Shown here: piece by piece, positions 1 through 52,540 of the stretch
How positions within the stretch are numbered: position 1 is the first letter of the stretch
How the letters are laid out: the number at the start of each line of letters is the position of its first letter
NCBI GenBank assembly: GCA_003009755.1
Contig: PXUB01000002.1
Span: 10,943 to 63,482 of the forward strand
Direction of reading: 5' to 3'
Source of the DNA: Thermoplasmatales archaeon SW_10_69_26
GTDB lineage: Archaea > Thermoplasmatota > SW-10-69-26
DNA: 52,540 nucleotides
Translations under genes and position numbers: made by a program
Notes under the pieces: generated by a model
The model's database searches: none
What the model was told of the DNA's origin: nothing
The model's input: the letters and a program-made list of their open reading frames with translations, nothing else

Positions 1-116
1 ACGAGGAGCGCGAAACAGGCATGGCAGCGCCATGCCGATGCAGCGCGACGACGTCAGCGGGACCCGCTCAGGCCGATCTCCCGACGGGAGCGATCGACGC
101 AGCCGACCGACCGAGC

Positions 117-1175
117 TTACTCCTCCAGCACTTCCTGGTGCTCGCACTCCTTGCAGGTGACCCGGACCGGGCGTTTGGGCGGGACCTTGTACCGGCTTTC
201 GCACTCGGGGCAGGCCCACACCGTGAACTCCGGCTCGGCCTCTTGGGAGGCCTCGTCTGCTTCGGCTTCGACGTCGTTGGGCGGTTCGGCTTCGTCGGCC
301 TCCTCGTGGGTGGGGCCGCCGGGGTCGACGTCGGGGCTGTCGGGGGCCTCGGTCTCCTCGGGGGCGGTCTCGGGCGCGGGTTCGTCGTGCTCGGAGACGA
401 GTTCGACGAGCGCGTCCTCGTGGCGCCACTGCTGGTCGAAGTGCTCCTCGGGGTCGTTGTACAGCCAGTAGAGGACGATGAGGTTGCCGAAGGGCACGAC
501 GAGGGCGAGCACGAGCACGAGCAGGTAGGAGCGCTCGTTCACGCTGGGCACCGCCTCGACCTCGGGCACCTCGAGCCCGGCGTCGTCGACGACGTTGTGG
601 ACCTCTCGCAGGAACCGCGCCTGGCGGCGGGCGTGGTCGGGCAGGTCCTTGGTCAGGGAGAACAGGATGTAGAGGTACCACAGCGGGAACACGGCGACCA
701 GGACGAGGTCGACCGCGGCGGGGTGGGCGCGCTCGTCGATGCGGGCGTCGGTGTGGATGCGACGCATCGCCTCGACGTGCTCGCGCGCTCGGGTGCCAGA
801 GGCCGATCGGGCCAGCCGGTCGGCGTAGTCGATCAGCCCCTCGCGCAGCACGCGGTCGCGGGCGAAGTGGCTCTCGCGGCGGCGCATCACCTTGTAGAAC
901 CCGACGACGAACAGGATCGCGCCGACGAGGGCGGCGCCTGCGGTCAGGATGACGGCCGCACCCAGGACGGAGGGGGAGGCGCTGGCGATCGTGGCCTCGA
1001 TCGTCCCCCGGTAGCCGGTCGTGGCCAGCACGAGGCCGGCCCCGGCTCCCGCGCCGGCGAGGGCGAGCAGGATCGGTAGGACGACGTGCGTGAAGAACGA
1101 CGGGCGCTCGTCGGTGTCGCCGCGGCGATCGACGGCCTGAAGCACGGCGTTGACGCCCGGTGGTTGGCTCGTCAT
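117..1175 (-). CDS. Multi-pass membrane protein with C-terminal zinc ribbon
   Basis: The 352-residue product has hydrophobic segments near residues 28-51, 70-92, 153-172 and 217-238. A long acidic, Glu/Asp/Pro-rich linker follows, and the last 35 residues form a small zinc ribbon with two CxxC pairs (CPEC and CKEC). The paired segments separated by a charged loop recall DUF4234-type membrane proteins, but I cannot assign a family firmly. The zinc ribbon would be cytoplasmic if the linker is. It is transcribed away from the glycosylase gene that follows on the same strand, with a short gap. ATG start at 1173-1175. Function unknown. Confidence 0.75.
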   Translation of the reverse strand: MTSQPPGVNAVLQAVDRRGDTDERPSFFTHVVLPILLALAGAGAGAGLVLATTGYRGTIEATIASASPSVLGAAVILTAGAALVGAILFVVGFYKVMRRRESHFARDRVLREGLIDYADRLARSASGTRAREHVEAMRRIHTDARIDERAHPAAVDLVLVAVFPLWYLYILFSLTKDLPDHARRQARFLREVHNVVDDAGLEVPEVEAVPSVNERSYLLVLVLALVVPFGNLIVLYWLYNDPEEHFDQQWRHEDALVELVSEHDEPAPETAPEETEAPDSPDVDPGGPTHEEADEAEPPNDVEAEADEASQEAEPEFTVWACPECESRYKVPPKRPVRVTCKECEHQEVLEE

Positions 1176-1212
1176 GCGTGGCTCCCCCAGGCCCGATGGC
1201 GGCCCCCTGCCC

Positions 1213-1833
<621 letters not shown>

Positions 1834-1920
1834 CGTGGTCGAGCAACCGGGACCAGCACTAAAACCCAGAGGCCGGAGCCGGCGAAGAGTCAAACGTGAA
1901 GGCGCTAGTGCCAGGCGCGC

Positions 1921-2745
1921 ATGTTCGAACGCCTCAAGCGCGGCTGGCAGCTCACGAAGGCCAGCTTCGGCGTCCTCCAACAGGACAAGGAGATCCTGGT
2001 GTTGCCTGTGCTGGCCTTCCTATCGATCGTGCTGGGGCTGGCCTTCTGGGGCGTCGTCGGGTTCGCCACGATCGGCCTCCCCGGCAGCCCGATGACGATC
2101 CCGCGCTACGTGCTGTTGTTCCTGATGTACGTGACCGCGGCGTTCGGCGGCACGTTCTTCCTGGCCGCCACGATCGAGATGGCCTCGATCCGGCTCGAGG
2201 GCGGCGATCCCGTCGTGCGGGACGGCCTGGCGAAGGCCTGGGAGAAGAAGACCAAGTTGCTGGGCTGGGCCGTGATCGCCGCCACGGTCGGGATCCTGCT
2301 ACGGGTCCTGCGCCATCGGGGCAAGGGCATGGCTCGCCTGTTGGCGGCCGGGCTCGAGCTGGGTTGGGCGGTCGCGACGTTCTTCGCGGTGCCCGTGCTC
2401 GTCTACCGCGACATCGGTCCGCTCGCGGCGATCAAGGAGTCCGGCGGCTTGATGCGACAGACGTGGGGCGAGGCGGCCGGCGGCGTGGGCTCGGCCGGCA
2501 TCGTGTTCTTCGCGCTCGGCCTGCTGGGCCTGCTCCCGGTCGTCCTCGGGTTCCTGGCGGGCTCGGTCACGATCCTGCTCGTCGGGATCGCCGTCGCGGT
2601 CTCGTACTGGATCGTGCTCGCGGCGGCGAACACGGCCGTCGACGGCATCCTGAAGGCCGCCCTGTTCCGGTACGCGGACACCGGCGAACTGCCCAGCGGG
2701 TTCGAGGCGGCCGAGGCGGGCCGGGTCACGGCCGACGCCGGTTGA
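1921..2745 (+). CDS. DUF6159-like integral membrane protein
   Basis: A 274-residue hydrophobic protein beginning 'MFERLKRGWQLTKASF', a start typical of DUF6159 family proteins. There are about six membrane segments: residues 25-50, 58-80, 115-128, 138-155, 185-210 and 212-235. An amphipathic charged stretch (EKKTKLLGW) sits in the middle. The family is common in archaea and some bacteria and has no established function. Nothing in the neighbours suggests a role; the glycosylase is divergent and the rhomboid gene starts 73 nt downstream. Confidence 0.8.
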   Translation: MFERLKRGWQLTKASFGVLQQDKEILVLPVLAFLSIVLGLAFWGVVGFATIGLPGSPMTIPRYVLLFLMYVTAAFGGTFFLAATIEMASIRLEGGDPVVRDGLAKAWEKKTKLLGWAVIAATVGILLRVLRHRGKGMARLLAAGLELGWAVATFFAVPVLVYRDIGPLAAIKESGGLMRQTWGEAAGGVGSAGIVFFALGLLGLLPVVLGFLAGSVTILLVGIAVAVSYWIVLAAANTAVDGILKAALFRYADTGELPSGFEAAEAGRVTADAG

Positions 2746-2818
2746 GCCTCGGCGCACGATGGGGGACCGACCGGGCCCCGAACCCAAGCGCTAAACACGA
2801 CGTGGGCTTTCCCCAAGC

Positions 2819-3727
2819 GTGCCCCGGTGCGACGTTTGCGGGCGCGACATGGACATGCCCTACCACTGCTCGTACTGCAACTCCGTGCACTGCGAGCAGC
2901 ATCGGCTGCCCGAGGCGCACAGTTGCCCGGGCAAGTCCGAGGCCGAGGCTCGGGCCCGCGAGCGACGGCGATCGGGCCATCCCGGCGTCGACGTACAGGG
3001 CGGCGGGTGGACCGACTCCGAGCCCAGCGGCCGCGGGATCAACGGTCCCTCGGGCCTGTGGGACAAGCTGCAGGGCAACGTCACGAAGTACCTGTTGTTC
3101 GCGATCGTCGGGGTCTTCGTCTTGGAGAGCGTGGTCGAACCGCGCCTGCTGACCGGTTTCGGTCCCGGAGAACAGGCGAATCGACTCTTCAACTTCCTTT
3201 TCGTGCTCGACGCCGGCTGGTGGACGAAGCCGTGGACGCTGCTCACCAGCGTGTTCGCCCACGGCGGCCTCGGCCACCTGTTCTTCAACGGGATCATCCT
3301 GTTCTTCTTCGGCCCGCTCCTGGAGAAGCGCATCGGCTCGAAGCCGTTCCTGGGTCTCGTGCTGGCCGGCGGCGTGCTCGCCGGGCTCACCCAAGTCACC
3401 TTCTACAGCACGTTCCTGGGTAAGGAGAGCGGCGTGCTCGGCATCTCGGGCGCGCTCATGGCCGTCATGGGCGCGCTCACGGTGCTGGGTCCGCACATCC
3501 GTGTGCTGATCTTCTTCATCATCCCCGCTCCGCTGTGGGCGATGACGCTGGGCTACGCCGCCCTCGACCTCTTGGGCTTCCTCGGCGGTGGCGGCGGGAT
3601 CGCCCACCTGGCGCACCTGACCGGGCTTGCGCTGGGTCTGGCGGCCGGCTGGCGCTGGCGGCAGGAGGGCTATGCCTTCCCGAAACGCCGCACCCAGATC
3701 CAGGGCGGGATGCAGCGAGGGTTGTGA
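2819..3727 (+). CDS. Rhomboid intramembrane serine protease with N-terminal AN1 zinc finger
   Basis: Residues 4-36 form a complete AN1-type zinc finger (C4, C7, C17, C20, C25, H28, H34, C36). A charged linker follows, then a six-helix rhomboid core from about residue 88. The protease signature is present: HLFFN (residues 153-157, oxyanion region), the GISG motif with nucleophile Ser210, and AHLTG with catalytic His266. Rhomboids cleave transmembrane substrates within the bilayer. AN1-rhomboid fusions are known in haloarchaea; AN1 fingers are ubiquitin-system associated in eukaryotes, and the archaeal role is unclear. GTG start at 2819. The small SWIM gene starts immediately after the stop and is probably co-transcribed. 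Confidence 0.93.
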   Translation: MPRCDVCGRDMDMPYHCSYCNSVHCEQHRLPEAHSCPGKSEAEARARERRRSGHPGVDVQGGGWTDSEPSGRGINGPSGLWDKLQGNVTKYLLFAIVGVFVLESVVEPRLLTGFGPGEQANRLFNFLFVLDAGWWTKPWTLLTSVFAHGGLGHLFFNGIILFFFGPLLEKRIGSKPFLGLVLAGGVLAGLTQVTFYSTFLGKESGVLGISGALMAVMGALTVLGPHIRVLIFFIIPAPLWAMTLGYAALDLLGFLGGGGGIAHLAHLTGLALGLAAGWRWRQEGYAFPKRRTQIQGGMQRGL

Positions 3728-3728
3728 C

Positions 3729-3980
3729 GTGGACCGGTCGATGTACGCCAAGGCGCGCGAGATCGTGGACGAGGGCCGCGTCGAGGTGACCGACGAGACC
3801 GACAAGCGCCTGTACCTCGAGGTCGAGGGCTCCACGGACACCTACGGCGTCCGCATGGAGTCCGACCACACCTTCTCGTGTACCTGCCCCTACGCGACGT
3901 TGAAAGGCCTGCCCCGCGGGGCGCTTTGCAGCCACGCCCTCGCCGCGATGGTCCACCTCGTCGAACGCGAGCAAGCGTGA
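3729..3980 (+). CDS. Small SWIM zinc-finger protein
   Basis: An 83-residue protein with a SWIM motif: 'FSCTCPYATLKG' followed by 'ALCSHALAAM', the CxC...CxH zinc-binding pattern. SWIM domains bind DNA or proteins and occur alone in many haloarchaeal and thermoplasmatal small proteins. The GTG start at 3729 lies one base after the rhomboid stop; the reading frame is open further upstream but would overlap the rhomboid gene. The tight spacing suggests a two-gene operon. Partner and function unknown. Confidence 0.82.
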   Translation: MDRSMYAKAREIVDEGRVEVTDETDKRLYLEVEGSTDTYGVRMESDHTFSCTCPYATLKGLPRGALCSHALAAMVHLVEREQA

Positions 3981-4038
3981 GGTTCCCGGCGAGGTGAAGA
4001 CCAGAACCCAAGTCCCCCGGGACCCGTGAGGGGACAGG

Positions 4039-5722
4039 ATGAGGGACCGCGGCCCGCCCGCGCTCGCCGACGGCAGCCGACCGGCCCCGATCGGTTACCA
4101 CGGCATCGTCGGCGATCTCCACACGACGGCCCTGGTCGGCCGCGACGCCTCCGTCGACTGGTACGGCTACCCCCACTTCGACGATCCCCCCATCTTCGCC
4201 AGCCTGCTCGACCCGGATCGGGGCGGCCAGTTCCGGCTGGGCGTCGCCGACGGGCGGCCGATGAGCCAGCTGTACCGCCCGAACACGAACGTGCTGCTCA
4301 CGCGCCTGTTGGGCCCCGAGGGCCAGCTCGAGGTCACCGACCTGATGCCGACGCGCTCGGGCTCCGTCGAGACCGAGGACGAGCACTGGCACGGCCTGAT
4401 CCGCCGCGTCCGATGCGTCGAAGGCCAGGTCGAGGCCGAGTTCGCCTGCCGGCCGACGTTCGACTACGCCCGCCAGGCCCCCGAGGTCACCGTCGACGAG
4501 GGGACGGTCCTCTTCGAGGGGCCCGACCGCACGCTTCGGCTGGTCGGCCCGGCAGAGGCCTGCGCCGTCGACGGCCCGCCCGGCACGGCGGGGGCGGTCG
4601 GGAGCCTGGAGCTGTCGGTCGGCGACCAGCGGTGGTTCGTGCTCGCCGACGTCGCGGAGGGCGACCCCTACGGGCGGGGACCGCAACTGGGACTACCGTT
4701 ACACGTGGCTGCGCGACGCCGCGTTCACGCTGCGGGCCCTCTTCCGCCTGGGCTTCGTCGACGAGGGCCGGGCGTTCCTCGACTGGCTGACCGATCGCAT
4801 CCACGAGGCCCCCGAGGACGAGCCGATCCAGGCGCTGTACGGCATCGACGGCCGTCGGGAGCTGACCGAGCACGAGCTCGACCACCTCTCCGGCTACCGC
4901 GACTCGACACCCGTGCGGATCGGCAACGACGCCCACGACCAACGCCAGATCGACGTGTTCGGCGAGGTGCTGCAGACGGTGCTGGACTACGCCGACCAGC
5001 TGGAGGATCTCGAGGGGACCTGGGAGGACCTGTTGCCGTTGATGGACTGGCTGGTCGACCACTGGCGGGAACCCGACGAGGGGATCTGGGAGGTTCGCGG
5101 CGGCCGCCAGCACTTCGTGTACTCGAAGGTCATGGCCTGGGTCGCCTTCGACCGGGCGATCCGCACCGCCGAGGCCTTCGATCTGCCGGGCGAGGTGACC
5201 ACCTGGCGCCGCGAGCGGGATGCCGTGCGCGATCAGGTGCTCGAGCACGGCATCCACCCCGAGCACGGCTACCTCACCCAGCACTACGATACCGACCAGC
5301 TGGACGCCTCGAACCTCCGCGTGCCCCTTTTCGGGTTCCTCCCACCGACCGATCCCCGCGTGAGGGCCACGATCGAGGCCACGATCGACGACCTGACCGT
5401 CGACGGGCTCGTGCACCGCTACCGACCCGAGCGCACCGAGGACGGCTTCGAGAGCTCGGAGGGGACCTTCTCGGTGTGCGCCTTCTGGCTCGTGGAGAAC
5501 CTCGTCGTCGCCGGCGAGACCGATCGCGCCTGGCTGGAGTTCGAGAAGCTGTTGACCCACGCCAACCACGTGGGCCTGTTCGCCGAGCAGGTCAGCACCG
5601 ACGGGGAAGCGCTGGGCAACTTCCCGCAGGCGTTCACCCACATCGGTCTGGTCCACAGCGCCCTGGCCCTCGACCGGGCGCTCACGGCTCGTCGCCAGCT
5701 CGATCTCGCAGACGATCGCTGA
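4039..5722 (+). pseudogene. GH15 glucoamylase/trehalase-like enzyme, internally deleted and frame-shifted
   Basis: The N-terminal part (4039 to about 4680) matches the beta-sandwich domain of GH15 enzymes: 'IGYHGIVGDLHTTALVGRD', then 'SVDWYGYPHFDDPPIFASLL'. The catalytic (alpha/alpha)6 part resumes in another frame with 'GGDRNWDYRYTWLRDA' at about 4677 and runs to 5722, including 'EGTFSVCAFW' with the expected catalytic Glu. In the family roughly 70-80 residues separate 'EGDPY' from 'RNWDYRY'; here they abut, so the junction lost a few hundred bases and changed frame. The enzyme would hydrolyse terminal alpha-glucosyl bonds (starch or trehalose). Its 3' end overlaps a convergent trehalose-phosphatase remnant. 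Either a true pseudogene or an assembly collapse. Confidence 0.85.
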
Positions 5723-5972
5723 GCTGAGCGAGGAACGCCCGCCCCTGCTCCCTGTCCGCCAGCCGAGCCCGGGCGGCCCTCGCGTCGGCGGTGACCTTCA
5801 CCCCGAGATCGTTCTCCTCGAAGGCGTCGAAGGCCGCCTCGTCGGTCGTGTCGTCGCCGACGTCGACGACGCGCAAGGGATCCTCCCCGTCGAGCTCGAC
5901 CCGGTCGCGCAGATCCGCCAACGCTTGCCCGCTGACGATCGCCACCGCCACCTGCTGGGCCAACCGGTTCAC
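5682..5972 (-). pseudogene. Trehalose-6-phosphate phosphatase (OtsB-type) remnant
   Basis: The frame reads 'AARETVNRLAQQ' then 'VAVAIVSGQALADLRDRV', typical of the mid N-terminal part of HAD-type trehalose-phosphatases. It jumps directly to 'VDVGDDTTDEAAFDAFEEN', the C-terminal HAD motif IV. The roughly 100 residues that normally lie between are missing, and the N-terminal DxDGT nucleophile motif is not found upstream in this frame. The fragment should be inactive. It overlaps the 3' end of the GH15 gene by 41 nt on the opposite strand. The two genes look like the remains of a trehalose-metabolism locus. Confidence 0.75.
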
Positions 5973-6058
5973 GGTCTCGCGCGCAGCCGCCGGCCCCCGC
6001 GCCGGGCCGCCTCGGCGAGGCCACGCGAGCCCGGTTCCACCCGAAGGCCTCCCTGTGC

Positions 6059-6065
6059 GCTTAAG
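6059..6065 (+). promoter_or_regulatory. TATA-like box of nucS
   Basis: GCTTAAG centred about 27 nt upstream of the GTG start at 6089, the spacing expected for an archaeal leaderless transcript. Seen directly; function inferred. Confidence 0.5.
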
Positions 6066-6088
6066 CCCCCCTCCGGGGTTGGCTGCCC

Positions 6089-6868
6089 GTGGCCGAGGCC
6101 GACGTCATCGCGGGCCCCGATCCCGAGGACGCCTGCTGCTTCGTTCGCGAGCACGCGGGCAACCGCCTGCTGCAGCTCGTGGGCGGGTGCACGATCGACT
6201 ACCAGGGGCGCGCCAAGAGCCAGCTGGCCAGCGGCGAACGCCTGATCTTGCTGAAGCCGGACGGCACGTTGCTCGTCCACAGCGACGAGGGCGTGAAGCC
6301 GGTGAACTGGCAGCCGCCGGGCACGACGACGACGGCCGACGTGCGCGAGCTCGACGGCGACACGCGCTTGATCGTCACCGTCGAGCGCTCCTCGCCCGAC
6401 GAGATCGTCACGATGGCCTTCGACCGCGTCACGATGGCCTGCGCCTTCGACATCGAGGACTGGGAGGACCTCGAGCTGCTGGGTACCGAGGAGGACATCC
6501 AGCAGCTGCTGCGCCTGCACCCCGACCTCGTCGAGGAGGGCTTCGAGCCCTACGACATGGAGCTCGACCGCCGCCGGGGCCCGATGGACCTGTACGGCCA
6601 CGACGTGCACGGGACCCGGACCGTCGTCGAGGTCAAACGCCGCACCGCCGGCATCGAGGAGGCCACCCAGCTGGCTCGTTACGTCGAGCGCGAGCGGGAC
6701 AAACACGAGGAGGTCCGCGGGCTGCTGGCTGCCCCCGACGTCTCCGAGACCGCGCACAAGTACCTGCGCGACAAGGACCTGGAGTTCTGCGAGCTCGACC
6801 TCGACCGATTGATGCCCAAGGTCCCCCAGTTGCACGCCACGCAGGAGACGTTGGGCGATTTCGGGTGA
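6089..6868 (+). CDS. nucS: Mismatch-specific endonuclease NucS/EndoMS
   Basis: A 259-residue RecB-like nuclease that cuts both strands at mismatched bases as part of non-canonical mismatch repair in many archaea and actinobacteria. The N-terminal half is the DNA-binding/dimer domain ('CTIDYQGRAKSQL'). The C-terminal catalytic core has Asp167 in 'GPMDLYG' and Glu181/Lys183 in 'VVEVKRR', followed by the family's 'TQLARYVER' helix. The last residues 'TQETLGDFG' fit a PCNA-interacting (PIP) box, placing it at the replication clamp. GTG start supported by a TATA-like box 27 nt upstream. Full length. Confidence 0.95.
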   Translation: MAEADVIAGPDPEDACCFVREHAGNRLLQLVGGCTIDYQGRAKSQLASGERLILLKPDGTLLVHSDEGVKPVNWQPPGTTTTADVRELDGDTRLIVTVERSSPDEIVTMAFDRVTMACAFDIEDWEDLELLGTEEDIQQLLRLHPDLVEEGFEPYDMELDRRRGPMDLYGHDVHGTRTVVEVKRRTAGIEEATQLARYVERERDKHEEVRGLLAAPDVSETAHKYLRDKDLEFCELDLDRLMPKVPQLHATQETLGDFG

Positions 6869-7342
6869 GAGGGACGCAGACACGAACCCGGCCACAAGGC
6901 AAAAGGCTCGCAGGATCCCACAGGCGGCCCTCTGGCCAGGGTGAGGGAAAGACGCAAGGACCCAGCCTCCCGGCGAGCGGCCAAGCCGACGGGGAACGAG
7001 GCCATCCTCGAGAGACCGACGGTCGATCAACGCCCCCAGCCCCCGAGCCTGGGCTGGCCTCCCGGGGTCCATCCTTGCCTCCACGGCCCCGCGGCCAGCC
7101 TCGATGCCTGGGGCCCGAGATCCCCCGCCTGTCGGGGCGAGGCCTCGAGGGACCGTCTCCCTCCGGCTCTTCCCGTCCAGCGCGGCCGAACCCTCTGCAT
7201 CTTCGTCCACCTCCGTTCCCTTGCCTTCCCCGTCTTTGTGATATCCTCTGCGTCTGCTTGCCTCTCGGGGTCAGCGCTCTCGGCGTTTGGCATCCTCTCG
7301 GCCCTCTCCAGGCCAAACCCTTAGGCCGGCGTGTCCTGTACG
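6869..7342. other. 474-nt intergenic region with pyrimidine-rich, CAGAG-like tract
   Basis: I see no credible gene. The right part (about 7190-7320) is strongly C/T-rich on the plus strand; on the minus strand it reads CAAGCAGACGCAGAGGATAT and similar purine-rich units. A comparable tract occurs at about 37790-37880. The open frames here have shuffled, non-conserved sequence. A TATA-like CCTTAGG at about 7319-7325 probably serves the ACT gene. Confidence 0.5.
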
Positions 7343-7744
7343 ATGGCTGGTGAGCCCTTGGTCCGATTGCTGTCCGTGGCGTTGATGAACGAACCGGGCG
7401 CCTTCGCCCACGTGGCGACCGCCCTGCAGGAAGCCGGTCTCAGCTTCGAGGCCGTGATGGGCGACACGCGTGCCGAGGTCGGCGTAACCCGGCTTTCGGT
7501 GTCCGATCCCGAGAAAGGCTACGAGGTGCTCGAGGAGGCCGGTCACCCCGTCCAGGTGATCGAGGGCGTCAAGCTCGCGACCGGCGGCGACCCCGGCACG
7601 TTCGGCGAAGCCCTCCAGGCGTTGGGACGCGCCAACGTCAACATCGAGATGGTGTTCGGCGTCGCGCCGACCCCCAGCGAGGGCGAGGTCATCTTCCTAG
7701 TCGACGACCCCGAAACAGCCAAGAAAGTCATCGACGGACTCTAA
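7343..7744 (+). CDS. Tandem ACT-domain protein
   Basis: A 133-residue protein made of two ACT domains, roughly residues 4-60 ('LLSVALMNEPGAFAHVATAL') and 68-130 ('GDPGTFGEALQALGRANVN'). Each shows the beta-alpha-beta-beta-alpha-beta pattern with the Gly-containing loop that binds small ligands, usually amino acids. No catalytic domain is attached, so a stand-alone ligand sensor or regulatory subunit is likely; archaeal relatives are annotated as amino-acid-binding ACT proteins. The ATG at 7343 is preferred over the upstream GTG because a TATA-like box sits about 22 nt upstream and homology begins here. Confidence 0.85.
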   Translation: MAGEPLVRLLSVALMNEPGAFAHVATALQEAGLSFEAVMGDTRAEVGVTRLSVSDPEKGYEVLEEAGHPVQVIEGVKLATGGDPGTFGEALQALGRANVNIEMVFGVAPTPSEGEVIFLVDDPETAKKVIDGL

Positions 7745-7800
7745 GGCCCAGCGGCTCGGCGAAGCGGAGACACGGACCGCCCAGCTACCGCCACGCAAAG

Positions 7801-7806
7801 CTTTTG
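7801..7806 (+). promoter_or_regulatory. TATA-like box of the secreted protein gene
   Basis: CTTTTG about 30 nt upstream of the ATG at 7833, in a short A/T-richer patch (AAAGCTTTTGTAC). Weak by itself but consistent with other starts in the window. Confidence 0.35.
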
Positions 7807-7832
7807 TACGCCGACGGCGGATTCGCCGTTGT

Positions 7833-8525
7833 ATGAGGGGCACGGCTGCCGTCCTGGCGCTCGCGATGGTGTTCGTGCTTGCACCGGCCGTCGCTGGCGA
7901 GACCGTCGACGGGACCGACCAGGTGGCCGACGAGTGCTCGCCGCCGTGCGGTGAGATCAACCCCCGCATCTCGTTCGCGTTCGCCGACATGGGCGAGGAC
8001 CCGATCACGCTCGCGGAGGGCGAGTCGGTCACGTTCGAGGGCGAGGTCGTCTACTGGACCGACACCGACGACGAAGGCCATGCCCCCCACGACGCGACCG
8101 AGGACATCGTGATCCGGTTCAGCTTCCCGCGCCTGCCGACCTGGGCCTCGATGAGCGTCGAACCGGCCGAGATCACCGTCCCGGTCAGCACGTGCCCGGA
8201 CTGTTTCCAGACCAACACCGAAGGTAGCAGCCCGGCGACGCACTACGAGTACCGCGAGCCGGTCACGTTGACGGTGACGGCCAACGAGGCGCCGCAGGCG
8301 ACGACCGGGTACGACTACGGGAAGCTCCAGCTGTTCGCCAAGAGCACGGAGTCCGGCATCTACAACCCCGGATACGGGATCCGCGAGGTCCGCGTCGACC
8401 CTGGCGCGAGCGCGTCCCTCGAGCAGCAGAGCACCGACAGCCCGATGCCGGTCCCCGGCGCCGGCGCGCTGGCGGCCCTCGCCACGCTGGGCGCGACCGC
8501 CGTCGCCGTCCGCAAGCGCAGCTGA
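7833..8525 (+). CDS. Secreted surface protein with C-terminal sorting-signal-like tail
   Basis: A 230-residue protein with a Sec signal peptide (residues 1-21, 'AAVLALAMVFVLAPAVAG') and an acidic extracellular beta-rich domain containing a CPDC pair and 'CSPPC'. A C-terminal tripartite tail follows: a small motif 'VPGAGA', a hydrophobic stretch 'LAALATLGATAVAV' and a basic end 'RKRS'. That architecture resembles PGF-CTERM/archaeosortase substrates, although the exact motif differs. It probably remains anchored in the cell surface. No enzymatic motif is visible. Monocistronic, with its own TATA-like box. Confidence 0.75.
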   Translation: MRGTAAVLALAMVFVLAPAVAGETVDGTDQVADECSPPCGEINPRISFAFADMGEDPITLAEGESVTFEGEVVYWTDTDDEGHAPHDATEDIVIRFSFPRLPTWASMSVEPAEITVPVSTCPDCFQTNTEGSSPATHYEYREPVTLTVTANEAPQATTGYDYGKLQLFAKSTESGIYNPGYGIREVRVDPGASASLEQQSTDSPMPVPGAGALAALATLGATAVAVRKRS

Positions 8526-8603
8526 CCCAACTCCCAGCTTGGTCTCCGCAGGCCTGGCTCGCGTAACCTCTATGCCGGACCACCCCCGTCCGCCGGCCAC
8601 ACC

Positions 8604-9614
8604 ATGGAAGCGATCATCCTCTCGGGGGGCCTTGGCACCCGCCTGCGACCGCTGACCTACGCCCGCCCGAAGCCGCTTCTCCCGATCGCGAACCGACCGA
8701 TGCTGGCCCACCTGCTCGACCGGCTGCCAGAAGCCGTCGACCGCGCCGTCCTGGCGGCCGGCTACCGGATCGACGACATCCGGGCCTGGGTGGACGAGAA
8801 CCCGCACCGCGTCGACGTGACCGTCGTCGAGGAGGAGGAACCGCTGGGCACGGGCGGCGCGATCAAGAACGTCGAGGACGAGATCACCGGTCCCTTCCTG
8901 TGCTTCAACGGGGACGTGATCGCCAACCCGCCGCTCGAGGAGATGATCGAGCTCCGCGAGGAGACCGACGCCCTCGGCGTGCTGGCCCTGTGGGAGGTCG
9001 ACGAGCCCGAGCACTTCGGCGTCGTCGATCTCGACCGGGACCGGATCCGACGCTTCGTCGAGAAGCCCGACCCCGGTCAGGCGCCCTCCAGCCTGGTGAA
9101 CGCTGGGACCTACTGCTTCCACGAGGACGTGCTGGACTGGATCGAGCCCGGCCGCAAGGTCAGCCTCGAGCGGGAGATCTTCCCCGAGCTGTTGGAGACC
9201 CGCGAGGGTCTGCGCGGCCTGCCCTTCGAGGGGCACTGGGTCGACTGCGGCCGCCCCGACGTCTACCTGGACGCCCACGAGATCCTGCTCGAGGGCGAGA
9301 CGTTGGTCGCCGACACCGCGACGCTGGACGGCGAGGGTTCGGACTGGGCGTGCCTGGGCGAGGACGCTCGCGTCAGCGCGGGTGCGAGGCTCAGCCGCTC
9401 GGTCCTGCTCGAGGGCGCCGAGGTCGAGGCCGGCGCCCACCTGGAGAACACGATCGTCGGTGCCGGCGCCCGCGTCGGCAAGGACGCCCACCTCGTCGAC
9501 ACCGTCGTCGCCGACGGGTTGACCGTCGAGGCCGGTAGCGATCTCGACGGCGCCCGCGTCGGCGGCGGCAAACAGACACCGCCCGAAGAGGCTCGCTTCG
9601 AGGAGGTGCGCTAG
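8604..9614 (+). CDS. NDP-sugar pyrophosphorylase (nucleotidyltransferase with left-handed beta-helix)
   Basis: A 336-residue enzyme joining a sugar-1-phosphate to a nucleotide. The N-terminal Rossmann-like domain begins with the nucleotide-binding signature 'LSGGLGTRLRPLTYARPKPL', then 'EEPLGTGGAIKNV' and 'CFNGDVIAN'. 'EKPDPGQAPSSLVNAGTY' is the sugar-binding region. From about residue 230 the hexapeptide repeats of a left-handed beta-helix appear ('SRSVLLEGAEVEAGAHL'). The substrate could be glucosamine-1-P, glucose-1-P or mannose-1-P. Its stop abuts the ATG of a phosphoglucosamine-mutase-like gene, so UDP-GlcNAc-type or related sugar-nucleotide supply is likely. Feeds the glycosylation genes near 30-36 kb. 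Confidence 0.9.
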   Translation: MEAIILSGGLGTRLRPLTYARPKPLLPIANRPMLAHLLDRLPEAVDRAVLAAGYRIDDIRAWVDENPHRVDVTVVEEEEPLGTGGAIKNVEDEITGPFLCFNGDVIANPPLEEMIELREETDALGVLALWEVDEPEHFGVVDLDRDRIRRFVEKPDPGQAPSSLVNAGTYCFHEDVLDWIEPGRKVSLEREIFPELLETREGLRGLPFEGHWVDCGRPDVYLDAHEILLEGETLVADTATLDGEGSDWACLGEDARVSAGARLSRSVLLEGAEVEAGAHLENTIVGAGARVGKDAHLVDTVVADGLTVEAGSDLDGARVGGGKQTPPEEARFEEVR

Positions 9615-10973
9615 ATGGGTGAGCTGTTCGGAACGAACGGCGTGCGCGGCGTCGTCGGCGACGACATGACGCCCGAGCTGGCGCTGCGGTTGGGCCGAGC
9701 GATCGGCACCTGGAGCGAGGGCCCGGTCCTCGTCGGCACCGACACGCGAACGAGCGGCCCGATGCTGCGCGACGCGCTCGTCGCCGGCATCACGTCGGCC
9801 GGCGCCGAGGCCGTCGACGCCGGCGTGGCGCCCACCCCGGCGATCCAGTACAGCGTCGAGGAGACCGACTACGCGGCCGGCGCGATCGTGACCGCCAGCC
9901 ACAACCCGCCCGAGTTCAACGGGATCAAGGTCTGCACCGGGGACGGGACCGAGCCCGTGAACGACGAGGTCGCCGACATCGAGGAGATCTACTTCGACGA
10001 GTCGTTCCCGGACCTGGCTTGGGACAGCGTGGGCCCGCGCTCGGAGGACCCCAACGTGGTCGATCGGTACGCCGACGCGATCGTCGACGAGGTCGGCGAG
10101 GACAAGCTCGGCGACGATCCGCCCACCGTGGTCGTCGACTGCGCCAACGGGCCCGCCGGCACGGTCAGCCCGGACGTCCTGCGCCGGCTGGGCGCCCACG
10201 TCGTCGCGATCAACGCCCAACCCGACGGTTCGTTCCCCGGCCACGACAGCGAGCCGACGCCGGAGAACCTGGCGTCGACGATCCAAGCCGTCGAGGCCGT
10301 GGACGCCGATCTCGGGATCGCGTTCGACGGCGACGCCGACCGGTGCGTGTTCATCACCGGGGAAGGCGAGTACGTGCCCGGCGAGCGCACGCTGGCGCTC
10401 GTCGCCGGCGCCATGGTGGAGAACAACGATGAGGGCCTCGTCGTGACGCCGGTGTCCTCCAGCCAGTGCGTGGCCGACCACGTCGAGAACGCCGGCGGCG
10501 AGGTCGAGTACACGGCCGTCGGCAGCCCGATCGTGGCCGACGTCATGCAACAGCGCCGAGCCCTGTTCGGCGGCGAGGAGAACGGCGGCCTGATCTTCCC
10601 CGACCACCAGTACTGCCGCGATGGGACGATGACGGCCGCCTGGGTGACCAAACACGTCGCCGACAACGACGAGACGCTGGCCGAGATGCTGGACGAGATC
10701 CCCGGCTACCGGCTCGTCAAGCAGAGCGTGGATTGCCCGGACGAGGCCAAGGACGAGGTGCTCGAGCGCTACACCGAGACCGTGGACGCCGACGACGTCG
10801 ACACGACGGACGGCGTCAAGGTGTTCCGCTCGGAGGGCTGGACGCTGGTCCGCCCCAGCGGGACGGAGCCGCTGATGCGCGTCTACGCTGAAGCGCGCGA
10901 CCACGAGCAGGCGGCCAAGCTCGCCAAGCACGCCCGCGCGGACGTCCAGTCGATCGTGGACGAGGTCGCCTAG
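9615..10973 (+). CDS. glmM: Phosphoglucosamine mutase/phosphomannomutase (GlmM type)
   Basis: A 452-residue alpha-D-phosphohexomutase interconverting sugar-6- and sugar-1-phosphates. Signatures: 'LFGTNGVRG' at the N-terminus; the active-site phosphoserine Ser95 in 'TASHNPPE'; metal-binding loop DGDADR at 238-243; sugar loop 'GEENGGLIFPDH'; phosphate-binding 'RPSGTEPLMRVY' near the C-terminus. Starts directly after the pyrophosphorylase stop (adjacent TAG ATG), giving a two-step sugar-nucleotide operon. The GTNGVRG start favours the GlmM subgroup over phosphomannomutase, but sugar specificity cannot be fixed by reading. Confidence 0.9.
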   Translation: MGELFGTNGVRGVVGDDMTPELALRLGRAIGTWSEGPVLVGTDTRTSGPMLRDALVAGITSAGAEAVDAGVAPTPAIQYSVEETDYAAGAIVTASHNPPEFNGIKVCTGDGTEPVNDEVADIEEIYFDESFPDLAWDSVGPRSEDPNVVDRYADAIVDEVGEDKLGDDPPTVVVDCANGPAGTVSPDVLRRLGAHVVAINAQPDGSFPGHDSEPTPENLASTIQAVEAVDADLGIAFDGDADRCVFITGEGEYVPGERTLALVAGAMVENNDEGLVVTPVSSSQCVADHVENAGGEVEYTAVGSPIVADVMQQRRALFGGEENGGLIFPDHQYCRDGTMTAAWVTKHVADNDETLAEMLDEIPGYRLVKQSVDCPDEAKDEVLERYTETVDADDVDTTDGVKVFRSEGWTLVRPSGTEPLMRVYAEARDHEQAAKLAKHARADVQSIVDEVA

Positions 10974-11001
10974 ACTGCCGGACGGTATCTGCCTACCTCT
11001 C

Positions 11002-11132
11002 GCCGCCCTCAGCAGGTCGAAAGCTAGGAGCCAAGACGAAGGAAGGCCCGCAGGGCCTTTCGAGATCGACGGCGACAACGCTTGCGGCAGCGGCGACCGC
11101 GGTCCCGTCGGCGTCGGCCTGCTGAGGGCGGC
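11002..11132. ncRNA. Candidate structured RNA closed by a 15-bp helix
   Basis: A perfect 15-bp inverted repeat (11002-11016 with 11118-11132) encloses 101 nt that fold further. Immediately inside, TCGAAAG (11017-11023) pairs with CTTTCGA (11057-11063) around a GGCCC-GCA-GGGCC hairpin. CGACGG (11067-11072) pairs with CCGTCG (11105-11110). This gives a multi-branch fold with no coding sequence. It lies between convergent genes, so it is either an independent RNA or an elaborate bidirectional terminator. I could not match it to RNase P, SRP or other known archaeal RNAs. Strand undetermined. Confidence 0.5.
11043..11059 (+). terminator. Hairpin AAGGCCC/GGGCCTT downstream of glmM
   Basis: A 7-bp perfect stem with a 3-nt loop followed by TTCG, 70 nt after the glmM stop. 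It could act in termination of either convergent gene; it also lies inside the larger fold at 11002-11132, with which it partly competes. Confidence 0.35.
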
Positions 11133-11319
11133 CCCTCGGGCGGCGGCCTGAGCGGCCCATCTCATCGTCAGCCTGCATCGACAACCCGCAGGGGTTCCCT
11201 GCTTCGGCCTCCGTGACCTTGCCTCGCTCCCTCGCACGGGCTTGCGCCCGTACTCTCGGAAGACCGTGGCCGGTCTCCCGAGACCGCCGCGAGATGTTAC
11301 GCACATCGAGTCCGGCAGG

Positions 11320-12222
11320 CTAGGGGGAGGTTGCGTCGATCCATTCGAGCATCGCTCGTCGGAACGGGCCAGGAGCGTCCTCCGGCCAGAAGTGGCCGGC
11401 CTCGTCGCTGACGTGGCGCACGTCGGCCTGCGGGAAGGCCCGGGCCCACTTGGCGGCGAGCTTGGCCGGCATCACAGGGTCGCGGTCGGCCCACAGGACG
11501 AGCATCGGGACGTCCTGCAGCTGGTGGTAGCCGTCCTCGATCGTGCGCAGCGTCTCGGCGCTGAGATGACCGGGGCCCTCGGGCACCATCTCCACGAGGC
11601 GGTGGGCCGCCACGCGGCCGCCGCGCTCGCTCAAGGGCCAACGGTAGGCGTCGAGCACCGCGTCGGGGAGCTCGTGCTCGACGCCGAAGCGGAAGGCGCT
11701 CTCGGCGACGAGGTTGGCGCGGGTACCCAGCACGCGGCCCAGCCGGTTGGACAACAGCTTGTGCCACAGCGACAGGCTGCGCTCGCTTTCCGGGGCGAAG
11801 GCCAGCGAGTTCGCGATCACGATGCGTTCGATCCGGTCGGGGAGGCGCGTGGCCAGGCCCATCCCGATCGGGCCGCCCCAGTCGTGGAGCATGAGCGTGA
11901 GATCGTCGAGGTCGAGCGTCTCCACCATGTCCTGGAGGTTGAGGACGTGGCGCTCGAGGGAGTGGTAGGCCGGCGAGAGCGGTTTCTCGCTCATGCCGAG
12001 CCCGATCATGTCGGGCGCGATCACGCGGTGGCCGCGGTCGAGCGTGGGTCCGATGAGCTTGCGCCAGAGGAACGACCAGGAGGGGTTGCCGTGGTGGAAC
12101 AAGACCGTCTCCTCGGCCTCGCGCGGGCCGTCGTCGATCACGCTCATCCGTTGCCCGTCGACGACGGGGACCTCGCGGCGGTCGAACCCGAGCTCGCGGT
12201 CCACGATCGGCGGACGCTTCAC
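11320..12222 (-). CDS. Haloalkane dehalogenase-like alpha/beta hydrolase
   Basis: A 300-residue alpha/beta-hydrolase. The nucleophile elbow is 'MLHDWGGPIG' with Asp114, as in haloalkane dehalogenases and unlike the Ser of ordinary esterases. The oxyanion region 'LFHHGNPSWSFLW' carries the Asn (halide-binding type) and Trp pattern. The acid 'LWADRDPVMP' and the catalytic His in 'DEAGHFWPEDAP' follow. The family cleaves carbon-halogen bonds by an Asp ester intermediate; natural substrates in archaea are unknown. Cytoplasmic. It is convergent with glmM and divergent from the amidotransferase. A helical cap domain occupies roughly residues 135-225. Confidence 0.88.
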   Translation of the reverse strand: MKRPPIVDRELGFDRREVPVVDGQRMSVIDDGPREAEETVLFHHGNPSWSFLWRKLIGPTLDRGHRVIAPDMIGLGMSEKPLSPAYHSLERHVLNLQDMVETLDLDDLTLMLHDWGGPIGMGLATRLPDRIERIVIANSLAFAPESERSLSLWHKLLSNRLGRVLGTRANLVAESAFRFGVEHELPDAVLDAYRWPLSERGGRVAAHRLVEMVPEGPGHLSAETLRTIEDGYHQLQDVPMLVLWADRDPVMPAKLAAKWARAFPQADVRHVSDEAGHFWPEDAPGPFRRAMLEWIDATSP

Positions 12223-12361
12223 GGGGGGGCAACGCGGCTCGGGGTTTTGGGTCTAACCGTCGCCCGCGGTCGACGGTGGCGGCCGGGGGCACACTGTTCG
12301 GGGGCGTGACTCCGTTAGCCTTTTCACCGTCAACGAGAACTCTAGGAGGAGTTCCAACCTC

Positions 12362-13222
12362 ATGTGCAGGTTCGCCGCCTACCTTGGACACCCTATCTCT
12401 CTGGATGAGCTGCTGTACAAGCCGGATCACTCGATCATCGTCCAGAGCGCGAAGGCCAAGGGCGGCGAGGAGCCGTTGAACGGGGACGGGTTCGGCGTCG
12501 GCTGGTACGTGCCGGAGATGGACGACGAACCGGCGCTGTACCGCAACGCCACGCCCGCCTGGGCCGACCGCAACATGCGCAACATCGCGCCGCGCGTGAA
12601 CACGCCGCTGTTCTTCGCCCACGTGCGGGACGCCAGCGAGGGCATGAAGATCCAGCAGACGAACTGCCACCCCTTCTCCAAGGACCGGTTGATGTTCATG
12701 CACAACGGTGTCGTTGGCAGCTTCGACGAGGTGCTGCGCCCGCTGCGCAACCAGCTGTCCGACGAGGTGTACTTCACGATCGACGGGACCACGGACAGCG
12801 AGCATCTGTTCGCCTTGGCTCAGGACGAGCTGGGCCCGAAGGCCGCCAACCCCGACGCCGACGACCTCGCGCGCGCGGTGCGACGGTCGATCGAGCGCGT
12901 CGAGGCGCTCAAACACAAGAAGGGCATCGAGACGAAGACGACGGCCAACCTCGCCCTGACCGACGGCTGCTCCTTCGTCGCGAGCCGCTACGCCAACGAG
13001 CACGCCGACGAGGCCGCCAGCCTGTACGTCTCCCGCGCCGGCGGGTTCACGACCGGCGAGGACGGGACGACGCGCGCCGTGGATCCGGCCGAGCGCGGCG
13101 CCGTGCTGGTCTCCAGCGAACCGATGATGGAGCAGGCGGTCGGGCTCGATCCGGTGCCGCCGAACCACATGGTGATCGTGGAGCCGGACTGCTCGTACCG
13201 GATCGAGCCGATCGTCCAGTAG
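12362..13222 (+). CDS. Class II glutamine amidotransferase (YafJ/GATase_4-like)
   Basis: A 286-residue Ntn-type amidohydrolase. The catalytic Cys is residue 2 of 'MCRFAAYLGHPISL', exposed after Met removal. The family's 'NGDGFGVGWY', 'FFAHVRDAS' and 'CHPFSKDRLMFMHNGVV' strands follow in order. No synthase domain is attached, so it belongs to the stand-alone YafJ/EgtC-like group, whose substrate (a gamma-glutamyl amide) is often unknown. A clear Shine-Dalgarno AGGAGGAG (12344-12351) lies 10 nt before the ATG, unusual here because most starts look leaderless. Divergent from the dehalogenase. Confidence 0.9.
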   Translation: MCRFAAYLGHPISLDELLYKPDHSIIVQSAKAKGGEEPLNGDGFGVGWYVPEMDDEPALYRNATPAWADRNMRNIAPRVNTPLFFAHVRDASEGMKIQQTNCHPFSKDRLMFMHNGVVGSFDEVLRPLRNQLSDEVYFTIDGTTDSEHLFALAQDELGPKAANPDADDLARAVRRSIERVEALKHKKGIETKTTANLALTDGCSFVASRYANEHADEAASLYVSRAGGFTTGEDGTTRAVDPAERGAVLVSSEPMMEQAVGLDPVPPNHMVIVEPDCSYRIEPIVQ

Positions 13223-13246
13223 GGCCAAGACGTCCCCGCCGGCAGA

Positions 13247-14755
13247 CTATGTGTCCCACAGTCGCCCGAAGCGATCGCGGGCGTGGGCGAGGAACGGCTC
13301 GGCGCTGAGCGGGCGGCCGGTCGCCTGCTCGATCAGGTCGCCGGTCTCGTAGCGGGCACCGTGGCGGTGCACGTGCTCGTGCAGCCAGTCGCCGATCGCC
13401 TCGTAGCGGCCCTCGGCGACGAGCTCGTCGACCGGGGCCACCTCGTCGGCGATGGCGGCCGAGATCTGGGCGGCCAAGGCCGAGCCGAGCGTGTAGGTGG
13501 GGAAGTACCCGATCGAGCCGTGGCTCCAGTGCACGTCCTGCAGGACGCCGTTGGCATCGTCCGTCGGGCGGATGCCGAGCAGCTCGTCCATGCCGTCGTT
13601 CCACCGCTGGGGCAGCTCGTCCACGCCGATGTCGCCGGCGACGAGCGCGCGTTCGAGGCGGACGCGCAGCTTGATGTGCAGGTGGTAGGAGACCTCGTCG
13701 GCGTCGACGCGGATCGGGGACGGCTGCACGACGTTGGCGGCCCGCCAGCCCGTGTCGGGGTCGAGGTCGGTCTCGAACCTCGCGGACAGGCGCTTGGCGA
13801 ACTCGTCCCAGAAGGGACGCGATCGAGCGACGTGGTTCTCCCACAGCCGGGACTGGGACTCGTGCACGACCAGGTCCCGGGAGGCGCCCAGCGGCGTGCC
13901 GAAGGCGTCCTCGGGCAGGCCCTGCGTGTACTGGGTGTGGCCGAACTCGTGCACGGTGCTCGTGAGGCCGCTGAGCAGGTCGTCCTCGGGGAGGTTCGTG
14001 GCGATGCGGGCATCGTGGACGTTGCCGGTCGAGAACGGGTGCTCGGCCTCGCCGATCACGCCGCGCTCGTAGTCGTAGCCCAGCTCGTCCAACAGCTCCT
14101 CCAGCAGCGCGCGCTGCTCGTGCTCGGGCCAGGGACCCGCGAGCGCGTCGGTGGGCGCCTGCTCGGCCGGGTCGGGCGCCTCGTCGAGGATCTCGCGGGC
14201 GCCCTCGGCCATCTCGTCGACGACGGTGAGCGCCCGATCGAGGTCGAGGTAGGGTTCGAAGTCCTCGAGGAGAACCTCGTAGGGGTCGCGGTCGGGATCG
14301 ATCGCGTCGGCGTACTCTCGTTTGAGGTCGACGATCCGTTCCAGGTGGTCGGCGAAGGCGTCGAAGTCGTCGTCCCGTTTCGCCTGCTCCCAGGCTTTCT
14401 GGCCGCGAGCGGTGGTCTCGGAGATCTCGGTCACGAGCTGGTCGGGCACGCGCACCCGTCGGCGCCGACGCCGGTCGGCCTCGCGCACCAGCGCTCGATC
14501 GCGATCGTCCTTGGCGGCGCTGCGCGCTTGCTCGATCAGCTCGCCGGTTTCGTCGCTGGTCCATCGCTCGTGGACGGTGGAGGCCAGTTGCGAGAGCTCG
14601 CCGGCCCGGGCCTCGATCCCGGCGGGTGGCATCGTGGTCTCTTGGTCCCAGCGGAGCACGTCGCCGGCGCGCTCGAGCGCGTCGATCGATCGCAGGTGGG
14701 CGGCCAGGTCCTCGACTGCCTCGGGCACAGACCCCCCCAGCGAGGGGGTCGGCAT
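13247..14755 (-). CDS. M32 family metallocarboxypeptidase (carboxypeptidase Taq)
   Basis: A 502-residue zinc carboxypeptidase. The zinc motif HEFGH is at residues 269-273 and the downstream zinc-ligand/dimer region 'VVHESQSRLWENHV' follows about 30 residues later. 'LRWDQETTMPP' near residue 35 is the classical N-terminal M32 signature. Length fits the family (about 490-510). The frame is open to 14908, but the ATG at 14755 leads straight into the conserved start and avoids overlap with the divergent transporter gene. It releases C-terminal residues from peptides in the cytoplasm. Confidence 0.93.
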   Translation of the reverse strand: MPTPSLGGSVPEAVEDLAAHLRSIDALERAGDVLRWDQETTMPPAGIEARAGELSQLASTVHERWTSDETGELIEQARSAAKDDRDRALVREADRRRRRRVRVPDQLVTEISETTARGQKAWEQAKRDDDFDAFADHLERIVDLKREYADAIDPDRDPYEVLLEDFEPYLDLDRALTVVDEMAEGAREILDEAPDPAEQAPTDALAGPWPEHEQRALLEELLDELGYDYERGVIGEAEHPFSTGNVHDARIATNLPEDDLLSGLTSTVHEFGHTQYTQGLPEDAFGTPLGASRDLVVHESQSRLWENHVARSRPFWDEFAKRLSARFETDLDPDTGWRAANVVQPSPIRVDADEVSYHLHIKLRVRLERALVAGDIGVDELPQRWNDGMDELLGIRPTDDANGVLQDVHWSHGSIGYFPTYTLGSALAAQISAAIADEVAPVDELVAEGRYEAIGDWLHEHVHRHGARYETGDLIEQATGRPLSAEPFLAHARDRFGRLWDT

Positions 14756-14812
14756 CAATCCGTCGGGTCCTCCCGGGGTCACGTTCTTCACGGGGGCTTG
14801 GGTTGGGCAGGC

Positions 14813-15772
14813 GTGCTCGACCGCAAGGCCCTGGTCGGCTACCTGTTGCTCGTTGTGACCGCCATCGGGTGGAGCGGCGCCTGGATCACGGCCCGGTTGG
14901 CCGCGCACGAGGCGCCCGAGCTCACCGTCACGGTGGGCCGGTTCGCGCTGGCCGGACTCGCCCTGCTGCCAGTTTGGTGGGCCACCGACCGCGGCCGAGA
15001 CGGGGAGATGTCCCGCGAGGACTGGGGCTTGGTCGCCGGGATGAGCCTGACCGGGATCACGACCTACACCGTGCTGTTCCTGACGGGCGTGGGTCTGGCC
15101 CCGGCGACGGACGGCGCCGTCATCACGCCCGGCTTCGTCGGCTTGTCCTCGGTCCTCGTCGCCTGGGTGTTCTTCCGCGAGGCGCCGACCCGACCCGGCC
15201 TCGCGGGTGCGGTGATCGCCTTGCTGGGCGCGCTCGCCGTCGGCTGGACCGGGATGCGCGGGGCCGGGTTCGGCAGCGCGCGCGCCACCGGGGACCTCGT
15301 GTTCGTCGCTGCCGGCGCCGCCTACGGCACCTACACCGTGCTCGGCGAGCGGTTGTCGGACTCGGTGCCGCCGGTGACGGCGATCCTTCTGGCCTCCACG
15401 TTGGGCGCCCTCGGCCTGGCGCCGATCGTGTTGATCGTCGACGGCGTGCCCCAGGTGGCCGCGTGGAGCTGGAAAGCCTGGCTGAACGTGCTGTACCTAG
15501 GCCTGGTCGCCACCGCGCTGTCCTTCGTCACCTACTATGCAGCCGTGCAACGCATCGGGGTCGAGCGCACGGCGCCCGCGTTGGGCCTGGTGCCGGTGTT
15601 CACGGTCGTCGGCGCCAGCGTCCTGCTGGACGACCCGCTCACCTGGCTGCACGCGCTCGGCGGCTTGCTCGTCCTGGCCGGGATCGTTTTGCCCGCATGG
15701 GCCCGCACCGCGGGATCGAGCGAGCCCGGCGGGGACGAGATCGCCGCCTCGGGTGAGGCCGCGGAGACGTGA
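14813..15772 (+). CDS. EamA/DMT-superfamily exporter
   Basis: A 319-residue membrane protein with ten predicted helices in two EamA repeats (about residues 7-140 and 155-295). Characteristic phrases are 'TAIGWSGAWITARLAA', 'VITPGFVGLSSVLVAWVFF' and 'LGERLSD' at the start of the second half. DMT proteins export metabolites or amino acids; the substrate is not predictable. GTG start at 14813 is the first codon giving the first membrane helix without a long tail. Divergent from the M32 gene by 57 nt. The C-terminus is short and acidic. Confidence 0.87.
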   Translation: MLDRKALVGYLLLVVTAIGWSGAWITARLAAHEAPELTVTVGRFALAGLALLPVWWATDRGRDGEMSREDWGLVAGMSLTGITTYTVLFLTGVGLAPATDGAVITPGFVGLSSVLVAWVFFREAPTRPGLAGAVIALLGALAVGWTGMRGAGFGSARATGDLVFVAAGAAYGTYTVLGERLSDSVPPVTAILLASTLGALGLAPIVLIVDGVPQVAAWSWKAWLNVLYLGLVATALSFVTYYAAVQRIGVERTAPALGLVPVFTVVGASVLLDDPLTWLHALGGLLVLAGIVLPAWARTAGSSEPGGDEIAASGEAAET

Positions 15773-15812
15773 GGCCGCGGGCGAAACCCACAAACCGGGC
15801 CAGCGTCTGCCG

Positions 15813-16505
15813 ATGCCGATGACCGAGGCGCCCGTGGACGAGGTGTTCGCCGCCCTCGAAGACCGCTACGGCGAGCCGCGCACCGGCAGCGAGGACCCGT
15901 TCCGCGTCCTGGTCGCGACCGTCCTGTCCCATCGCACCGACGACGACGTGACCTTCCCGGCCGCCGACCGCTTGTTCGACGCCTACGGGGACGTGCAAGC
16001 CCTCGCCGAGGCCGACCCGGAGGACGTGGCCGAGCTGATCGAGCCGGTCGGGTTCTACAACCGCAAGGGCGAGGCCGTCGTGCGCGTCGCCAATCGCCTC
16101 ATCGAGGAACACGATGGCGAGGTGCCCGCCGAGCGCGAGGCGTTGCTCGAGCTTCCCTGGGTCGGGCCCAAGACCGCCAACTGCGTGCTCGTGTACGCCT
16201 TCGGCGAGCCGATGGTGGCCGTCGACACGCACGTCCACCGCATCGCCAACCTGCTGGGCTGGGTCGACACCGACGAGCCCGAGGCGACCGAGCCCGCGCT
16301 GGAGGCGTTGCTCGACGAGGCCCAGCGGTTGGCGGTCAACGAGTACCTCGTCCGGTTCGGGCGCGAGATCTGCCGACCGCGGGGCCCGCTGTGCGGCGAC
16401 TGCCCGATCGAGGCGATGTGCCCGGCCAGCGAGGACAAGGAGCCCGAGGGCGTCGGCGAGGTCGAGGGGCGCACGATGCTGGGCCGGATCGCGGACGGTC
16501 GCTGA
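15813..16505 (+). CDS. nth: Endonuclease III (Nth)
   Basis: A 230-residue DNA glycosylase/AP lyase that removes oxidised pyrimidines. The helix-hairpin-helix 'LLELPWVGPKTANCV' carries catalytic Lys120, and Asp138 lies in 'VAVDTHVHRIANLLGW'. The C-terminal [4Fe-4S] cluster loop has the C-x6-C-x2-C-x5-C spacing ('CRPRGPLCGDC'). Length and order match archaeal Nth. Forty nt downstream of the transporter, same strand; functional linkage with it is not evident. Full length. Confidence 0.94.
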   Translation: MPMTEAPVDEVFAALEDRYGEPRTGSEDPFRVLVATVLSHRTDDDVTFPAADRLFDAYGDVQALAEADPEDVAELIEPVGFYNRKGEAVVRVANRLIEEHDGEVPAEREALLELPWVGPKTANCVLVYAFGEPMVAVDTHVHRIANLLGWVDTDEPEATEPALEALLDEAQRLAVNEYLVRFGREICRPRGPLCGDCPIEAMCPASEDKEPEGVGEVEGRTMLGRIADGR

Positions 16506-16580
16506 GCGTAGTCCTGCCGCGGCCAGAATCCGTGGGCTTAACCCTTTCGAGCGGGCTGGCCCGGGCGAGGCGTCTCCTCG

Positions 16581-17780
16581 ATGCGGAGCGAGTCGGCTGC
16601 TCCCCGTGCCGCGATCGTCCTCGCCGCCGGCCTGGTGGTGACCCTGGTGGCCCTCGCCGGTTGCCTCGACGACGAGGCGCCCGCCGAGCCCGACCCGGGA
16701 TCGATCCCGATCTCCTCGAAGGTGATGGACACCGACGGGAACGGCCGGGACGAGTGGGTGAACCTGACGCTCAACCGGACCCACGAGTCCTCCTACTCGC
16801 GCTCGGCGATCGAGATCCACATCGAAGCGCCCGGCAAGGCCGACGCCAGCGAGCTCGTCTGCGGCTCTCCCACCCTCGAGGAGGGCGCCTGCAGTGACCG
16901 CTTCGAGAAGCCAGCTGCCTGGGAGCCCGGAGCCGCGAAGTGGACGCCCTGCGCCAAGCCCGGCCCCCATCGCATCCAGATCCTCGTCCACAACACCTCG
17001 GTCCTCGACCGGCTCGTCGAGTGCGAGGAGGCCCCCGATCCCCGAACGGCGGGCACCCAGGTCTCCGCCGAGACCGTGGACACTGACCAGGATGGACGGG
17101 ACGATTGGCTGAACCTGACCCTCACCGAGGCCCGAGGCGCCCTGTACCCCCACGAGATGACCCAGATCGACGTCTCCGCACCCAACGGCACGCCCTCGCC
17201 GATCTGCGATTCCGCTTGGTTGGCCGAGGGAGCCTGTCGGGGCCCGTTCGGGGACAACGAGGATTGGCGGGTGGGGGCGAGGAAGTGGGCGCCCTGCACG
17301 GCCAACGGCACCCATCGCGTCCGGGTGATGCTCCAGAACGACACGGTCCTCGACCGGGAGCTGGACTGCGGCGAGCCCGCCGAGGAGGGCCGGACCTCCG
17401 AGACGGCCTCGTTGGCCGCCAAGCTCGTGAGCGAGGGACCCGAGGCGGGGAGCTGGATCCGCGTCACCCTGGTCGAGGCGGCCAACGCTCCCTACGAGGA
17501 GGATCAGGTCGCCTACAACATCTCGGACCCGTCGGGCGCCACCTACGAGGACCAGGGTCCCGACAGCGGGGACAGCGACGACATCCTGTGCACCTTGGCA
17601 GAGGCGGTCGACGGGACGTGCGACGGGAGCGACTTCCACCAGGGCCCCCACCGGAACCGGTGGTCGGTCGACACCGACCTGTCCATCCCCTGCCAGGCGG
17701 CCGGCGAGCACGAACTCGAGATCCGACTCATCGGGACCACCATCCTGAACGCGACGATCGACTGCGAGTCGGCAGCCTGA
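16581..17780 (+). CDS. Lipoprotein with three tandem extracellular repeats
   Basis: A 399-residue protein with a lipobox 'VALAGC' (Cys at about residue 28). Three repeats of roughly 110 residues follow (about 42-150, 153-260 and 270-398). Repeats 1 and 2 begin with DTDGNGRDEW and DTDQDGRDDW, calcium-loop-like Asp-rich motifs, followed by 'VNLTL'/'LNLTL'. Each repeat keeps several cysteines and ends with a beta-hairpin such as 'TSVLDRLVEC'. N-glycosylation sequons are frequent. Exposed on the cell surface; function unknown. The repeat is divergent in the third copy, which lacks the Asp loop. Confidence 0.75.
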   Translation: MRSESAAPRAAIVLAAGLVVTLVALAGCLDDEAPAEPDPGSIPISSKVMDTDGNGRDEWVNLTLNRTHESSYSRSAIEIHIEAPGKADASELVCGSPTLEEGACSDRFEKPAAWEPGAAKWTPCAKPGPHRIQILVHNTSVLDRLVECEEAPDPRTAGTQVSAETVDTDQDGRDDWLNLTLTEARGALYPHEMTQIDVSAPNGTPSPICDSAWLAEGACRGPFGDNEDWRVGARKWAPCTANGTHRVRVMLQNDTVLDRELDCGEPAEEGRTSETASLAAKLVSEGPEAGSWIRVTLVEAANAPYEEDQVAYNISDPSGATYEDQGPDSGDSDDILCTLAEAVDGTCDGSDFHQGPHRNRWSVDTDLSIPCQAAGEHELEIRLIGTTILNATIDCESAA

Positions 17781-17808
17781 GGCAGTGGGGAACCGCGCCG
17801 CCGGCCGG

Positions 17809-18992
17809 TCACCGATCGAACGTCACGGTGTAGTGGCCGACCCGGACGTCGGTGTTGACCTGTTGCTCGTAGCTGGCGGTGTAGGTCCCGTCAGCCAGGT
17901 TGGGGTCGGCGGCTTGCGAGGCGTAGTAGCTCGTGAAGCTGCCGCCGCTGAAGCAGACGAACGGGCTGCAGCTCTGCTGGACGTCGACGACGGTCCCGTT
18001 GGGGGCGTCGATGCGGGCGGAGGTCTCGCCGGCCTCCCACGACGTGGGCGCTTCGCGTTCGACGTAGAGGCCAACGGCCATCGGGGTGCGATCGAACTCG
18101 AACTGCCACTCGACGGGTTCCCCCGTCGGGACCTCGCGGGTCTCGCCCATCTCGCGAGCGTAGGTGACCGGCTCCATCTCGGCGCTGGTCCCGTTCGTGC
18201 GGATCGTCACGTCGGGCTGGCCAGGCGGGATCAACAGGACGTGGTCGCCGGCCTCGGCGTCCTCGGGCATGGTCGTCCGTGATCGCGCCTGGGTCGTGGC
18301 GGGCCGCCTCGCGGTTCTGCGGGTCGTAGCGGACGAGCTGGATCGGGTCCTCGTTGCGGGCGTTGTCGACCTGGATCCGTTGGCCCGGATCGAGGGGGAC
18401 CTCGACCGCCACGCCCGAGAAGGCGATGTCGTGGTGATCCATCAGGCGAGCCTCGAGCGTGTAGTCGACCTCGGTCGCCGGCGGGAAGCCGAACCACTGC
18501 ATCATGGCTTGCATCGTCTCGGAGCCGGGAAGGACGACGGCCTCGATGCGTTGCTCGGAGCCGTCGTCGGATCGCTCCCAGTCCATCGAGTAGACGGTGC
18601 CATCGCCCGCGTCGAGCCACATGTAGGGCGTGCCGCCCTCGGCGGTCATCTCGACGACGACGTGGATGGGCAGCTCGCCGGGCCCCGGGGCGGGCAGGTC
18701 GACCGAACGCGTCGAGTCGCCCGTGACGCAGCCGCCCAGCATGCAAGCCTCCTGGGCCTGGTAGGTCCCGTTCTCGCGGACGTGGTCGACGACGGTCTCC
18801 TCGAGCCCGGGGTAGGTCACGACGTCGAGGGCCTCGCTCTGGTCGGTGGTCCCGCCAGAGGCCTCGCTCGCGGTCGCGGCCGATCGCTCGGACGCGGGGT
18901 CGTCGGCGCTAGCGGTCTCGGCCTCGTCGCTGGGCGTCGGCGAGGTGCGAGGTGGAATTGTCGGCGCCGAGGCAGCCGGTGAGACTGCTCAT
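17809..18992 (-). pseudogene. Frame-disrupted lipoprotein gene
   Basis: Three frames join into one plausible surface protein. It starts at an ATG overlapping the pantoate-kinase stop (ATGA) with 'MSSLTGCLGADNSTS', a lipobox-like Cys without the expected hydrophobic signal. It continues in a second frame with 'SPTPSDEAETASADD', a Ser/Thr/Asp linker, and the domain from 'VVTYPGLEETVVDHV' to 'VRYDPQNREAARHD'. It finishes in a third frame, 'MPEDAEAGDHVLLIPPG' to 'VRVGHYTVTFDR' (stop 17809). The shifts lie near 18950 and 18270. Alternatively the last part is a separate 153-residue gene. Domain unknown; probably extracellular beta-sandwich. Confidence 0.6.
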
Positions 18993-19912
18993 CGTCCGCC
19001 GAGGGCCTCGTCGAGCTGGTCCTTGTCGAACAGGCGCAGGCCCTGCTCGTCGAGGGGGATCACGCTCGGGTTGCCGTGGGCGGAGAGCACGTCGACGAGC
19101 GTCTCGGTGTCGCCGTAGGCGATCACGGTGTTGCCGAGCATGGCGGCCATGGCTTGGCCGCCTTCGCGGGCGACGTCGATCGCGGTGAGCACGTCGTCGT
19201 CGACGAGCCCGGTCTCGCGCGTGAAGTGGGCGCCGGCCTGGAAGATCGATTCCAAGGAGGGGTTCTCGGCGACGCTCTCGGTGCAATCGCTGCCGACCTC
19301 GGTGACGCGCTCCATGACGGCCTCGTCGCGCAGCAGGGCGTCGGTGTCGAGGTCCTCGCCGATGGTGACGGCCACGACGTCGCCCTTGGCGGGCAGGCGC
19401 TTTTGGGAGCCATAGGGAGCGATGCCGGGCGAGGTGCGGAGCACGGCGCCGCCGAGGAAGGAGGAGACGACGTCGCCGAGCCCGGTGCGGTGGCGGACCT
19501 CGGCCAGGTGGGCGGCCTTCATCGCCTTCGAGCGGCCCTTGCCCAGGCAGCGGGCGAGCGCGAACGCGGCCGACAGGGCGCTGGCGCCGCTGACGCCGAA
19601 GCCCTGTCCTTCGGGAGCGCCCTCGGTCACGGTGCAGGAGACTTCGATCGGGCGGTCGCCGAGGAGCTGGCGCAGGGCCTCGCGGGTGACCTTGGCGTCG
19701 CCGTCGCCGTGGCGGCGGGTGACTCCGATCGCTGCCTGGTCGGCCTCCTCGGCTTCGACGGTGGCGACGACGCCGGTGCCCAGGCACATGCCGGCGCCCC
19801 AGGAGCCGGTGCGTTGGGGCTCCTTGGGTTGGATGTTGGGCACGAAGAACGCGGTCACGTGGCAGGGCGCGAACGTCGTGGCTTCGGATCGGCGCAGCAG
19901 GTTGGCGTTCAC
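18989..19912 (-). CDS. Pantoate kinase (archaeal PoK, GHMP family)
   Basis: A 307-residue GHMP kinase that phosphorylates pantoate to 4-phosphopantoate, the first step of the archaeal route to phosphopantothenate. The ATP-binding GHMP loop is 'GQGFGVSGAS' (residues 102-111). The N-terminal 'CHVTAFFVPNIQPKEP' and 'TGSWGAGMCLGTGV' are typical of PoK. GTG start. It lies 3 nt downstream of coaBC, so both belong to one CoA-biosynthesis operon; the usual partner phosphopantothenate synthetase is not in the window. Its stop overlaps the ATG of the lipoprotein remnant. Confidence 0.92.
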   Translation of the reverse strand: MNANLLRRSEATTFAPCHVTAFFVPNIQPKEPQRTGSWGAGMCLGTGVVATVEAEEADQAAIGVTRRHGDGDAKVTREALRQLLGDRPIEVSCTVTEGAPEGQGFGVSGASALSAAFALARCLGKGRSKAMKAAHLAEVRHRTGLGDVVSSFLGGAVLRTSPGIAPYGSQKRLPAKGDVVAVTIGEDLDTDALLRDEAVMERVTEVGSDCTESVAENPSLESIFQAGAHFTRETGLVDDDVLTAIDVAREGGQAMAAMLGNTVIAYGDTETLVDVLSAHGNPSVIPLDEQGLRLFDKDQLDEALGGR

Positions 19913-19915
19913 GGT

Positions 19916-21106
19916 CTACACCTCCTCGTGGAGCGTCTGCAGCACGCGGCGGGCGACGGCCTCCTTGGAGCCCTCGATCGGGGTCGTGGCGGCGTCGGTG
20001 ACGAGGTGGACGCGCGTGTCGTCGACGTCGACGTCCTCGAGCCGGTTGGCGACGACGGCCTCGAGGCGGTTCTCCTTGCGGAAGCGCGCCGCCTTCGCCG
20101 TTAGATCGTCCTCGTCGATCCCGGCCTCGGCCTTGAACCCGACGAGGCGTTGACCGCCGTCGAGCTCCGCCCGCAGCTCGGGCAGTACCTTGGGGGTGGG
20201 CTCCAGCGGGAGGACCTGGTCCTCGCCGCTGGGCAGCTTGCCATCGGAGGGCTTGGCTTGGAAGTCGCTGATAGCGGCCGGCACCAGTACCCAGTCGTAG
20301 GCGGCGGCTTCCGGCGCGAGGTCGACGAGGTCCTGCACGGTGACGAACCGCTCGCGGGGCACGGTCTCGGGCAGGTCGACGTGGCCGTGGCCGAACCACA
20401 TGTCCACGTCGGCGCCCAGGCGGTAGGCCTCGCGGGCCAGCGCGGCACCGGTGCGGCCGGTGCTCTGGTTCGTGACGACGCGCATCTCGTCGATCGTCTC
20501 GATCGTGGAGCCGTTGACGACGAGCACGCGCTCGCCCTCGAAGGGTCCGGGGCCGAGCTCGCGGATGACGGTCTCGGTGACCGCCTCGATCGAGGCCATC
20601 TTGGCCTCGCCTTCCTCGAGCTCGGGGTCGACGACGGCGGCGCCTTCGTCCTCGAGGGTGTCGACGTGCTGGCGGGTGCGCTCTTGGTCGAGCATGCCCT
20701 CGTGCATGGCGGGGACGACGATCACGGGGACGTGGCCCAGGCTCGTGGAGACGAGGCTGGTTACGGGTGTGTCGTCGATGGCGAGCGCGGTCTTGCTGAT
20801 CGAGTTCGCGGTCGCCGGCGCCATCAAGACGGCGTCGACCTCGCCCTTGACGCCCACGAGATGCTCGACCTGGCCGGTGAGCTCGGTGACCGGTTCGTGC
20901 CCGGTCGCGAACTCCAGCGCGTAGGGGTGGAGGATGTCGAGCGCGGCGGGGCTGGCGAAGGGCACGACCTCGGCGCCGTGGCGGGCCAGCTCGCGGGCCA
21001 GCTTCACGGTCTCGACGGCGGCGATGCTGCCGGTTACGCCGAGCGCGATGCGGGTACCCTCGAGCAACGAGGATGCGTTGCCCCGGATCTCCCGGGCGGG
21101 ATGCAT
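19916..21106 (-). CDS. coaBC: Bifunctional phosphopantothenoylcysteine synthetase/decarboxylase
   Basis: A 396-residue fusion enzyme of CoA synthesis. The N-terminal CoaC flavoprotein has 'RIALGVTGSIAAVETVKLA' (FMN binding), 'APATANSISKTA' and 'PAMHEGM' with the conserved His/Met. The C-terminal CoaB part has 'VVTNQSTGRTGAALAREA', which binds the acyl intermediate. CoaB joins phosphopantothenate and cysteine; CoaC decarboxylates to phosphopantetheine. I chose ATG 21106 because homology begins at about residue 18 after it and the upstream extension is low-complexity Arg/Pro-rich. Operon with pantoate kinase (3-nt gap). Confidence 0.94.
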   Translation of the reverse strand: MHPAREIRGNASSLLEGTRIALGVTGSIAAVETVKLARELARHGAEVVPFASPAALDILHPYALEFATGHEPVTELTGQVEHLVGVKGEVDAVLMAPATANSISKTALAIDDTPVTSLVSTSLGHVPVIVVPAMHEGMLDQERTRQHVDTLEDEGAAVVDPELEEGEAKMASIEAVTETVIRELGPGPFEGERVLVVNGSTIETIDEMRVVTNQSTGRTGAALAREAYRLGADVDMWFGHGHVDLPETVPRERFVTVQDLVDLAPEAAAYDWVLVPAAISDFQAKPSDGKLPSGEDQVLPLEPTPKVLPELRAELDGGQRLVGFKAEAGIDEDDLTAKAARFRKENRLEAVVANRLEDVDVDDTRVHLVTDAATTPIEGSKEAVARRVLQTLHEEV

Positions 21107-21371
21107 GCAGCTGGCTAAGGACCTCGCGTTGAAAAAGCCACGCCGTCGAGACCGTCGCGTCGGGCCCGGAGGGTGACGAGCAGCCCTCGACGGAAAGACC
21201 AGAGGGCTGGCCTCGACCTTCGAGGGCGGACCCGGGCCGGCCCGAGGGGTGGCCTCGGGCGGGCCCGTCCCTACCGCGGGCAAACGGTGTCGCCCTCGAC
21301 GGACTCGATGGACCGCCCGGCCCCGTCGGGCGGTCGCAACCGTCATCAGGGACCCCCGTACTGCGGGTGCC

Positions 21372-22064
21372 GTGCCCGGTTACCGTGTCCCCTTCGGTCA
21401 GGCGAGCCCCGACGAGGAGCCCGAGGGTTTCGATCCCGGCCCGGTGTTGGCGAGGATCGTGGACGAGGATCTGGTGCCGGACAACGGTGGGACCGCCGAG
21501 GGCTCCATCGACACGGCCTGGGGCAAGCTGGCGGCCGAGCGCCGCGGCGGGGACGAGGTGCACGTCACCATGCCCGAGGCCGAGGTGACGAGCCGGCAGG
21601 TGATGGTGAACGTCGCGGCGATGAAGCTGGGCGTCGACAAGGCGCTCGTCGAGGAGACCGAGGCCGCGATCCAGGCGATCGACGTCGGCGAGCCGGTGTT
21701 GGTGTGCCCGCTGCCGGGCGAGGACGCCGTGCGGGACGCGCCCACGCAGGCCCAGGTGGCCACGGTGCCGGGCGTCGAGGCCGAGATCGGGGTGGCCTAC
21801 ACCGTCGTGCAGACCTCCCCCTACGCCCGCATCGTGGCGCGATCGTGGGGCGAGGGCCCACCGATGACGGTGCTGGCTGCGGCCGCGGTGCATCTGATGC
21901 TCAGCGAGCGGTTCAGGCCAACGTACCCCCGGACGCGCGTCGTGGCCGAGCTGGTCGACGAGGAGGGGGAGGTCGAGATCACCGTCCAGGCGCGCGAGGC
22001 CGGCGGCGGGCCGGTCGTCGAGCGCGTGCTCGTCGGCGGCCAGGTCGAGGCCCTCGACGGGTGA
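21372..22064 (+). CDS. Unknown acidic protein next to CoA genes
   Basis: A 230-residue protein starting at GTG ('VPGYRVPFGQASPDEE'). It is soluble and acidic with a regular alpha/beta pattern; features include 'VDEDLVPDNGGTAEGSIDTAW' shortened motifs, 'HVTMPEAEVTSRQVMVNVAA' and a C-terminal hydrophobic beta strand region 'RTRVVAELVDEEGEVEI'. I do not recognise the family. An upstream ATG at 21249 is in frame but adds an Arg/Pro-rich stretch unlike the rest. Divergent from coaBC and followed 51 nt later by tRNA-Gly. Confidence 0.65.
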   Translation: MPGYRVPFGQASPDEEPEGFDPGPVLARIVDEDLVPDNGGTAEGSIDTAWGKLAAERRGGDEVHVTMPEAEVTSRQVMVNVAAMKLGVDKALVEETEAAIQAIDVGEPVLVCPLPGEDAVRDAPTQAQVATVPGVEAEIGVAYTVVQTSPYARIVARSWGEGPPMTVLAAAAVHLMLSERFRPTYPRTRVVAELVDEEGEVEITVQAREAGGGPVVERVLVGGQVEALDG

Positions 22065-22115
22065 CGGAGCGAGGCGAAAAGCGTAAAGACGGGTTCCGCT
22101 TTGGGCGACCACCGC

Positions 22116-22188
22116 GCGGGTGTGGTCTAATCTGGTAGGACAGAAGCTTCCCATGCTTCTAGTCCGGGTTCAAATCCCGGCACCCGCA
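22116..22188 (+). tRNA. tRNA-Gly(CCC)
   Basis: All arms fold: acceptor GCGGGTG/CACCCGC, D-arm GTCT...GGAC, anticodon stem GAAGC/GCTTC around TTCCCAT (anticodon CCC at 22150-22152), T-arm CCGGG-TTCAAAT-CCCGG, discriminator A. No intron and no encoded CCA. Its 3' end forms the left boundary of the integrated element: the sequence from the T-loop onwards is duplicated at 26630. Confidence 0.96.
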
Positions 22189-22268
22189 CTTCTCCATCAG
22201 ACCCCATAGCAGTGCCACGTGCGGGTGCCGGGAGAGGACGCCCGACCACAGCCACCGCCGAGGGCGTC
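22172..22268 (+). repeat. Left 97-bp direct repeat (attL-like)
   Basis: Starts in the T-loop of tRNA-Gly and ends at GAGGGCGTC. It matches 26630-26726 over the full length with four substitutions by eye. It contains a 15-bp inverted copy of the tRNA 3' end (22175-22189 with 22219-22233) and a GACGCCC/GGGCGTC hairpin. Confidence 0.9.
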
Positions 22269-22272
22269 CGTA

Positions 22273-22463
22273 TCGCCAGCATCCTTGGCCGGGGGAACCG
22301 CACGGTCGGATGCTGGCGAGCGGGCGGATCCCCGATCCGCCCTGATCCGGAGATCAGCCTCGTCCACCAAGCCATCGGCTGATCTCCGAGGCACCCGCAT
22401 CCAGCCAGGCCGGGATTTGCGGCCGTCCTCCGGAGGGTCCGACCGCGGCAGATCGTCGGACCC
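22273..22463. repeat. Cluster of perfect palindromes inside the left end of the element
   Basis: Four consecutive strong inverted repeats: 22273-22284/22308-22319 (12 bp), 22322-22330/22334-22342 (9 bp, 3-nt loop), 22348-22359/22377-22388 (12 bp) and 22435-22443/22455-22463 (9 bp, GGGTCCGAC/GTCGGACCC). No gene fits here. The GTCGGACC arms recur in a hairpin at the right end (26578-26607). Possible roles are integrase arm sites, an origin or a structured RNA. Confidence 0.7.
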
Positions 22464-22468
22464 GGGGG

Positions 22469-23582
22469 TCATCGGACACCACCTCCACGGAGGCGGGGGA
22501 CGTGTTCGGTGTCCATCTCGGCCCGGGCGCGGGCTCGGTCCAGGTAGTGTTTCTCGACGGTGCGAACCTCGTCTCCAAGCGCCTGGGCGACCTTGTAGAC
22601 GTTGAACTCGGTAGCGATGAGAAACTCGGTGGCGACGTACCGCCGCATCTTGTACGGGTGGAACCCCGGCCAGACGCGCTTGCCGACCCGGGACAACTCC
22701 GTCTGGAGGTAGTGATCTGTCCACCGCTTTCCGTCCAGCTTAACGAACACGGCATCCTTGTCCGCATCAGCCTGGTCGCGATGGTGGTCGATGTAGTTGC
22801 CCAGACTCTTGCTGTTCGGCGCGTCGAGGACGTAACTGGGTAGCGGCATCCGGCGTCGGTTGCCGCCTTTCTTCTTCTCCGTGACGACGATCTCTCCGGC
22901 GTCACGGTCTACGTCGTCCAAGTCGAGCGCCGCGATCTCGCTGGGGGCTCGCACCCCGGTGTGGAAGCCGAAGTGGAACACGTAGGCCAGCGTCGTCCGC
23001 TTGAACGGGGACAGATCGTGGCCCCAATCCTCCTCGGCGGTCCAGACGTCCGGGGCAAGCTCGGGCTCCGGAAGGGTCCGAGTCGGCTCAGGCTCTCGGA
23101 ACTGAGGGTTCAAGCACTCCCATACGTCCTAACCCGAGGAACTTGAGCAAGCTCTTGAGCGCCTTCCGGTAGTGGTTCAGCGCGCTCCCGGTGGCCCCGT
23201 TCTCCATCCGGAGGAGGACGTGGTCTTGCCAGCTATCCTCGCTCGGCGGTCGGAGCGAGACGGGCGCGTCCTCGTGGTGCTCAAGGAACCGGATGTATCG
23301 GACCCGGCAGTCGGCGGTCCCAGGGGCTAGCCCCTGGCTGGCCACCATGTGCCGGCGGAACTCCTCGTAGGTCCCCTCGGTCAGCTCGGGGTTCTCGTTG
23401 TGCAACTCCCCAAGGCCAGCCAGTTCGATCAGGCCCGCGTCTCGCAGCTTGAGGAGCGTCTTGATCTCCTCAGGCCGAAGGTCCACGGTGGACGCCGCCT
23501 GTTGGGCGTTTGCAGCGTCCTGCAGAGTCAGATCGTCATCACTGCGGGACATCTCGGTGCCCTTCTGGGCAAGATGAGACAT
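22469..23582 (-). pseudogene. Tyrosine recombinase (integrase) split by a frameshift
   Basis: The N-terminal core-binding domain runs from about 23582 to 23110 ('GTYEEFRRHMVASQGLAPGT', 'LNHYRKALKSLLKFLGL'). The catalytic domain continues in another frame from 23113 to 22469 with Arg in 'HTGVRAPSEIAALDL', the HxxR box 'FHPYKMRRYVATEF' and the nucleophile Tyr in 'TVEKHYLDRA'. Together they make a normal integrase of about 370 residues. The single-base shift lies at 'GRMGVLE/NPQFREPE' (around 23100). The start could be ATG 23582, ATG 23552 or a leaderless TTG at 23720, which has a TATA-like box 25-28 nt upstream. It acts on the tRNA-Gly att sites. If the shift is real the element is immobile. 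Confidence 0.8.
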
Positions 23583-23813
23583 TTTCGTGACACTCTGCTC
23601 GGCTCCGGTTAGCGAGTGGGTCGTTGAGCATTGCCAACCACCTCGCCCGGAGCTACCGTTCTCGGTCTGCAGGTCGATTGCGGTCAATGCAGACCCAGAC
23701 AGCTCCCCAGGAGCAATCAAGCCCAGAAATTTCTACGTTAAGCCTAAAAGAGTAAGGTATGACGGGGAAAGCCTCTCTCCCCGAAAAAGAGGTCAGGCGG
23801 AGTTGGGGGAGAT

Positions 23814-25070
23814 CTAGAAAGGCCCAAGACGCTCTTGACCGGAACGCTCGATACTCTCGCTCAGGTCGTAGTCTTCGAAATTAAGCCCGAACTCCTCCTT
23901 GTACTCAAGCCGCTTGTCGATGGCGTCCGCCGAGAACAGGACGTTGAGATCCTGCTCTATCTCCTCGATGTATGAACGATCCTCATCAATGTTTGCGAAT
24001 CGTTCCTGGATGGGGGAGCAATCGTGGATCTCCGTGCCGACCCATTTACGACCCATCAGCTCGGCGGCGACGTAGGTTGTCCCTGCTCCACCGAATGGAT
24101 CGAGGACTCTGTCTCCCTGTTCGGTGGCCATTCCGATCACTCTGTGGAGAAGCTTCAGACTGAGTTGGTTGGCGTCACGGTGGAGGTATCTCTTGTGGCG
24201 GACGGGTGGAATGTCATCCCAGACATCGGTCAGATTCACCCCCTTTGGGTTCATCTTTGATTTGTATCCTCCGTAGTCATTCTGCTCACCTCCGCAGTGG
24301 GGGCAAGTGTCGATGGGAAGCCGGTCTGGATCGAACGTTTCGGGGGAACCCCCCTTTACAAAGTACAGGAGAGAATAATGAGATGGATAGAGACGGCCAG
24401 GGATCGGGAGTCCGAACTTGATGTCTACCGTAATCCAATGGCGAAGAGTGAGCCGTCGGGAAATGTAGTCTCCAAAATGGATATTCCATTTTGGCAGGTT
24501 ATACAGGAAGAAAGCACCTCCCGGCCGGAGAAGGCGGATAGCCTCGTCGATCCACTCGGTGGACCATCGGAGGTATTCATCTTCCGCAAGGTCGTCCCCG
24601 TTTTCTTCTCCATAGTCCTTGTCAAGATTGAATGGAGGATCTGCGAAGATCAGGTCAAAGGACTCTTCCTCTAGTTGCGGTAAAACATCGCGGCAGTCGG
24701 CGTTGTATAACTTGCCTCGCTCGGTACTGAAGATGGGTTCTGGAAGGCCACCCCCGGGGCCCTGCTCAAGAGTCTCCACATCGTATGCTTCCTCAAGTGC
24801 CTCAAGCCCTCTGTCGGGGTCTTCGACAAGAGCCTGCTGTAGCCGCTCCGGGAACTCGCCAGTTAGCAGATGGATCGCTTCGGGGGAATATTCTAGGGCC
24901 GATGCCAAGTCTTGGAGCTGGCTGTCCGTGGGGGGCACCCCTTCCTCGATGTCCCTTAGGGTGCCCACACGGAGGCCGGCTTCCTTCGCGAGCTCATTAT
25001 CGCTAAGGCCTTGCTTCCGACGGAGGCGGCTCACGACGTCGCCGGCCGAACGGAAAAGGAGGCCGGTCAT
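23814..25070 (-). CDS. XRE-HTH-fused beta-class DNA N6-adenine methyltransferase
   Basis: A 418-residue fusion. Residues 8-62 form an XRE helix-turn-helix ('DNELAKEAGLRVGTLRDIEE'). The methyltransferase part has motif IV DPPFN (144-148) before the AdoMet motif I DPFGGAGTT (324-332), the beta-class order; DPPF favours N6-adenine over N4-cytosine. A small CPHC motif (256-259) lies in the target-recognition region. It would protect the host at the restriction site and, through the HTH, could repress its own operon. Divergent from the wHTH-REase pair. Target sequence unknown. Lower GC than the chromosome, consistent with transfer. Confidence 0.9.
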   Translation of the reverse strand: MTGLLFRSAGDVVSRLRRKQGLSDNELAKEAGLRVGTLRDIEEGVPPTDSQLQDLASALEYSPEAIHLLTGEFPERLQQALVEDPDRGLEALEEAYDVETLEQGPGGGLPEPIFSTERGKLYNADCRDVLPQLEEESFDLIFADPPFNLDKDYGEENGDDLAEDEYLRWSTEWIDEAIRLLRPGGAFFLYNLPKWNIHFGDYISRRLTLRHWITVDIKFGLPIPGRLYPSHYSLLYFVKGGSPETFDPDRLPIDTCPHCGGEQNDYGGYKSKMNPKGVNLTDVWDDIPPVRHKRYLHRDANQLSLKLLHRVIGMATEQGDRVLDPFGGAGTTYVAAELMGRKWVGTEIHDCSPIQERFANIDEDRSYIEEIEQDLNVLFSADAIDKRLEYKEEFGLNFEDYDLSESIERSGQERLGPF

Positions 25071-25207
25071 TTCAGACTCTCCCTGCGAAGCGTCACAAGC
25101 CAGTCATCCATGGATGGGGCTTTACTCATTGGGTCCCTGATAGGTCCGACCACCCCTTTATTCCTTTCATTGGACGGTGAAAGGTCTGGTGCTTCGCTAG
25201 TAATATG

Positions 25208-25221
25208 CTGACCGTGGTCAG
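25208..25221. promoter_or_regulatory. Palindromic operator candidate CTGACC-GT-GGTCAG
   Basis: A perfect 6-bp inverted repeat with a 2-nt spacer, 13 nt before the GTG start of the wHTH gene and just after an AT-rich TAGTAATAT box. A repressor bound here would block the TATA box or start site. Either the methyltransferase HTH or the wHTH protein could bind. Confidence 0.55.
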
Positions 25222-25233
25222 TGGGATGGAGCA

Positions 25234-25467
25234 GTGGGCCGCAACCGAGACGATTTCAGCGGCCGGTACACACCGGAATTCACCGATGAAGACTTCCTAG
25301 AGGCAGTTGAAAGTATAGAGTCGGGCTCCACGGCAGATATCGCCGAGAAAGTAGGTTGCTCCCCGGATCTCGCCTACCGCCGGCTGCGGGATCTAGCTGA
25401 GGAGGGTCGAGTCGGCTCCGAGAAAATCGCAGGAAACTTTCGATGGTTCCCGACCCATGAGAATTGA
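25234..25467 (+). CDS. Small winged-helix regulator
   Basis: A 77-residue winged-helix protein: 'STADIAEKVGCSPDLAYRRL' is the recognition helix-turn-helix and 'GRVGSEKIAGNFRWFP' the wing. Such proteins are common in haloarchaeal and viral elements. Its stop overlaps the start of the putative endonuclease by 11 nt, so the two are translationally coupled. That position matches controller genes of type II restriction-modification systems, although the fold is not the classical XRE C-protein. GTG start, probably leaderless. Confidence 0.8.
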   Translation: MGRNRDDFSGRYTPEFTDEDFLEAVESIESGSTADIAEKVGCSPDLAYRRLRDLAEEGRVGSEKIAGNFRWFPTHEN

Positions 25468-26179
25468 CCAGGCACACACCCTTATTGACGAGGGAGATCT
25501 CTCGTCAACACGAGTCTGGCGTCGTGCGCGCCAGGATGTACTCGGCGCAGTTGAGGATGTCGTCTGGCCCCCGGATAACGATGAGTTCGTTGTCTATCCT
25601 GAAGAAAACGCGAATGGCGTTAACCCGATCACCGAGCAATTCGAGCCCAACCTGGACGCTTTGCCTGACTGGGAGGAAACCGGAAGAACACACCTCACGA
25701 CCCTACTGGATCGTCGGGGCATGCTGGAACGAACGATTGAGAAGGTCAGACCCTATTTCCATGACCCCCAGTCGTTCCTGAATAGCCCGTGGTTCGACGG
25801 GCTCAAAGACGTGGAGATCGACGGTGAGCCCGGCCTAATTGTGGCTGAGTGGGAAACAGGCAACATATCCTCTAGCCACCGCTCAGTCAATCGAATCATG
25901 GTCGGCCTGGTCGCCGGCATGATCCACGGCGGATTTATCGTCCTCCCCAACCGATCTCTGTACCACTACTTGACGGACCGGATCGGGAATTACCGAGAGT
26001 TGAGGCCCTACTTCGTAATATGGGAGTCTCTTGCTCACAAAGTTGAGAACGGAGTTATTGAGGTAATCGTTGTAGAACACGAGGGAGAATCTAAGGCCGT
26101 CCGCCCGATCGGGAAACTTACCGACGGTATGTCGGACAGGGAGGAACGGGGCATTGACGAGAGGGTGGATTGGGAGTAG
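25457..26179 (+). CDS. Putative type II restriction endonuclease
   Basis: A 240-residue protein. The central part reads 'GEPGLIVAEWETGN' (E131, E133) then 'SSSHRSVNRIMVGLVAGMIH', 'GGFIVLPNRSLYHYLTDRIG' and 'NYRELRPYF'. An acidic strand (E-x-E) after a beta strand, followed by a helix and then a hydrophobic strand ending in 'PNRS', resembles BglII/BamHI-like PD-(D/E)xK nucleases and haloarchaeal proteins annotated as restriction endonucleases. It cuts the sequence protected by the divergent methyltransferase if the assignment is right. Overlaps the wHTH gene. The family call is from recollection and residue pattern; a profile search is needed. Confidence 0.6.
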   Translation: MRIDQAHTLIDEGDLSSTRVWRRARQDVLGAVEDVVWPPDNDEFVVYPEENANGVNPITEQFEPNLDALPDWEETGRTHLTTLLDRRGMLERTIEKVRPYFHDPQSFLNSPWFDGLKDVEIDGEPGLIVAEWETGNISSSHRSVNRIMVGLVAGMIHGGFIVLPNRSLYHYLTDRIGNYRELRPYFVIWESLAHKVENGVIEVIVVEHEGESKAVRPIGKLTDGMSDREERGIDERVDWE

Positions 26180-26629
26180 ACCTCATAGAGTTCCGCATTG
26201 CGGTGGCTGGTTATTGAACGGGGCCGAGAGGAAGTGGTTGGCAATCGTGCGGGGTTCCCGGCCCCTGCATTGACCGAACTGCAGCAATCCTGAGCATGGG
26301 CTAAAACCCTGCTTTTGTAGCAGCCGTTATCAAAGAGCAAGCCTTTCCTCCGGACGGCAATTGTGCGGAAGAGCGGCCGCCGGCGGTCTCCGGGATTCGA
26401 TCATCTCAGGGCCTACGAGGCGATGAGACGACTGGTGGAAGAGAAGAAGAGGAGGCACCCTCGCGGGTGCTAGGCAGAACGCTGTCTTCCCGGCAGCAGC
26501 CACCATGCTCCTCTGTCGGCGTCCGTCCCTCCTGAGATCGAGAACGCGCCCGGCCGGGATTTGAACCCCTGGGTTCATCGTCGGACCGAGCTTGCGAGGT
26601 CCGACGAGAGTACGGCCGCAGGCCGCACG
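26180..26629. other. Right inner end of the element, no gene; tRNA-like remnant and hairpin
   Basis: No credible coding sequence. At 26550-26576 the plus strand reads like the complement of a tRNA T-arm (GGGATTTGAACCCC). Next to it is a perfect 10-bp hairpin, 26578-26587 with 26598-26607 (TCGTCGGACC/GGTCCGACGA, 10-nt loop). The order T-arm then anticodon-like hairpin resembles the 3' half of a minus-strand tRNA, but no complete cloverleaf can be folded. It may be a decayed tRNA or an older attachment site. Confidence 0.5.
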
Positions 26630-26726
26630 AAATCCCGACACCCGCACTTCTCCAGCAAACCTCATAGCAGTGCCACGTGCGGGTGCCGGGAGAGGACGCC
26701 CGACCACAGCCACCGCCGAGGGCGTC
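26630..26726 (+). repeat. Right 97-bp direct repeat (attR-like)
   Basis: Copy of 22172-22268 with four substitutions, beginning with the tRNA 3' sequence AAATCCCGACACCCGCA (one change from the intact tRNA). The chromosome appears to resume after it. Confidence 0.88.
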
Positions 26727-26821
26727 GGCCTGGAGACGGGCGTCTCCCATCGTGGCACTGGTCCGTCTGCAGAGTACCCGCGTCTCGAGCCGGACGAGAA
26801 CCCCGCACCCAGCGCGGCCGT

Positions 26822-27436
26822 TCACCCGCGCCCGATGTCGTCCCGGGAGGGGGGAGCCGAGCCGTCACCGCGTAACCGTCGTTGGAACCGGCGATAGAAC
26901 ACGTACCCGATCAAGGCGGCGGACGGCGATGCGAGCAGCGCGCCGATGACGAGCGAACGTTGCTCGGTCTGGGTGTAGGTCATGTGGACGGAGACGGCGG
27001 TCACGTTGTCCTCGGGGCCGCGGTTGGGATCCTCGGGCATGCGGGAGCCGATGAGGAGCACGGTGCGGTTCTCGCCGTCGGTGCGGAACGTGAAGTTGTA
27101 CGTGTCGGTGACGTTCGTCCGCGAGAGCGTCCTGTTGTAGGAGACGTTCTCGTTGAGCTCGAAGGTGTACGTGCTCCCGTTGAGCGCGTTCAGCGTGAGG
27201 TTCTCCATGTTCATCATGTAGACGTCGATCGGGCCGCCCTGCAGCACGCTGGTGTTGACGGAGATGTTCTCGCCGGCGGCGCCGGGCTCGATGAAGTCGG
27301 GCTTCATCTCGCCTGGTCCCAACCGGAAGCGGGGCGTCGGGAGCTCGCGCTCGACGTCCTGGGGCTGGTAGTAGGCGGCGGCGAACAGGGCGCCGAACAG
27401 GGCGAAGCCGAGCAGGACGACGAGGACCCGGCGCAC
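26822..27436 (-). CDS. Bitopic/two-helix membrane protein with glycosylated extracellular domain
   Basis: A 204-residue protein with an N-terminal membrane helix (residues 3-21, 'VLVVLLGFALFGALFAAAYY'), an extracellular beta-rich domain with many NxS/T sequons ('NISVNTSV', 'NMENLTLNALNGST', 'NVTDTYNFTF'), and a second helix (about 163-180) followed by an Arg-rich cytoplasmic tail. No family recognised. GTG start; a TATA-like GTACAATAGG lies about 25 nt upstream. Divergent from the PAP2 gene, sharing a compact promoter region. Confidence 0.75.
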   Translation of the reverse strand: MRRVLVVLLGFALFGALFAAAYYQPQDVERELPTPRFRLGPGEMKPDFIEPGAAGENISVNTSVLQGGPIDVYMMNMENLTLNALNGSTYTFELNENVSYNRTLSRTNVTDTYNFTFRTDGENRTVLLIGSRMPEDPNRGPEDNVTAVSVHMTYTQTEQRSLVIGALLASPSAALIGYVFYRRFQRRLRGDGSAPPSRDDIGRG

Positions 27437-27457
27437 ACCGCCGGGAGCCCGAGGAGC

Positions 27458-27467
27458 CTATTGTACG
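27458..27467 (-). promoter_or_regulatory. TATA-like box for the minus-strand membrane protein
   Basis: GTACAATAGG on the minus strand, about 26 nt upstream of the GTG start at 27436; leaderless spacing. Confidence 0.5.
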
Positions 27468-27500
27468 TTGCGGCTGGGCCCTCGCCGGGCCCGACAAGCC

Positions 27501-27506
27501 TATACC
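27501..27506 (+). promoter_or_regulatory. TATA-like box of the PAP2 gene
   Basis: TATACC about 28 nt upstream of ATG 27532; forms a divergent promoter pair with the box at 27458-27467. Confidence 0.5.
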
Positions 27507-27531
27507 GTGGCTCGCTGTCGGTTCCTCGCCG

Positions 27532-28446
27532 ATGGTCCTGGGGATGTCGATCGGGCGGTTCCTGCTGGTCTTGGCCTTGGCGGTGTCGCCCTTGGCGATC
27601 CTGGTCTTCCGCCCGCGGCGCATGGGTGGGGGCTTCTGGCGCAACCTGTTCCGCCTGTCTCGCGACAACTGGCCCCAGGTCGGCGTGCTGGCCGTGTTGT
27701 ACGTGATGAAGAACTACGTCGACACCCTCAACGACCCGATCCGGGGCGTGTTCGGCGACTTCACCTACCTCATCTACAGCCTCGAGGGGGACCTCGTGCT
27801 GTGGATCCAGCAGGCCTTCTACCACCCCTGGCTGACCGAGGTGCTGAACTACAACTACCTGTTCGGCTACATCTTCCTGACGTACTTCTCGTTCATCCTG
27901 ACGGCCTACGCCGGGCACGAGCGGTTGGCCACGCGCATGGTGCTGAACGTGTTGATCGTGTACGTGCTCGCGATCCCGTTCTACGTCTTCTTCAACGTCC
28001 AGGTCACGAGCAACTACATCCCGGGCGTGATCTCGCTGTTGTACCACGACTCGGCCTCGTTCTTGTCCTTCTTCGCCGCCGTCGATCCGCTCGACAACGC
28101 CTGGCCGAGCCTGCACATCGGGATCCCGTTCGGCTTCCTCGTCCTCTTCTGGTGGCAGGGCCGGCGCGAGGGCGCCGACTTCGCGGCCGATCCCTACCGC
28201 CGGTACATGATCTTGATCGGCGCCCAGCTGCTCGTGTTCGTGTTCAGCATCATGTACCTGGGCATCCACTGGGCGTTGGACATCCCGGGCGGCCTGTTGG
28301 TCGGTTACGCGGGCGCGCTCGTGGTCGACGAGTTGGGCGACGACGTGCACCGGGGGCTGATGGGGACCCGCGCGGTCGTGAACGGAGCCGTGGGGCAGGC
28401 CTGGCAGGGCCTGCGAGATCGGTTGAGGGCTCTCGGCGGAGGCTAG
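27532..28446 (+). CDS. PAP2-family membrane phosphatase/transferase
   Basis: A 304-residue membrane protein with about six helices. The PAP2 C-terminal catalytic motifs are 'DNAWPSLHIGIPFGF' and 'YLGIHWALDIPGGLLVGY', each with a catalytic or structural His. The family dephosphorylates lipid phosphates or moves phospho-head groups; archaeal members may recycle polyprenyl or dolichyl phosphate or build inositol-type lipids. With UppS and the glycosyltransferases at 29-37 kb it suggests a lipid-carrier glycosylation role. ATG start supported by a TATA-like box. Confidence 0.87.
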   Translation: MVLGMSIGRFLLVLALAVSPLAILVFRPRRMGGGFWRNLFRLSRDNWPQVGVLAVLYVMKNYVDTLNDPIRGVFGDFTYLIYSLEGDLVLWIQQAFYHPWLTEVLNYNYLFGYIFLTYFSFILTAYAGHERLATRMVLNVLIVYVLAIPFYVFFNVQVTSNYIPGVISLLYHDSASFLSFFAAVDPLDNAWPSLHIGIPFGFLVLFWWQGRREGADFAADPYRRYMILIGAQLLVFVFSIMYLGIHWALDIPGGLLVGYAGALVVDELGDDVHRGLMGTRAVVNGAVGQAWQGLRDRLRALGGG

Positions 28447-28476
28447 CCTCTTCCGGGCGCACGCGTCTGCGGCGGC

Positions 28477-29019
28477 ATGGACATCGATCCGGCCGATCAC
28501 GGGTTCGGTCTCTTCGGGGCGGACTTCGGGTACCCAGGCGGGGGGCTGTGCTTGAGCGTGTTCCTGGCCGTCGAGCGGGACGGGGAGCTGTTGACGGGTC
28601 GTATGGACGAGGAACGGGCCCAGCGATGGACCGAGGCCTGGGCGCCGAACCTGGCCTACTACGAGGGCGAGCGTCGCGCGCGGCTGTTCGACGGTTGGCG
28701 GTTCCCGGCGACCTACTTGCGGGTTGGGGAGGAACCGCAGACGGCGGCCGAGCGTGTGTGGCGCGACCAGCTCGGGTTCGAGGTTGAGCCTCGGCTGGGC
28801 TCGATGGAGGTGTCCTCGAGTTCCCAGCCCTCGCGACGGACGCCCGATCACGAGCACTGGGACGTCGTGTTCGCCTACGCCGCCGAGGGGCCGCCCATCC
28901 AGCGGGTTCCCTCGCACTGGGACGCGTTCGGGTACCGGCCGCCCTCCGAGCTGGCGCCGGAGACCTCGGTCATGCTGCATGGCCAGATGTTGGACGAGCT
29001 GGCCTCGCTGGCGGAGTGA
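28477..29019 (+). CDS. Nudix-like protein with degenerate catalytic box
   Basis: A 180-residue protein. Residues 76-101 ('FPATYLRVGEEPQTAAERVW' then 'RDQLGFE') align with a Nudix box but lack the RExxEE core: the metal-binding acidic residues are replaced (RVWRDQ). The surrounding beta strands fit the Nudix fold ('WDVVFAYAAEG'). It may bind rather than hydrolyse a nucleotide compound, or act in another way. Same strand as PAP2 with a 30-nt gap, probably co-transcribed. Confidence 0.6.
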   Translation: MDIDPADHGFGLFGADFGYPGGGLCLSVFLAVERDGELLTGRMDEERAQRWTEAWAPNLAYYEGERRARLFDGWRFPATYLRVGEEPQTAAERVWRDQLGFEVEPRLGSMEVSSSSQPSRRTPDHEHWDVVFAYAAEGPPIQRVPSHWDAFGYRPPSELAPETSVMLHGQMLDELASLAE

Positions 29020-29412
29020 GGGTCCCCGCCGCCAGACGACGATCGGTTCCAGCCGTTGCTCGCCCTCGCGGTACTGGTCCCCGATCTCCTCGGAGCTGGG
29101 TGGGTCGAGGCCCCGGCCCCTGGTGACCAGTCATCCGGCTTCGGCCTGGCGAGGGCCTCGGGCTCGAGCGGTTCGCCGTCGACGTCCTCGGTTCCGTCGT
29201 CGGTCAGGTCGAGGCAAGCGGTCCACGCCGTGGCCGTCGAGGCCGGCGAAGGCGACCTCGGGCCGTCCTCGTGCAGCAGGCCCAGGTCCTCGGACGGGCG
29301 GCCACCGTGGTCGATCCGACCGGGACGGGATCGCTGGTCCGCGGTGCCTGTTCCTGGTCGAGGAAGGAACGGCCGCCCGAGGTCGCCGAGGTCTCCCGCT
29401 TCCGTGGGACGA
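29020..29412 (-). other. 393-nt region with decayed coding-like sequence on the minus strand
   Basis: No intact gene. On the minus strand, short protein-like pieces appear in different frames: 'GLLHEDGP', 'EVAFAGLDGHGVDR' and 'CLDLTDDGTEDVDGEPLEPE', each with the G/C-ending codon use of the genome. They look like one gene broken by several indels, perhaps a former downstream partner of the glycosyltransferase at 29413. Too short to identify. Confidence 0.3.
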
Positions 29413-30780
29413 TCATCGGGGTTCCCAGCGGGTGGCGCCGCCGGCCTCGCCGGCGTGCACCCACGGGCCTTCGGGGAGATCGCCGGGCACGTTCGTCCAG
29501 CTGGTGGGGAACACGACCGCGTCCACGCCGTCGACCTCGTGCAAGCGCTCGTACGTCTCGGCCCGGTGCATCACGATGCGGTCGCCGTCCCGGGTCATCT
29601 CGACCGTCGAGGGTCCGGTGGCGGCGGTGGCGGCGATCCGCCAGCCGCGATCCTCGAGCACGCGGGCGAAGGATGGTGTGCTGCGCACGACGACGGTCTC
29701 GCCGGGCTCGATCAGGCCGACGGCGTCCTCGTGGTCGACGAGGCCGGGCGTGTTGGCGGCGTTCACCGTGTCCTGGCCGGTGACGATCGCGCCGAGGGAG
29801 AGCCCGGTGGCGACGAGGGCTGCCCCCGCGAGCACGGCCCAGCCCCGGCGGCCCCACCACCGCGGCGGATCGCGAGCTCTCAGCGTGGCCAGCGTGGGCA
29901 ACAGCGGTAACACGTACCGGTAGAAGGGGGCGGCGACGACGGCCGCCGCGGTCGCCAGCGTGATCCCGTGCTCGCGCTCGTCGGTCCCCCGCCGGGGATC
30001 GACCAGCAGGGGACCGGCGGTGGCGAGGATGACGAGCCCGACCCAGGCCGTCATGCGGACGATCGAGGCCACGTTGGGCGCCGGGTCGTCCAGCGTGGCG
30101 AGGTACTGGCCGCGCCCGTCGGCCGGCGTCGCGAGGTAGGCAACCATGACGACCCCCCAGGCGAGAGCGGCAGGGTAGGGCTGAACGAGCCGGCCCCAGG
30201 CCCGCCAGGCCTGCCAGCCCTCGCGAGCGATCGCGACGGCGCGAGGCGCGAGCACGCAGGCCAGCACGAGCAACGCGAGCTCGTGGGTGAACACGGCCAG
30301 GTTCCAGCCGGCGACCTCGATGTCGCGCCGGTCGGCGGCCCATCCCCAGGCGGCGAGGCTGAGGAAGGCGAACATCGGCGGGTACAGGGTCACGGTGACG
30401 AGCGGGATCGCGGCCGGGGCAGCGAGGACGACGGGCAACAGCCAGGCGGGCGAGCCCCCGGATCGGCGGATCGCGTCGCCGAGCACGAGCAAGCCCCCCA
30501 GCGTCCAGACCAGCGGCCAGGCGCGGGCCATCAGGCCCAGCCCGTTCCAGGCGCTGAGCAGCGCCAGGCCCAGGGGAGGGTGGCGAAGGAAGACCTCGCC
30601 CGGGTAGAAGGAGCTGTGGAAGGGATGCTCGGCGATGTCGATGTAGATGGCCTCGTCGTGCGTCAGGGTCTCGCCGACCGTCGACAACCAGATCGCGACG
30701 AAGACGAGGCAGACCAGCCCGACGAGCGCCCAGAAGCGCCGATCGCTCGGTAGGCGACGTTGGCGGTCGTTCCCGGTCAC
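29413..30780 (-). CDS. GT-C family membrane glycosyltransferase
   Basis: A 455-residue membrane protein with about ten helices and a soluble C-terminal domain (from about residue 335). The first extracellular loop has 'ETLTHDEAIYIDIAEHP', the Asp/Glu motif of GT-C enzymes (ArnT/PMT-like) that transfer sugars from polyprenyl phosphate, and 'VFLRHPPLGLALLSAW', the second conserved loop segment. GTG 30780 is preferred over 30900 because a purine-rich GAGGGGGAC precedes it and the upstream part is low complexity. Likely acts on the outer face of the membrane in glycan or glycoprotein assembly. Confidence 0.8.
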   Translation of the reverse strand: MTGNDRQRRLPSDRRFWALVGLVCLVFVAIWLSTVGETLTHDEAIYIDIAEHPFHSSFYPGEVFLRHPPLGLALLSAWNGLGLMARAWPLVWTLGGLLVLGDAIRRSGGSPAWLLPVVLAAPAAIPLVTVTLYPPMFAFLSLAAWGWAADRRDIEVAGWNLAVFTHELALLVLACVLAPRAVAIAREGWQAWRAWGRLVQPYPAALAWGVVMVAYLATPADGRGQYLATLDDPAPNVASIVRMTAWVGLVILATAGPLLVDPRRGTDEREHGITLATAAAVVAAPFYRYVLPLLPTLATLRARDPPRWWGRRGWAVLAGAALVATGLSLGAIVTGQDTVNAANTPGLVDHEDAVGLIEPGETVVVRSTPSFARVLEDRGWRIAATAATGPSTVEMTRDGDRIVMHRAETYERLHEVDGVDAVVFPTSWTNVPGDLPEGPWVHAGEAGGATRWEPR

Positions 30781-30950
30781 ACGTCCCCCTCGCTTCTCCG
30801 GCCGCGGAGAACAGCCCCGGGCAACCTTGTCAGGCTTTTTGCTTGTGGACCCGGACGAACACGTTCGGCTCCCCACGGGCTGAGGTGGCCGGCCGCTCAC
30901 CGGTGCGCATCGCTTATCTACCCGGCCGAGGCTTCCCCTCGCGAGTCCTC

Positions 30951-31649
30951 ATGAAGCTGAACTGGCACGGTCACGCGTTCTTCGAGCTCGAGCTGGCGAC
31001 CGGCGCCCGGTTCGCGGTCGACCCGTTCACGCAGTCGGCGGGGAACCCCCTCACGAGCACCGAAGCCGACGACGTAGACGTCGACACGACGCTCGTGACG
31101 CACGGGCACGGCGACCACTTCGGCGCGACCCTGGACGTCGGTGAGCCGGTGCTCGCCATCCACGAGGTCGCCAACTACATCCAGAACCAGGGCCTCGAGG
31201 ACGCGGCCGGCACCGGCGGCGGCATGAACCTCGGCGGCACGGTCGAGGTCGGCGGGGCCGACGTCACGATGGTGCCCGCGCTGCACTCCAGCGGTTGCCC
31301 GGGCGCCGAGGGACCGTTCATGGGCGAGGGTGGCGATCCGGCGGGGTTCGTCATCGACGACGGCGAGACGACGTTCTACCACATGGGCGACACCGCCCTG
31401 TTCGGCGATCTCAAGCACGTCGTCGGTGACCACTTCGACCCGGATCTCGTCGCCGTCCCGATCGGCGACGTGTTCACGATGGGCCCGGACGCGGCGGCGA
31501 CGGCGATCGACTGGATCGATCCCGACGCCTGCATCCCGATCCACTACGACACGTTCGGCCCGATCGAGCAGGATCCGGACGCCTTCGCTCGCGAGGTCGC
31601 CAGCGCCGACGTGCACGTCGTCAAGCCCGACTCGACACTGACCTACTGA
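30951..31649 (+). CDS. Metal-dependent hydrolase, UPF0173/UlaG-like beta-lactamase fold
   Basis: A 232-residue protein with the metallo-beta-lactamase motif 'THGHGDHFG' (H51, H53, D55, H56), 'ALHSSG' and 'YHMGDTALFGDL' with further metal ligands, and 'CIPIHYDTFGP' near the C-terminus. This order and length match the UPF0173 family, found across archaea and bacteria with uncharacterised substrates. ATG start; stop lies 4 nt before the CBS gene GTG, so they are probably co-transcribed. Confidence 0.93.
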   Translation: MKLNWHGHAFFELELATGARFAVDPFTQSAGNPLTSTEADDVDVDTTLVTHGHGDHFGATLDVGEPVLAIHEVANYIQNQGLEDAAGTGGGMNLGGTVEVGGADVTMVPALHSSGCPGAEGPFMGEGGDPAGFVIDDGETTFYHMGDTALFGDLKHVVGDHFDPDLVAVPIGDVFTMGPDAAATAIDWIDPDACIPIHYDTFGPIEQDPDAFAREVASADVHVVKPDSTLTY

Positions 31650-31653
31650 CGGG

Positions 31654-32071
31654 GTGAGGACATCGATCGTCCAATCGGTAATGAGCGAGCCTGCGTTGAC
31701 GCTTCGCGCCGGCGAGAGCGCGCGCGATGCGGCCCGGCGCATGTGGGCCAACCGGGTCGGCTCGGCGCTCGTGCTCGACGACGGTGAGCTGGTGGGCATC
31801 GTCACCGAACGACCTCACGTGGGTTCTGGCCGAGGACCGGGACCCCAACGAGACCGGGCTATCGGAGGTCATGTCGAGCCCGGTCGCGACGATCGAGCCC
31901 TCCGCCAACGTCGAGATCGCAATCGAGACGATGATCGAGGAGGGGGTCCGGCGGCTCGCCGTCGCGTTGGACGGCGATCTGCGGGGGGTGGTCAGCGTGA
32001 CCGACGTCGCCTACGCCGAGCCCGAGCTGGCTCGCCGCGCTGGGGAACGCACCGCCCGCTGGGAGGACTGA
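31654..32071 (+). pseudogene. Two-CBS-domain protein with a 2-nt frameshift
   Basis: CBS domain 1 runs in the first frame to 'ALVLDDGELVGIVTE' (near 31810). The second frame then continues with 'DLTWVLAEDRDPNETGLSEV' and CBS domain 2 ('IEPSANVEIAIETMIEEGVR'), ending at 32071. The normal family sequence at this point is GIVTERDL; losing GC from CGCGAC would give exactly the observed CGAC. CBS pairs bind adenine nucleotides and act as energy sensors. Whole protein would be about 139 residues. Could be a real mutation or a sequencing deletion. Confidence 0.8.
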
Positions 32072-32121
32072 CCCCCCGGGACCCCCGAAAGACCCTTGGC
32101 CCGGGACACGGTGGCCGAGCC

Positions 32122-32913
32122 GTGGCCGACGAGCAAGGGTGGGTCCCCGATGCCATCACCGACGCCTTCTCCCTCGCGGCAGAGCGGACCCTTCTGAACC
32201 GCGTCCGGGAGGGCGAGGTCCCCCACCACATCGCCATCATCATGGATGGCAACCGTCGGTTCGCCCGCGAGGTCGGCATGTCCCCTGTCGAGGGGCACGA
32301 GGCCGGCCGCGACACGTTGGAGGACGTCGTCGACTGGTGCCTCGACATCGGCGTCGAGGTGCTGACCGTGTACGCCTTCTCGACCGAGAACTTCGACCGC
32401 GAACCGGGCGAGGTCCAGGCGTTGATGGACCTCTTCGAGGAGAACTTCTACGAGATGGCCGAGGACGAGCGCGTGCACGAGCACGGGATCCGGGTGCGCG
32501 CGATCGGCCGCACCGACGTCTTGCCGGCGGACGTGCGCGAGGCGATCGACGACGCCGAGTCCAAGACCGAGGACTACGACAGCTACCACTACAACATCGC
32601 GATCGCCTACGGGGGTCGCGAGGAGCTGGTGTCGGCGATCCGCGACATCGCTGAAGACGTGGACGACGGCGAGCTCGATCCCAGCGACATCACCGAGAAG
32701 CACGTCGACGAGAACCTCTACACGGCGCCCCTCCCCGACCCGGATCTGATCTTGCGGACCAGCGGGGAGGAGCGCATGAGCAACTTCCTCTTGTGGCAGC
32801 TGGCGTACAGCGAGCTGTACTTCGCGGACGTCAACTGGCCGGATCTGCGCAAGGTCGACTTCCTGCGCGCCATCCGCGACTACCAGCGCCGCCAGCGCCG
32901 CTTCGGGCGATAG
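32122..32913 (+). CDS. uppS: Cis-prenyltransferase (UppS-type polyprenyl diphosphate synthase)
   Basis: A 263-residue enzyme extending farnesyl or geranylgeranyl diphosphate with cis-isoprene units to make the polyprenyl carrier for glycosylation. Signatures: 'HHIAIIMDGNRRFARE' with catalytic Asp42 in DGNRR, 'VYAFSTENFDRE', 'YNIAIAYGGREEL' and 'LILRTSGEERMSNFLLWQ'. Length is normal. GTG start at 32122. Uses GGPP-type precursors like those from the gene at 38473. Supplies the carrier lipid used by the membrane glycosyltransferases in this window. Confidence 0.95.
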   Translation: MADEQGWVPDAITDAFSLAAERTLLNRVREGEVPHHIAIIMDGNRRFAREVGMSPVEGHEAGRDTLEDVVDWCLDIGVEVLTVYAFSTENFDREPGEVQALMDLFEENFYEMAEDERVHEHGIRVRAIGRTDVLPADVREAIDDAESKTEDYDSYHYNIAIAYGGREELVSAIRDIAEDVDDGELDPSDITEKHVDENLYTAPLPDPDLILRTSGEERMSNFLLWQLAYSELYFADVNWPDLRKVDFLRAIRDYQRRQRRFGR

Positions 32914-32929
32914 CGCCCGAGGGCGTGCC

Positions 32930-32957
32930 TGAGATCGCCCAGACGGGCGAGATCTCA
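32930..32957 (+). terminator. Strong hairpin after uppS
   Basis: Eleven base pairs with one 2-nt bulge, beginning 17 nt after the uppS stop. No T-run follows, so the role in archaeal termination is uncertain. Confidence 0.35.
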
Positions 32958-33258
32958 GCGGCCGACAACGGCCGAGCACCGGTCTCCAACGCAGACCGGT
33001 CTCGGCTGCGGATCGTCGATTCGTACAGCAAGATGGGCCCTCCTCTTGCCTGCGCGCTTTCCCCTCTCGAGGGCAACGAGAGGTTCCAGATCACGTCCGG
33101 CGGTGTAGGTCAGGGACGCGGGGGCCTGTGTAGCGAACGGATCGAAGATCCGTCCTCTGCGGAGACGCCGGGCGGTTGGCGTCGACGCCTCCGCACGCTG
33201 CCGAGTTCCTTCCGAAGCCCAGCACAGGAGGACGGCCTGCGCAGCGGCCCACGCCCCT

Positions 33259-33334
33259 CTTCGGCCAGATCGTTGCCAGGGATCTTCCGTTGTCCCCTCG
33301 GCAGGCGCCGAGGCCCCGTCGAGAGAGGCTGGCT
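33259..33334 (-). repeat. 3'-UTR element, copy A
   Basis: Read on the minus strand, this begins directly after the TAG of the 33335-33724 gene (AGCCAGCCTCTCTCGACGGG) and is about 85% identical over 69 nt to 48371-48440, which occupies the same position after another stop. It contains a perfect hairpin CCTCGGC-GCCT-GCCGAGG. Weaker similarity continues to about 33190. Confidence 0.75.
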
Positions 33335-33724
33335 CTATGGCTCGATCGGGACGACGGCCTCGAGGGCGGCCCGGCAGGCGAGCACGCCGTCGTCGAGCCA
33401 GTAGGCGTCGGGGTCGGCCAGGTGGCAGTCGACCTCGACGACGGAAGCCGGCCGCAGCTGGCGGTCGCTGGGCAACAGGATGCCGCCGAGCACCTCGACG
33501 GCTTCCTGGCGGAGGCGCGAGGGCGCGACCAGCAGGTGGGGCTCGCCTTCGTGTTCGACACGGTCGACGACGATCCCGCGGAAGGAGATCTCGAGCGGGA
33601 ACGGGAACGAGCACGCCGAGCGGTCGAGGATCGTCTGGCGCAGACGAGCGCCCTCCAGGCCGGGTCCGGAGGCGGTCGTCTGGGACACCTGCTCGTTGAC
33701 GAAGCCGAGCCAGGGATCGATCAC
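33335..33724 (-). CDS. Unknown 129-residue protein
   Basis: Starts at GTG ('VIDPWLGFVNEQVSQTT') and reads as a compact alpha/beta protein: 'LEISFRGIVVDRVEHEGEPH', 'LLVAPSRLRQEAVEVLG', 'VVEVDCHLADPDAYW' and 'LACRAALEAVVPIEP'. The start is supported by a TATA-like GTTTAAG at 33750-33756, 27 nt upstream. I do not recognise the family. It overlaps nothing and lies just downstream of the GT2-GtrA gene on the same strand. Its 3' end carries repeat element A. Confidence 0.65.
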   Translation of the reverse strand: MIDPWLGFVNEQVSQTTASGPGLEGARLRQTILDRSACSFPFPLEISFRGIVVDRVEHEGEPHLLVAPSRLRQEAVEVLGGILLPSDRQLRPASVVEVDCHLADPDAYWLDDGVLACRAALEAVVPIEP

Positions 33725-33749
33725 GTCGGCGGGTTCGGCGCCGACCGGG

Positions 33750-33756
33750 CTTAAAC
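33750..33756 (-). promoter_or_regulatory. TATA-like box of the 33335-33724 gene
   Basis: GTTTAAG on the minus strand, 26-32 nt upstream of GTG 33724. Confidence 0.5.
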
Positions 33757-33782
33757 TCTCCCCCAGCGCACCTGGTACGGCG

Positions 33783-35057
33783 CTACCGACCGGTCCGCCA
33801 GGTCCACCACGTGTTCCCCATGAAGTTCCACGCGGTCGCGCCTGCGATGCCGATGGCTTGGCCGACGAGCGGGAGGAGCCCGGCGACGGCGACGAGCACC
33901 CACAGCAAGCCGAAATTGACCGCCATCCCGCCGGATCGGACGACGTGGTCGCGCCCGAGAGCACCGGCCAGGCCCTCGAGACCGTCGGGGGCCCGATCCT
34001 CGAAGGTCCACAAGCGGTTCAGCGTGAAGTTGGAGACCAGGCCGGCCTCGATGGCGATCGGGCTGGCCAGCAGGTAGGGCGAGCCCAGCTGCATCAGCGA
34101 GTACATGGTGGCGAGGTTGACGAGCGCGCCGAGGCCGCCGACGACGACGAACTGGAGGACGCGCATCGACTCGCCCGAGCGGTGGATCAGGCGGACGAGG
34201 TGGCGCAAGTAGGCGAGGACGTTGCCGGCGTCGAGCTTGGACTCGCCGGCGTGGCGTTCGCCGAAGGTGTAGCCGACCTCGACGACCTCGTCGGCGTCAC
34301 CGTGGACGAGCACCTCGAGCAGGATCTTGTACCCGATCGGGTCGAGGTCGGCCTCGTCGACGACGGATCGGTGGAGGGCGAAGAAGCCGGACTGGAGGTC
34401 GCTGACGCCGCGAACGTCCGGAAGCAGGGTGCGAGCCAGGGCATCGGCGACCCAGGAGACCAGCCGCCGGAACGGCCCGAACGCGCCCATCGAGCCGTGC
34501 TCGGCGTGCCGGCTGCCGACCGCCATGTCGGGCCCGCCCTCGAGGGCCTCGATCAGGTCCGGCAGGCGCTCGGGCGGGTGTTGGAGATCGGCGTCCATGA
34601 CGACGATGTGCTCGGCCCGAGCCGCGCTGAAACCGCGGATGACCGCGGTCGAGAGGCCGCTTTCCTCCGTCCGGCGGATGACGCGCACGGGGTAGTCCTC
34701 GGCCAGGCGTTCCCCGACGCGCCAGGTCTCGTCGGGACTGTCGTCGTCGACGATGAGGACCTCGTAGCTGCTCGTCGCGCTCAGGGCTCGATCGATGCGT
34801 TCGAGCAGCGTGGCCAGGTTGTCGGCTTCGTTGTAGGTGGGGACGACGACGGTCACGGCCGGTCGGGCCTCTGGGTCGGACGCGGGTTGCGACCGGCAGC
34901 CGGCCGCTTGCCCGGCCTCGGGTCCGGAACCGTCGCTGTCCACGGCCCCGGACACGGCGGTCCCACGTAAGGTATGCCTGGGAACGTCCCCGCCCTCGGG
35001 CCCCTGGGGGTCGGGGTCGGCGGTCGAGGCTCGGGCGTCGTCACTGGGATCGGACAT
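33783..35057 (-). CDS. GT2 polyprenyl-phosphate sugar synthase fused to GtrA membrane domain
   Basis: A 424-residue two-domain enzyme. Residues about 67-285 are a DPM1-like GT2 domain ('VTVVVPTYNEADN', 'LIVDDDSPDET', 'VMDADLQHPPERLPD') making a polyprenyl-phosphate sugar. Residues about 298-420 form a four-helix GtrA domain ('VLQFVVVGGLGALVNLA', 'FTLNRLWTFEDRAP') thought to flip or hold the lipid-linked sugar. The first 66 residues are a disordered acidic tail. Its ATG lies inside the end of the upstream PMT-like gene (17-nt overlap), so donor synthesis and transfer are coupled. Confidence 0.92.
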   Translation of the reverse strand: MSDPSDDARASTADPDPQGPEGGDVPRHTLRGTAVSGAVDSDGSGPEAGQAAGCRSQPASDPEARPAVTVVVPTYNEADNLATLLERIDRALSATSSYEVLIVDDDSPDETWRVGERLAEDYPVRVIRRTEESGLSTAVIRGFSAARAEHIVVMDADLQHPPERLPDLIEALEGGPDMAVGSRHAEHGSMGAFGPFRRLVSWVADALARTLLPDVRGVSDLQSGFFALHRSVVDEADLDPIGYKILLEVLVHGDADEVVEVGYTFGERHAGESKLDAGNVLAYLRHLVRLIHRSGESMRVLQFVVVGGLGALVNLATMYSLMQLGSPYLLASPIAIEAGLVSNFTLNRLWTFEDRAPDGLEGLAGALGRDHVVRSGGMAVNFGLLWVLVAVAGLLPLVGQAIGIAGATAWNFMGNTWWTWRTGR

Positions 35058-36750
35058 CGTACACCTGCGTGAGCGGGGCCCCGCGCACCGTGACCGCGTG
35101 CGCGGGGTCCTCTTCCTCGTACAGCTGCCAGTCGGCGGGCGTGAACATGCCGGGGCGGCTCATCAACACGACGACGTCGGCCTGGGTCCGGTCGTCGACG
35201 AACGTGACGTTGTCCTCGAGCAACGGTTCCTGCCCGGCCACCCAGTTCGGCATCCCGTACTGGGCTTTCAGATCGCTGGTCACGTACCCGATATCCCCCA
35301 GCTCGTAGTACCGGAACGGGAGCTGGCCGGCGGGCATGTAGACGCTCAGCGGGTCCGAGGCGTTGGCTTGCTCGTTGAGCCAGGGCACCAGATCGCGGTT
35401 GGACTGGCCCCACACCTCGATCTCCATGCCGGCCGCCAGAGCTCCCGAGGGACCCCCCATCGCGGCGTTGTAGTAGCTGTCCTCGTAGGGGTCCATCGTG
35501 GCGTAAGCGTGGGCGCCGGGTGCGGCGACCAGCACGAGGCCAGCCCCGGCCAGCGCCGGGACGGAGACGCGGGTCTCGCGCAGGCGGCGATGGGCGCCAT
35601 CGAGGAGGGTGGCGAACCCGATGCCGGCCAAGCCCGCGAGGAACGGGAACGTGGGCAGGAACAGGCGGACGCCGTCGTACTTGGGGGTCCCCAGCATCAG
35701 CACGGCGACGGGGACGGCGGCGTTGGCCGTCAACAGGATCGCCATGCTGCGCCGGCGCGGGTCGGCTTCCCGCCAGGTTCGGGTGAGGCCGACGCCGGTG
35801 AGGCCCAACACGGTGAGGGGCACGGTCGCGGCGGTCATGACGAGCGGGTAGTGCCAGGGCGCGGTGCGGTAGGTCGTGCCCAGGTAGTGGGTGAGAATGT
35901 GGGTGTGCGTGAGGTGCTTGTCGACGTACCCGGCCAGGTGGGCGATCGTGTCGGTCCAAAGCCAGGGCCAGGTTGCGAAGAAGACCAGCGGAGCCAGCAG
36001 CGCGCCGGCGATCAGCATCCGGCCGGGCGGGGAGACCAGCGCCTGTCGCCATCGGCCCCCGGTGAGCTCGCGCCAGCGGTCGAGCAACAGCTCGTGGTGG
36101 GCCAACAGCGCCCACAGGCCGAGGCCGAACGGGATGAAGAAGGCGTTGAGCTTCGTGGCCAAGGCCAAGCCGAACACGACGCCGGCGGCGATCGCCCACC
36201 GGCGGTCCCGCAGCCCCTTCCAGCACGCGGCGACCGTCAACAGCCACATCGCCGCCATCGGTCCATCGAGAGCTGCATAGCGGGAGTGGGCGAACCACCG
36301 TGGCATCCCGATCAACGCCAACCCAGCGGCGGCGCCCGCCGCCGGACCGTGGGTGTGCGCCAGCCAGCGGCTCAACACGACCACGCTCGCGGCCGAGAGG
36401 ATCAGCGGGCCGACGCGGTGGGCGAACACGCTGAGCTCGAAGGGCATGTCGCCGCCGCGGAGGACCAGCGTCAGGCCCCACGGGATGGATGCCAGCACTT
36501 TCGCCAGCGGAGGGTGCTCGCGGTTGTAGCTCCAGATGTACAAGAGATCGGGGTCGAAGGGCGCCAGGCTCGTGACCGCCTCGAAGGCGTAGTAGCCGTA
36601 CACCTTCGCGGCCTTCATGTAGTAGACCTCGTCCGTCACGATGCCTGCCCGTCGGGCGCTCGGGATCGCCAGGACGAGGTACAGGACCGCCAGCCCCAAC
36701 GCGAGCCAGGTCTGCGGCTCGCGCATCCAGGCGATGGGGCGCTTGGCCAT
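35041..36750 (-). CDS. PMT/ArnT-like GT-C glycosyltransferase
   Basis: A 569-residue membrane protein with about eleven helices. The first loop has 'RRAGIVTDEVYYMKAAKVYG' with the essential Asp-Glu pair of dolichyl-phosphate-mannose protein mannosyltransferases; 'YNREHPPLAKVLASIPWGL' is the second PMT loop signature. A soluble outside domain forms the last 150 residues. It should transfer the sugar loaded on a polyprenyl phosphate by the GT2 enzyme whose gene overlaps its 3' end. Target may be protein or lipid-linked glycan. Confidence 0.88.
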   Translation of the reverse strand: MAKRPIAWMREPQTWLALGLAVLYLVLAIPSARRAGIVTDEVYYMKAAKVYGYYAFEAVTSLAPFDPDLLYIWSYNREHPPLAKVLASIPWGLTLVLRGGDMPFELSVFAHRVGPLILSAASVVVLSRWLAHTHGPAAGAAAGLALIGMPRWFAHSRYAALDGPMAAMWLLTVAACWKGLRDRRWAIAAGVVFGLALATKLNAFFIPFGLGLWALLAHHELLLDRWRELTGGRWRQALVSPPGRMLIAGALLAPLVFFATWPWLWTDTIAHLAGYVDKHLTHTHILTHYLGTTYRTAPWHYPLVMTAATVPLTVLGLTGVGLTRTWREADPRRRSMAILLTANAAVPVAVLMLGTPKYDGVRLFLPTFPFLAGLAGIGFATLLDGAHRRLRETRVSVPALAGAGLVLVAAPGAHAYATMDPYEDSYYNAAMGGPSGALAAGMEIEVWGQSNRDLVPWLNEQANASDPLSVYMPAGQLPFRYYELGDIGYVTSDLKAQYGMPNWVAGQEPLLEDNVTFVDDRTQADVVVLMSRPGMFTPADWQLYEEEDPAHAVTVRGAPLTQVYDVRSQ

Positions 36751-36847
36751 GGCCGACAGCGGCCAGACCGGCCGTCCCCGGGTCTAAGGCTTTCGGTTCC
36801 GGGCCTGCCGTCCCGTCGCTGCCGACGGTGCGGCCCCCTGGGGCAAG

Positions 36848-36853
36848 GTATTT
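36848..36853 (+). promoter_or_regulatory. TATA-like box of the 36879 gene
   Basis: GTATTT about 28 nt upstream of ATG 36879. Confidence 0.4.
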
Positions 36854-36878
36854 CCCGGACCCCAATCCTGGTTTACCC

Positions 36879-37157
36879 ATGCCTTACGAGGTCTTCGAGA
36901 CGACGCCCGAGGGTGCCGATGCGCTGGCGGACGACGACGAGGTCAGCCGCCAGACGATCGTGACCCGCAACGGGGATGCCTGGGACGTCGACGGCAAGGT
37001 CGTGCTCGTCGAGGGCTCCGAGGACGCCCTCGATCGGGCGCGCTCGATCGTCGAGGACCACGACGGATCGGTGTCCAGCAAGGCCGACGAGATCAAGGCC
37101 GACATCGACGCCGAGCAGGACAGCGCCGCCGAAGGGATCGGCAACATCTTCGGATAG
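36879..37157 (+). CDS. Small acidic protein of unknown function
   Basis: A 92-residue, strongly acidic soluble protein: 'MPYEVFETTPEGADALADDD', a beta segment 'GKVVLVEGSEDALDRARSIV' and a helix, ending 'AAEGIGNIFG'. No cysteines and no membrane segment. No family recognised. It has its own leaderless-type promoter and is followed by a hairpin. Divergent from the PMT-like gene. Confidence 0.7.
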   Translation: MPYEVFETTPEGADALADDDEVSRQTIVTRNGDAWDVDGKVVLVEGSEDALDRARSIVEDHDGSVSSKADEIKADIDAEQDSAAEGIGNIFG

Positions 37158-37169
37158 CTCGGTCGGCTC

Positions 37170-37187
37170 CCGACGGCCTCCCGTCGG
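37170..37187 (+). terminator. CCGACGG-CCTC-CCGTCGG hairpin
   Basis: A perfect 7-bp stem with a 4-nt loop, 12 nt after the stop of the small acidic gene. No T-run. Confidence 0.35.
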
Positions 37188-37924
37188 CAGTCTGTCCTGA
37201 GCGGATCGCGCTGACAGCGTCGACCTGCATCGGGGTACCGCGAGGGCGCGGTTCTAAACGTCTCTCAGTTGGGAGAGGAACTAGCGACAACAAGGCCCTC
37301 CACCACGGACTTTTGTCGCTCGAAGCAATCGTGGCGGCTGAAGCGATGAAGGGGTCGGGGATAGCCGCTAGAGGCCTTGAAGATCAAATGGACTCCGTCT
37401 GGCTGAGACAGCTACAGAACCTCGCCGCGAGGGTATCCCTGCTTCGGTCTCCCTGTCAACGACCGCTCAGGCTGTGCGGTGGCTGCGGCCAGCCCTGCCT
37501 CGGTGCGGCCGTCGGTCGCCTCCCTCGCTATCCCTCCGCAGTCACGCAGCCGCGAGGTCACGAACCCACCGACGGGCAACGACGCGGCCGCGGTGGGCTC
37601 ACCCATTTGCTCTCTACAGCGACGGTGTTCTCGGCGGGCTTCGGAGGCTCTCCCGGGGGCCGGGGACCGACCGTTGCAAGCGGAGATCTCGTCCTGTCGG
37701 GCAACGCCGTAGTCCCGGTGCCTCCTCCGCCCCCCCCCCTCTCTCTCGTTCCGTCTCCCGCTTCGCTGACAACTTGCTTTCCAGCCCCATCGCCTCCTCT
37801 TCTCATCCTCCATCCTCCCCGGGATCTTCTCTGCTGCCCTCTGTTTCTCTGCTCCTCTGCGTGCCCCTCGCCAACTGTCGCCTTCCGCCATCTATTTCTC
37901 CTAGCGAGGACGTATCATGGATCG
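37188..37924. other. 737-nt intergenic region: hairpins and CT-rich tract, no gene seen
   Basis: An 8-bp hairpin AGCGACAA/TTGTCGCT lies at 37283-37290 with 37313-37320. At about 37425-37465 a stretch (GGGTATCCCTGCTTCGGTCT) resembles 11190-11212. From about 37720 to 37890 the plus strand is almost all C and T; on the minus strand it reads GCAGAGGAGCAGAGAAACAG and similar, like the tract at 7190-7320. Open frames across it have no protein character until the macrodomain gene. Confidence 0.5.
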
Positions 37925-38463
37925 ATGGAGACGACCGTGGGTGGGGTCGAGGTCGAGCTGACGCGGGGGGATATCGCCAGCCAGGGCGATCTCGAGGCCG
38001 TGGTGAACGCGGCGAACGCTCGCCTGCGGCCCGGCGGTGGCGTGGCGGGCGCCATCCATCGCGCCGCCGGTCGGGGGTTGGCCAAGGGATGCCGGCCGCA
38101 GGCGCCGATCGAGGCGGGAGAGGCCGTGATCACGGGCGGCCACGATCTGCCCAACGCGCACGCGATCCACGGCCTGGGGCCGGTCTACGGCGAGGACGAG
38201 CCGGCCGACGAGCTGCTGGCTGCTACGCAGGGAACGCGATGGCGATCGCCGAGCGGGAGGCGATCGCGTCGGTCGGATTCCCGGCGATCTCGACGGGAGC
38301 CTTCGACTACCCGGAGGAGGATGCTACCGAGATCGCGGGGGAGACGTTCCGGGAACAGCTGGGGGCCCTCGACGAGGGCGAGCAGGTCCGGATCGTGCTC
38401 TGGGGAGAGGGATCGTTCGAGGGGCCCCGACGGGCTGGTGAGGACGAACTCGACGCCGGATGA
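37925..38463 (+). pseudogene. Macrodomain (ADP-ribose-binding) protein with a frameshift
   Basis: First frame: 'METTVGGVEVELTRGDIASQ', 'AVVNAANARLRPGGGVAGAI' and 'HAIHGLGPVYGEDEP' (to about 38215). Second frame continues 'CYAGNAMAIAEREAIASVGF' and 'PAISTGAFDYPEEDA' to 38463. Both parts match one stand-alone macrodomain of about 178 residues, with the NAAN ligand loop and the GFPAISTG loop intact. A one-base change near 38215 in CTGCTGGCTGCTACG separates them. Family members hydrolyse or bind ADP-ribose and O-acetyl-ADP-ribose. The long region upstream without a promoter-like box leaves regulation unclear. Confidence 0.85.
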
Positions 38464-38472
38464 GCTCGCCGG

Positions 38473-39453
38473 TCAGCGGTCGCGTTCTCGCAGCCAGGCC
38501 AGCGTCTCCAACAGGTCCTCGCGGGCCGGGGACTCCGGCAGCGTGGTCAACGCTTGCTGGGACTGGTCGAAGAAGCCGGCCGCCCGCTGGCGGCTGGCCT
38601 CGAGCGCGCCGGTGTCCTCGGCGACGTGCAGCACCCATTCGACGTCCTCGCGCGAGGCTTCCCCCGTGAGGATCGCGTCGAAGCGAGCCCGGGGCTCGCC
38701 CTCGAGGCGTTGCCGGGTCGCCAACAACGGGTGCGTCTTCTTGCCAGCGACGACGTCGCTGCCCTGCGGCTTGCCGAGGTCCTCGGGGTCCCCGACGAGG
38801 TCCAGCAGGTCGTCTTGGATCTGGAACCCCATGCCCAGGGTCCACCCGAAACGCGAGAGCGTGTCGACCACGTGCTCGTCGCTAGCCCCCAGCAGGGCGG
38901 CGTTGCGGGTCGCGCAGGCGAACAGGACGGCGGTCTTCTTCTCGATCATCGACTCGTAGCGGTCGACGTCGGGCCGGTCCTCCTCGAAACTCATGTCCAG
39001 GCGCTGGCCCTCGCACAGCGTGCGGGCCGTGCGAGCGACATCGCCGACGACCTCGACCCCGGGTGGGGTCTCGGGGAGGTCGCCCAGCGCCTCGAAGGCG
39101 AGCGCGAACAGGGCGTCGCCGGCGAGGATCGAGGTGGACTCGCCGTGGTCGGCGTGCACGCTGGGCACGCCACGCCGCATCTCGTCGCCGTCCATGAGGT
39201 CGTCGTGCACGAGCGAGAAGGTGTGCACGAGCTCGACGCTGGCAGCCAGGGGATCGGCCATCGTCGGCTCGCCGCCGGCGGCCTCGCAGCTCATCGCGGC
39301 CAACGCGGGCCGCAGGAGCTTGCCGCCGGCCTCTGGGTATTGGAGCGCGGCCTCGCGGAGCGTGGGCTCTTCGATGCGTCGCACGAGCTGTTGCACGTGC
39401 TTGGCCAGGCGGGTGCCCTCGCGGCGGACGCGCTCGGGGAGCGTGGGCCTCAC
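38473..39453 (-). CDS. Geranylgeranyl diphosphate synthase-type trans-prenyltransferase
   Basis: A 326-residue polyprenyl synthase making the C20 (or longer) chains of archaeal ether lipids. First aspartate-rich motif DDLMD at residues 84-88 ('LVHDDLMDGDEMRRGVPSVH'), second DDLLD near residue 210 ('GFQIQDDLLDLVGDPEDLGK'). The length matches family members. GTG start at 39453 overlaps the RNase J stop as GTGA, so translation is coupled; this RNase J-idsA order is common in euryarchaea. Chain length cannot be fixed by reading, though the residues before the first motif are small/medium. Confidence 0.93.
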   Translation of the reverse strand: MRPTLPERVRREGTRLAKHVQQLVRRIEEPTLREAALQYPEAGGKLLRPALAAMSCEAAGGEPTMADPLAASVELVHTFSLVHDDLMDGDEMRRGVPSVHADHGESTSILAGDALFALAFEALGDLPETPPGVEVVGDVARTARTLCEGQRLDMSFEEDRPDVDRYESMIEKKTAVLFACATRNAALLGASDEHVVDTLSRFGWTLGMGFQIQDDLLDLVGDPEDLGKPQGSDVVAGKKTHPLLATRQRLEGEPRARFDAILTGEASREDVEWVLHVAEDTGALEASRQRAAGFFDQSQQALTTLPESPAREDLLETLAWLRERDR

Positions 39454-40799
39454 CTCGGGAGGGTCTTGCGCTGCCCGTTGCGCATGATGTGGACCTCTTC
39501 GCCGAGGCGCCATCCGTGGTGCTCGGCGAGGTCGGCGAGCTGGCTCTGGTGCTCGATGTCCCCGTGGGCGGGGAAGATGTGGTCGGGTTCGAGCATGCTG
39601 AACAGCTCGCGGTGGTCCTCGCGGCTGGCGTGCCCGCTGACGTGGGCGCCCTTGATGATGCGGGCGCCCTTCATCTTGAGGCGCTCCTCGAGCCGGTAGC
39701 GCTGGGCTTCGTTGCTCGGGTTCGGGATCGTGCGCGCGGAGAAGATGACCTGGTCGTCCTGCTCGAACGTCCAGGGCGTCTCGTCCTTGGCCATGCGGGT
39801 GAGCAGAGCGTTCTCCTCGCCCTGGTGGCCGGTCACGCACAGGAGGTAGTCCTCCTTGCCCTCGTTCATGACGCGCTTGAGCTGCTTGTTGATCTCGCGC
39901 CCGTACTTCCAGACCTCGACGTTGTCGGGCAGGTTGAGCAGGCCGACCTCTTCGGCCGTCGTCGTGTAGTTGTGCAGCGAGCGCCCCATGAGCATGACCT
40001 TGCGATCCAGCTCGTCGGCGAACTCGATGATCGACTTGAGCCGCTGGGTGTGCGAGGAGAAGGTCGTGATGACCAGGCCCGAGCGCTCGTCTCGCAGGCC
40101 CAGCATGTGGTCCTTGAGGAGGTCGCGAGCGATCGTCTCGCTCGGGGTCTTGGTTTCCTCGTGGGCGTTCGTGGACTCGCAGACGAGGGCGCGGACGCCC
40201 TCCATGCCCAGCTCCTCCAGTCGCTCGTAGTCCGGCTTGGACCCGATGACGGGGAAGTTGTCCATCTTGAAGTCGCACGCGTACACGACCGCGCCCTCCG
40301 GGGTGTGGATCACCGGCATCGCGGTCTGCACGATGCTGTGCGTCATGTGCACGAACTCGAGCTCGAGGGGGCCCTTGAGCTGGCGGCGACCCCCCGTGTT
40401 CATCGCCACCATCTCGTTCGGGAGGTCGATGTCGGGCCCGAAGTCGTCGTTCAAGCTGTTCTCGACGAGCTTCATCGTGAACGGGGTCCCGATGATCGGG
40501 CACCCGTACTTCGCCGCGAGCTTCTCGACGGCACCGATGTGGTCGAGGTGACCGTGCGAGAGCACGATCGCGACCACTTCGGCGTCGACGTCCCCCATGA
40601 CACTGTCGTCGGGGATCGCGCCCATGTCTTGCAAATCGTTGGGCGACAGGCTCTCGAACACGGCGTCCTCGTGGATGAGGATCCGGTCGAGGTTGATGCC
40701 CATGTCGATGATGACTGCTTTGTCACCGTACCGGACGACAGTCATGTTGCGTCCGAACTCGTTGTAACCGCCAACAGGGATAACTTCGATATCGGCCAT
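39450..40799 (-). CDS. Archaeal RNase J (beta-CASP ribonuclease)
   Basis: A 449-residue metallo-beta-lactamase/beta-CASP nuclease with 5'-3' exoribonuclease activity in archaea. Zinc motif 'SHGHLDHIGA' (H82, H84, D86, H87); 'VYACDFKMDN' and 'VTGHQGEENALLTRMA' are beta-CASP region signatures; 'SGHASREDHREL' and 'IFPAHGDIEHQ' carry the C-terminal motifs. Full length. Acts in mRNA and rRNA 5'-end turnover. Operon with the prenyl synthase (4-nt overlap). Confidence 0.95.
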   Translation of the reverse strand: MADIEVIPVGGYNEFGRNMTVVRYGDKAVIIDMGINLDRILIHEDAVFESLSPNDLQDMGAIPDDSVMGDVDAEVVAIVLSHGHLDHIGAVEKLAAKYGCPIIGTPFTMKLVENSLNDDFGPDIDLPNEMVAMNTGGRRQLKGPLELEFVHMTHSIVQTAMPVIHTPEGAVVYACDFKMDNFPVIGSKPDYERLEELGMEGVRALVCESTNAHEETKTPSETIARDLLKDHMLGLRDERSGLVITTFSSHTQRLKSIIEFADELDRKVMLMGRSLHNYTTTAEEVGLLNLPDNVEVWKYGREINKQLKRVMNEGKEDYLLCVTGHQGEENALLTRMAKDETPWTFEQDDQVIFSARTIPNPSNEAQRYRLEERLKMKGARIIKGAHVSGHASREDHRELFSMLEPDHIFPAHGDIEHQSQLADLAEHHGWRLGEEVHIMRNGQRKTLPR

Positions 40800-40950
40800 C
40801 GTCTCACATCCATCCGCGTCCAGCCCGTGAGGACCAGACCCAGGGGACGCGACGGCGTTAGCCCGCCAACTATTTGAATCGTGCGGTGCGGTCGGCGATC
40901 ACCCCTCTCACACGGGGCCTTTTTCAAGACGATGCGTCCTTCGGGAGGTG

Positions 40951-41682
40951 ATGGCGAGCCCTGCCCCGCTGGAGGACCGCGAAGAAGGCGACGAGGCCGA
41001 GGACGCGCCGAGCCTCGGGGAGGACCTGGAAGCCGCGCTCGACCGACTCAGGACCGAGCTGCCCGAGGACGGGGGCAGGTTCGAGCAGCCGCTGGCCGAG
41101 CTCGAGGAGCTCGTCGACGAGGCCCACGACCAGGAGGAACGCTCCCGGGAAGCTCGCGAGCGGGCGCGGGAGGCCGAGCAGGCCCTCGCCGAGGAGCAAC
41201 GCCGGCTCGAGAAGCTCTGGGACGCGTTCAAGGGCCAGGAAACCGAACTCGAGGAGCTCGAAGAGGCCAAACGACAGGCCCGGCGGGAGCTGCACGCCGA
41301 ACGCGAGCGCATCGAGGACCTCGAGGAGGAGACCGAGGCGCTCGAGGAGGCCCGCGAGGCCGATCGCCAGGAGAAGGCCGAGCTCCGCAGCGAGCTCGAG
41401 CAGCGCGAGGAACGCATCGAGGAGCTAGAGCCCTTCGTCGAGTACGAGGCCGAGGTCGAACAGCTGGAGACCGAGCTCGAGGAGGAGCGGGCCCGGCTGG
41501 CGAAGCTGTACGCGGTGTTCGAGGAGACCGAGGCCGAGCGGGACGAGCTGGCCGAGTGCGTGCAGGCCTGGGAGGCCTGGGTCGACGACCACGGGGAGGC
41601 GCTGCAGGTGCTCGCCGAGGCCGCCGGCCAGGTCCCCGACCCGATCGCCCAGGCGCCCGGCGAGGACGGGGATCCAGCCTGA
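40951..41682 (+). CDS. Long acidic coiled-coil protein
   Basis: A 243-residue protein, mostly one continuous coiled coil (about residues 50-205) of Glu/Leu/Arg heptads, for example 'EEQRRLEKLWDAFKGQETEL' and 'EYEAEVEQLETELEEERARL'. There are no globular signature motifs. It could be a scaffold or chromosome/cell-division partner; nothing proves either. A GGGAGGTG Shine-Dalgarno-like run overlaps the start, so GTG 40948 or ATG 40951 are equally possible. Divergent from RNase J. Confidence 0.75.
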   Translation: MASPAPLEDREEGDEAEDAPSLGEDLEAALDRLRTELPEDGGRFEQPLAELEELVDEAHDQEERSREARERAREAEQALAEEQRRLEKLWDAFKGQETELEELEEAKRQARRELHAERERIEDLEEETEALEEAREADRQEKAELRSELEQREERIEELEPFVEYEAEVEQLETELEEERARLAKLYAVFEETEAERDELAECVQAWEAWVDDHGEALQVLAEAAGQVPDPIAQAPGEDGDPA

Positions 41683-41819
41683 GCCCGCCACGGGGACTCG
41701 GTCGCGGAGGATCGCTTCGCTGTCACCGGCTCGCAGCCGATCGTGAGCCTCGTCCCAGCCTTCTTGACGTGAGCGACTCATGCGACGGCGAGGCTGGGAC
41801 CTTGGGACAAGCAACGAGC

Positions 41820-43007
41820 GTGCGCATCGGGCAGGTCGCGGACCGGCGGTCGACCGTTGTGTGGGCTGGAGCCCTCGCGTTGGCTTTAGCCCTCCTCTGC
41901 GTGGCGACCCCGGCGGCCGCCGAGGAGACCGTCTTCGAGGACGACTTCGACGACGGCGTGATGGATCCGACGAAGTGGACCTCCTACCAGGGCGCCAGCG
42001 AGGACGAGAGCTGCGGCGCCGTCTCGGAGCCCCTCTCCCTGTACTTCACCACCGACGGGGAGCGGTCCGCCACGACGCGGAACCTCGACCTCGATGGTGG
42101 AGCCGAGATCGGGTTCCACCTCCGGATGCCCGAGCACACCGTCGGCAACAGTCGCTGCGACGAGCTCGAGGACGCCAACGATGTCGTCCTGCAGTACTCC
42201 ACCGACGATGGCGGAACGTGGCACGAGCTGGGCCGTTGGAACGACCGGAACGCGGGCTGGATCGAGGTTAACGTGACGCTGCCGGCCAGCGAGGGTGAGG
42301 GATCGACGCAGCTGCGCTGGATCCAGCCCGTCCACGGAGGGATCCACGGACCGAACGTCGACAACTGGGCGATCGACGACGTGCGCGTGGTGTCGAGCGG
42401 CCCGGCGCGGGACCTGCACGCTGAGGGAACCGCGGCCAGCCGTTCTTCGCCTGCGATCGAGACGCCTTCGACCTGCGAACTCGAGCCGTGTCGGAACCAG
42501 ACGGTGCTCGCCGACGGGCTCGAGGCCTCCACGCCCGGCGTCGATCTGAGCGAGGACCGCCAGATCCCCGGGGCGTGCACGGCCGTCGTCTGCATCGGGC
42601 CCGTGACCGTGGGGCCCGGTGGACCCGAGATCGAGTCCCAGACCGTGACCACGGACCCCCTAGCGGTGGATCCGGTGTGCCAGACGGCCGGGTCAGCCTG
42701 CCTGGGACCGGTCACCGTGGTCGAGGAAGACCTCGTCGAGACCCCTCGCGTGGCGTTGTCGCTCACGGTCACGAATCTGACGCTCAGCAGCAACGTCGGC
42801 GAGACGGGTTCGGTCGGCGAGCGGACGGTGACGATCCCGGGGACCCCGGCCACCGAACCGTTCAACGTGACCGTCTGCCCCGAGACCTCGGACGTCTGCC
42901 AGCGACCGCTGGCTCCCGCGGCCGACGTCGGCTCCAAGGTCGTCGTCACGCTCGAGGTCGGCGACGAGCGGTTCACGGTCTCGCAGACGATCCAGGAAGA
43001 CGTCTGA
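41820..43007 (+). CDS. Secreted protein with reelin/MAM-like beta-sandwich
   Basis: A 395-residue protein with a signal peptide ('VVWAGALALALALLCVATPA', cleavage after AAA). Residues about 40-200 form a jelly-roll domain: 'VFEDDFDDGVMDPTKWTSYQ', 'LQYSTDDGGTWHELGRW', 'GPNVDNWAIDDVRVV', the pattern of reelin-type subrepeats that bind sugars or proteins. The C-terminal half is Cys/Thr-rich with paired Cys ('CTAVVCIGPVTVGPG', 'CQTAGSACLGPVTVV') and no anchor. GTG start; an in-frame GTG at 41769 would give a longer n-region. Likely released or loosely held at the surface. Confidence 0.72.
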   Translation: MRIGQVADRRSTVVWAGALALALALLCVATPAAAEETVFEDDFDDGVMDPTKWTSYQGASEDESCGAVSEPLSLYFTTDGERSATTRNLDLDGGAEIGFHLRMPEHTVGNSRCDELEDANDVVLQYSTDDGGTWHELGRWNDRNAGWIEVNVTLPASEGEGSTQLRWIQPVHGGIHGPNVDNWAIDDVRVVSSGPARDLHAEGTAASRSSPAIETPSTCELEPCRNQTVLADGLEASTPGVDLSEDRQIPGACTAVVCIGPVTVGPGGPEIESQTVTTDPLAVDPVCQTAGSACLGPVTVVEEDLVETPRVALSLTVTNLTLSSNVGETGSVGERTVTIPGTPATEPFNVTVCPETSDVCQRPLAPAADVGSKVVVTLEVGDERFTVSQTIQEDV

Positions 43008-43040
43008 CGGCGTCGGCCTCGGCGAGGCCCTCCGCGGGCG

Positions 43041-44321
43041 TCAGTTCTGCGTGGGCGAGGCGATCGCGAACCGGCGGGCGCTCTCCCGCAGCGCTTCGAG
43101 CGCGGGGAGCGAGCCGCCGGTCAGGTACGTCATCAGCGCGCCGCCGGCCAGGGAGACGTGCCCGAAGGCGTCGGGCTCGCGGCCGAAGCGGTCGAGCGCG
43201 GTCACGGTGTGGCCGCCGCCGACGACCGTGAACCCCTCTGCGTCCGCGGTCGCGTCGAGCAAGCGGCGCGTGCCGAGGCCGAAGTTGTCCGTCTCGTAGA
43301 CGCCCATCGGTCCGTTGAGGACGACGGTGTCGGCCTCCCGGATCCGATCGGTGTACAGGTCGGCTGTCTCGGGGCCGATGTCGGCGATCTCGTGCTCGGC
43401 CGGCAGCTCGTCGACGGCGAGCTCGAAGCGTTCGCCGTCTCGGTCCTCGGCGACGTCGACCGGGGCTTGGATCCGGTCGGGGAACCGGTCGACGAGGGCC
43501 GCGGTGCGCTCGCGTTGCTCGTCGGCGCCGAGCTCGGCCAGGACGCCATCGGTGGCTTTGCCGAGGTCGTGGCCTTGGGCCGCGAGCACGAGCTCGCCGA
43601 GCACGCCGCCGGTCAACACCTCGTCGGCCAGGTCGGCCTCGAGGTGGTGTTCGAGCACGTCGAGCGCGTCGGCCGGTTTGGCGCCACCGAGCACGAGCAC
43701 GCGGTGGTCGTCGGGATCGGCCGACCCGGTGGCTCGGCGCAGGGCGTCGACCTCGCGCTCCATGATCGGGCCCGCACAGGAGGGCAACACGAGCGGGAAG
43801 CCGACGATGCTGGCGTGGCTGCGGTGGGCCGCGCTGAACGCATCGAGCACGAACGCGTCGGCCTCGCCGGCCAGCCGGTCGACCCAGTCGCGCTCGGCGT
43901 GGACGGCGGGCCCTTCGTTCTCCAGCTCGCCCTCGGCTTGGCGCACGTTCTCGAGCAAGATCGCCTCACCGGGATCGACGTCGATGGCTTGCTCGAGCGC
44001 TTCCTCGTCGGCGACGTGGGGGACGTAGCGGATCTCGCGCCCGATCTCCTCCGACATGATGCGGGCGTGCTCCTCGAGCGAGGTGAAATCGTCCCGTCCC
44101 GGTCGGCCCTGGTGGGCGAGGACGACGACGGAGGCGTTGCGGTCCATGATCGCCTCGATCGAGTGCGCCGCCTCGCGCAGCCGGGCGCTGCCGGCCACGT
44201 GGCCGTCCTCGATCGGGGAGTTGATGTCGACGCGGACCAGCGCCACCCGTTCGTCCCACGCGAGATCGTCGAGTCCGGGGACCGGGCGACCCCCGGGCCG
44301 GCCGTCCGACGGATCGTCCAT
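43041..44321 (-). CDS. pgk: Phosphoglycerate kinase
   Basis: A 426-residue glycolytic/gluconeogenic kinase making ATP from 1,3-bisphosphoglycerate. N-domain: 'VALVRVDINSPIEDGHVAGS' and 'LAHQGRPGRDDF' (substrate binding). C-domain: 'LVLGGAKPADALDVLEH', 'VVLNGPMGVYETDNFGLGT' and the nucleotide loop 'FTVVGGGHTVTALDRFG'. The archaeal features DINSP and GGAKPADAL distinguish it from the bacterial type. ATG 44321 follows a TATA-like TTTATC (44345-44350) by 24 nt. The open frame extends far upstream but is spurious. Confidence 0.95.
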   Translation of the reverse strand: MDDPSDGRPGGRPVPGLDDLAWDERVALVRVDINSPIEDGHVAGSARLREAAHSIEAIMDRNASVVVLAHQGRPGRDDFTSLEEHARIMSEEIGREIRYVPHVADEEALEQAIDVDPGEAILLENVRQAEGELENEGPAVHAERDWVDRLAGEADAFVLDAFSAAHRSHASIVGFPLVLPSCAGPIMEREVDALRRATGSADPDDHRVLVLGGAKPADALDVLEHHLEADLADEVLTGGVLGELVLAAQGHDLGKATDGVLAELGADEQRERTAALVDRFPDRIQAPVDVAEDRDGERFELAVDELPAEHEIADIGPETADLYTDRIREADTVVLNGPMGVYETDNFGLGTRRLLDATADAEGFTVVGGGHTVTALDRFGREPDAFGHVSLAGGALMTYLTGGSLPALEALRESARRFAIASPTQN

Positions 44322-44344
44322 GGTGCCACCAAGAGCGTGCCAGC

Positions 44345-44350
44345 GATAAA
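44345..44350 (-). promoter_or_regulatory. TATA-like box of pgk
   Basis: TTTATC on the minus strand, 24-29 nt upstream of ATG 44321; leaderless spacing. Confidence 0.55.
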
Positions 44351-44367
44351 GGTGGGGGTAGCGAGCG

Positions 44368-44553
44368 TTGCCGACGGCGAAGCCCTCGCTCGGGCGCACA
44401 GCGATGAGCTTGGACGAGGGGGCATCCCCCGCCGCTTGCGGCCGCCGTTCAGAGAGCGGGGACGAGCCGGAGGCCGCGACGCCCGCGGCGGGGCTGGCGG
44501 GGCTGCTGGCGGCGCTGGTGGTCGCCCAGGGCGTGCGTTCACGCCGATGCTGA
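44368..44553 (+). other. Orphan sorting-tail-like ORF
   Basis: A 61-residue open frame whose end reads 'ATPAAGLAGLLAALVVAQG' then 'VRSRRC', a hydrophobic stretch and basic end like the CTERM tail of the 7833 gene. No domain precedes it. Either the last exon-like remnant of a surface protein or chance. Antisense to the pgk promoter region in part. Confidence 0.25.
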
Positions 44554-44588
44554 GCGCTCTCGCGCCGATCGGGGGCCGGCTCCAATGG

Positions 44589-44595
44589 TTTAAGG
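44589..44595 (+). promoter_or_regulatory. TATA-like box of metG
   Basis: TTTAAGG, about 27 nt upstream of ATG 44619; supports that start rather than ATG 44607. Confidence 0.5.
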
Positions 44596-44618
44596 TTCCG
44601 AGCGGGATGCTGGACGCG

Positions 44619-46688
44619 ATGGAGCGCATCCTGATCGGTGTCGCCTGGCCCTACGCGAACGGTGACCTGCACCTGGGCCACGTGGCCGGCTCGCTGCTGG
44701 GGCCCGACATCCTCGCCCGCTTCCACCGGATGCAGGGCAACGACGTGCTGATGGTGTCCGGCAGCGACGAGCACGGCACACCGATCACGGTGACCGCCGA
44801 AGAGGAAGGCATCGATCCCCAGGATGTCGTCGACCGCTACCACGAACAGCACGTGGAGACGCTCGACGAGCTGGGCATCAACTTCGACATGTTCACGCGC
44901 ACCTCGACGGATCACCACCGCGAGCGCGTGCACGAGATCTTCCGCGGCCTCGACGAGCAGGGCTTCATCGAGACGCGGGGGATGAGGGCCCCCTACGACC
45001 CCAAGGCCAAGCGCTTCCTGCCCGACCGCTTCGTGGAGGGCGTTTGCCCCCACTGCGAGTCCGGGGACGCCCGCGGGGACCAGTGCGATGCCTGCGGCAA
45101 GATGCTGGACGCCGACGAGCTGGAGGACCCCCGCTCGACCGTCAACCCCGAGGTCGACATCGAGTTCCGCGACACGACCCACTGGTTCTTCAAGCTCAGC
45201 GACTTCCAGGACCGCCTCGAGGACTACGTCGAGGACAAGGACCACTGGCGGGCCAACGTCCGCAAGTTCACCGAGAACTGGCTGACCGAGGGGCTGCAGG
45301 ACCGCGCCGTCACGCGCGACCTGACGTGGGGCATCCCGGTGCCCGACGACGACCCGATGTGGGACGACAAGCGGATCTACGTCTGGTTCGAGGCGGTGTG
45401 CGGGTACCTCACCGCCAGCATGTACTGGGCCAAGCAGGAGGCCGACGATCCCGAGGCTTGGCGCCGGTTCTGGGAGGAAGGCTACGACGACGTCGACACG
45501 CGCTCGTACTACTTCCTCGCCAAGGACAACATCCCCTTCCACACGATCATCTGGCCCTCGATCCTGATGGGCTACTCCGACGCCCGCGAGGCCGAGGGCA
45601 AGCCCCGGCTCAACCTCCCCTACGACGTGCCGGGCAACGAGTACCTGAACCTCTCCGGCGAGCAGTTCAGCAAGTCCCGTGGCGTGGGCATCTGGGCCCA
45701 GGACGTGCTCGACGAGTTCGAGACCGACGCCATCCGCTACTACCTGGCGATCAACATGCCGGAGACCCGGGACTCGGACTGGACCTGGGAGGACTTCCTC
45801 GCCAAGGTCAACAACGAGCTCGTCGCCGCGTACGGCAACTTCGTGCACCGCACGCTCAGCCTGGTGCACGAGCACTTCGGCCAGATCCCCGACCCCGGCG
45901 ACCCGCGACCGGCCGACCGGCAGATCGTCGACGAGCTCGAGGCCACGCACGAGGATGTGACCAAGATCCTCGAGCAAGCCCGGTTCAAAAAGCCCCTGCG
46001 GGAGATCATGCAGCTGGCGCGGGCCGGCAACCGCTACATCGACGCTCAGGAGCCCTGGACTCTGGCCGACGACGATCGCGACCGGGCCGGCCAGGTGCTG
46101 CACCACTGCGCCCGGCTGTGCCGGGGATTGGCGATCTTGACCGCACCCTACCTGCCCCACTCCGCCCAGCGGCTGTGGGAGGCGTTGGGCCAGCAGGGAA
46201 GCGTGCACGAGGCCGACTGGGACGATGCCCCGGCCGAGCTCGAGCCCGGGTCCACGATCCCCGAGCCCGAGCCGCTGTTCGACAAGCTCGACGAGGACGA
46301 GGTCATGGACCTCGTCGCGACCGACGAGGACGAGACGGAGACCGAGGAGGACGACGAGATGACCACGATCAGCTTCGAGGACTTCCAGGACGTCGACATG
46401 CGCATCGGTGAGGTGACCAGCGTCGAGGACCACCCCGACGCCGACCGGCTGTACGTCGTCCAGGTCGACCTGGGCACCGAGAGCCGCCAGCTCGTCGCCG
46501 GGCTCAAGGATCTCGTCGAGCCGAGCACGCTCGAGGGCCTGAGCGTCGTCGTCGTGGCGAACCTCGAGCCCGCCACGATCCGAGGCGTCGAGAGCCAGGG
46601 CATGCTGTTGGCCGCCGAGGCCGACGAGGACACCGTCTCGCCGTTGACGATCGTCGACGAACTCGACGCCGGCGCCAAGGTTCGCTAA
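44619..46688 (+). CDS. metG: Methionyl-tRNA synthetase with C-terminal tRNA-binding OB domain
   Basis: A 689-residue class I synthetase. HIGH motif HLGH at residues 18-21 ('WPYANGDLHLGHVAGS'); a zinc-knuckle insertion 'CPHCESGDARGDQCDACG'; KMSKS equivalent in 'SGEQFSKSRGVGIWAQ'; anticodon-binding helices. After an acidic linker ('DEDETETEEDDEM') comes a C-terminal EMAP/Trbp111-type OB domain ('FQDVDMRIGEVTSVEDHPDA'). The OB domain, separate in many archaea, is fused here as in haloarchaea and bacteria. Full length and essential. Confidence 0.96.
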   Translation: MERILIGVAWPYANGDLHLGHVAGSLLGPDILARFHRMQGNDVLMVSGSDEHGTPITVTAEEEGIDPQDVVDRYHEQHVETLDELGINFDMFTRTSTDHHRERVHEIFRGLDEQGFIETRGMRAPYDPKAKRFLPDRFVEGVCPHCESGDARGDQCDACGKMLDADELEDPRSTVNPEVDIEFRDTTHWFFKLSDFQDRLEDYVEDKDHWRANVRKFTENWLTEGLQDRAVTRDLTWGIPVPDDDPMWDDKRIYVWFEAVCGYLTASMYWAKQEADDPEAWRRFWEEGYDDVDTRSYYFLAKDNIPFHTIIWPSILMGYSDAREAEGKPRLNLPYDVPGNEYLNLSGEQFSKSRGVGIWAQDVLDEFETDAIRYYLAINMPETRDSDWTWEDFLAKVNNELVAAYGNFVHRTLSLVHEHFGQIPDPGDPRPADRQIVDELEATHEDVTKILEQARFKKPLREIMQLARAGNRYIDAQEPWTLADDDRDRAGQVLHHCARLCRGLAILTAPYLPHSAQRLWEALGQQGSVHEADWDDAPAELEPGSTIPEPEPLFDKLDEDEVMDLVATDEDETETEEDDEMTTISFEDFQDVDMRIGEVTSVEDHPDADRLYVVQVDLGTESRQLVAGLKDLVEPSTLEGLSVVVVANLEPATIRGVESQGMLLAAEADEDTVSPLTIVDELDAGAKVR

Positions 46689-46703
46689 GGAGGTCCCGCG
46701 GTT

Positions 46704-47354
46704 GTGAGCGACCGCTGGTACGTCGAACACGACGGTCGCGTGCTCGTGACCCACGACGGGGATACGATCACGCTGCCGGCCGAGGACGAGGTCACCGTCC
46801 CCGTCCAGCGGTACAACGAGCGCACGCTGCGAGGGACGGCGGTCGTGTTCGGGCAAGCCGAGCTCGACGAGCACCCGCACGAGTGGCCGCGCAAGGACGA
46901 TCTCGTGCACGATCCCGACAGCTCGCGCCTGCTCCGCCACGCCATCTCGGCCAGCCTGTTCCGACCGGTGTGCGGGGTCGTCGTCCGCAACGGCGACGAG
47001 ATCTTGCTCGTGAAGCCCAAGCGCGGCGTCGCCAGCGGTGTCTGGACGCTGCCCGGCGGGTTCCTGCACGCCTTCGAGCAACCGGCCGAGGGCGCCCGAC
47101 GCGAGGTCCGGGAGGAGACCGGGCTCGAGATCACCGACGTCAGCCTCGAGGCCACCGTCTCCTACACGCACGACACCCAACCCTACCCGATCCTCGGCCT
47201 CGGGTTCACCGCCCACCCCGCCAGCGAGGACATCCAGCTGCAGGCCGGCGAGATCGACGACGCCAAGTGGGAGCCCGCCGAGGCCGCGGTCGAGCACAGC
47301 TACGGGCTCGCGCGCAAGGTGCTGCGGGACCTGCTGGAGGGGTCGAGCCCGTGA
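46704..47354 (+). CDS. Nudix hydrolase
   Basis: A 216-residue protein with a perfect Nudix box, residues 119-141 (G-x5-E-x7-REVREETGL), after 'GVVVRNGDEILLVKPKRGVA'. An N-terminal domain of about 80 residues precedes it, the layout of NudC-type or family-specific Nudix enzymes; there is no zinc motif. It hydrolyses a nucleoside-diphosphate-linked compound, substrate unknown. GTG start 15 nt after metG, and its stop overlaps the next start (GTGA), giving a three-gene operon. Confidence 0.92.
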   Translation: MSDRWYVEHDGRVLVTHDGDTITLPAEDEVTVPVQRYNERTLRGTAVVFGQAELDEHPHEWPRKDDLVHDPDSSRLLRHAISASLFRPVCGVVVRNGDEILLVKPKRGVASGVWTLPGGFLHAFEQPAEGARREVREETGLEITDVSLEATVSYTHDTQPYPILGLGFTAHPASEDIQLQAGEIDDAKWEPAEAAVEHSYGLARKVLRDLLEGSSP

Positions 47355-48361
47355 GCTGGACCGAGGATCGCGTGCTCGCCAATGCTCTGCAGTGGGATGG
47401 CCGCCAGGCGGGCCGTTTCGAAGTGTACACGCTCAACATCGTCGATCCCTCGAACCGCGCCGGCTGGTGGCTGCGGTACGGGATCGACGCCCCGCTGGAG
47501 GAGGACGAACACGCCAGCCTGCTCGGCGCGCACTTCCGCGAGGACCAGCCCCCCGACCGGTTCGCGTTGAAGACCGAGTTCCCCGCGCGGGCTTTCGGCA
47601 CGCAAAGCGACGGGTTCCACATCCGCGTGAGCGAGGCCGAGCTCGGCAGCCGTGCCGCCAAGGGCGGGCTCCGCAGCCCGGACGACGACCGGTCGCTGCG
47701 GTGGAACCTCCAGTCGGTCCACCACGCCGATCCCGCCCCGCTGTACGGGAAACGCAAGCACTACGAGGATCGCCACCCCGAGCACAAGGTGCTGATGCCC
47801 GGCCCGATGGCGACGGCCGGCGGCGTCGTCGAGGCCGGCGACGAGCGGTTCTCGCTCGAGAACGCGCGCTCGCACCAGCTGCACTCCTGGGGCGCCTCGC
47901 GGTTCGACCGCTGGACCTTCGGCCACGCCACCTTCTTCCGCGAGCGACCCGAAGCCTTCGTCGCCGTGTTCCTCGGCGAGGACGAGGACGGCGGCCAGGT
48001 CGGCGGCGGCTACTACCACGACACCGACGGCCTGACCCTATCCTTCGACGAGGTGGAGACCGTGACCGAGGACGGGCCCGGTCGCGAGCCGGGCGTGTGG
48101 ACCTTCGAAGCCAAGACCCGCGGCTGGCGGCTCTCGGGACGGTTCTCCGCCAGCCTGCAGCGCATGCTGGGCGCCCGCCACCGCGACCCCGACGGATCGC
48201 AACGCTACTGCCACCACGCCGGCGTCGCCGACGCGACGCTGGAGCTTTGGAAGTCCAGTTGGGGCCGCCGCAAGCTGCACCAGACGCTCACCTCGCGCGG
48301 CGCTTGTCACTTCCAGCAAGGTGACCGGCGACCCTACAACGACGTCGAGTTCTTCGTGTAG
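47351..48361 (+). CDS. Lipocalin-like protein (AttH/tocopherol-cyclase-like fold)
   Basis: A 336-residue beta-rich protein. 'RAGWWLRYGIDAPLEED', 'FHIRVSEAELGSRAAKGGL', 'HSWGASRFDRWTFGHATFF' and 'KTRGWRLSGRFSASLQ' resemble the two-lipocalin architecture of AttH/CrtC/tocopherol-cyclase relatives, which act on isoprenoids or hydrophobic compounds. The match is by pattern only. Translationally coupled to the Nudix gene. No signal peptide. The 3'-UTR element copy B begins exactly at its stop codon. Confidence 0.6.
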   Translation: MSWTEDRVLANALQWDGRQAGRFEVYTLNIVDPSNRAGWWLRYGIDAPLEEDEHASLLGAHFREDQPPDRFALKTEFPARAFGTQSDGFHIRVSEAELGSRAAKGGLRSPDDDRSLRWNLQSVHHADPAPLYGKRKHYEDRHPEHKVLMPGPMATAGGVVEAGDERFSLENARSHQLHSWGASRFDRWTFGHATFFRERPEAFVAVFLGEDEDGGQVGGGYYHDTDGLTLSFDEVETVTEDGPGREPGVWTFEAKTRGWRLSGRFSASLQRMLGARHRDPDGSQRYCHHAGVADATLELWKSSWGRRKLHQTLTSRGACHFQQGDRRPYNDVEFFV

Positions 48362-48440
48362 AGCATTTTTCTTTCGACGGGGCCTCGACGCCTGCCGAGG
48401 GGGGACAAAGAAAAATCCTCGGCAACAATCTGGCCGAAGC
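48362..48440 (+). repeat. 3'-UTR element, copy B
   Basis: Begins directly after the TAG of the lipocalin-like gene. AGC, then CTTTCGACGGGGCCTCGACG onward match copy A (33259-33334, minus strand), including the loop GCCT and the block ATCTGGCCGAAG. The hairpin CCTCGAC-GCCT-GCCGAGG has one mismatch compared with copy A. Confidence 0.75.
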
Positions 48441-49034
48441 GGCGCTTCGGCCGCTCCGGAGACCGTGACATCCACGCCGGTCGCCGGAAGAAACCCCCTC
48501 GGCAGCGATGCAGGCCCCAACGTCGCTGATCTTGGACGCGGTTGGATCTTCGCGCAGGGCTATCTCCGCCTGACGGGTAACGACGCGATCGCCGTGTCGG
48601 CCCCACGCCCCAAGATGTGGATGGCGGCCAGAGCTCGGAGCAGCCCCCGGTGCCGACGCGAACGCGCCTCGACGAGGGGGATCTCGAGATAGAGGCTACC
48701 GGTCAGCAGTGGTGCTGAACGCGGCCTTTCAATCGGGCTTCGTGCGGCCAACGGGCCGTGACCCGTCCATCTACCCCACCAAGCCAACCGGGAGAGACGG
48801 GTTGACCGAGAACGAAGAGGGCGCTCGGTGCCGCCGATCACCAGCTCGACCGTCCGGTCACGGACGACAAGGGCCCTTTCCCTTTAGCTCAGGCGTTGGC
48901 TGGCTTCATCTCGCGTCAGTTCGACCAGAGGGAGATGGCAGCCTCTATTGAGAGTCAACGATCAGCACCCAGAACAGAATGTCCCTGCGGGAATCACGGG
49001 CTTGATGGGGGGTTGGCGCTGGTCGTTTCTCCGT
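48362..49034. other. 673-nt intergenic region with repeat element B; otherwise no gene seen
   Basis: Starts with element B (48362-48440), followed by a perfect 9-bp hairpin GGCCGAAGC-GGC-GCTTCGGCC at about 48432-48452. Similarity to element A's flank continues weakly to about 48520. The rest up to the repeat-protein stop shows no convincing coding frame or RNA. Confidence 0.5.
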
Positions 49035-51077
49035 CTACGGAGACAGCGACGCGGACAGCAGATCGGCGATGCTAACGTCTCCGCATCCTCTGCCTTCCGA
49101 CGGACACGGTGTTGCCTCGCTCTGCGCGCCTTCCTGCCGGTCGACGTCACCATTGGATCCGTCGGCCGCGATGCACCCGGCCCCGTTGGACACGGTTCCC
49201 TGCCCCAGCGGTCCCGAGCCCCTGCAGGAATCCTTGCCGTGATCGTTCGAGGCGTTACCAGTCCCGCTCACGGCGACGCAGCCAGCCCCGAAGCTTGCTC
49301 CGCAGGAACCGTCGCCCGCCTCGTTGGAAGCGTTGCCCGTCCCGCTCACGGCCAGGCATCCCGCCCCGACGATCCCACAGGACGTGTCGCTCGCCTCGTT
49401 CGAGGCGTTGCCAGTTCCGCTCACGGCGATGCAGCCCGGTCCCCCCGCCCCGCAGGCGACATCTCCAGAGGCGCGGTTGGAGGCGTTGCCAGTCCCGCTC
49501 GCGGTCACGCAGGTGCGCTGGCCGTGGCACTCTTCTCCGCGTCCGTCGCCGGTCGCGCTGGCGGAGACCATCGTCCCGCAGCTGTCCTCTTCGATCGACG
49601 CGTCGACGCGCTCGCAACCGCGTTCATCGTTCCGCTGGTCGACCTCGATGCAGCCGACCCCGACGCGACCGCAGGAGGTCTCCCCCGCGTCGTTGGATGC
49701 GTTGCCGGTTCCGCTGGCGGCGACGCACCCGGCCCCTAAGAACCCGCACGATCGCTTGCCCGCATGGTTGGAGGCGTTGCCAGTCCCGCTAACGGCGATA
49801 CAGCTCACAGCGGCGAACCCGCAAGCCTGGTTACCGCCGCGGTTCGAGGCGTTGCCGGTCCCGCTCGCGGTCGCGCAGGTTCGCGTACCGTGACAGCGCT
49901 CGCCGCGTGCGTCGCCGGTCACGGTCGCACTGACCATCGTCCCGCAGCTGTCCTCGTCAACCCTGGCATCGACGCGCGGGCACTCGCCCTGACGAGGGGT
50001 AGAGTCGATAGCCAAGCAGCCTGCGCCCAAACGGCCGCAGGACTCGTCTCCGGCGCCGTTGGAGGCGTTTCCAGTGAGGCTGATAGAAATGCAGCCAACT
50101 CCGGAGACCCCGCACGCTTGGTCGCCGGCTCGATTGGAGGCGTTCTCCGTTCCGCTGACCGCGATGCAGCCAGCCACGGCAGCGAATCCGCAGCCACGGT
50201 CCTCGGCTCGGTTCGAGGCGTTGCCAGTCCCTGCGACCGCGATGCACCCGGCGACATCCCCGTGGCCGCAGGAAATGGAGCCAGCGCTGTTGGAGGCGTC
50301 TCCCGTTACGGTTGCTGCGACGCAGCCTGCGCCACCGAACCCGCAACCGCCATCCTCCGCGCGGTTGGCTGCATCGCCCGTGGCGCTGACGGCGAGGCAT
50401 CCGATTCCACCGTCGTAGCCGCATGCGTAGCTGCCAGCCTCGTTGGATGCGTTACCGCGGGGAGCAACGGCGACGCAGCCGACGGCTCCGTCCCCGCACG
50501 AGAAGTCCCCTGCCGAGTTGGAGGCGTTCCCAGTGCCGCTCACCGCGATGCAACCGATCGCGCCGTGCCCACAGGAGGCCGGTCCTCCCTGGTTCGATGC
50601 ATCGCCCGTCAAGGTCACCGCGAAACAACCGGCCCCGGGGAAGAATCCTGCGAGGATGACCGGGGGCGCTCCCCAACCGCAGGAGGCCTCCCCGGCTCGA
50701 TTGGAGGCGTTCCCTGTTCCGCTGATCGCGACGCATCCTGCTCCTGTGTCCGATCCGCAAGAGTTTCTCCCGGCATCGTTGGAGGCGTTCCCTGTACCGC
50801 TCACGGCTAGACATCCGGCACCGTTTCGACCGCAGGAGCTTTGGCCGGCCGAGTTGGAGGCGTTCCCCGTCCCGCTCGCGGTGATGCACGTGTCGGTTCC
50901 TCGGCACTCTGTTCCGTTCGCGTCGCCGGTGGTGCTGGCGCTCAGGGTCGACCCGCAGGTGTCCTCCTCGACCGAGACGTCGACGCTACCGCACTCCTCC
51001 GCCATCCCCCCGTCGACCACGGCGAGGAGGGACGCCGAAAGGAGGACGAGCAGGCCGATCTGCCTCGCCCAACGCAT
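49035..51077 (-). CDS. Secreted protein with 18 Cys-paired, N-glycosylation-rich 25-residue repeats
   Basis: A 680-residue protein with a signal peptide (residues 1-26). The rest is modular. A cap of about 46 residues ('SVEEDTCGSTLSASTTGDAN' then 'TECRGTDTCITA') occurs three times, each followed by a block of 25-residue repeats: 11, 3 and 4 copies, 18 in all. The consensus is 'SGTGNASNxAGxxSCGxxGA' followed by 'GCxAV'. Almost every repeat has two cysteines and an NAS sequon, so a disulfide-stapled, heavily glycosylated beta-helix-like rod is likely. The C-terminus is acidic without an anchor. Start ATG 51077. I know no named family with this unit. Confidence 0.8.
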   Translation of the reverse strand: MRWARQIGLLVLLSASLLAVVDGGMAEECGSVDVSVEEDTCGSTLSASTTGDANGTECRGTDTCITASGTGNASNSAGQSSCGRNGAGCLAVSGTGNASNDAGRNSCGSDTGAGCVAISGTGNASNRAGEASCGWGAPPVILAGFFPGAGCFAVTLTGDASNQGGPASCGHGAIGCIAVSGTGNASNSAGDFSCGDGAVGCVAVAPRGNASNEAGSYACGYDGGIGCLAVSATGDAANRAEDGGCGFGGAGCVAATVTGDASNSAGSISCGHGDVAGCIAVAGTGNASNRAEDRGCGFAAVAGCIAVSGTENASNRAGDQACGVSGVGCISISLTGNASNGAGDESCGRLGAGCLAIDSTPRQGECPRVDARVDEDSCGTMVSATVTGDARGERCHGTRTCATASGTGNASNRGGNQACGFAAVSCIAVSGTGNASNHAGKRSCGFLGAGCVAASGTGNASNDAGETSCGRVGVGCIEVDQRNDERGCERVDASIEEDSCGTMVSASATGDGRGEECHGQRTCVTASGTGNASNRASGDVACGAGGPGCIAVSGTGNASNEASDTSCGIVGAGCLAVSGTGNASNEAGDGSCGASFGAGCVAVSGTGNASNDHGKDSCRGSGPLGQGTVSNGAGCIAADGSNGDVDRQEGAQSEATPCPSEGRGCGDVSIADLLSASLSP

Positions 51078-51374
51078 CTTGAGCCCCTCGGACCGGCTGG
51101 GCGGCGGTTAAGGGTTGGCGTGTGACGGACCGAGGTGCCCCCCCCCCGTTCTGTGGTGCTGGCGGGCAACCAACCACCCTTCGGCCTACTCGAAGCACGA
51201 ACCAACCTCCACGCACATGACGGTGATGTCCGGCCCGCCGGGCGCGACGGCTCGGGCGAACCCAGGACTCCAGGCAACCCGGTCTAAGCGGTCCACCACG
51301 GCCGCAATCGAACACGAAGCCCACCCAGGAACGCCGATGCCGCAAGCCCCCTACAGACGTCGATTACCCTCGCC
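51078..51374. other. 297-nt spacer between repeat protein and IS110 copy
   Basis: No gene or clear RNA. It contains a run of ten Cs near 51138-51147 and should hold the promoter of the repeat protein (minus) and the 3' end of the insertion sequence. I could not define IS termini here. Confidence 0.4.
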
Positions 51375-52476
51375 TCATCGGGGGGAAGCGGTCATGAAGC
51401 CGACCCCCGGCGGGCCGTGAGGCTTGATCTTCAACCGCTTGTTCTCCGTCGTACTCGGATTCTGCCAGGAACACTCCTCGCCCTTCGTCCACACCGCGTA
51501 CACCGTGTTGCACATCTTCCCACGCGCACGCCCCAACGCGCTGCTGCGAAGCTTGCCACGCCCCCATCTGCCGCTGATACATCGCATTCACCAGGTTCCC
51601 ACCCTTCGTCTTCGTCGCCGCCGACTCCGCCGCGATCCCCACCGCCGCCTTCACCCGCTCGTTGCACCGCGACACCGGCCCCTCCTGCCGCGCCGGCCCA
51701 CCACTTTGCCGATTCCGCGGAGCTCCCCCCGCATACGAACGGAACTGATCGATCGTGTCGAACCTGTCCATCGACCCGACCTCATACCGAAGCACCGCGG
51801 CATTGTGGAGACCTACGCCGGGGATCGAGACCAGCCGGTCGACGATCGCATCCTCCACGATCAACCCGGCCACCATCGCATCCAGCTCCTCCACCGGCTC
51901 CAAGGCCTCGATCTGCGCCAAGTGCGCCTCCATCAACGACCGCGCCTTCGGATCCAGCTCCTGCTGCCGAAGCCACGCTCGACCCTTCTCCCCGTACAGA
52001 GCATCGGAACCGAACGGCGGATCAATCCCCTCCCGACGCAAATACGAACCCAAGCGCTGCTTGGCCTGCGTGCACTGCTCCACGACGTCTTTCCTCGCGC
52101 GAATCAACTCGCGGGCCTCCAACACCGACGGGTCCGGGATGTTGACCTCAGGGAACTTGTCGATCCGCACCAGATCCGCGATCTCGAAGGCGTCCTTGCC
52201 GTCGAACGTCTGATCGCACTGCCAGATCGTCTTCATCCGCTTCGAGTCGCCAAGACGGACCGTGTAGTCTCGTTCGACCAGGTAGTCCTGCACCGGGTAT
52301 GCGAGGGTGCCGACCTCGAGCCCGATCGGCGTCTGTTCGTCGACGAGTTCGGTCAGCTCGTCGTACCCGGGCTCCGTGTTCGGCAGCTGATCTTCGAGGG
52401 CGATGGTGCCCGTCGTGTCGACGACGCACAGGTCCAGGCGGTTGTTGCTGATGTCGATGCCGGCGTAGTGATCCAT
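51375..52476 (-). pseudogene. IS110-family transposase, frameshifted near its C-terminus
   Basis: N-terminal RuvC-like DEDD domain: 'MDHYAGIDISNNRLDLCVVD' (D8), 'IGLEVGTLAYPVQDYL' (E54) and 'FDGKDAFEIADLVRID'. The C-terminal Tnp_20 domain has 'VSIPGVGLHNAAVLRYEVGS', 'FRSYAGGAPRNRQSGG' and 'GPVSRCNERVKAA'. From about 51540 the family-like sequence continues in another frame ('ALGRARGKMCNTVYAVWTKG') to the stop at 51375. IS110 elements recombine using a bridge RNA encoded in a non-coding end; here that end would lie upstream, at 52477 and beyond the window. Inactive if the frameshift is real. Confidence 0.85.
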
Positions 52477-52540
52477 GCGGGTCTCCTCCAAGCAGGCCGG
52501 CGTGCGCGGCCCCGTGCGAATCGGGCCGCGCCTCAAGGAG

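Follow-up and report, generated by a model that had tools for sequence, protein, structure and literature searches.

In the window (the whole stretch of 52,540 nucleotides that was analysed), a tandem array of short hairpin units lies downstream of the gene for tRNA-Gly(CCC). We consider it reasonably probable that a BamHI/OkrAI restriction-modification island with a tyrosine integrase is nested in the second unit of this array. Integrating elements classically land at tRNA genes, and the boundaries of islands are routinely drawn from direct repeats of tRNA 3' ends. If many archaeal tRNA genes bear geneless units with the same repeats, boundaries drawn in this way can err, as here. The features of the locus are as follows.

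22116–22189, + strand: intact tRNA-Gly(CCC) gene, anchor of the array (ARAGORN, Rfam tRNA)
22172–22268, + strand: left copy of the 97-bp repeat, with 18 nt from the end of the tRNA, the trailer, the inverted tRNA 3' end and the next hairpin (repeat search)
22190–22399, + strand: hairpin unit 1, 210 bp (unit and fold analysis)
22400–22419, + strand: left remnant of hairpin unit 2, with trailer TCCAGCCAG and the start of the inverted tRNA copy; core GGCCGGGATTTG at 22408–22419, proposed attL (repeat search, junction analysis)
22469–23720, − strand: tyrosine recombinase, frameshifted, C-terminal half at 22469–23113 and N-terminal half at 23088–23720 (Pfam, reading frames)
23814–25070, − strand: DNA methyltransferase (HTH_3 + N6_N4_Mtase, DPPF motif), M of the BamHI-like system (Pfam 3e-37, PADLOC MTase_II 3e-123)
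25234–25467, + strand: small winged-HTH regulator, overlapping the start of the R gene (weak HTH matches, PHROG 18890 9e-10)
25457–26179, + strand: type II restriction endonuclease, BamHI/OkrAI family (Pfam BamHI 4e-37, PDB OkrAI 6e-32, BamHI 8e-19)
26552–26646, + strand: right part of hairpin unit 2, with core GGCCGGGATTTG at 26552–26563 (proposed attR), T-arm-like GAACCCC/TGGGTTC, tandem-GA arm, third arm and tRNA 3'-end copy AAATCCCGACACCCGCA at 26630–26646 (junction analysis)
26630–26726, + strand: right copy of the 97-bp repeat (repeat search)
26647–26726, + strand: hairpin unit 3, truncated (repeat search, junction analysis)

The first-pass annotation described a small element bounded by 97-bp direct repeats with four differences that include the tRNA 3' end. 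The repeats were found exactly so by the repeat search: 22172–22268 and 26630–26726 differ at four positions (96% identity) and are 4458 bp apart, and the left copy starts inside the tRNA gene, spanning its final 18 nt. The AT-richer interior is also borne out, with a G+C content of ~0.555 in the gene interior between the repeats against 0.70 in the flanks. Acquired DNA that carries an integrase together with a type II restriction-modification system is likewise supported, with tRNA-Gly(CCC) as its anchor. The repeats are not supported, as described, as the element's own attachment duplication. They are parts of two tRNA-anchored hairpin units, and a shorter inner repeat fits better. Outside the tRNA lie 79 of the 97 bp, which fold as hairpins of a repeat family present at other tRNA genes. 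Because repeats of this type also flank geneless units, they do not by themselves delimit an island. A general dispersed repeat unrelated to tRNA-Gly had been named as part of the contrary outcome; dispersal is indeed seen, though at tRNA genes.

The units follow a fixed order: the tRNA 3' end, a short trailer, an inverted tRNA 3' end, one to five hairpins and a direct repeat of the tRNA 3' end. The copy closing each unit spans from the T-loop to the discriminator base, and the units consist of 56–400 bp of non-coding hairpins. Unit 1 opens with a trailer and the inverted tRNA 3' end GTGCGGGTGCCGGGA at 22219–22233, continues with hairpins at 22236–22269, 22273–22319, 22322–22342 and 22348–22388, and ends with the tRNA 3'-end copy GGCACCCGCA at 22390–22399. 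The direct repeats of the array are GGCACCCGCA and ACACCCGCA; copies of the tRNA 3' end stand at 22390–22399 and 26637–26646. A retroviral-style primer-binding site was set aside as an origin of the inverted copy, since the initial TGG (the complement of CCA) is absent in the inspected units, for example those of tRNA-Gly, Val and Leu.

An inner repeat overlooked in the first-pass annotation was found at 22404–22419 and 26548–26563 by the repeat search. It contains the 12-bp core GGCCGGGATTTG, which derives from the T-arm. When the flanks are joined at this core, a canonical unit of 103 nt is restored, including the tandem-GA arm GGACC-GA-GC-TT-GC-GA-GGTCC. This restoration indicates that the island probably entered the inverted tRNA copy of unit 2. 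An empty site is present in a genome of the same family (G001), as the comparison of tRNA-Gly(CCC) loci proposed by the first-pass annotation brought out. There, contig C128 is colinear with 19315–32906 of the window, and the right-flank gene lies directly 3' of tRNA-Gly(CCC) with no island between them. Direct repeats including the tRNA 3' end are found at both ends. What counts against the nesting is how short the inner repeat is; 4 of 1000 composition shuffles gave a 12-nt match of this kind.

The array repeats GGCACCCGCA and ACACCCGCA permit a simpler reading, which counts against the nesting as well. The island could have integrated conventionally at the 3' end of tRNA-Gly or at a copy of that end, with the repeats as attL and attR and the hairpins as the attachment region. 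Copies of the tRNA 3' end on both sides, together with the 97-bp repeats, are consistent with this, as is the integrase adjoining the left end. Besides, another island of this genome, 13.4 kb long, is integrated directly at tRNA-Phe, with hairpin units past its right end. We regard this reading as unlikely, however, because it leaves the inner repeat and the restored complete unit at its junction unexplained, and because the same hairpins are present at tRNAs without an island.

In the nested reading, the island's own integrase would have performed the insertion, via GGCCGGGATTTG, into the inverted copy of unit 2 of the array of non-coding units 3' of tRNA-Gly(CCC). The annotated module of integrase, methyltransferase, regulator and endonuclease is present with all four genes, but the integrase is split across two frames. 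Its C-terminal half matches Phage_integrase (6e-13, Pfam), and the gene lies near the left end of the island. As the frame is broken, mobility of the island today is doubtful; it is probably fixed in place by now, barring the action of another recombinase. An SSV-type integrase, in which the attachment site divides the gene, was rejected: the break here is a mid-gene frameshift, not an attachment site. No relatives of the integrase were found in viral contigs.

In this genome, units are found downstream of 21 of the 40 tRNA genes, each matching its own tRNA. Direct repeats of at least 12 nt are seen downstream of 15 tRNA genes and upstream of one, against 0.6% with swapped tRNAs; inverted repeats of at least 10 nt are seen downstream of 17 and upstream of none (40 tRNA genes in both cases). 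The distribution across genomes is patchy. Five families of the phylum have such units, and they are rare (two of 19) in one haloarchaeal MAG, with upstream controls close to zero. No units are seen beside tRNA-Gly(CCC) in G001, nor in the small samples taken from four same-class genomes. The pattern GGATNNGAACC..GGTT, searched over 390 genomes, mostly finds ordinary tRNA T-arms and so gives no distribution map of the units; only G000 and G032 stand out. With the covariance models of Rfam 15, nine unit-bearing loci returned tRNA and one sub-threshold tmRNA match, and no description of the hairpin units was found in the open-access literature. The family is apparently undescribed so far.

The draft assembly comprises 49 contigs, and several contig ends (C3, C19) fall in these arrays; this weighs against the nested reading too, and would fit mis-assembly at hairpin-prone tRNA genes. 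Template switching during replication can also produce perfect palindromes. An origin of the tRNA copies by either route, with no element or function, is nevertheless very improbable, given that the same ordered grammar and tandem-GA arm occur with covariation in several unrelated genomes and are missing upstream of tRNAs.

The inverted and direct tRNA copies can pair with each other and close a fold that resembles a cloverleaf and has two to five hairpin arms. This multi-arm fold is recurrent, with a median z of ~-4.7 against -1.1 for upstream segments (the unit collection comprises the sequences of 62 units). The tandem-GA hairpin is seen 23 times downstream of 170 tRNAs, never upstream, and 0.0 times in shuffles. 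In 18 sequences of this arm, both sides vary at all eight pairs, and double-changed cells number 55 against 15.6 when shuffled, with the GA/GA kept invariant. The unit family is structurally constrained.

These facts might suggest that the units are structured RNAs, co-transcribed with the tRNA. Their closing helix, with its tRNA-like 3' end, would then have a role in processing, in regulation or in mimicking the tRNA. The covarying arms with invariant GA/GA point in this direction, and the same arm occurs in at least four families. The tandem-GA arm lies on the tRNA-sense strand in 23 cases and on the antisense strand in two, and of 58 units, 37 fold better on the sense strand when judged by z (p=0.013) and 41 when judged by energy (p=0.004). 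Such an RNA is possible but on the unlikely side, as G.U and A.C mismatch counts (6 and 2; 26 and 21 in a laxer, noisy scan) fail to separate RNA from DNA, no Rfam match was found for the nine loci, and units are absent from the G001 locus and the same-class samples mentioned above.

Alternatively, the units could be decoys or landing pads that present the attachment sequence in both orientations and keep integrating elements off the tRNA gene; the restriction island would be one instance. Each unit carries the attachment sequence of the T-arm and acceptor twice, and the island apparently lies in the inverted copy, with the tRNA left untouched. This is a single case, and the tRNA-Phe island used the tRNA despite the units present. 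Since the tRNA is normally restored after integration at its 3' end, protection by decoys would bring little gain, and we find this explanation quite improbable.

Given how abundant, tRNA-specific and structurally conserved the units are, and how patchily they occur, one may ask what makes and maintains inverted and direct copies of ~20 different tRNA 3' ends in a single genome. The answer could lie in non-autonomous integrative elements of a new type, in a tRNA-linked RNA class or in an attachment-site decoy system. Site-specific recombination in the T-loop may let units spread to tRNA 3' ends or persist there, in which case their direct repeats would be attachment duplications and the units would carry no gene of their own. 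Counting against such recombination, one integrase cannot obviously match ~20 different tRNA 3' ends, and no integrase gene tied to the units was found.

Archaeal genomic islands with a tyrosine integrase at tRNA genes, in the pNOB8-type layout (PMC8371274, PMC3293823, PMC9897764), share with the restriction island the integrase beside one end, duplications of the tRNA 3' end, a foreign composition and the empty site of a relative. The present island differs in that it lies within a hairpin unit that was there before it, probably in the inverted tRNA copy, and that its integrase is frameshifted, the break being off the attachment site, unlike in SSV-type integrases. Integrative elements leave behind fragments of tRNA genes that are likewise partial 3' copies downstream of a complete gene, but they flank roughly 9–23 kb of element DNA (PMC9897764), whereas the copies here flank 56–400 bp of hairpins, come with an inverted copy too, and accompany about half of the tRNA genes. 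MITEs, SMRs and PATEs of Haloquadratum are similarly short, dispersed, non-coding archaeal repeats with inverted repeats or palindromes and without a transposase, but have family-specific termini (PMC3119063). The termini of the units are mutually inverted, yet they copy the adjacent tRNA and vary from unit to unit, and no family-wide terminal inverted repeat is present.

Integron cassettes form tandem arrays at a fixed anchor, and their attC sites are imperfect palindromes of variable sequence. The units share the tandem arrangement and such recombination-type sites. Their anchor is a tRNA gene, most of them are geneless, and no integron integrase was identified with general integrase models. 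We tentatively propose, at somewhat less than even confidence, that these tRNA-anchored cloverleaf cassettes, with the 3' half of the neighbouring tRNA both ways round covarying hairpins and an invariant tandem-GA arm, are a distinct, undescribed class of archaeal element (or RNA) and serve as integron-like tandem insertion platforms for gene cargo.

Taken by itself, the restriction island is a defence island of an ordinary kind. A satellite, considered possible in the first-pass annotation, was rejected: only integrase, M, regulator and R are encoded, and no packaging, capsid-hijacking, replication or phage-structural genes were seen among its ORFs with Pfam, PHROGs and ORF lists. The endonuclease scores 127.8 bits against Pfam BamHI (cut-off 22.8), and D103, E131 and E133 of the catalytic D...E-x-E are invariant in an alignment of six relatives. 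M has an N-terminal HTH followed by the N6_N4_Mtase domain, and an M homologue adjoins R in all 11 related loci. A counterpart of the regulator (58% identity) adjoins M and R in one locus, L036. As in BamHI/OkrAI-family type II systems (GGATCC), an adjacent divergent N6/N4-type methyltransferase and a small regulator accompany the endonuclease. The regulator of the BamHI system is a C protein, whereas a winged-HTH protein is found here; the host is archaeal, the endonuclease has ~15 additional residues ahead of the active site, and its GGATCC specificity is predicted. R and M would guard the host against foreign DNA bearing GGATCC, and addiction may stabilise the island. GGATCC occurs at 25 sites in the window against 27 expected, a count for the window alone that is compatible with protection by M.

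The genome is a 2.8-Mb draft in 49 contigs, and its rRNAs are archaeal by rRNA model matches (SSU_rRNA_archaea at full length, and LSU_rRNA_archaea). The first-pass annotation described a small element at tRNA-Gly(CCC), positions 22172–26726, which has an interior AT-richer than its flanks and is bounded by 97-bp direct repeats. Repeat search recovers the pair at exactly these coordinates, 4458 bp apart and with four differences, all within the first 33 bases. The left copy starts 18 nt inside the 3' end of the tRNA gene. The G+C content changes from ~0.70 in the flanks to ~0.555 in the interior. The genes there code for a tyrosine recombinase, a methyltransferase that carries an HTH domain at its N terminus, a winged-HTH protein and an endonuclease of the BamHI family.

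22116–22189: tRNA-Gly(CCC), intact
22190–22399: unit 1, a tRNA-anchored hairpin unit

The repeats are not private to the element. In a search of its own genome, the left repeat matches beside other tRNA genes. The similar sequences beside tRNA-Gly(TCC) and tRNA-Gly(GCC) each pair with their own tRNA's 3' end, not with that of tRNA-Gly(CCC), and the regions downstream of all tRNA genes found were therefore inspected. Half of these genes are followed by the same arrangement, here called a "unit" purely as a descriptive name. After the tRNA 3' end come a trailer of mostly 5–35 nt, a copy of this end in inverted orientation (9–18 nt, often running on as GGATTYGAACC..GGTTC), between one and five hairpins whose stems are 8–14 bp long, and finally a direct repeat of the same tRNA end. 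Units are 56–400 bp in size, and are in tandem at some tRNAs (tRNA-Arg(TCG), Leu(TAG) and Gly(TCC)).

In the window's own genome (G000), direct repeats of at least 12 nt are seen downstream of 15 of 40 tRNAs versus 1 upstream, and in 0.6% of trials when the 3' end is swapped for that of a different tRNA. Inverted repeats of at least 10 nt are seen downstream of 17 of the 40 and upstream of none; with swapped tRNAs the rate is 9.4%, this test being less specific because T-arms are alike. Either feature is present at 21/40 tRNAs. By the same count, which for some genomes covers the best-scoring tRNAs only, 16/38 tRNAs are positive in G002 (same class, another family), and in genomes picked after a unit had been sighted in them the values are 16/26, 13/23, 5/6 and 4/6 in family f12 (G032, G024, G014 and G038), 8/13 and 4/12 in f8, and 4/10 in f36, with no upstream hits in the latter two families. 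No units were seen in small samples (5–6 tRNAs each) of G001, a genome of the same family as the window's, and G003–G006.

Outside the phylum, 2/19 tRNAs are positive in a haloarchaeal MAG, where one of the two also has the tandem-GA arm described below, and 1/22, 1/9 and 1/8, mostly partial, in Verrucomicrobia; counts are zero in Mycobacterium, Nitrospirae and Opitutaceae (0/17, 0/15 and 0/8). In a haloarchaeal MAG (L329, G390:C334), a compact unit downstream of tRNA-Arg(CCG) has a tandem-GA hairpin in the trailer and the inverted copy, and the 3' end of the tRNA is repeated directly over 22 nt. The unit family thus extends past the phylum of the window. In a verrucomicrobial genome (L321, G395:C190), a 22-nt direct repeat of the tRNA-His 3' end lies downstream, and the repeats enclose a fragment that by eye reads like a putative GIY-YIG nuclease.

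Hairpins also occur in other settings. At L088 (G000:C30:17500-23500), tRNA-Arg(GCG) is followed by ~700 bp of perfect tandem hairpins without a nearby copy of its 3' end; two types, GCGAGCATC..GATGCTCGC and TACATCCTATCC..GGATAGGATGTA, recur several times. Four further loci (L092, L093 and L094 on contigs C25, C48 and C27, and L005 on C47) carry the same type of hairpin, with stems that covary, and the sequence retrieved around them contains no tRNA gene. At one of these loci, the hairpins follow a sequence reading like an ISXO2-type transposase.

Based on RNAfold, most units share one outline, in which pairing of the inverted copy with the next direct copy closes a multi-arm loop; its arms are a small hairpin resembling a T-arm and between one and four longer ones. 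The median folding z is about -4.7 for units versus -1.1 for upstream segments. One arm has the form stem-GA-GC-nnn-GC-GA-stem, in which the internal GA/GA is invariant. In the 450 nt that follow each of 170 tRNAs, this tandem-GA arm is found 23 times on the sense strand against two antisense occurrences, and it is never found upstream or in shuffles. Among its 18 distinct sequences from three families, 8/8 pairs are standard throughout and 8/8 are changed on both sides; the set was chosen for pairing, so that the 100% standard pairs are partly built in, while the GA invariance and the upstream zero are not. Doubly changed cells number 55 versus 15.6 when shuffled, and slid controls collapse. 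No Rfam family is matched by the units.

G001 is the sole other genome of the family searched. Its contig C128 is colinear with 19315–32906 of the window, where tRNA-Gly(CCC) is followed directly by a homologue of the right-flank gene (26822–27436) and then by a PAP2 gene. Both the restriction module and the hairpins are absent at this locus, and therefore everything from 22190 to ~26800 is missing in the relative. The comparison settles the presence or absence of the region and is compatible with any number of insertion events.

The direct repeats of the units resemble duplications of an attachment site within the T-loop, and gain or loss is evident from the empty site. For these two reasons, a non-autonomous integrative element is the preferred reading of the units. 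It does not explain how they match so many different tRNAs, or why the inverted copy exists. The main alternatives are a structured RNA that is read together with the tRNA, or an integrase decoy. Folding is slightly better for the sense than for the antisense strands (p=0.013 by z), a hint of RNA; a direct mismatch test of RNA against DNA on unit stems gave counts that did not separate the two. It is known that islands leave tRNA fragments behind (PMC9897764), that archaeal tRNA genes host islands (PMC8371274, PMC3293823) and that Haloquadratum has palindromic small repeats (PMC3119063), but none of these shows the unit grammar. It is not described in the open-access literature searched, and an earlier account may exist elsewhere. 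The hairpin units are at least a novel form of small non-autonomous repeats, and possibly a new kind.

At tRNA-Gly(CCC), unit 1 is followed by TCCAGCCAG and then by GGCCGGGATTTG at 22408–22419, and GGCCGGGATTTG recurs at 26552–26563. This core is antisense tRNA-Gly T-arm sequence, i.e., the inverted copy of a unit. When the flanks are joined at the core, a 103-nt unit like the free ones is restored, with a closing helix, a T-arm mimic, a tandem-GA arm (GGACC-GA-GC-TT-GC-GA-GGTCC) and a final copy of the tRNA 3' end. Between the end of the integrase and the left core there are 49 bp, a fitting distance because an integrase is expected beside its own attachment site. From the inner core, the restored unit and the integrase position, it is most likely that the 4144-bp island inserted into the inverted tRNA copy within unit 2, and that the 97-bp repeats represent the beginnings of units 1 and 3. 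By itself, the 12-nt match is modest, arising in 4 of 1000 composition shuffles, and the argument for nesting rests on its position and the restored unit.

The island itself is another member of an already known kind. Its recombinase lies in two frames (catalytic domain at 22469–23113, N-terminal part at 23088–23720), which reflects either a pseudogene or a sequencing error. The restriction-modification module belongs to a known family and is ordinary within it: its endonuclease scores 127.8 bits against Pfam BamHI and matches the PDB structures of OkrAI and BamHI, and the residues D103, E131 and E133 do not vary across six relatives. A methyltransferase homologue is in the same place at 11/11 related loci from public genomes. 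Depletion of GGATCC was not found within the window. The nearest relative of the system, in an uncultured Halobacteria archaeon MAG (L036, CAKZQY010000188.1, 6305–8792), keeps the gene order of methyltransferase, winged-HTH regulator and endonuclease, with identities of 64%, 58% and 48%, respectively; its endonuclease frame is interrupted by two stop codons within the matched stretch.

Elsewhere in the same genome, a 13.4-kb island at tRNA-Phe (L091, G000:C19:57000-76000) encodes an integrase, a Prim-Pol primase (primase-polymerase), an N6/N4 methyltransferase, a ResIII-type restriction subunit and a HerA helicase. Unlike the island at tRNA-Gly(CCC), it lies directly at its tRNA, and the tRNA-Phe hairpin units are beyond its right attachment site.
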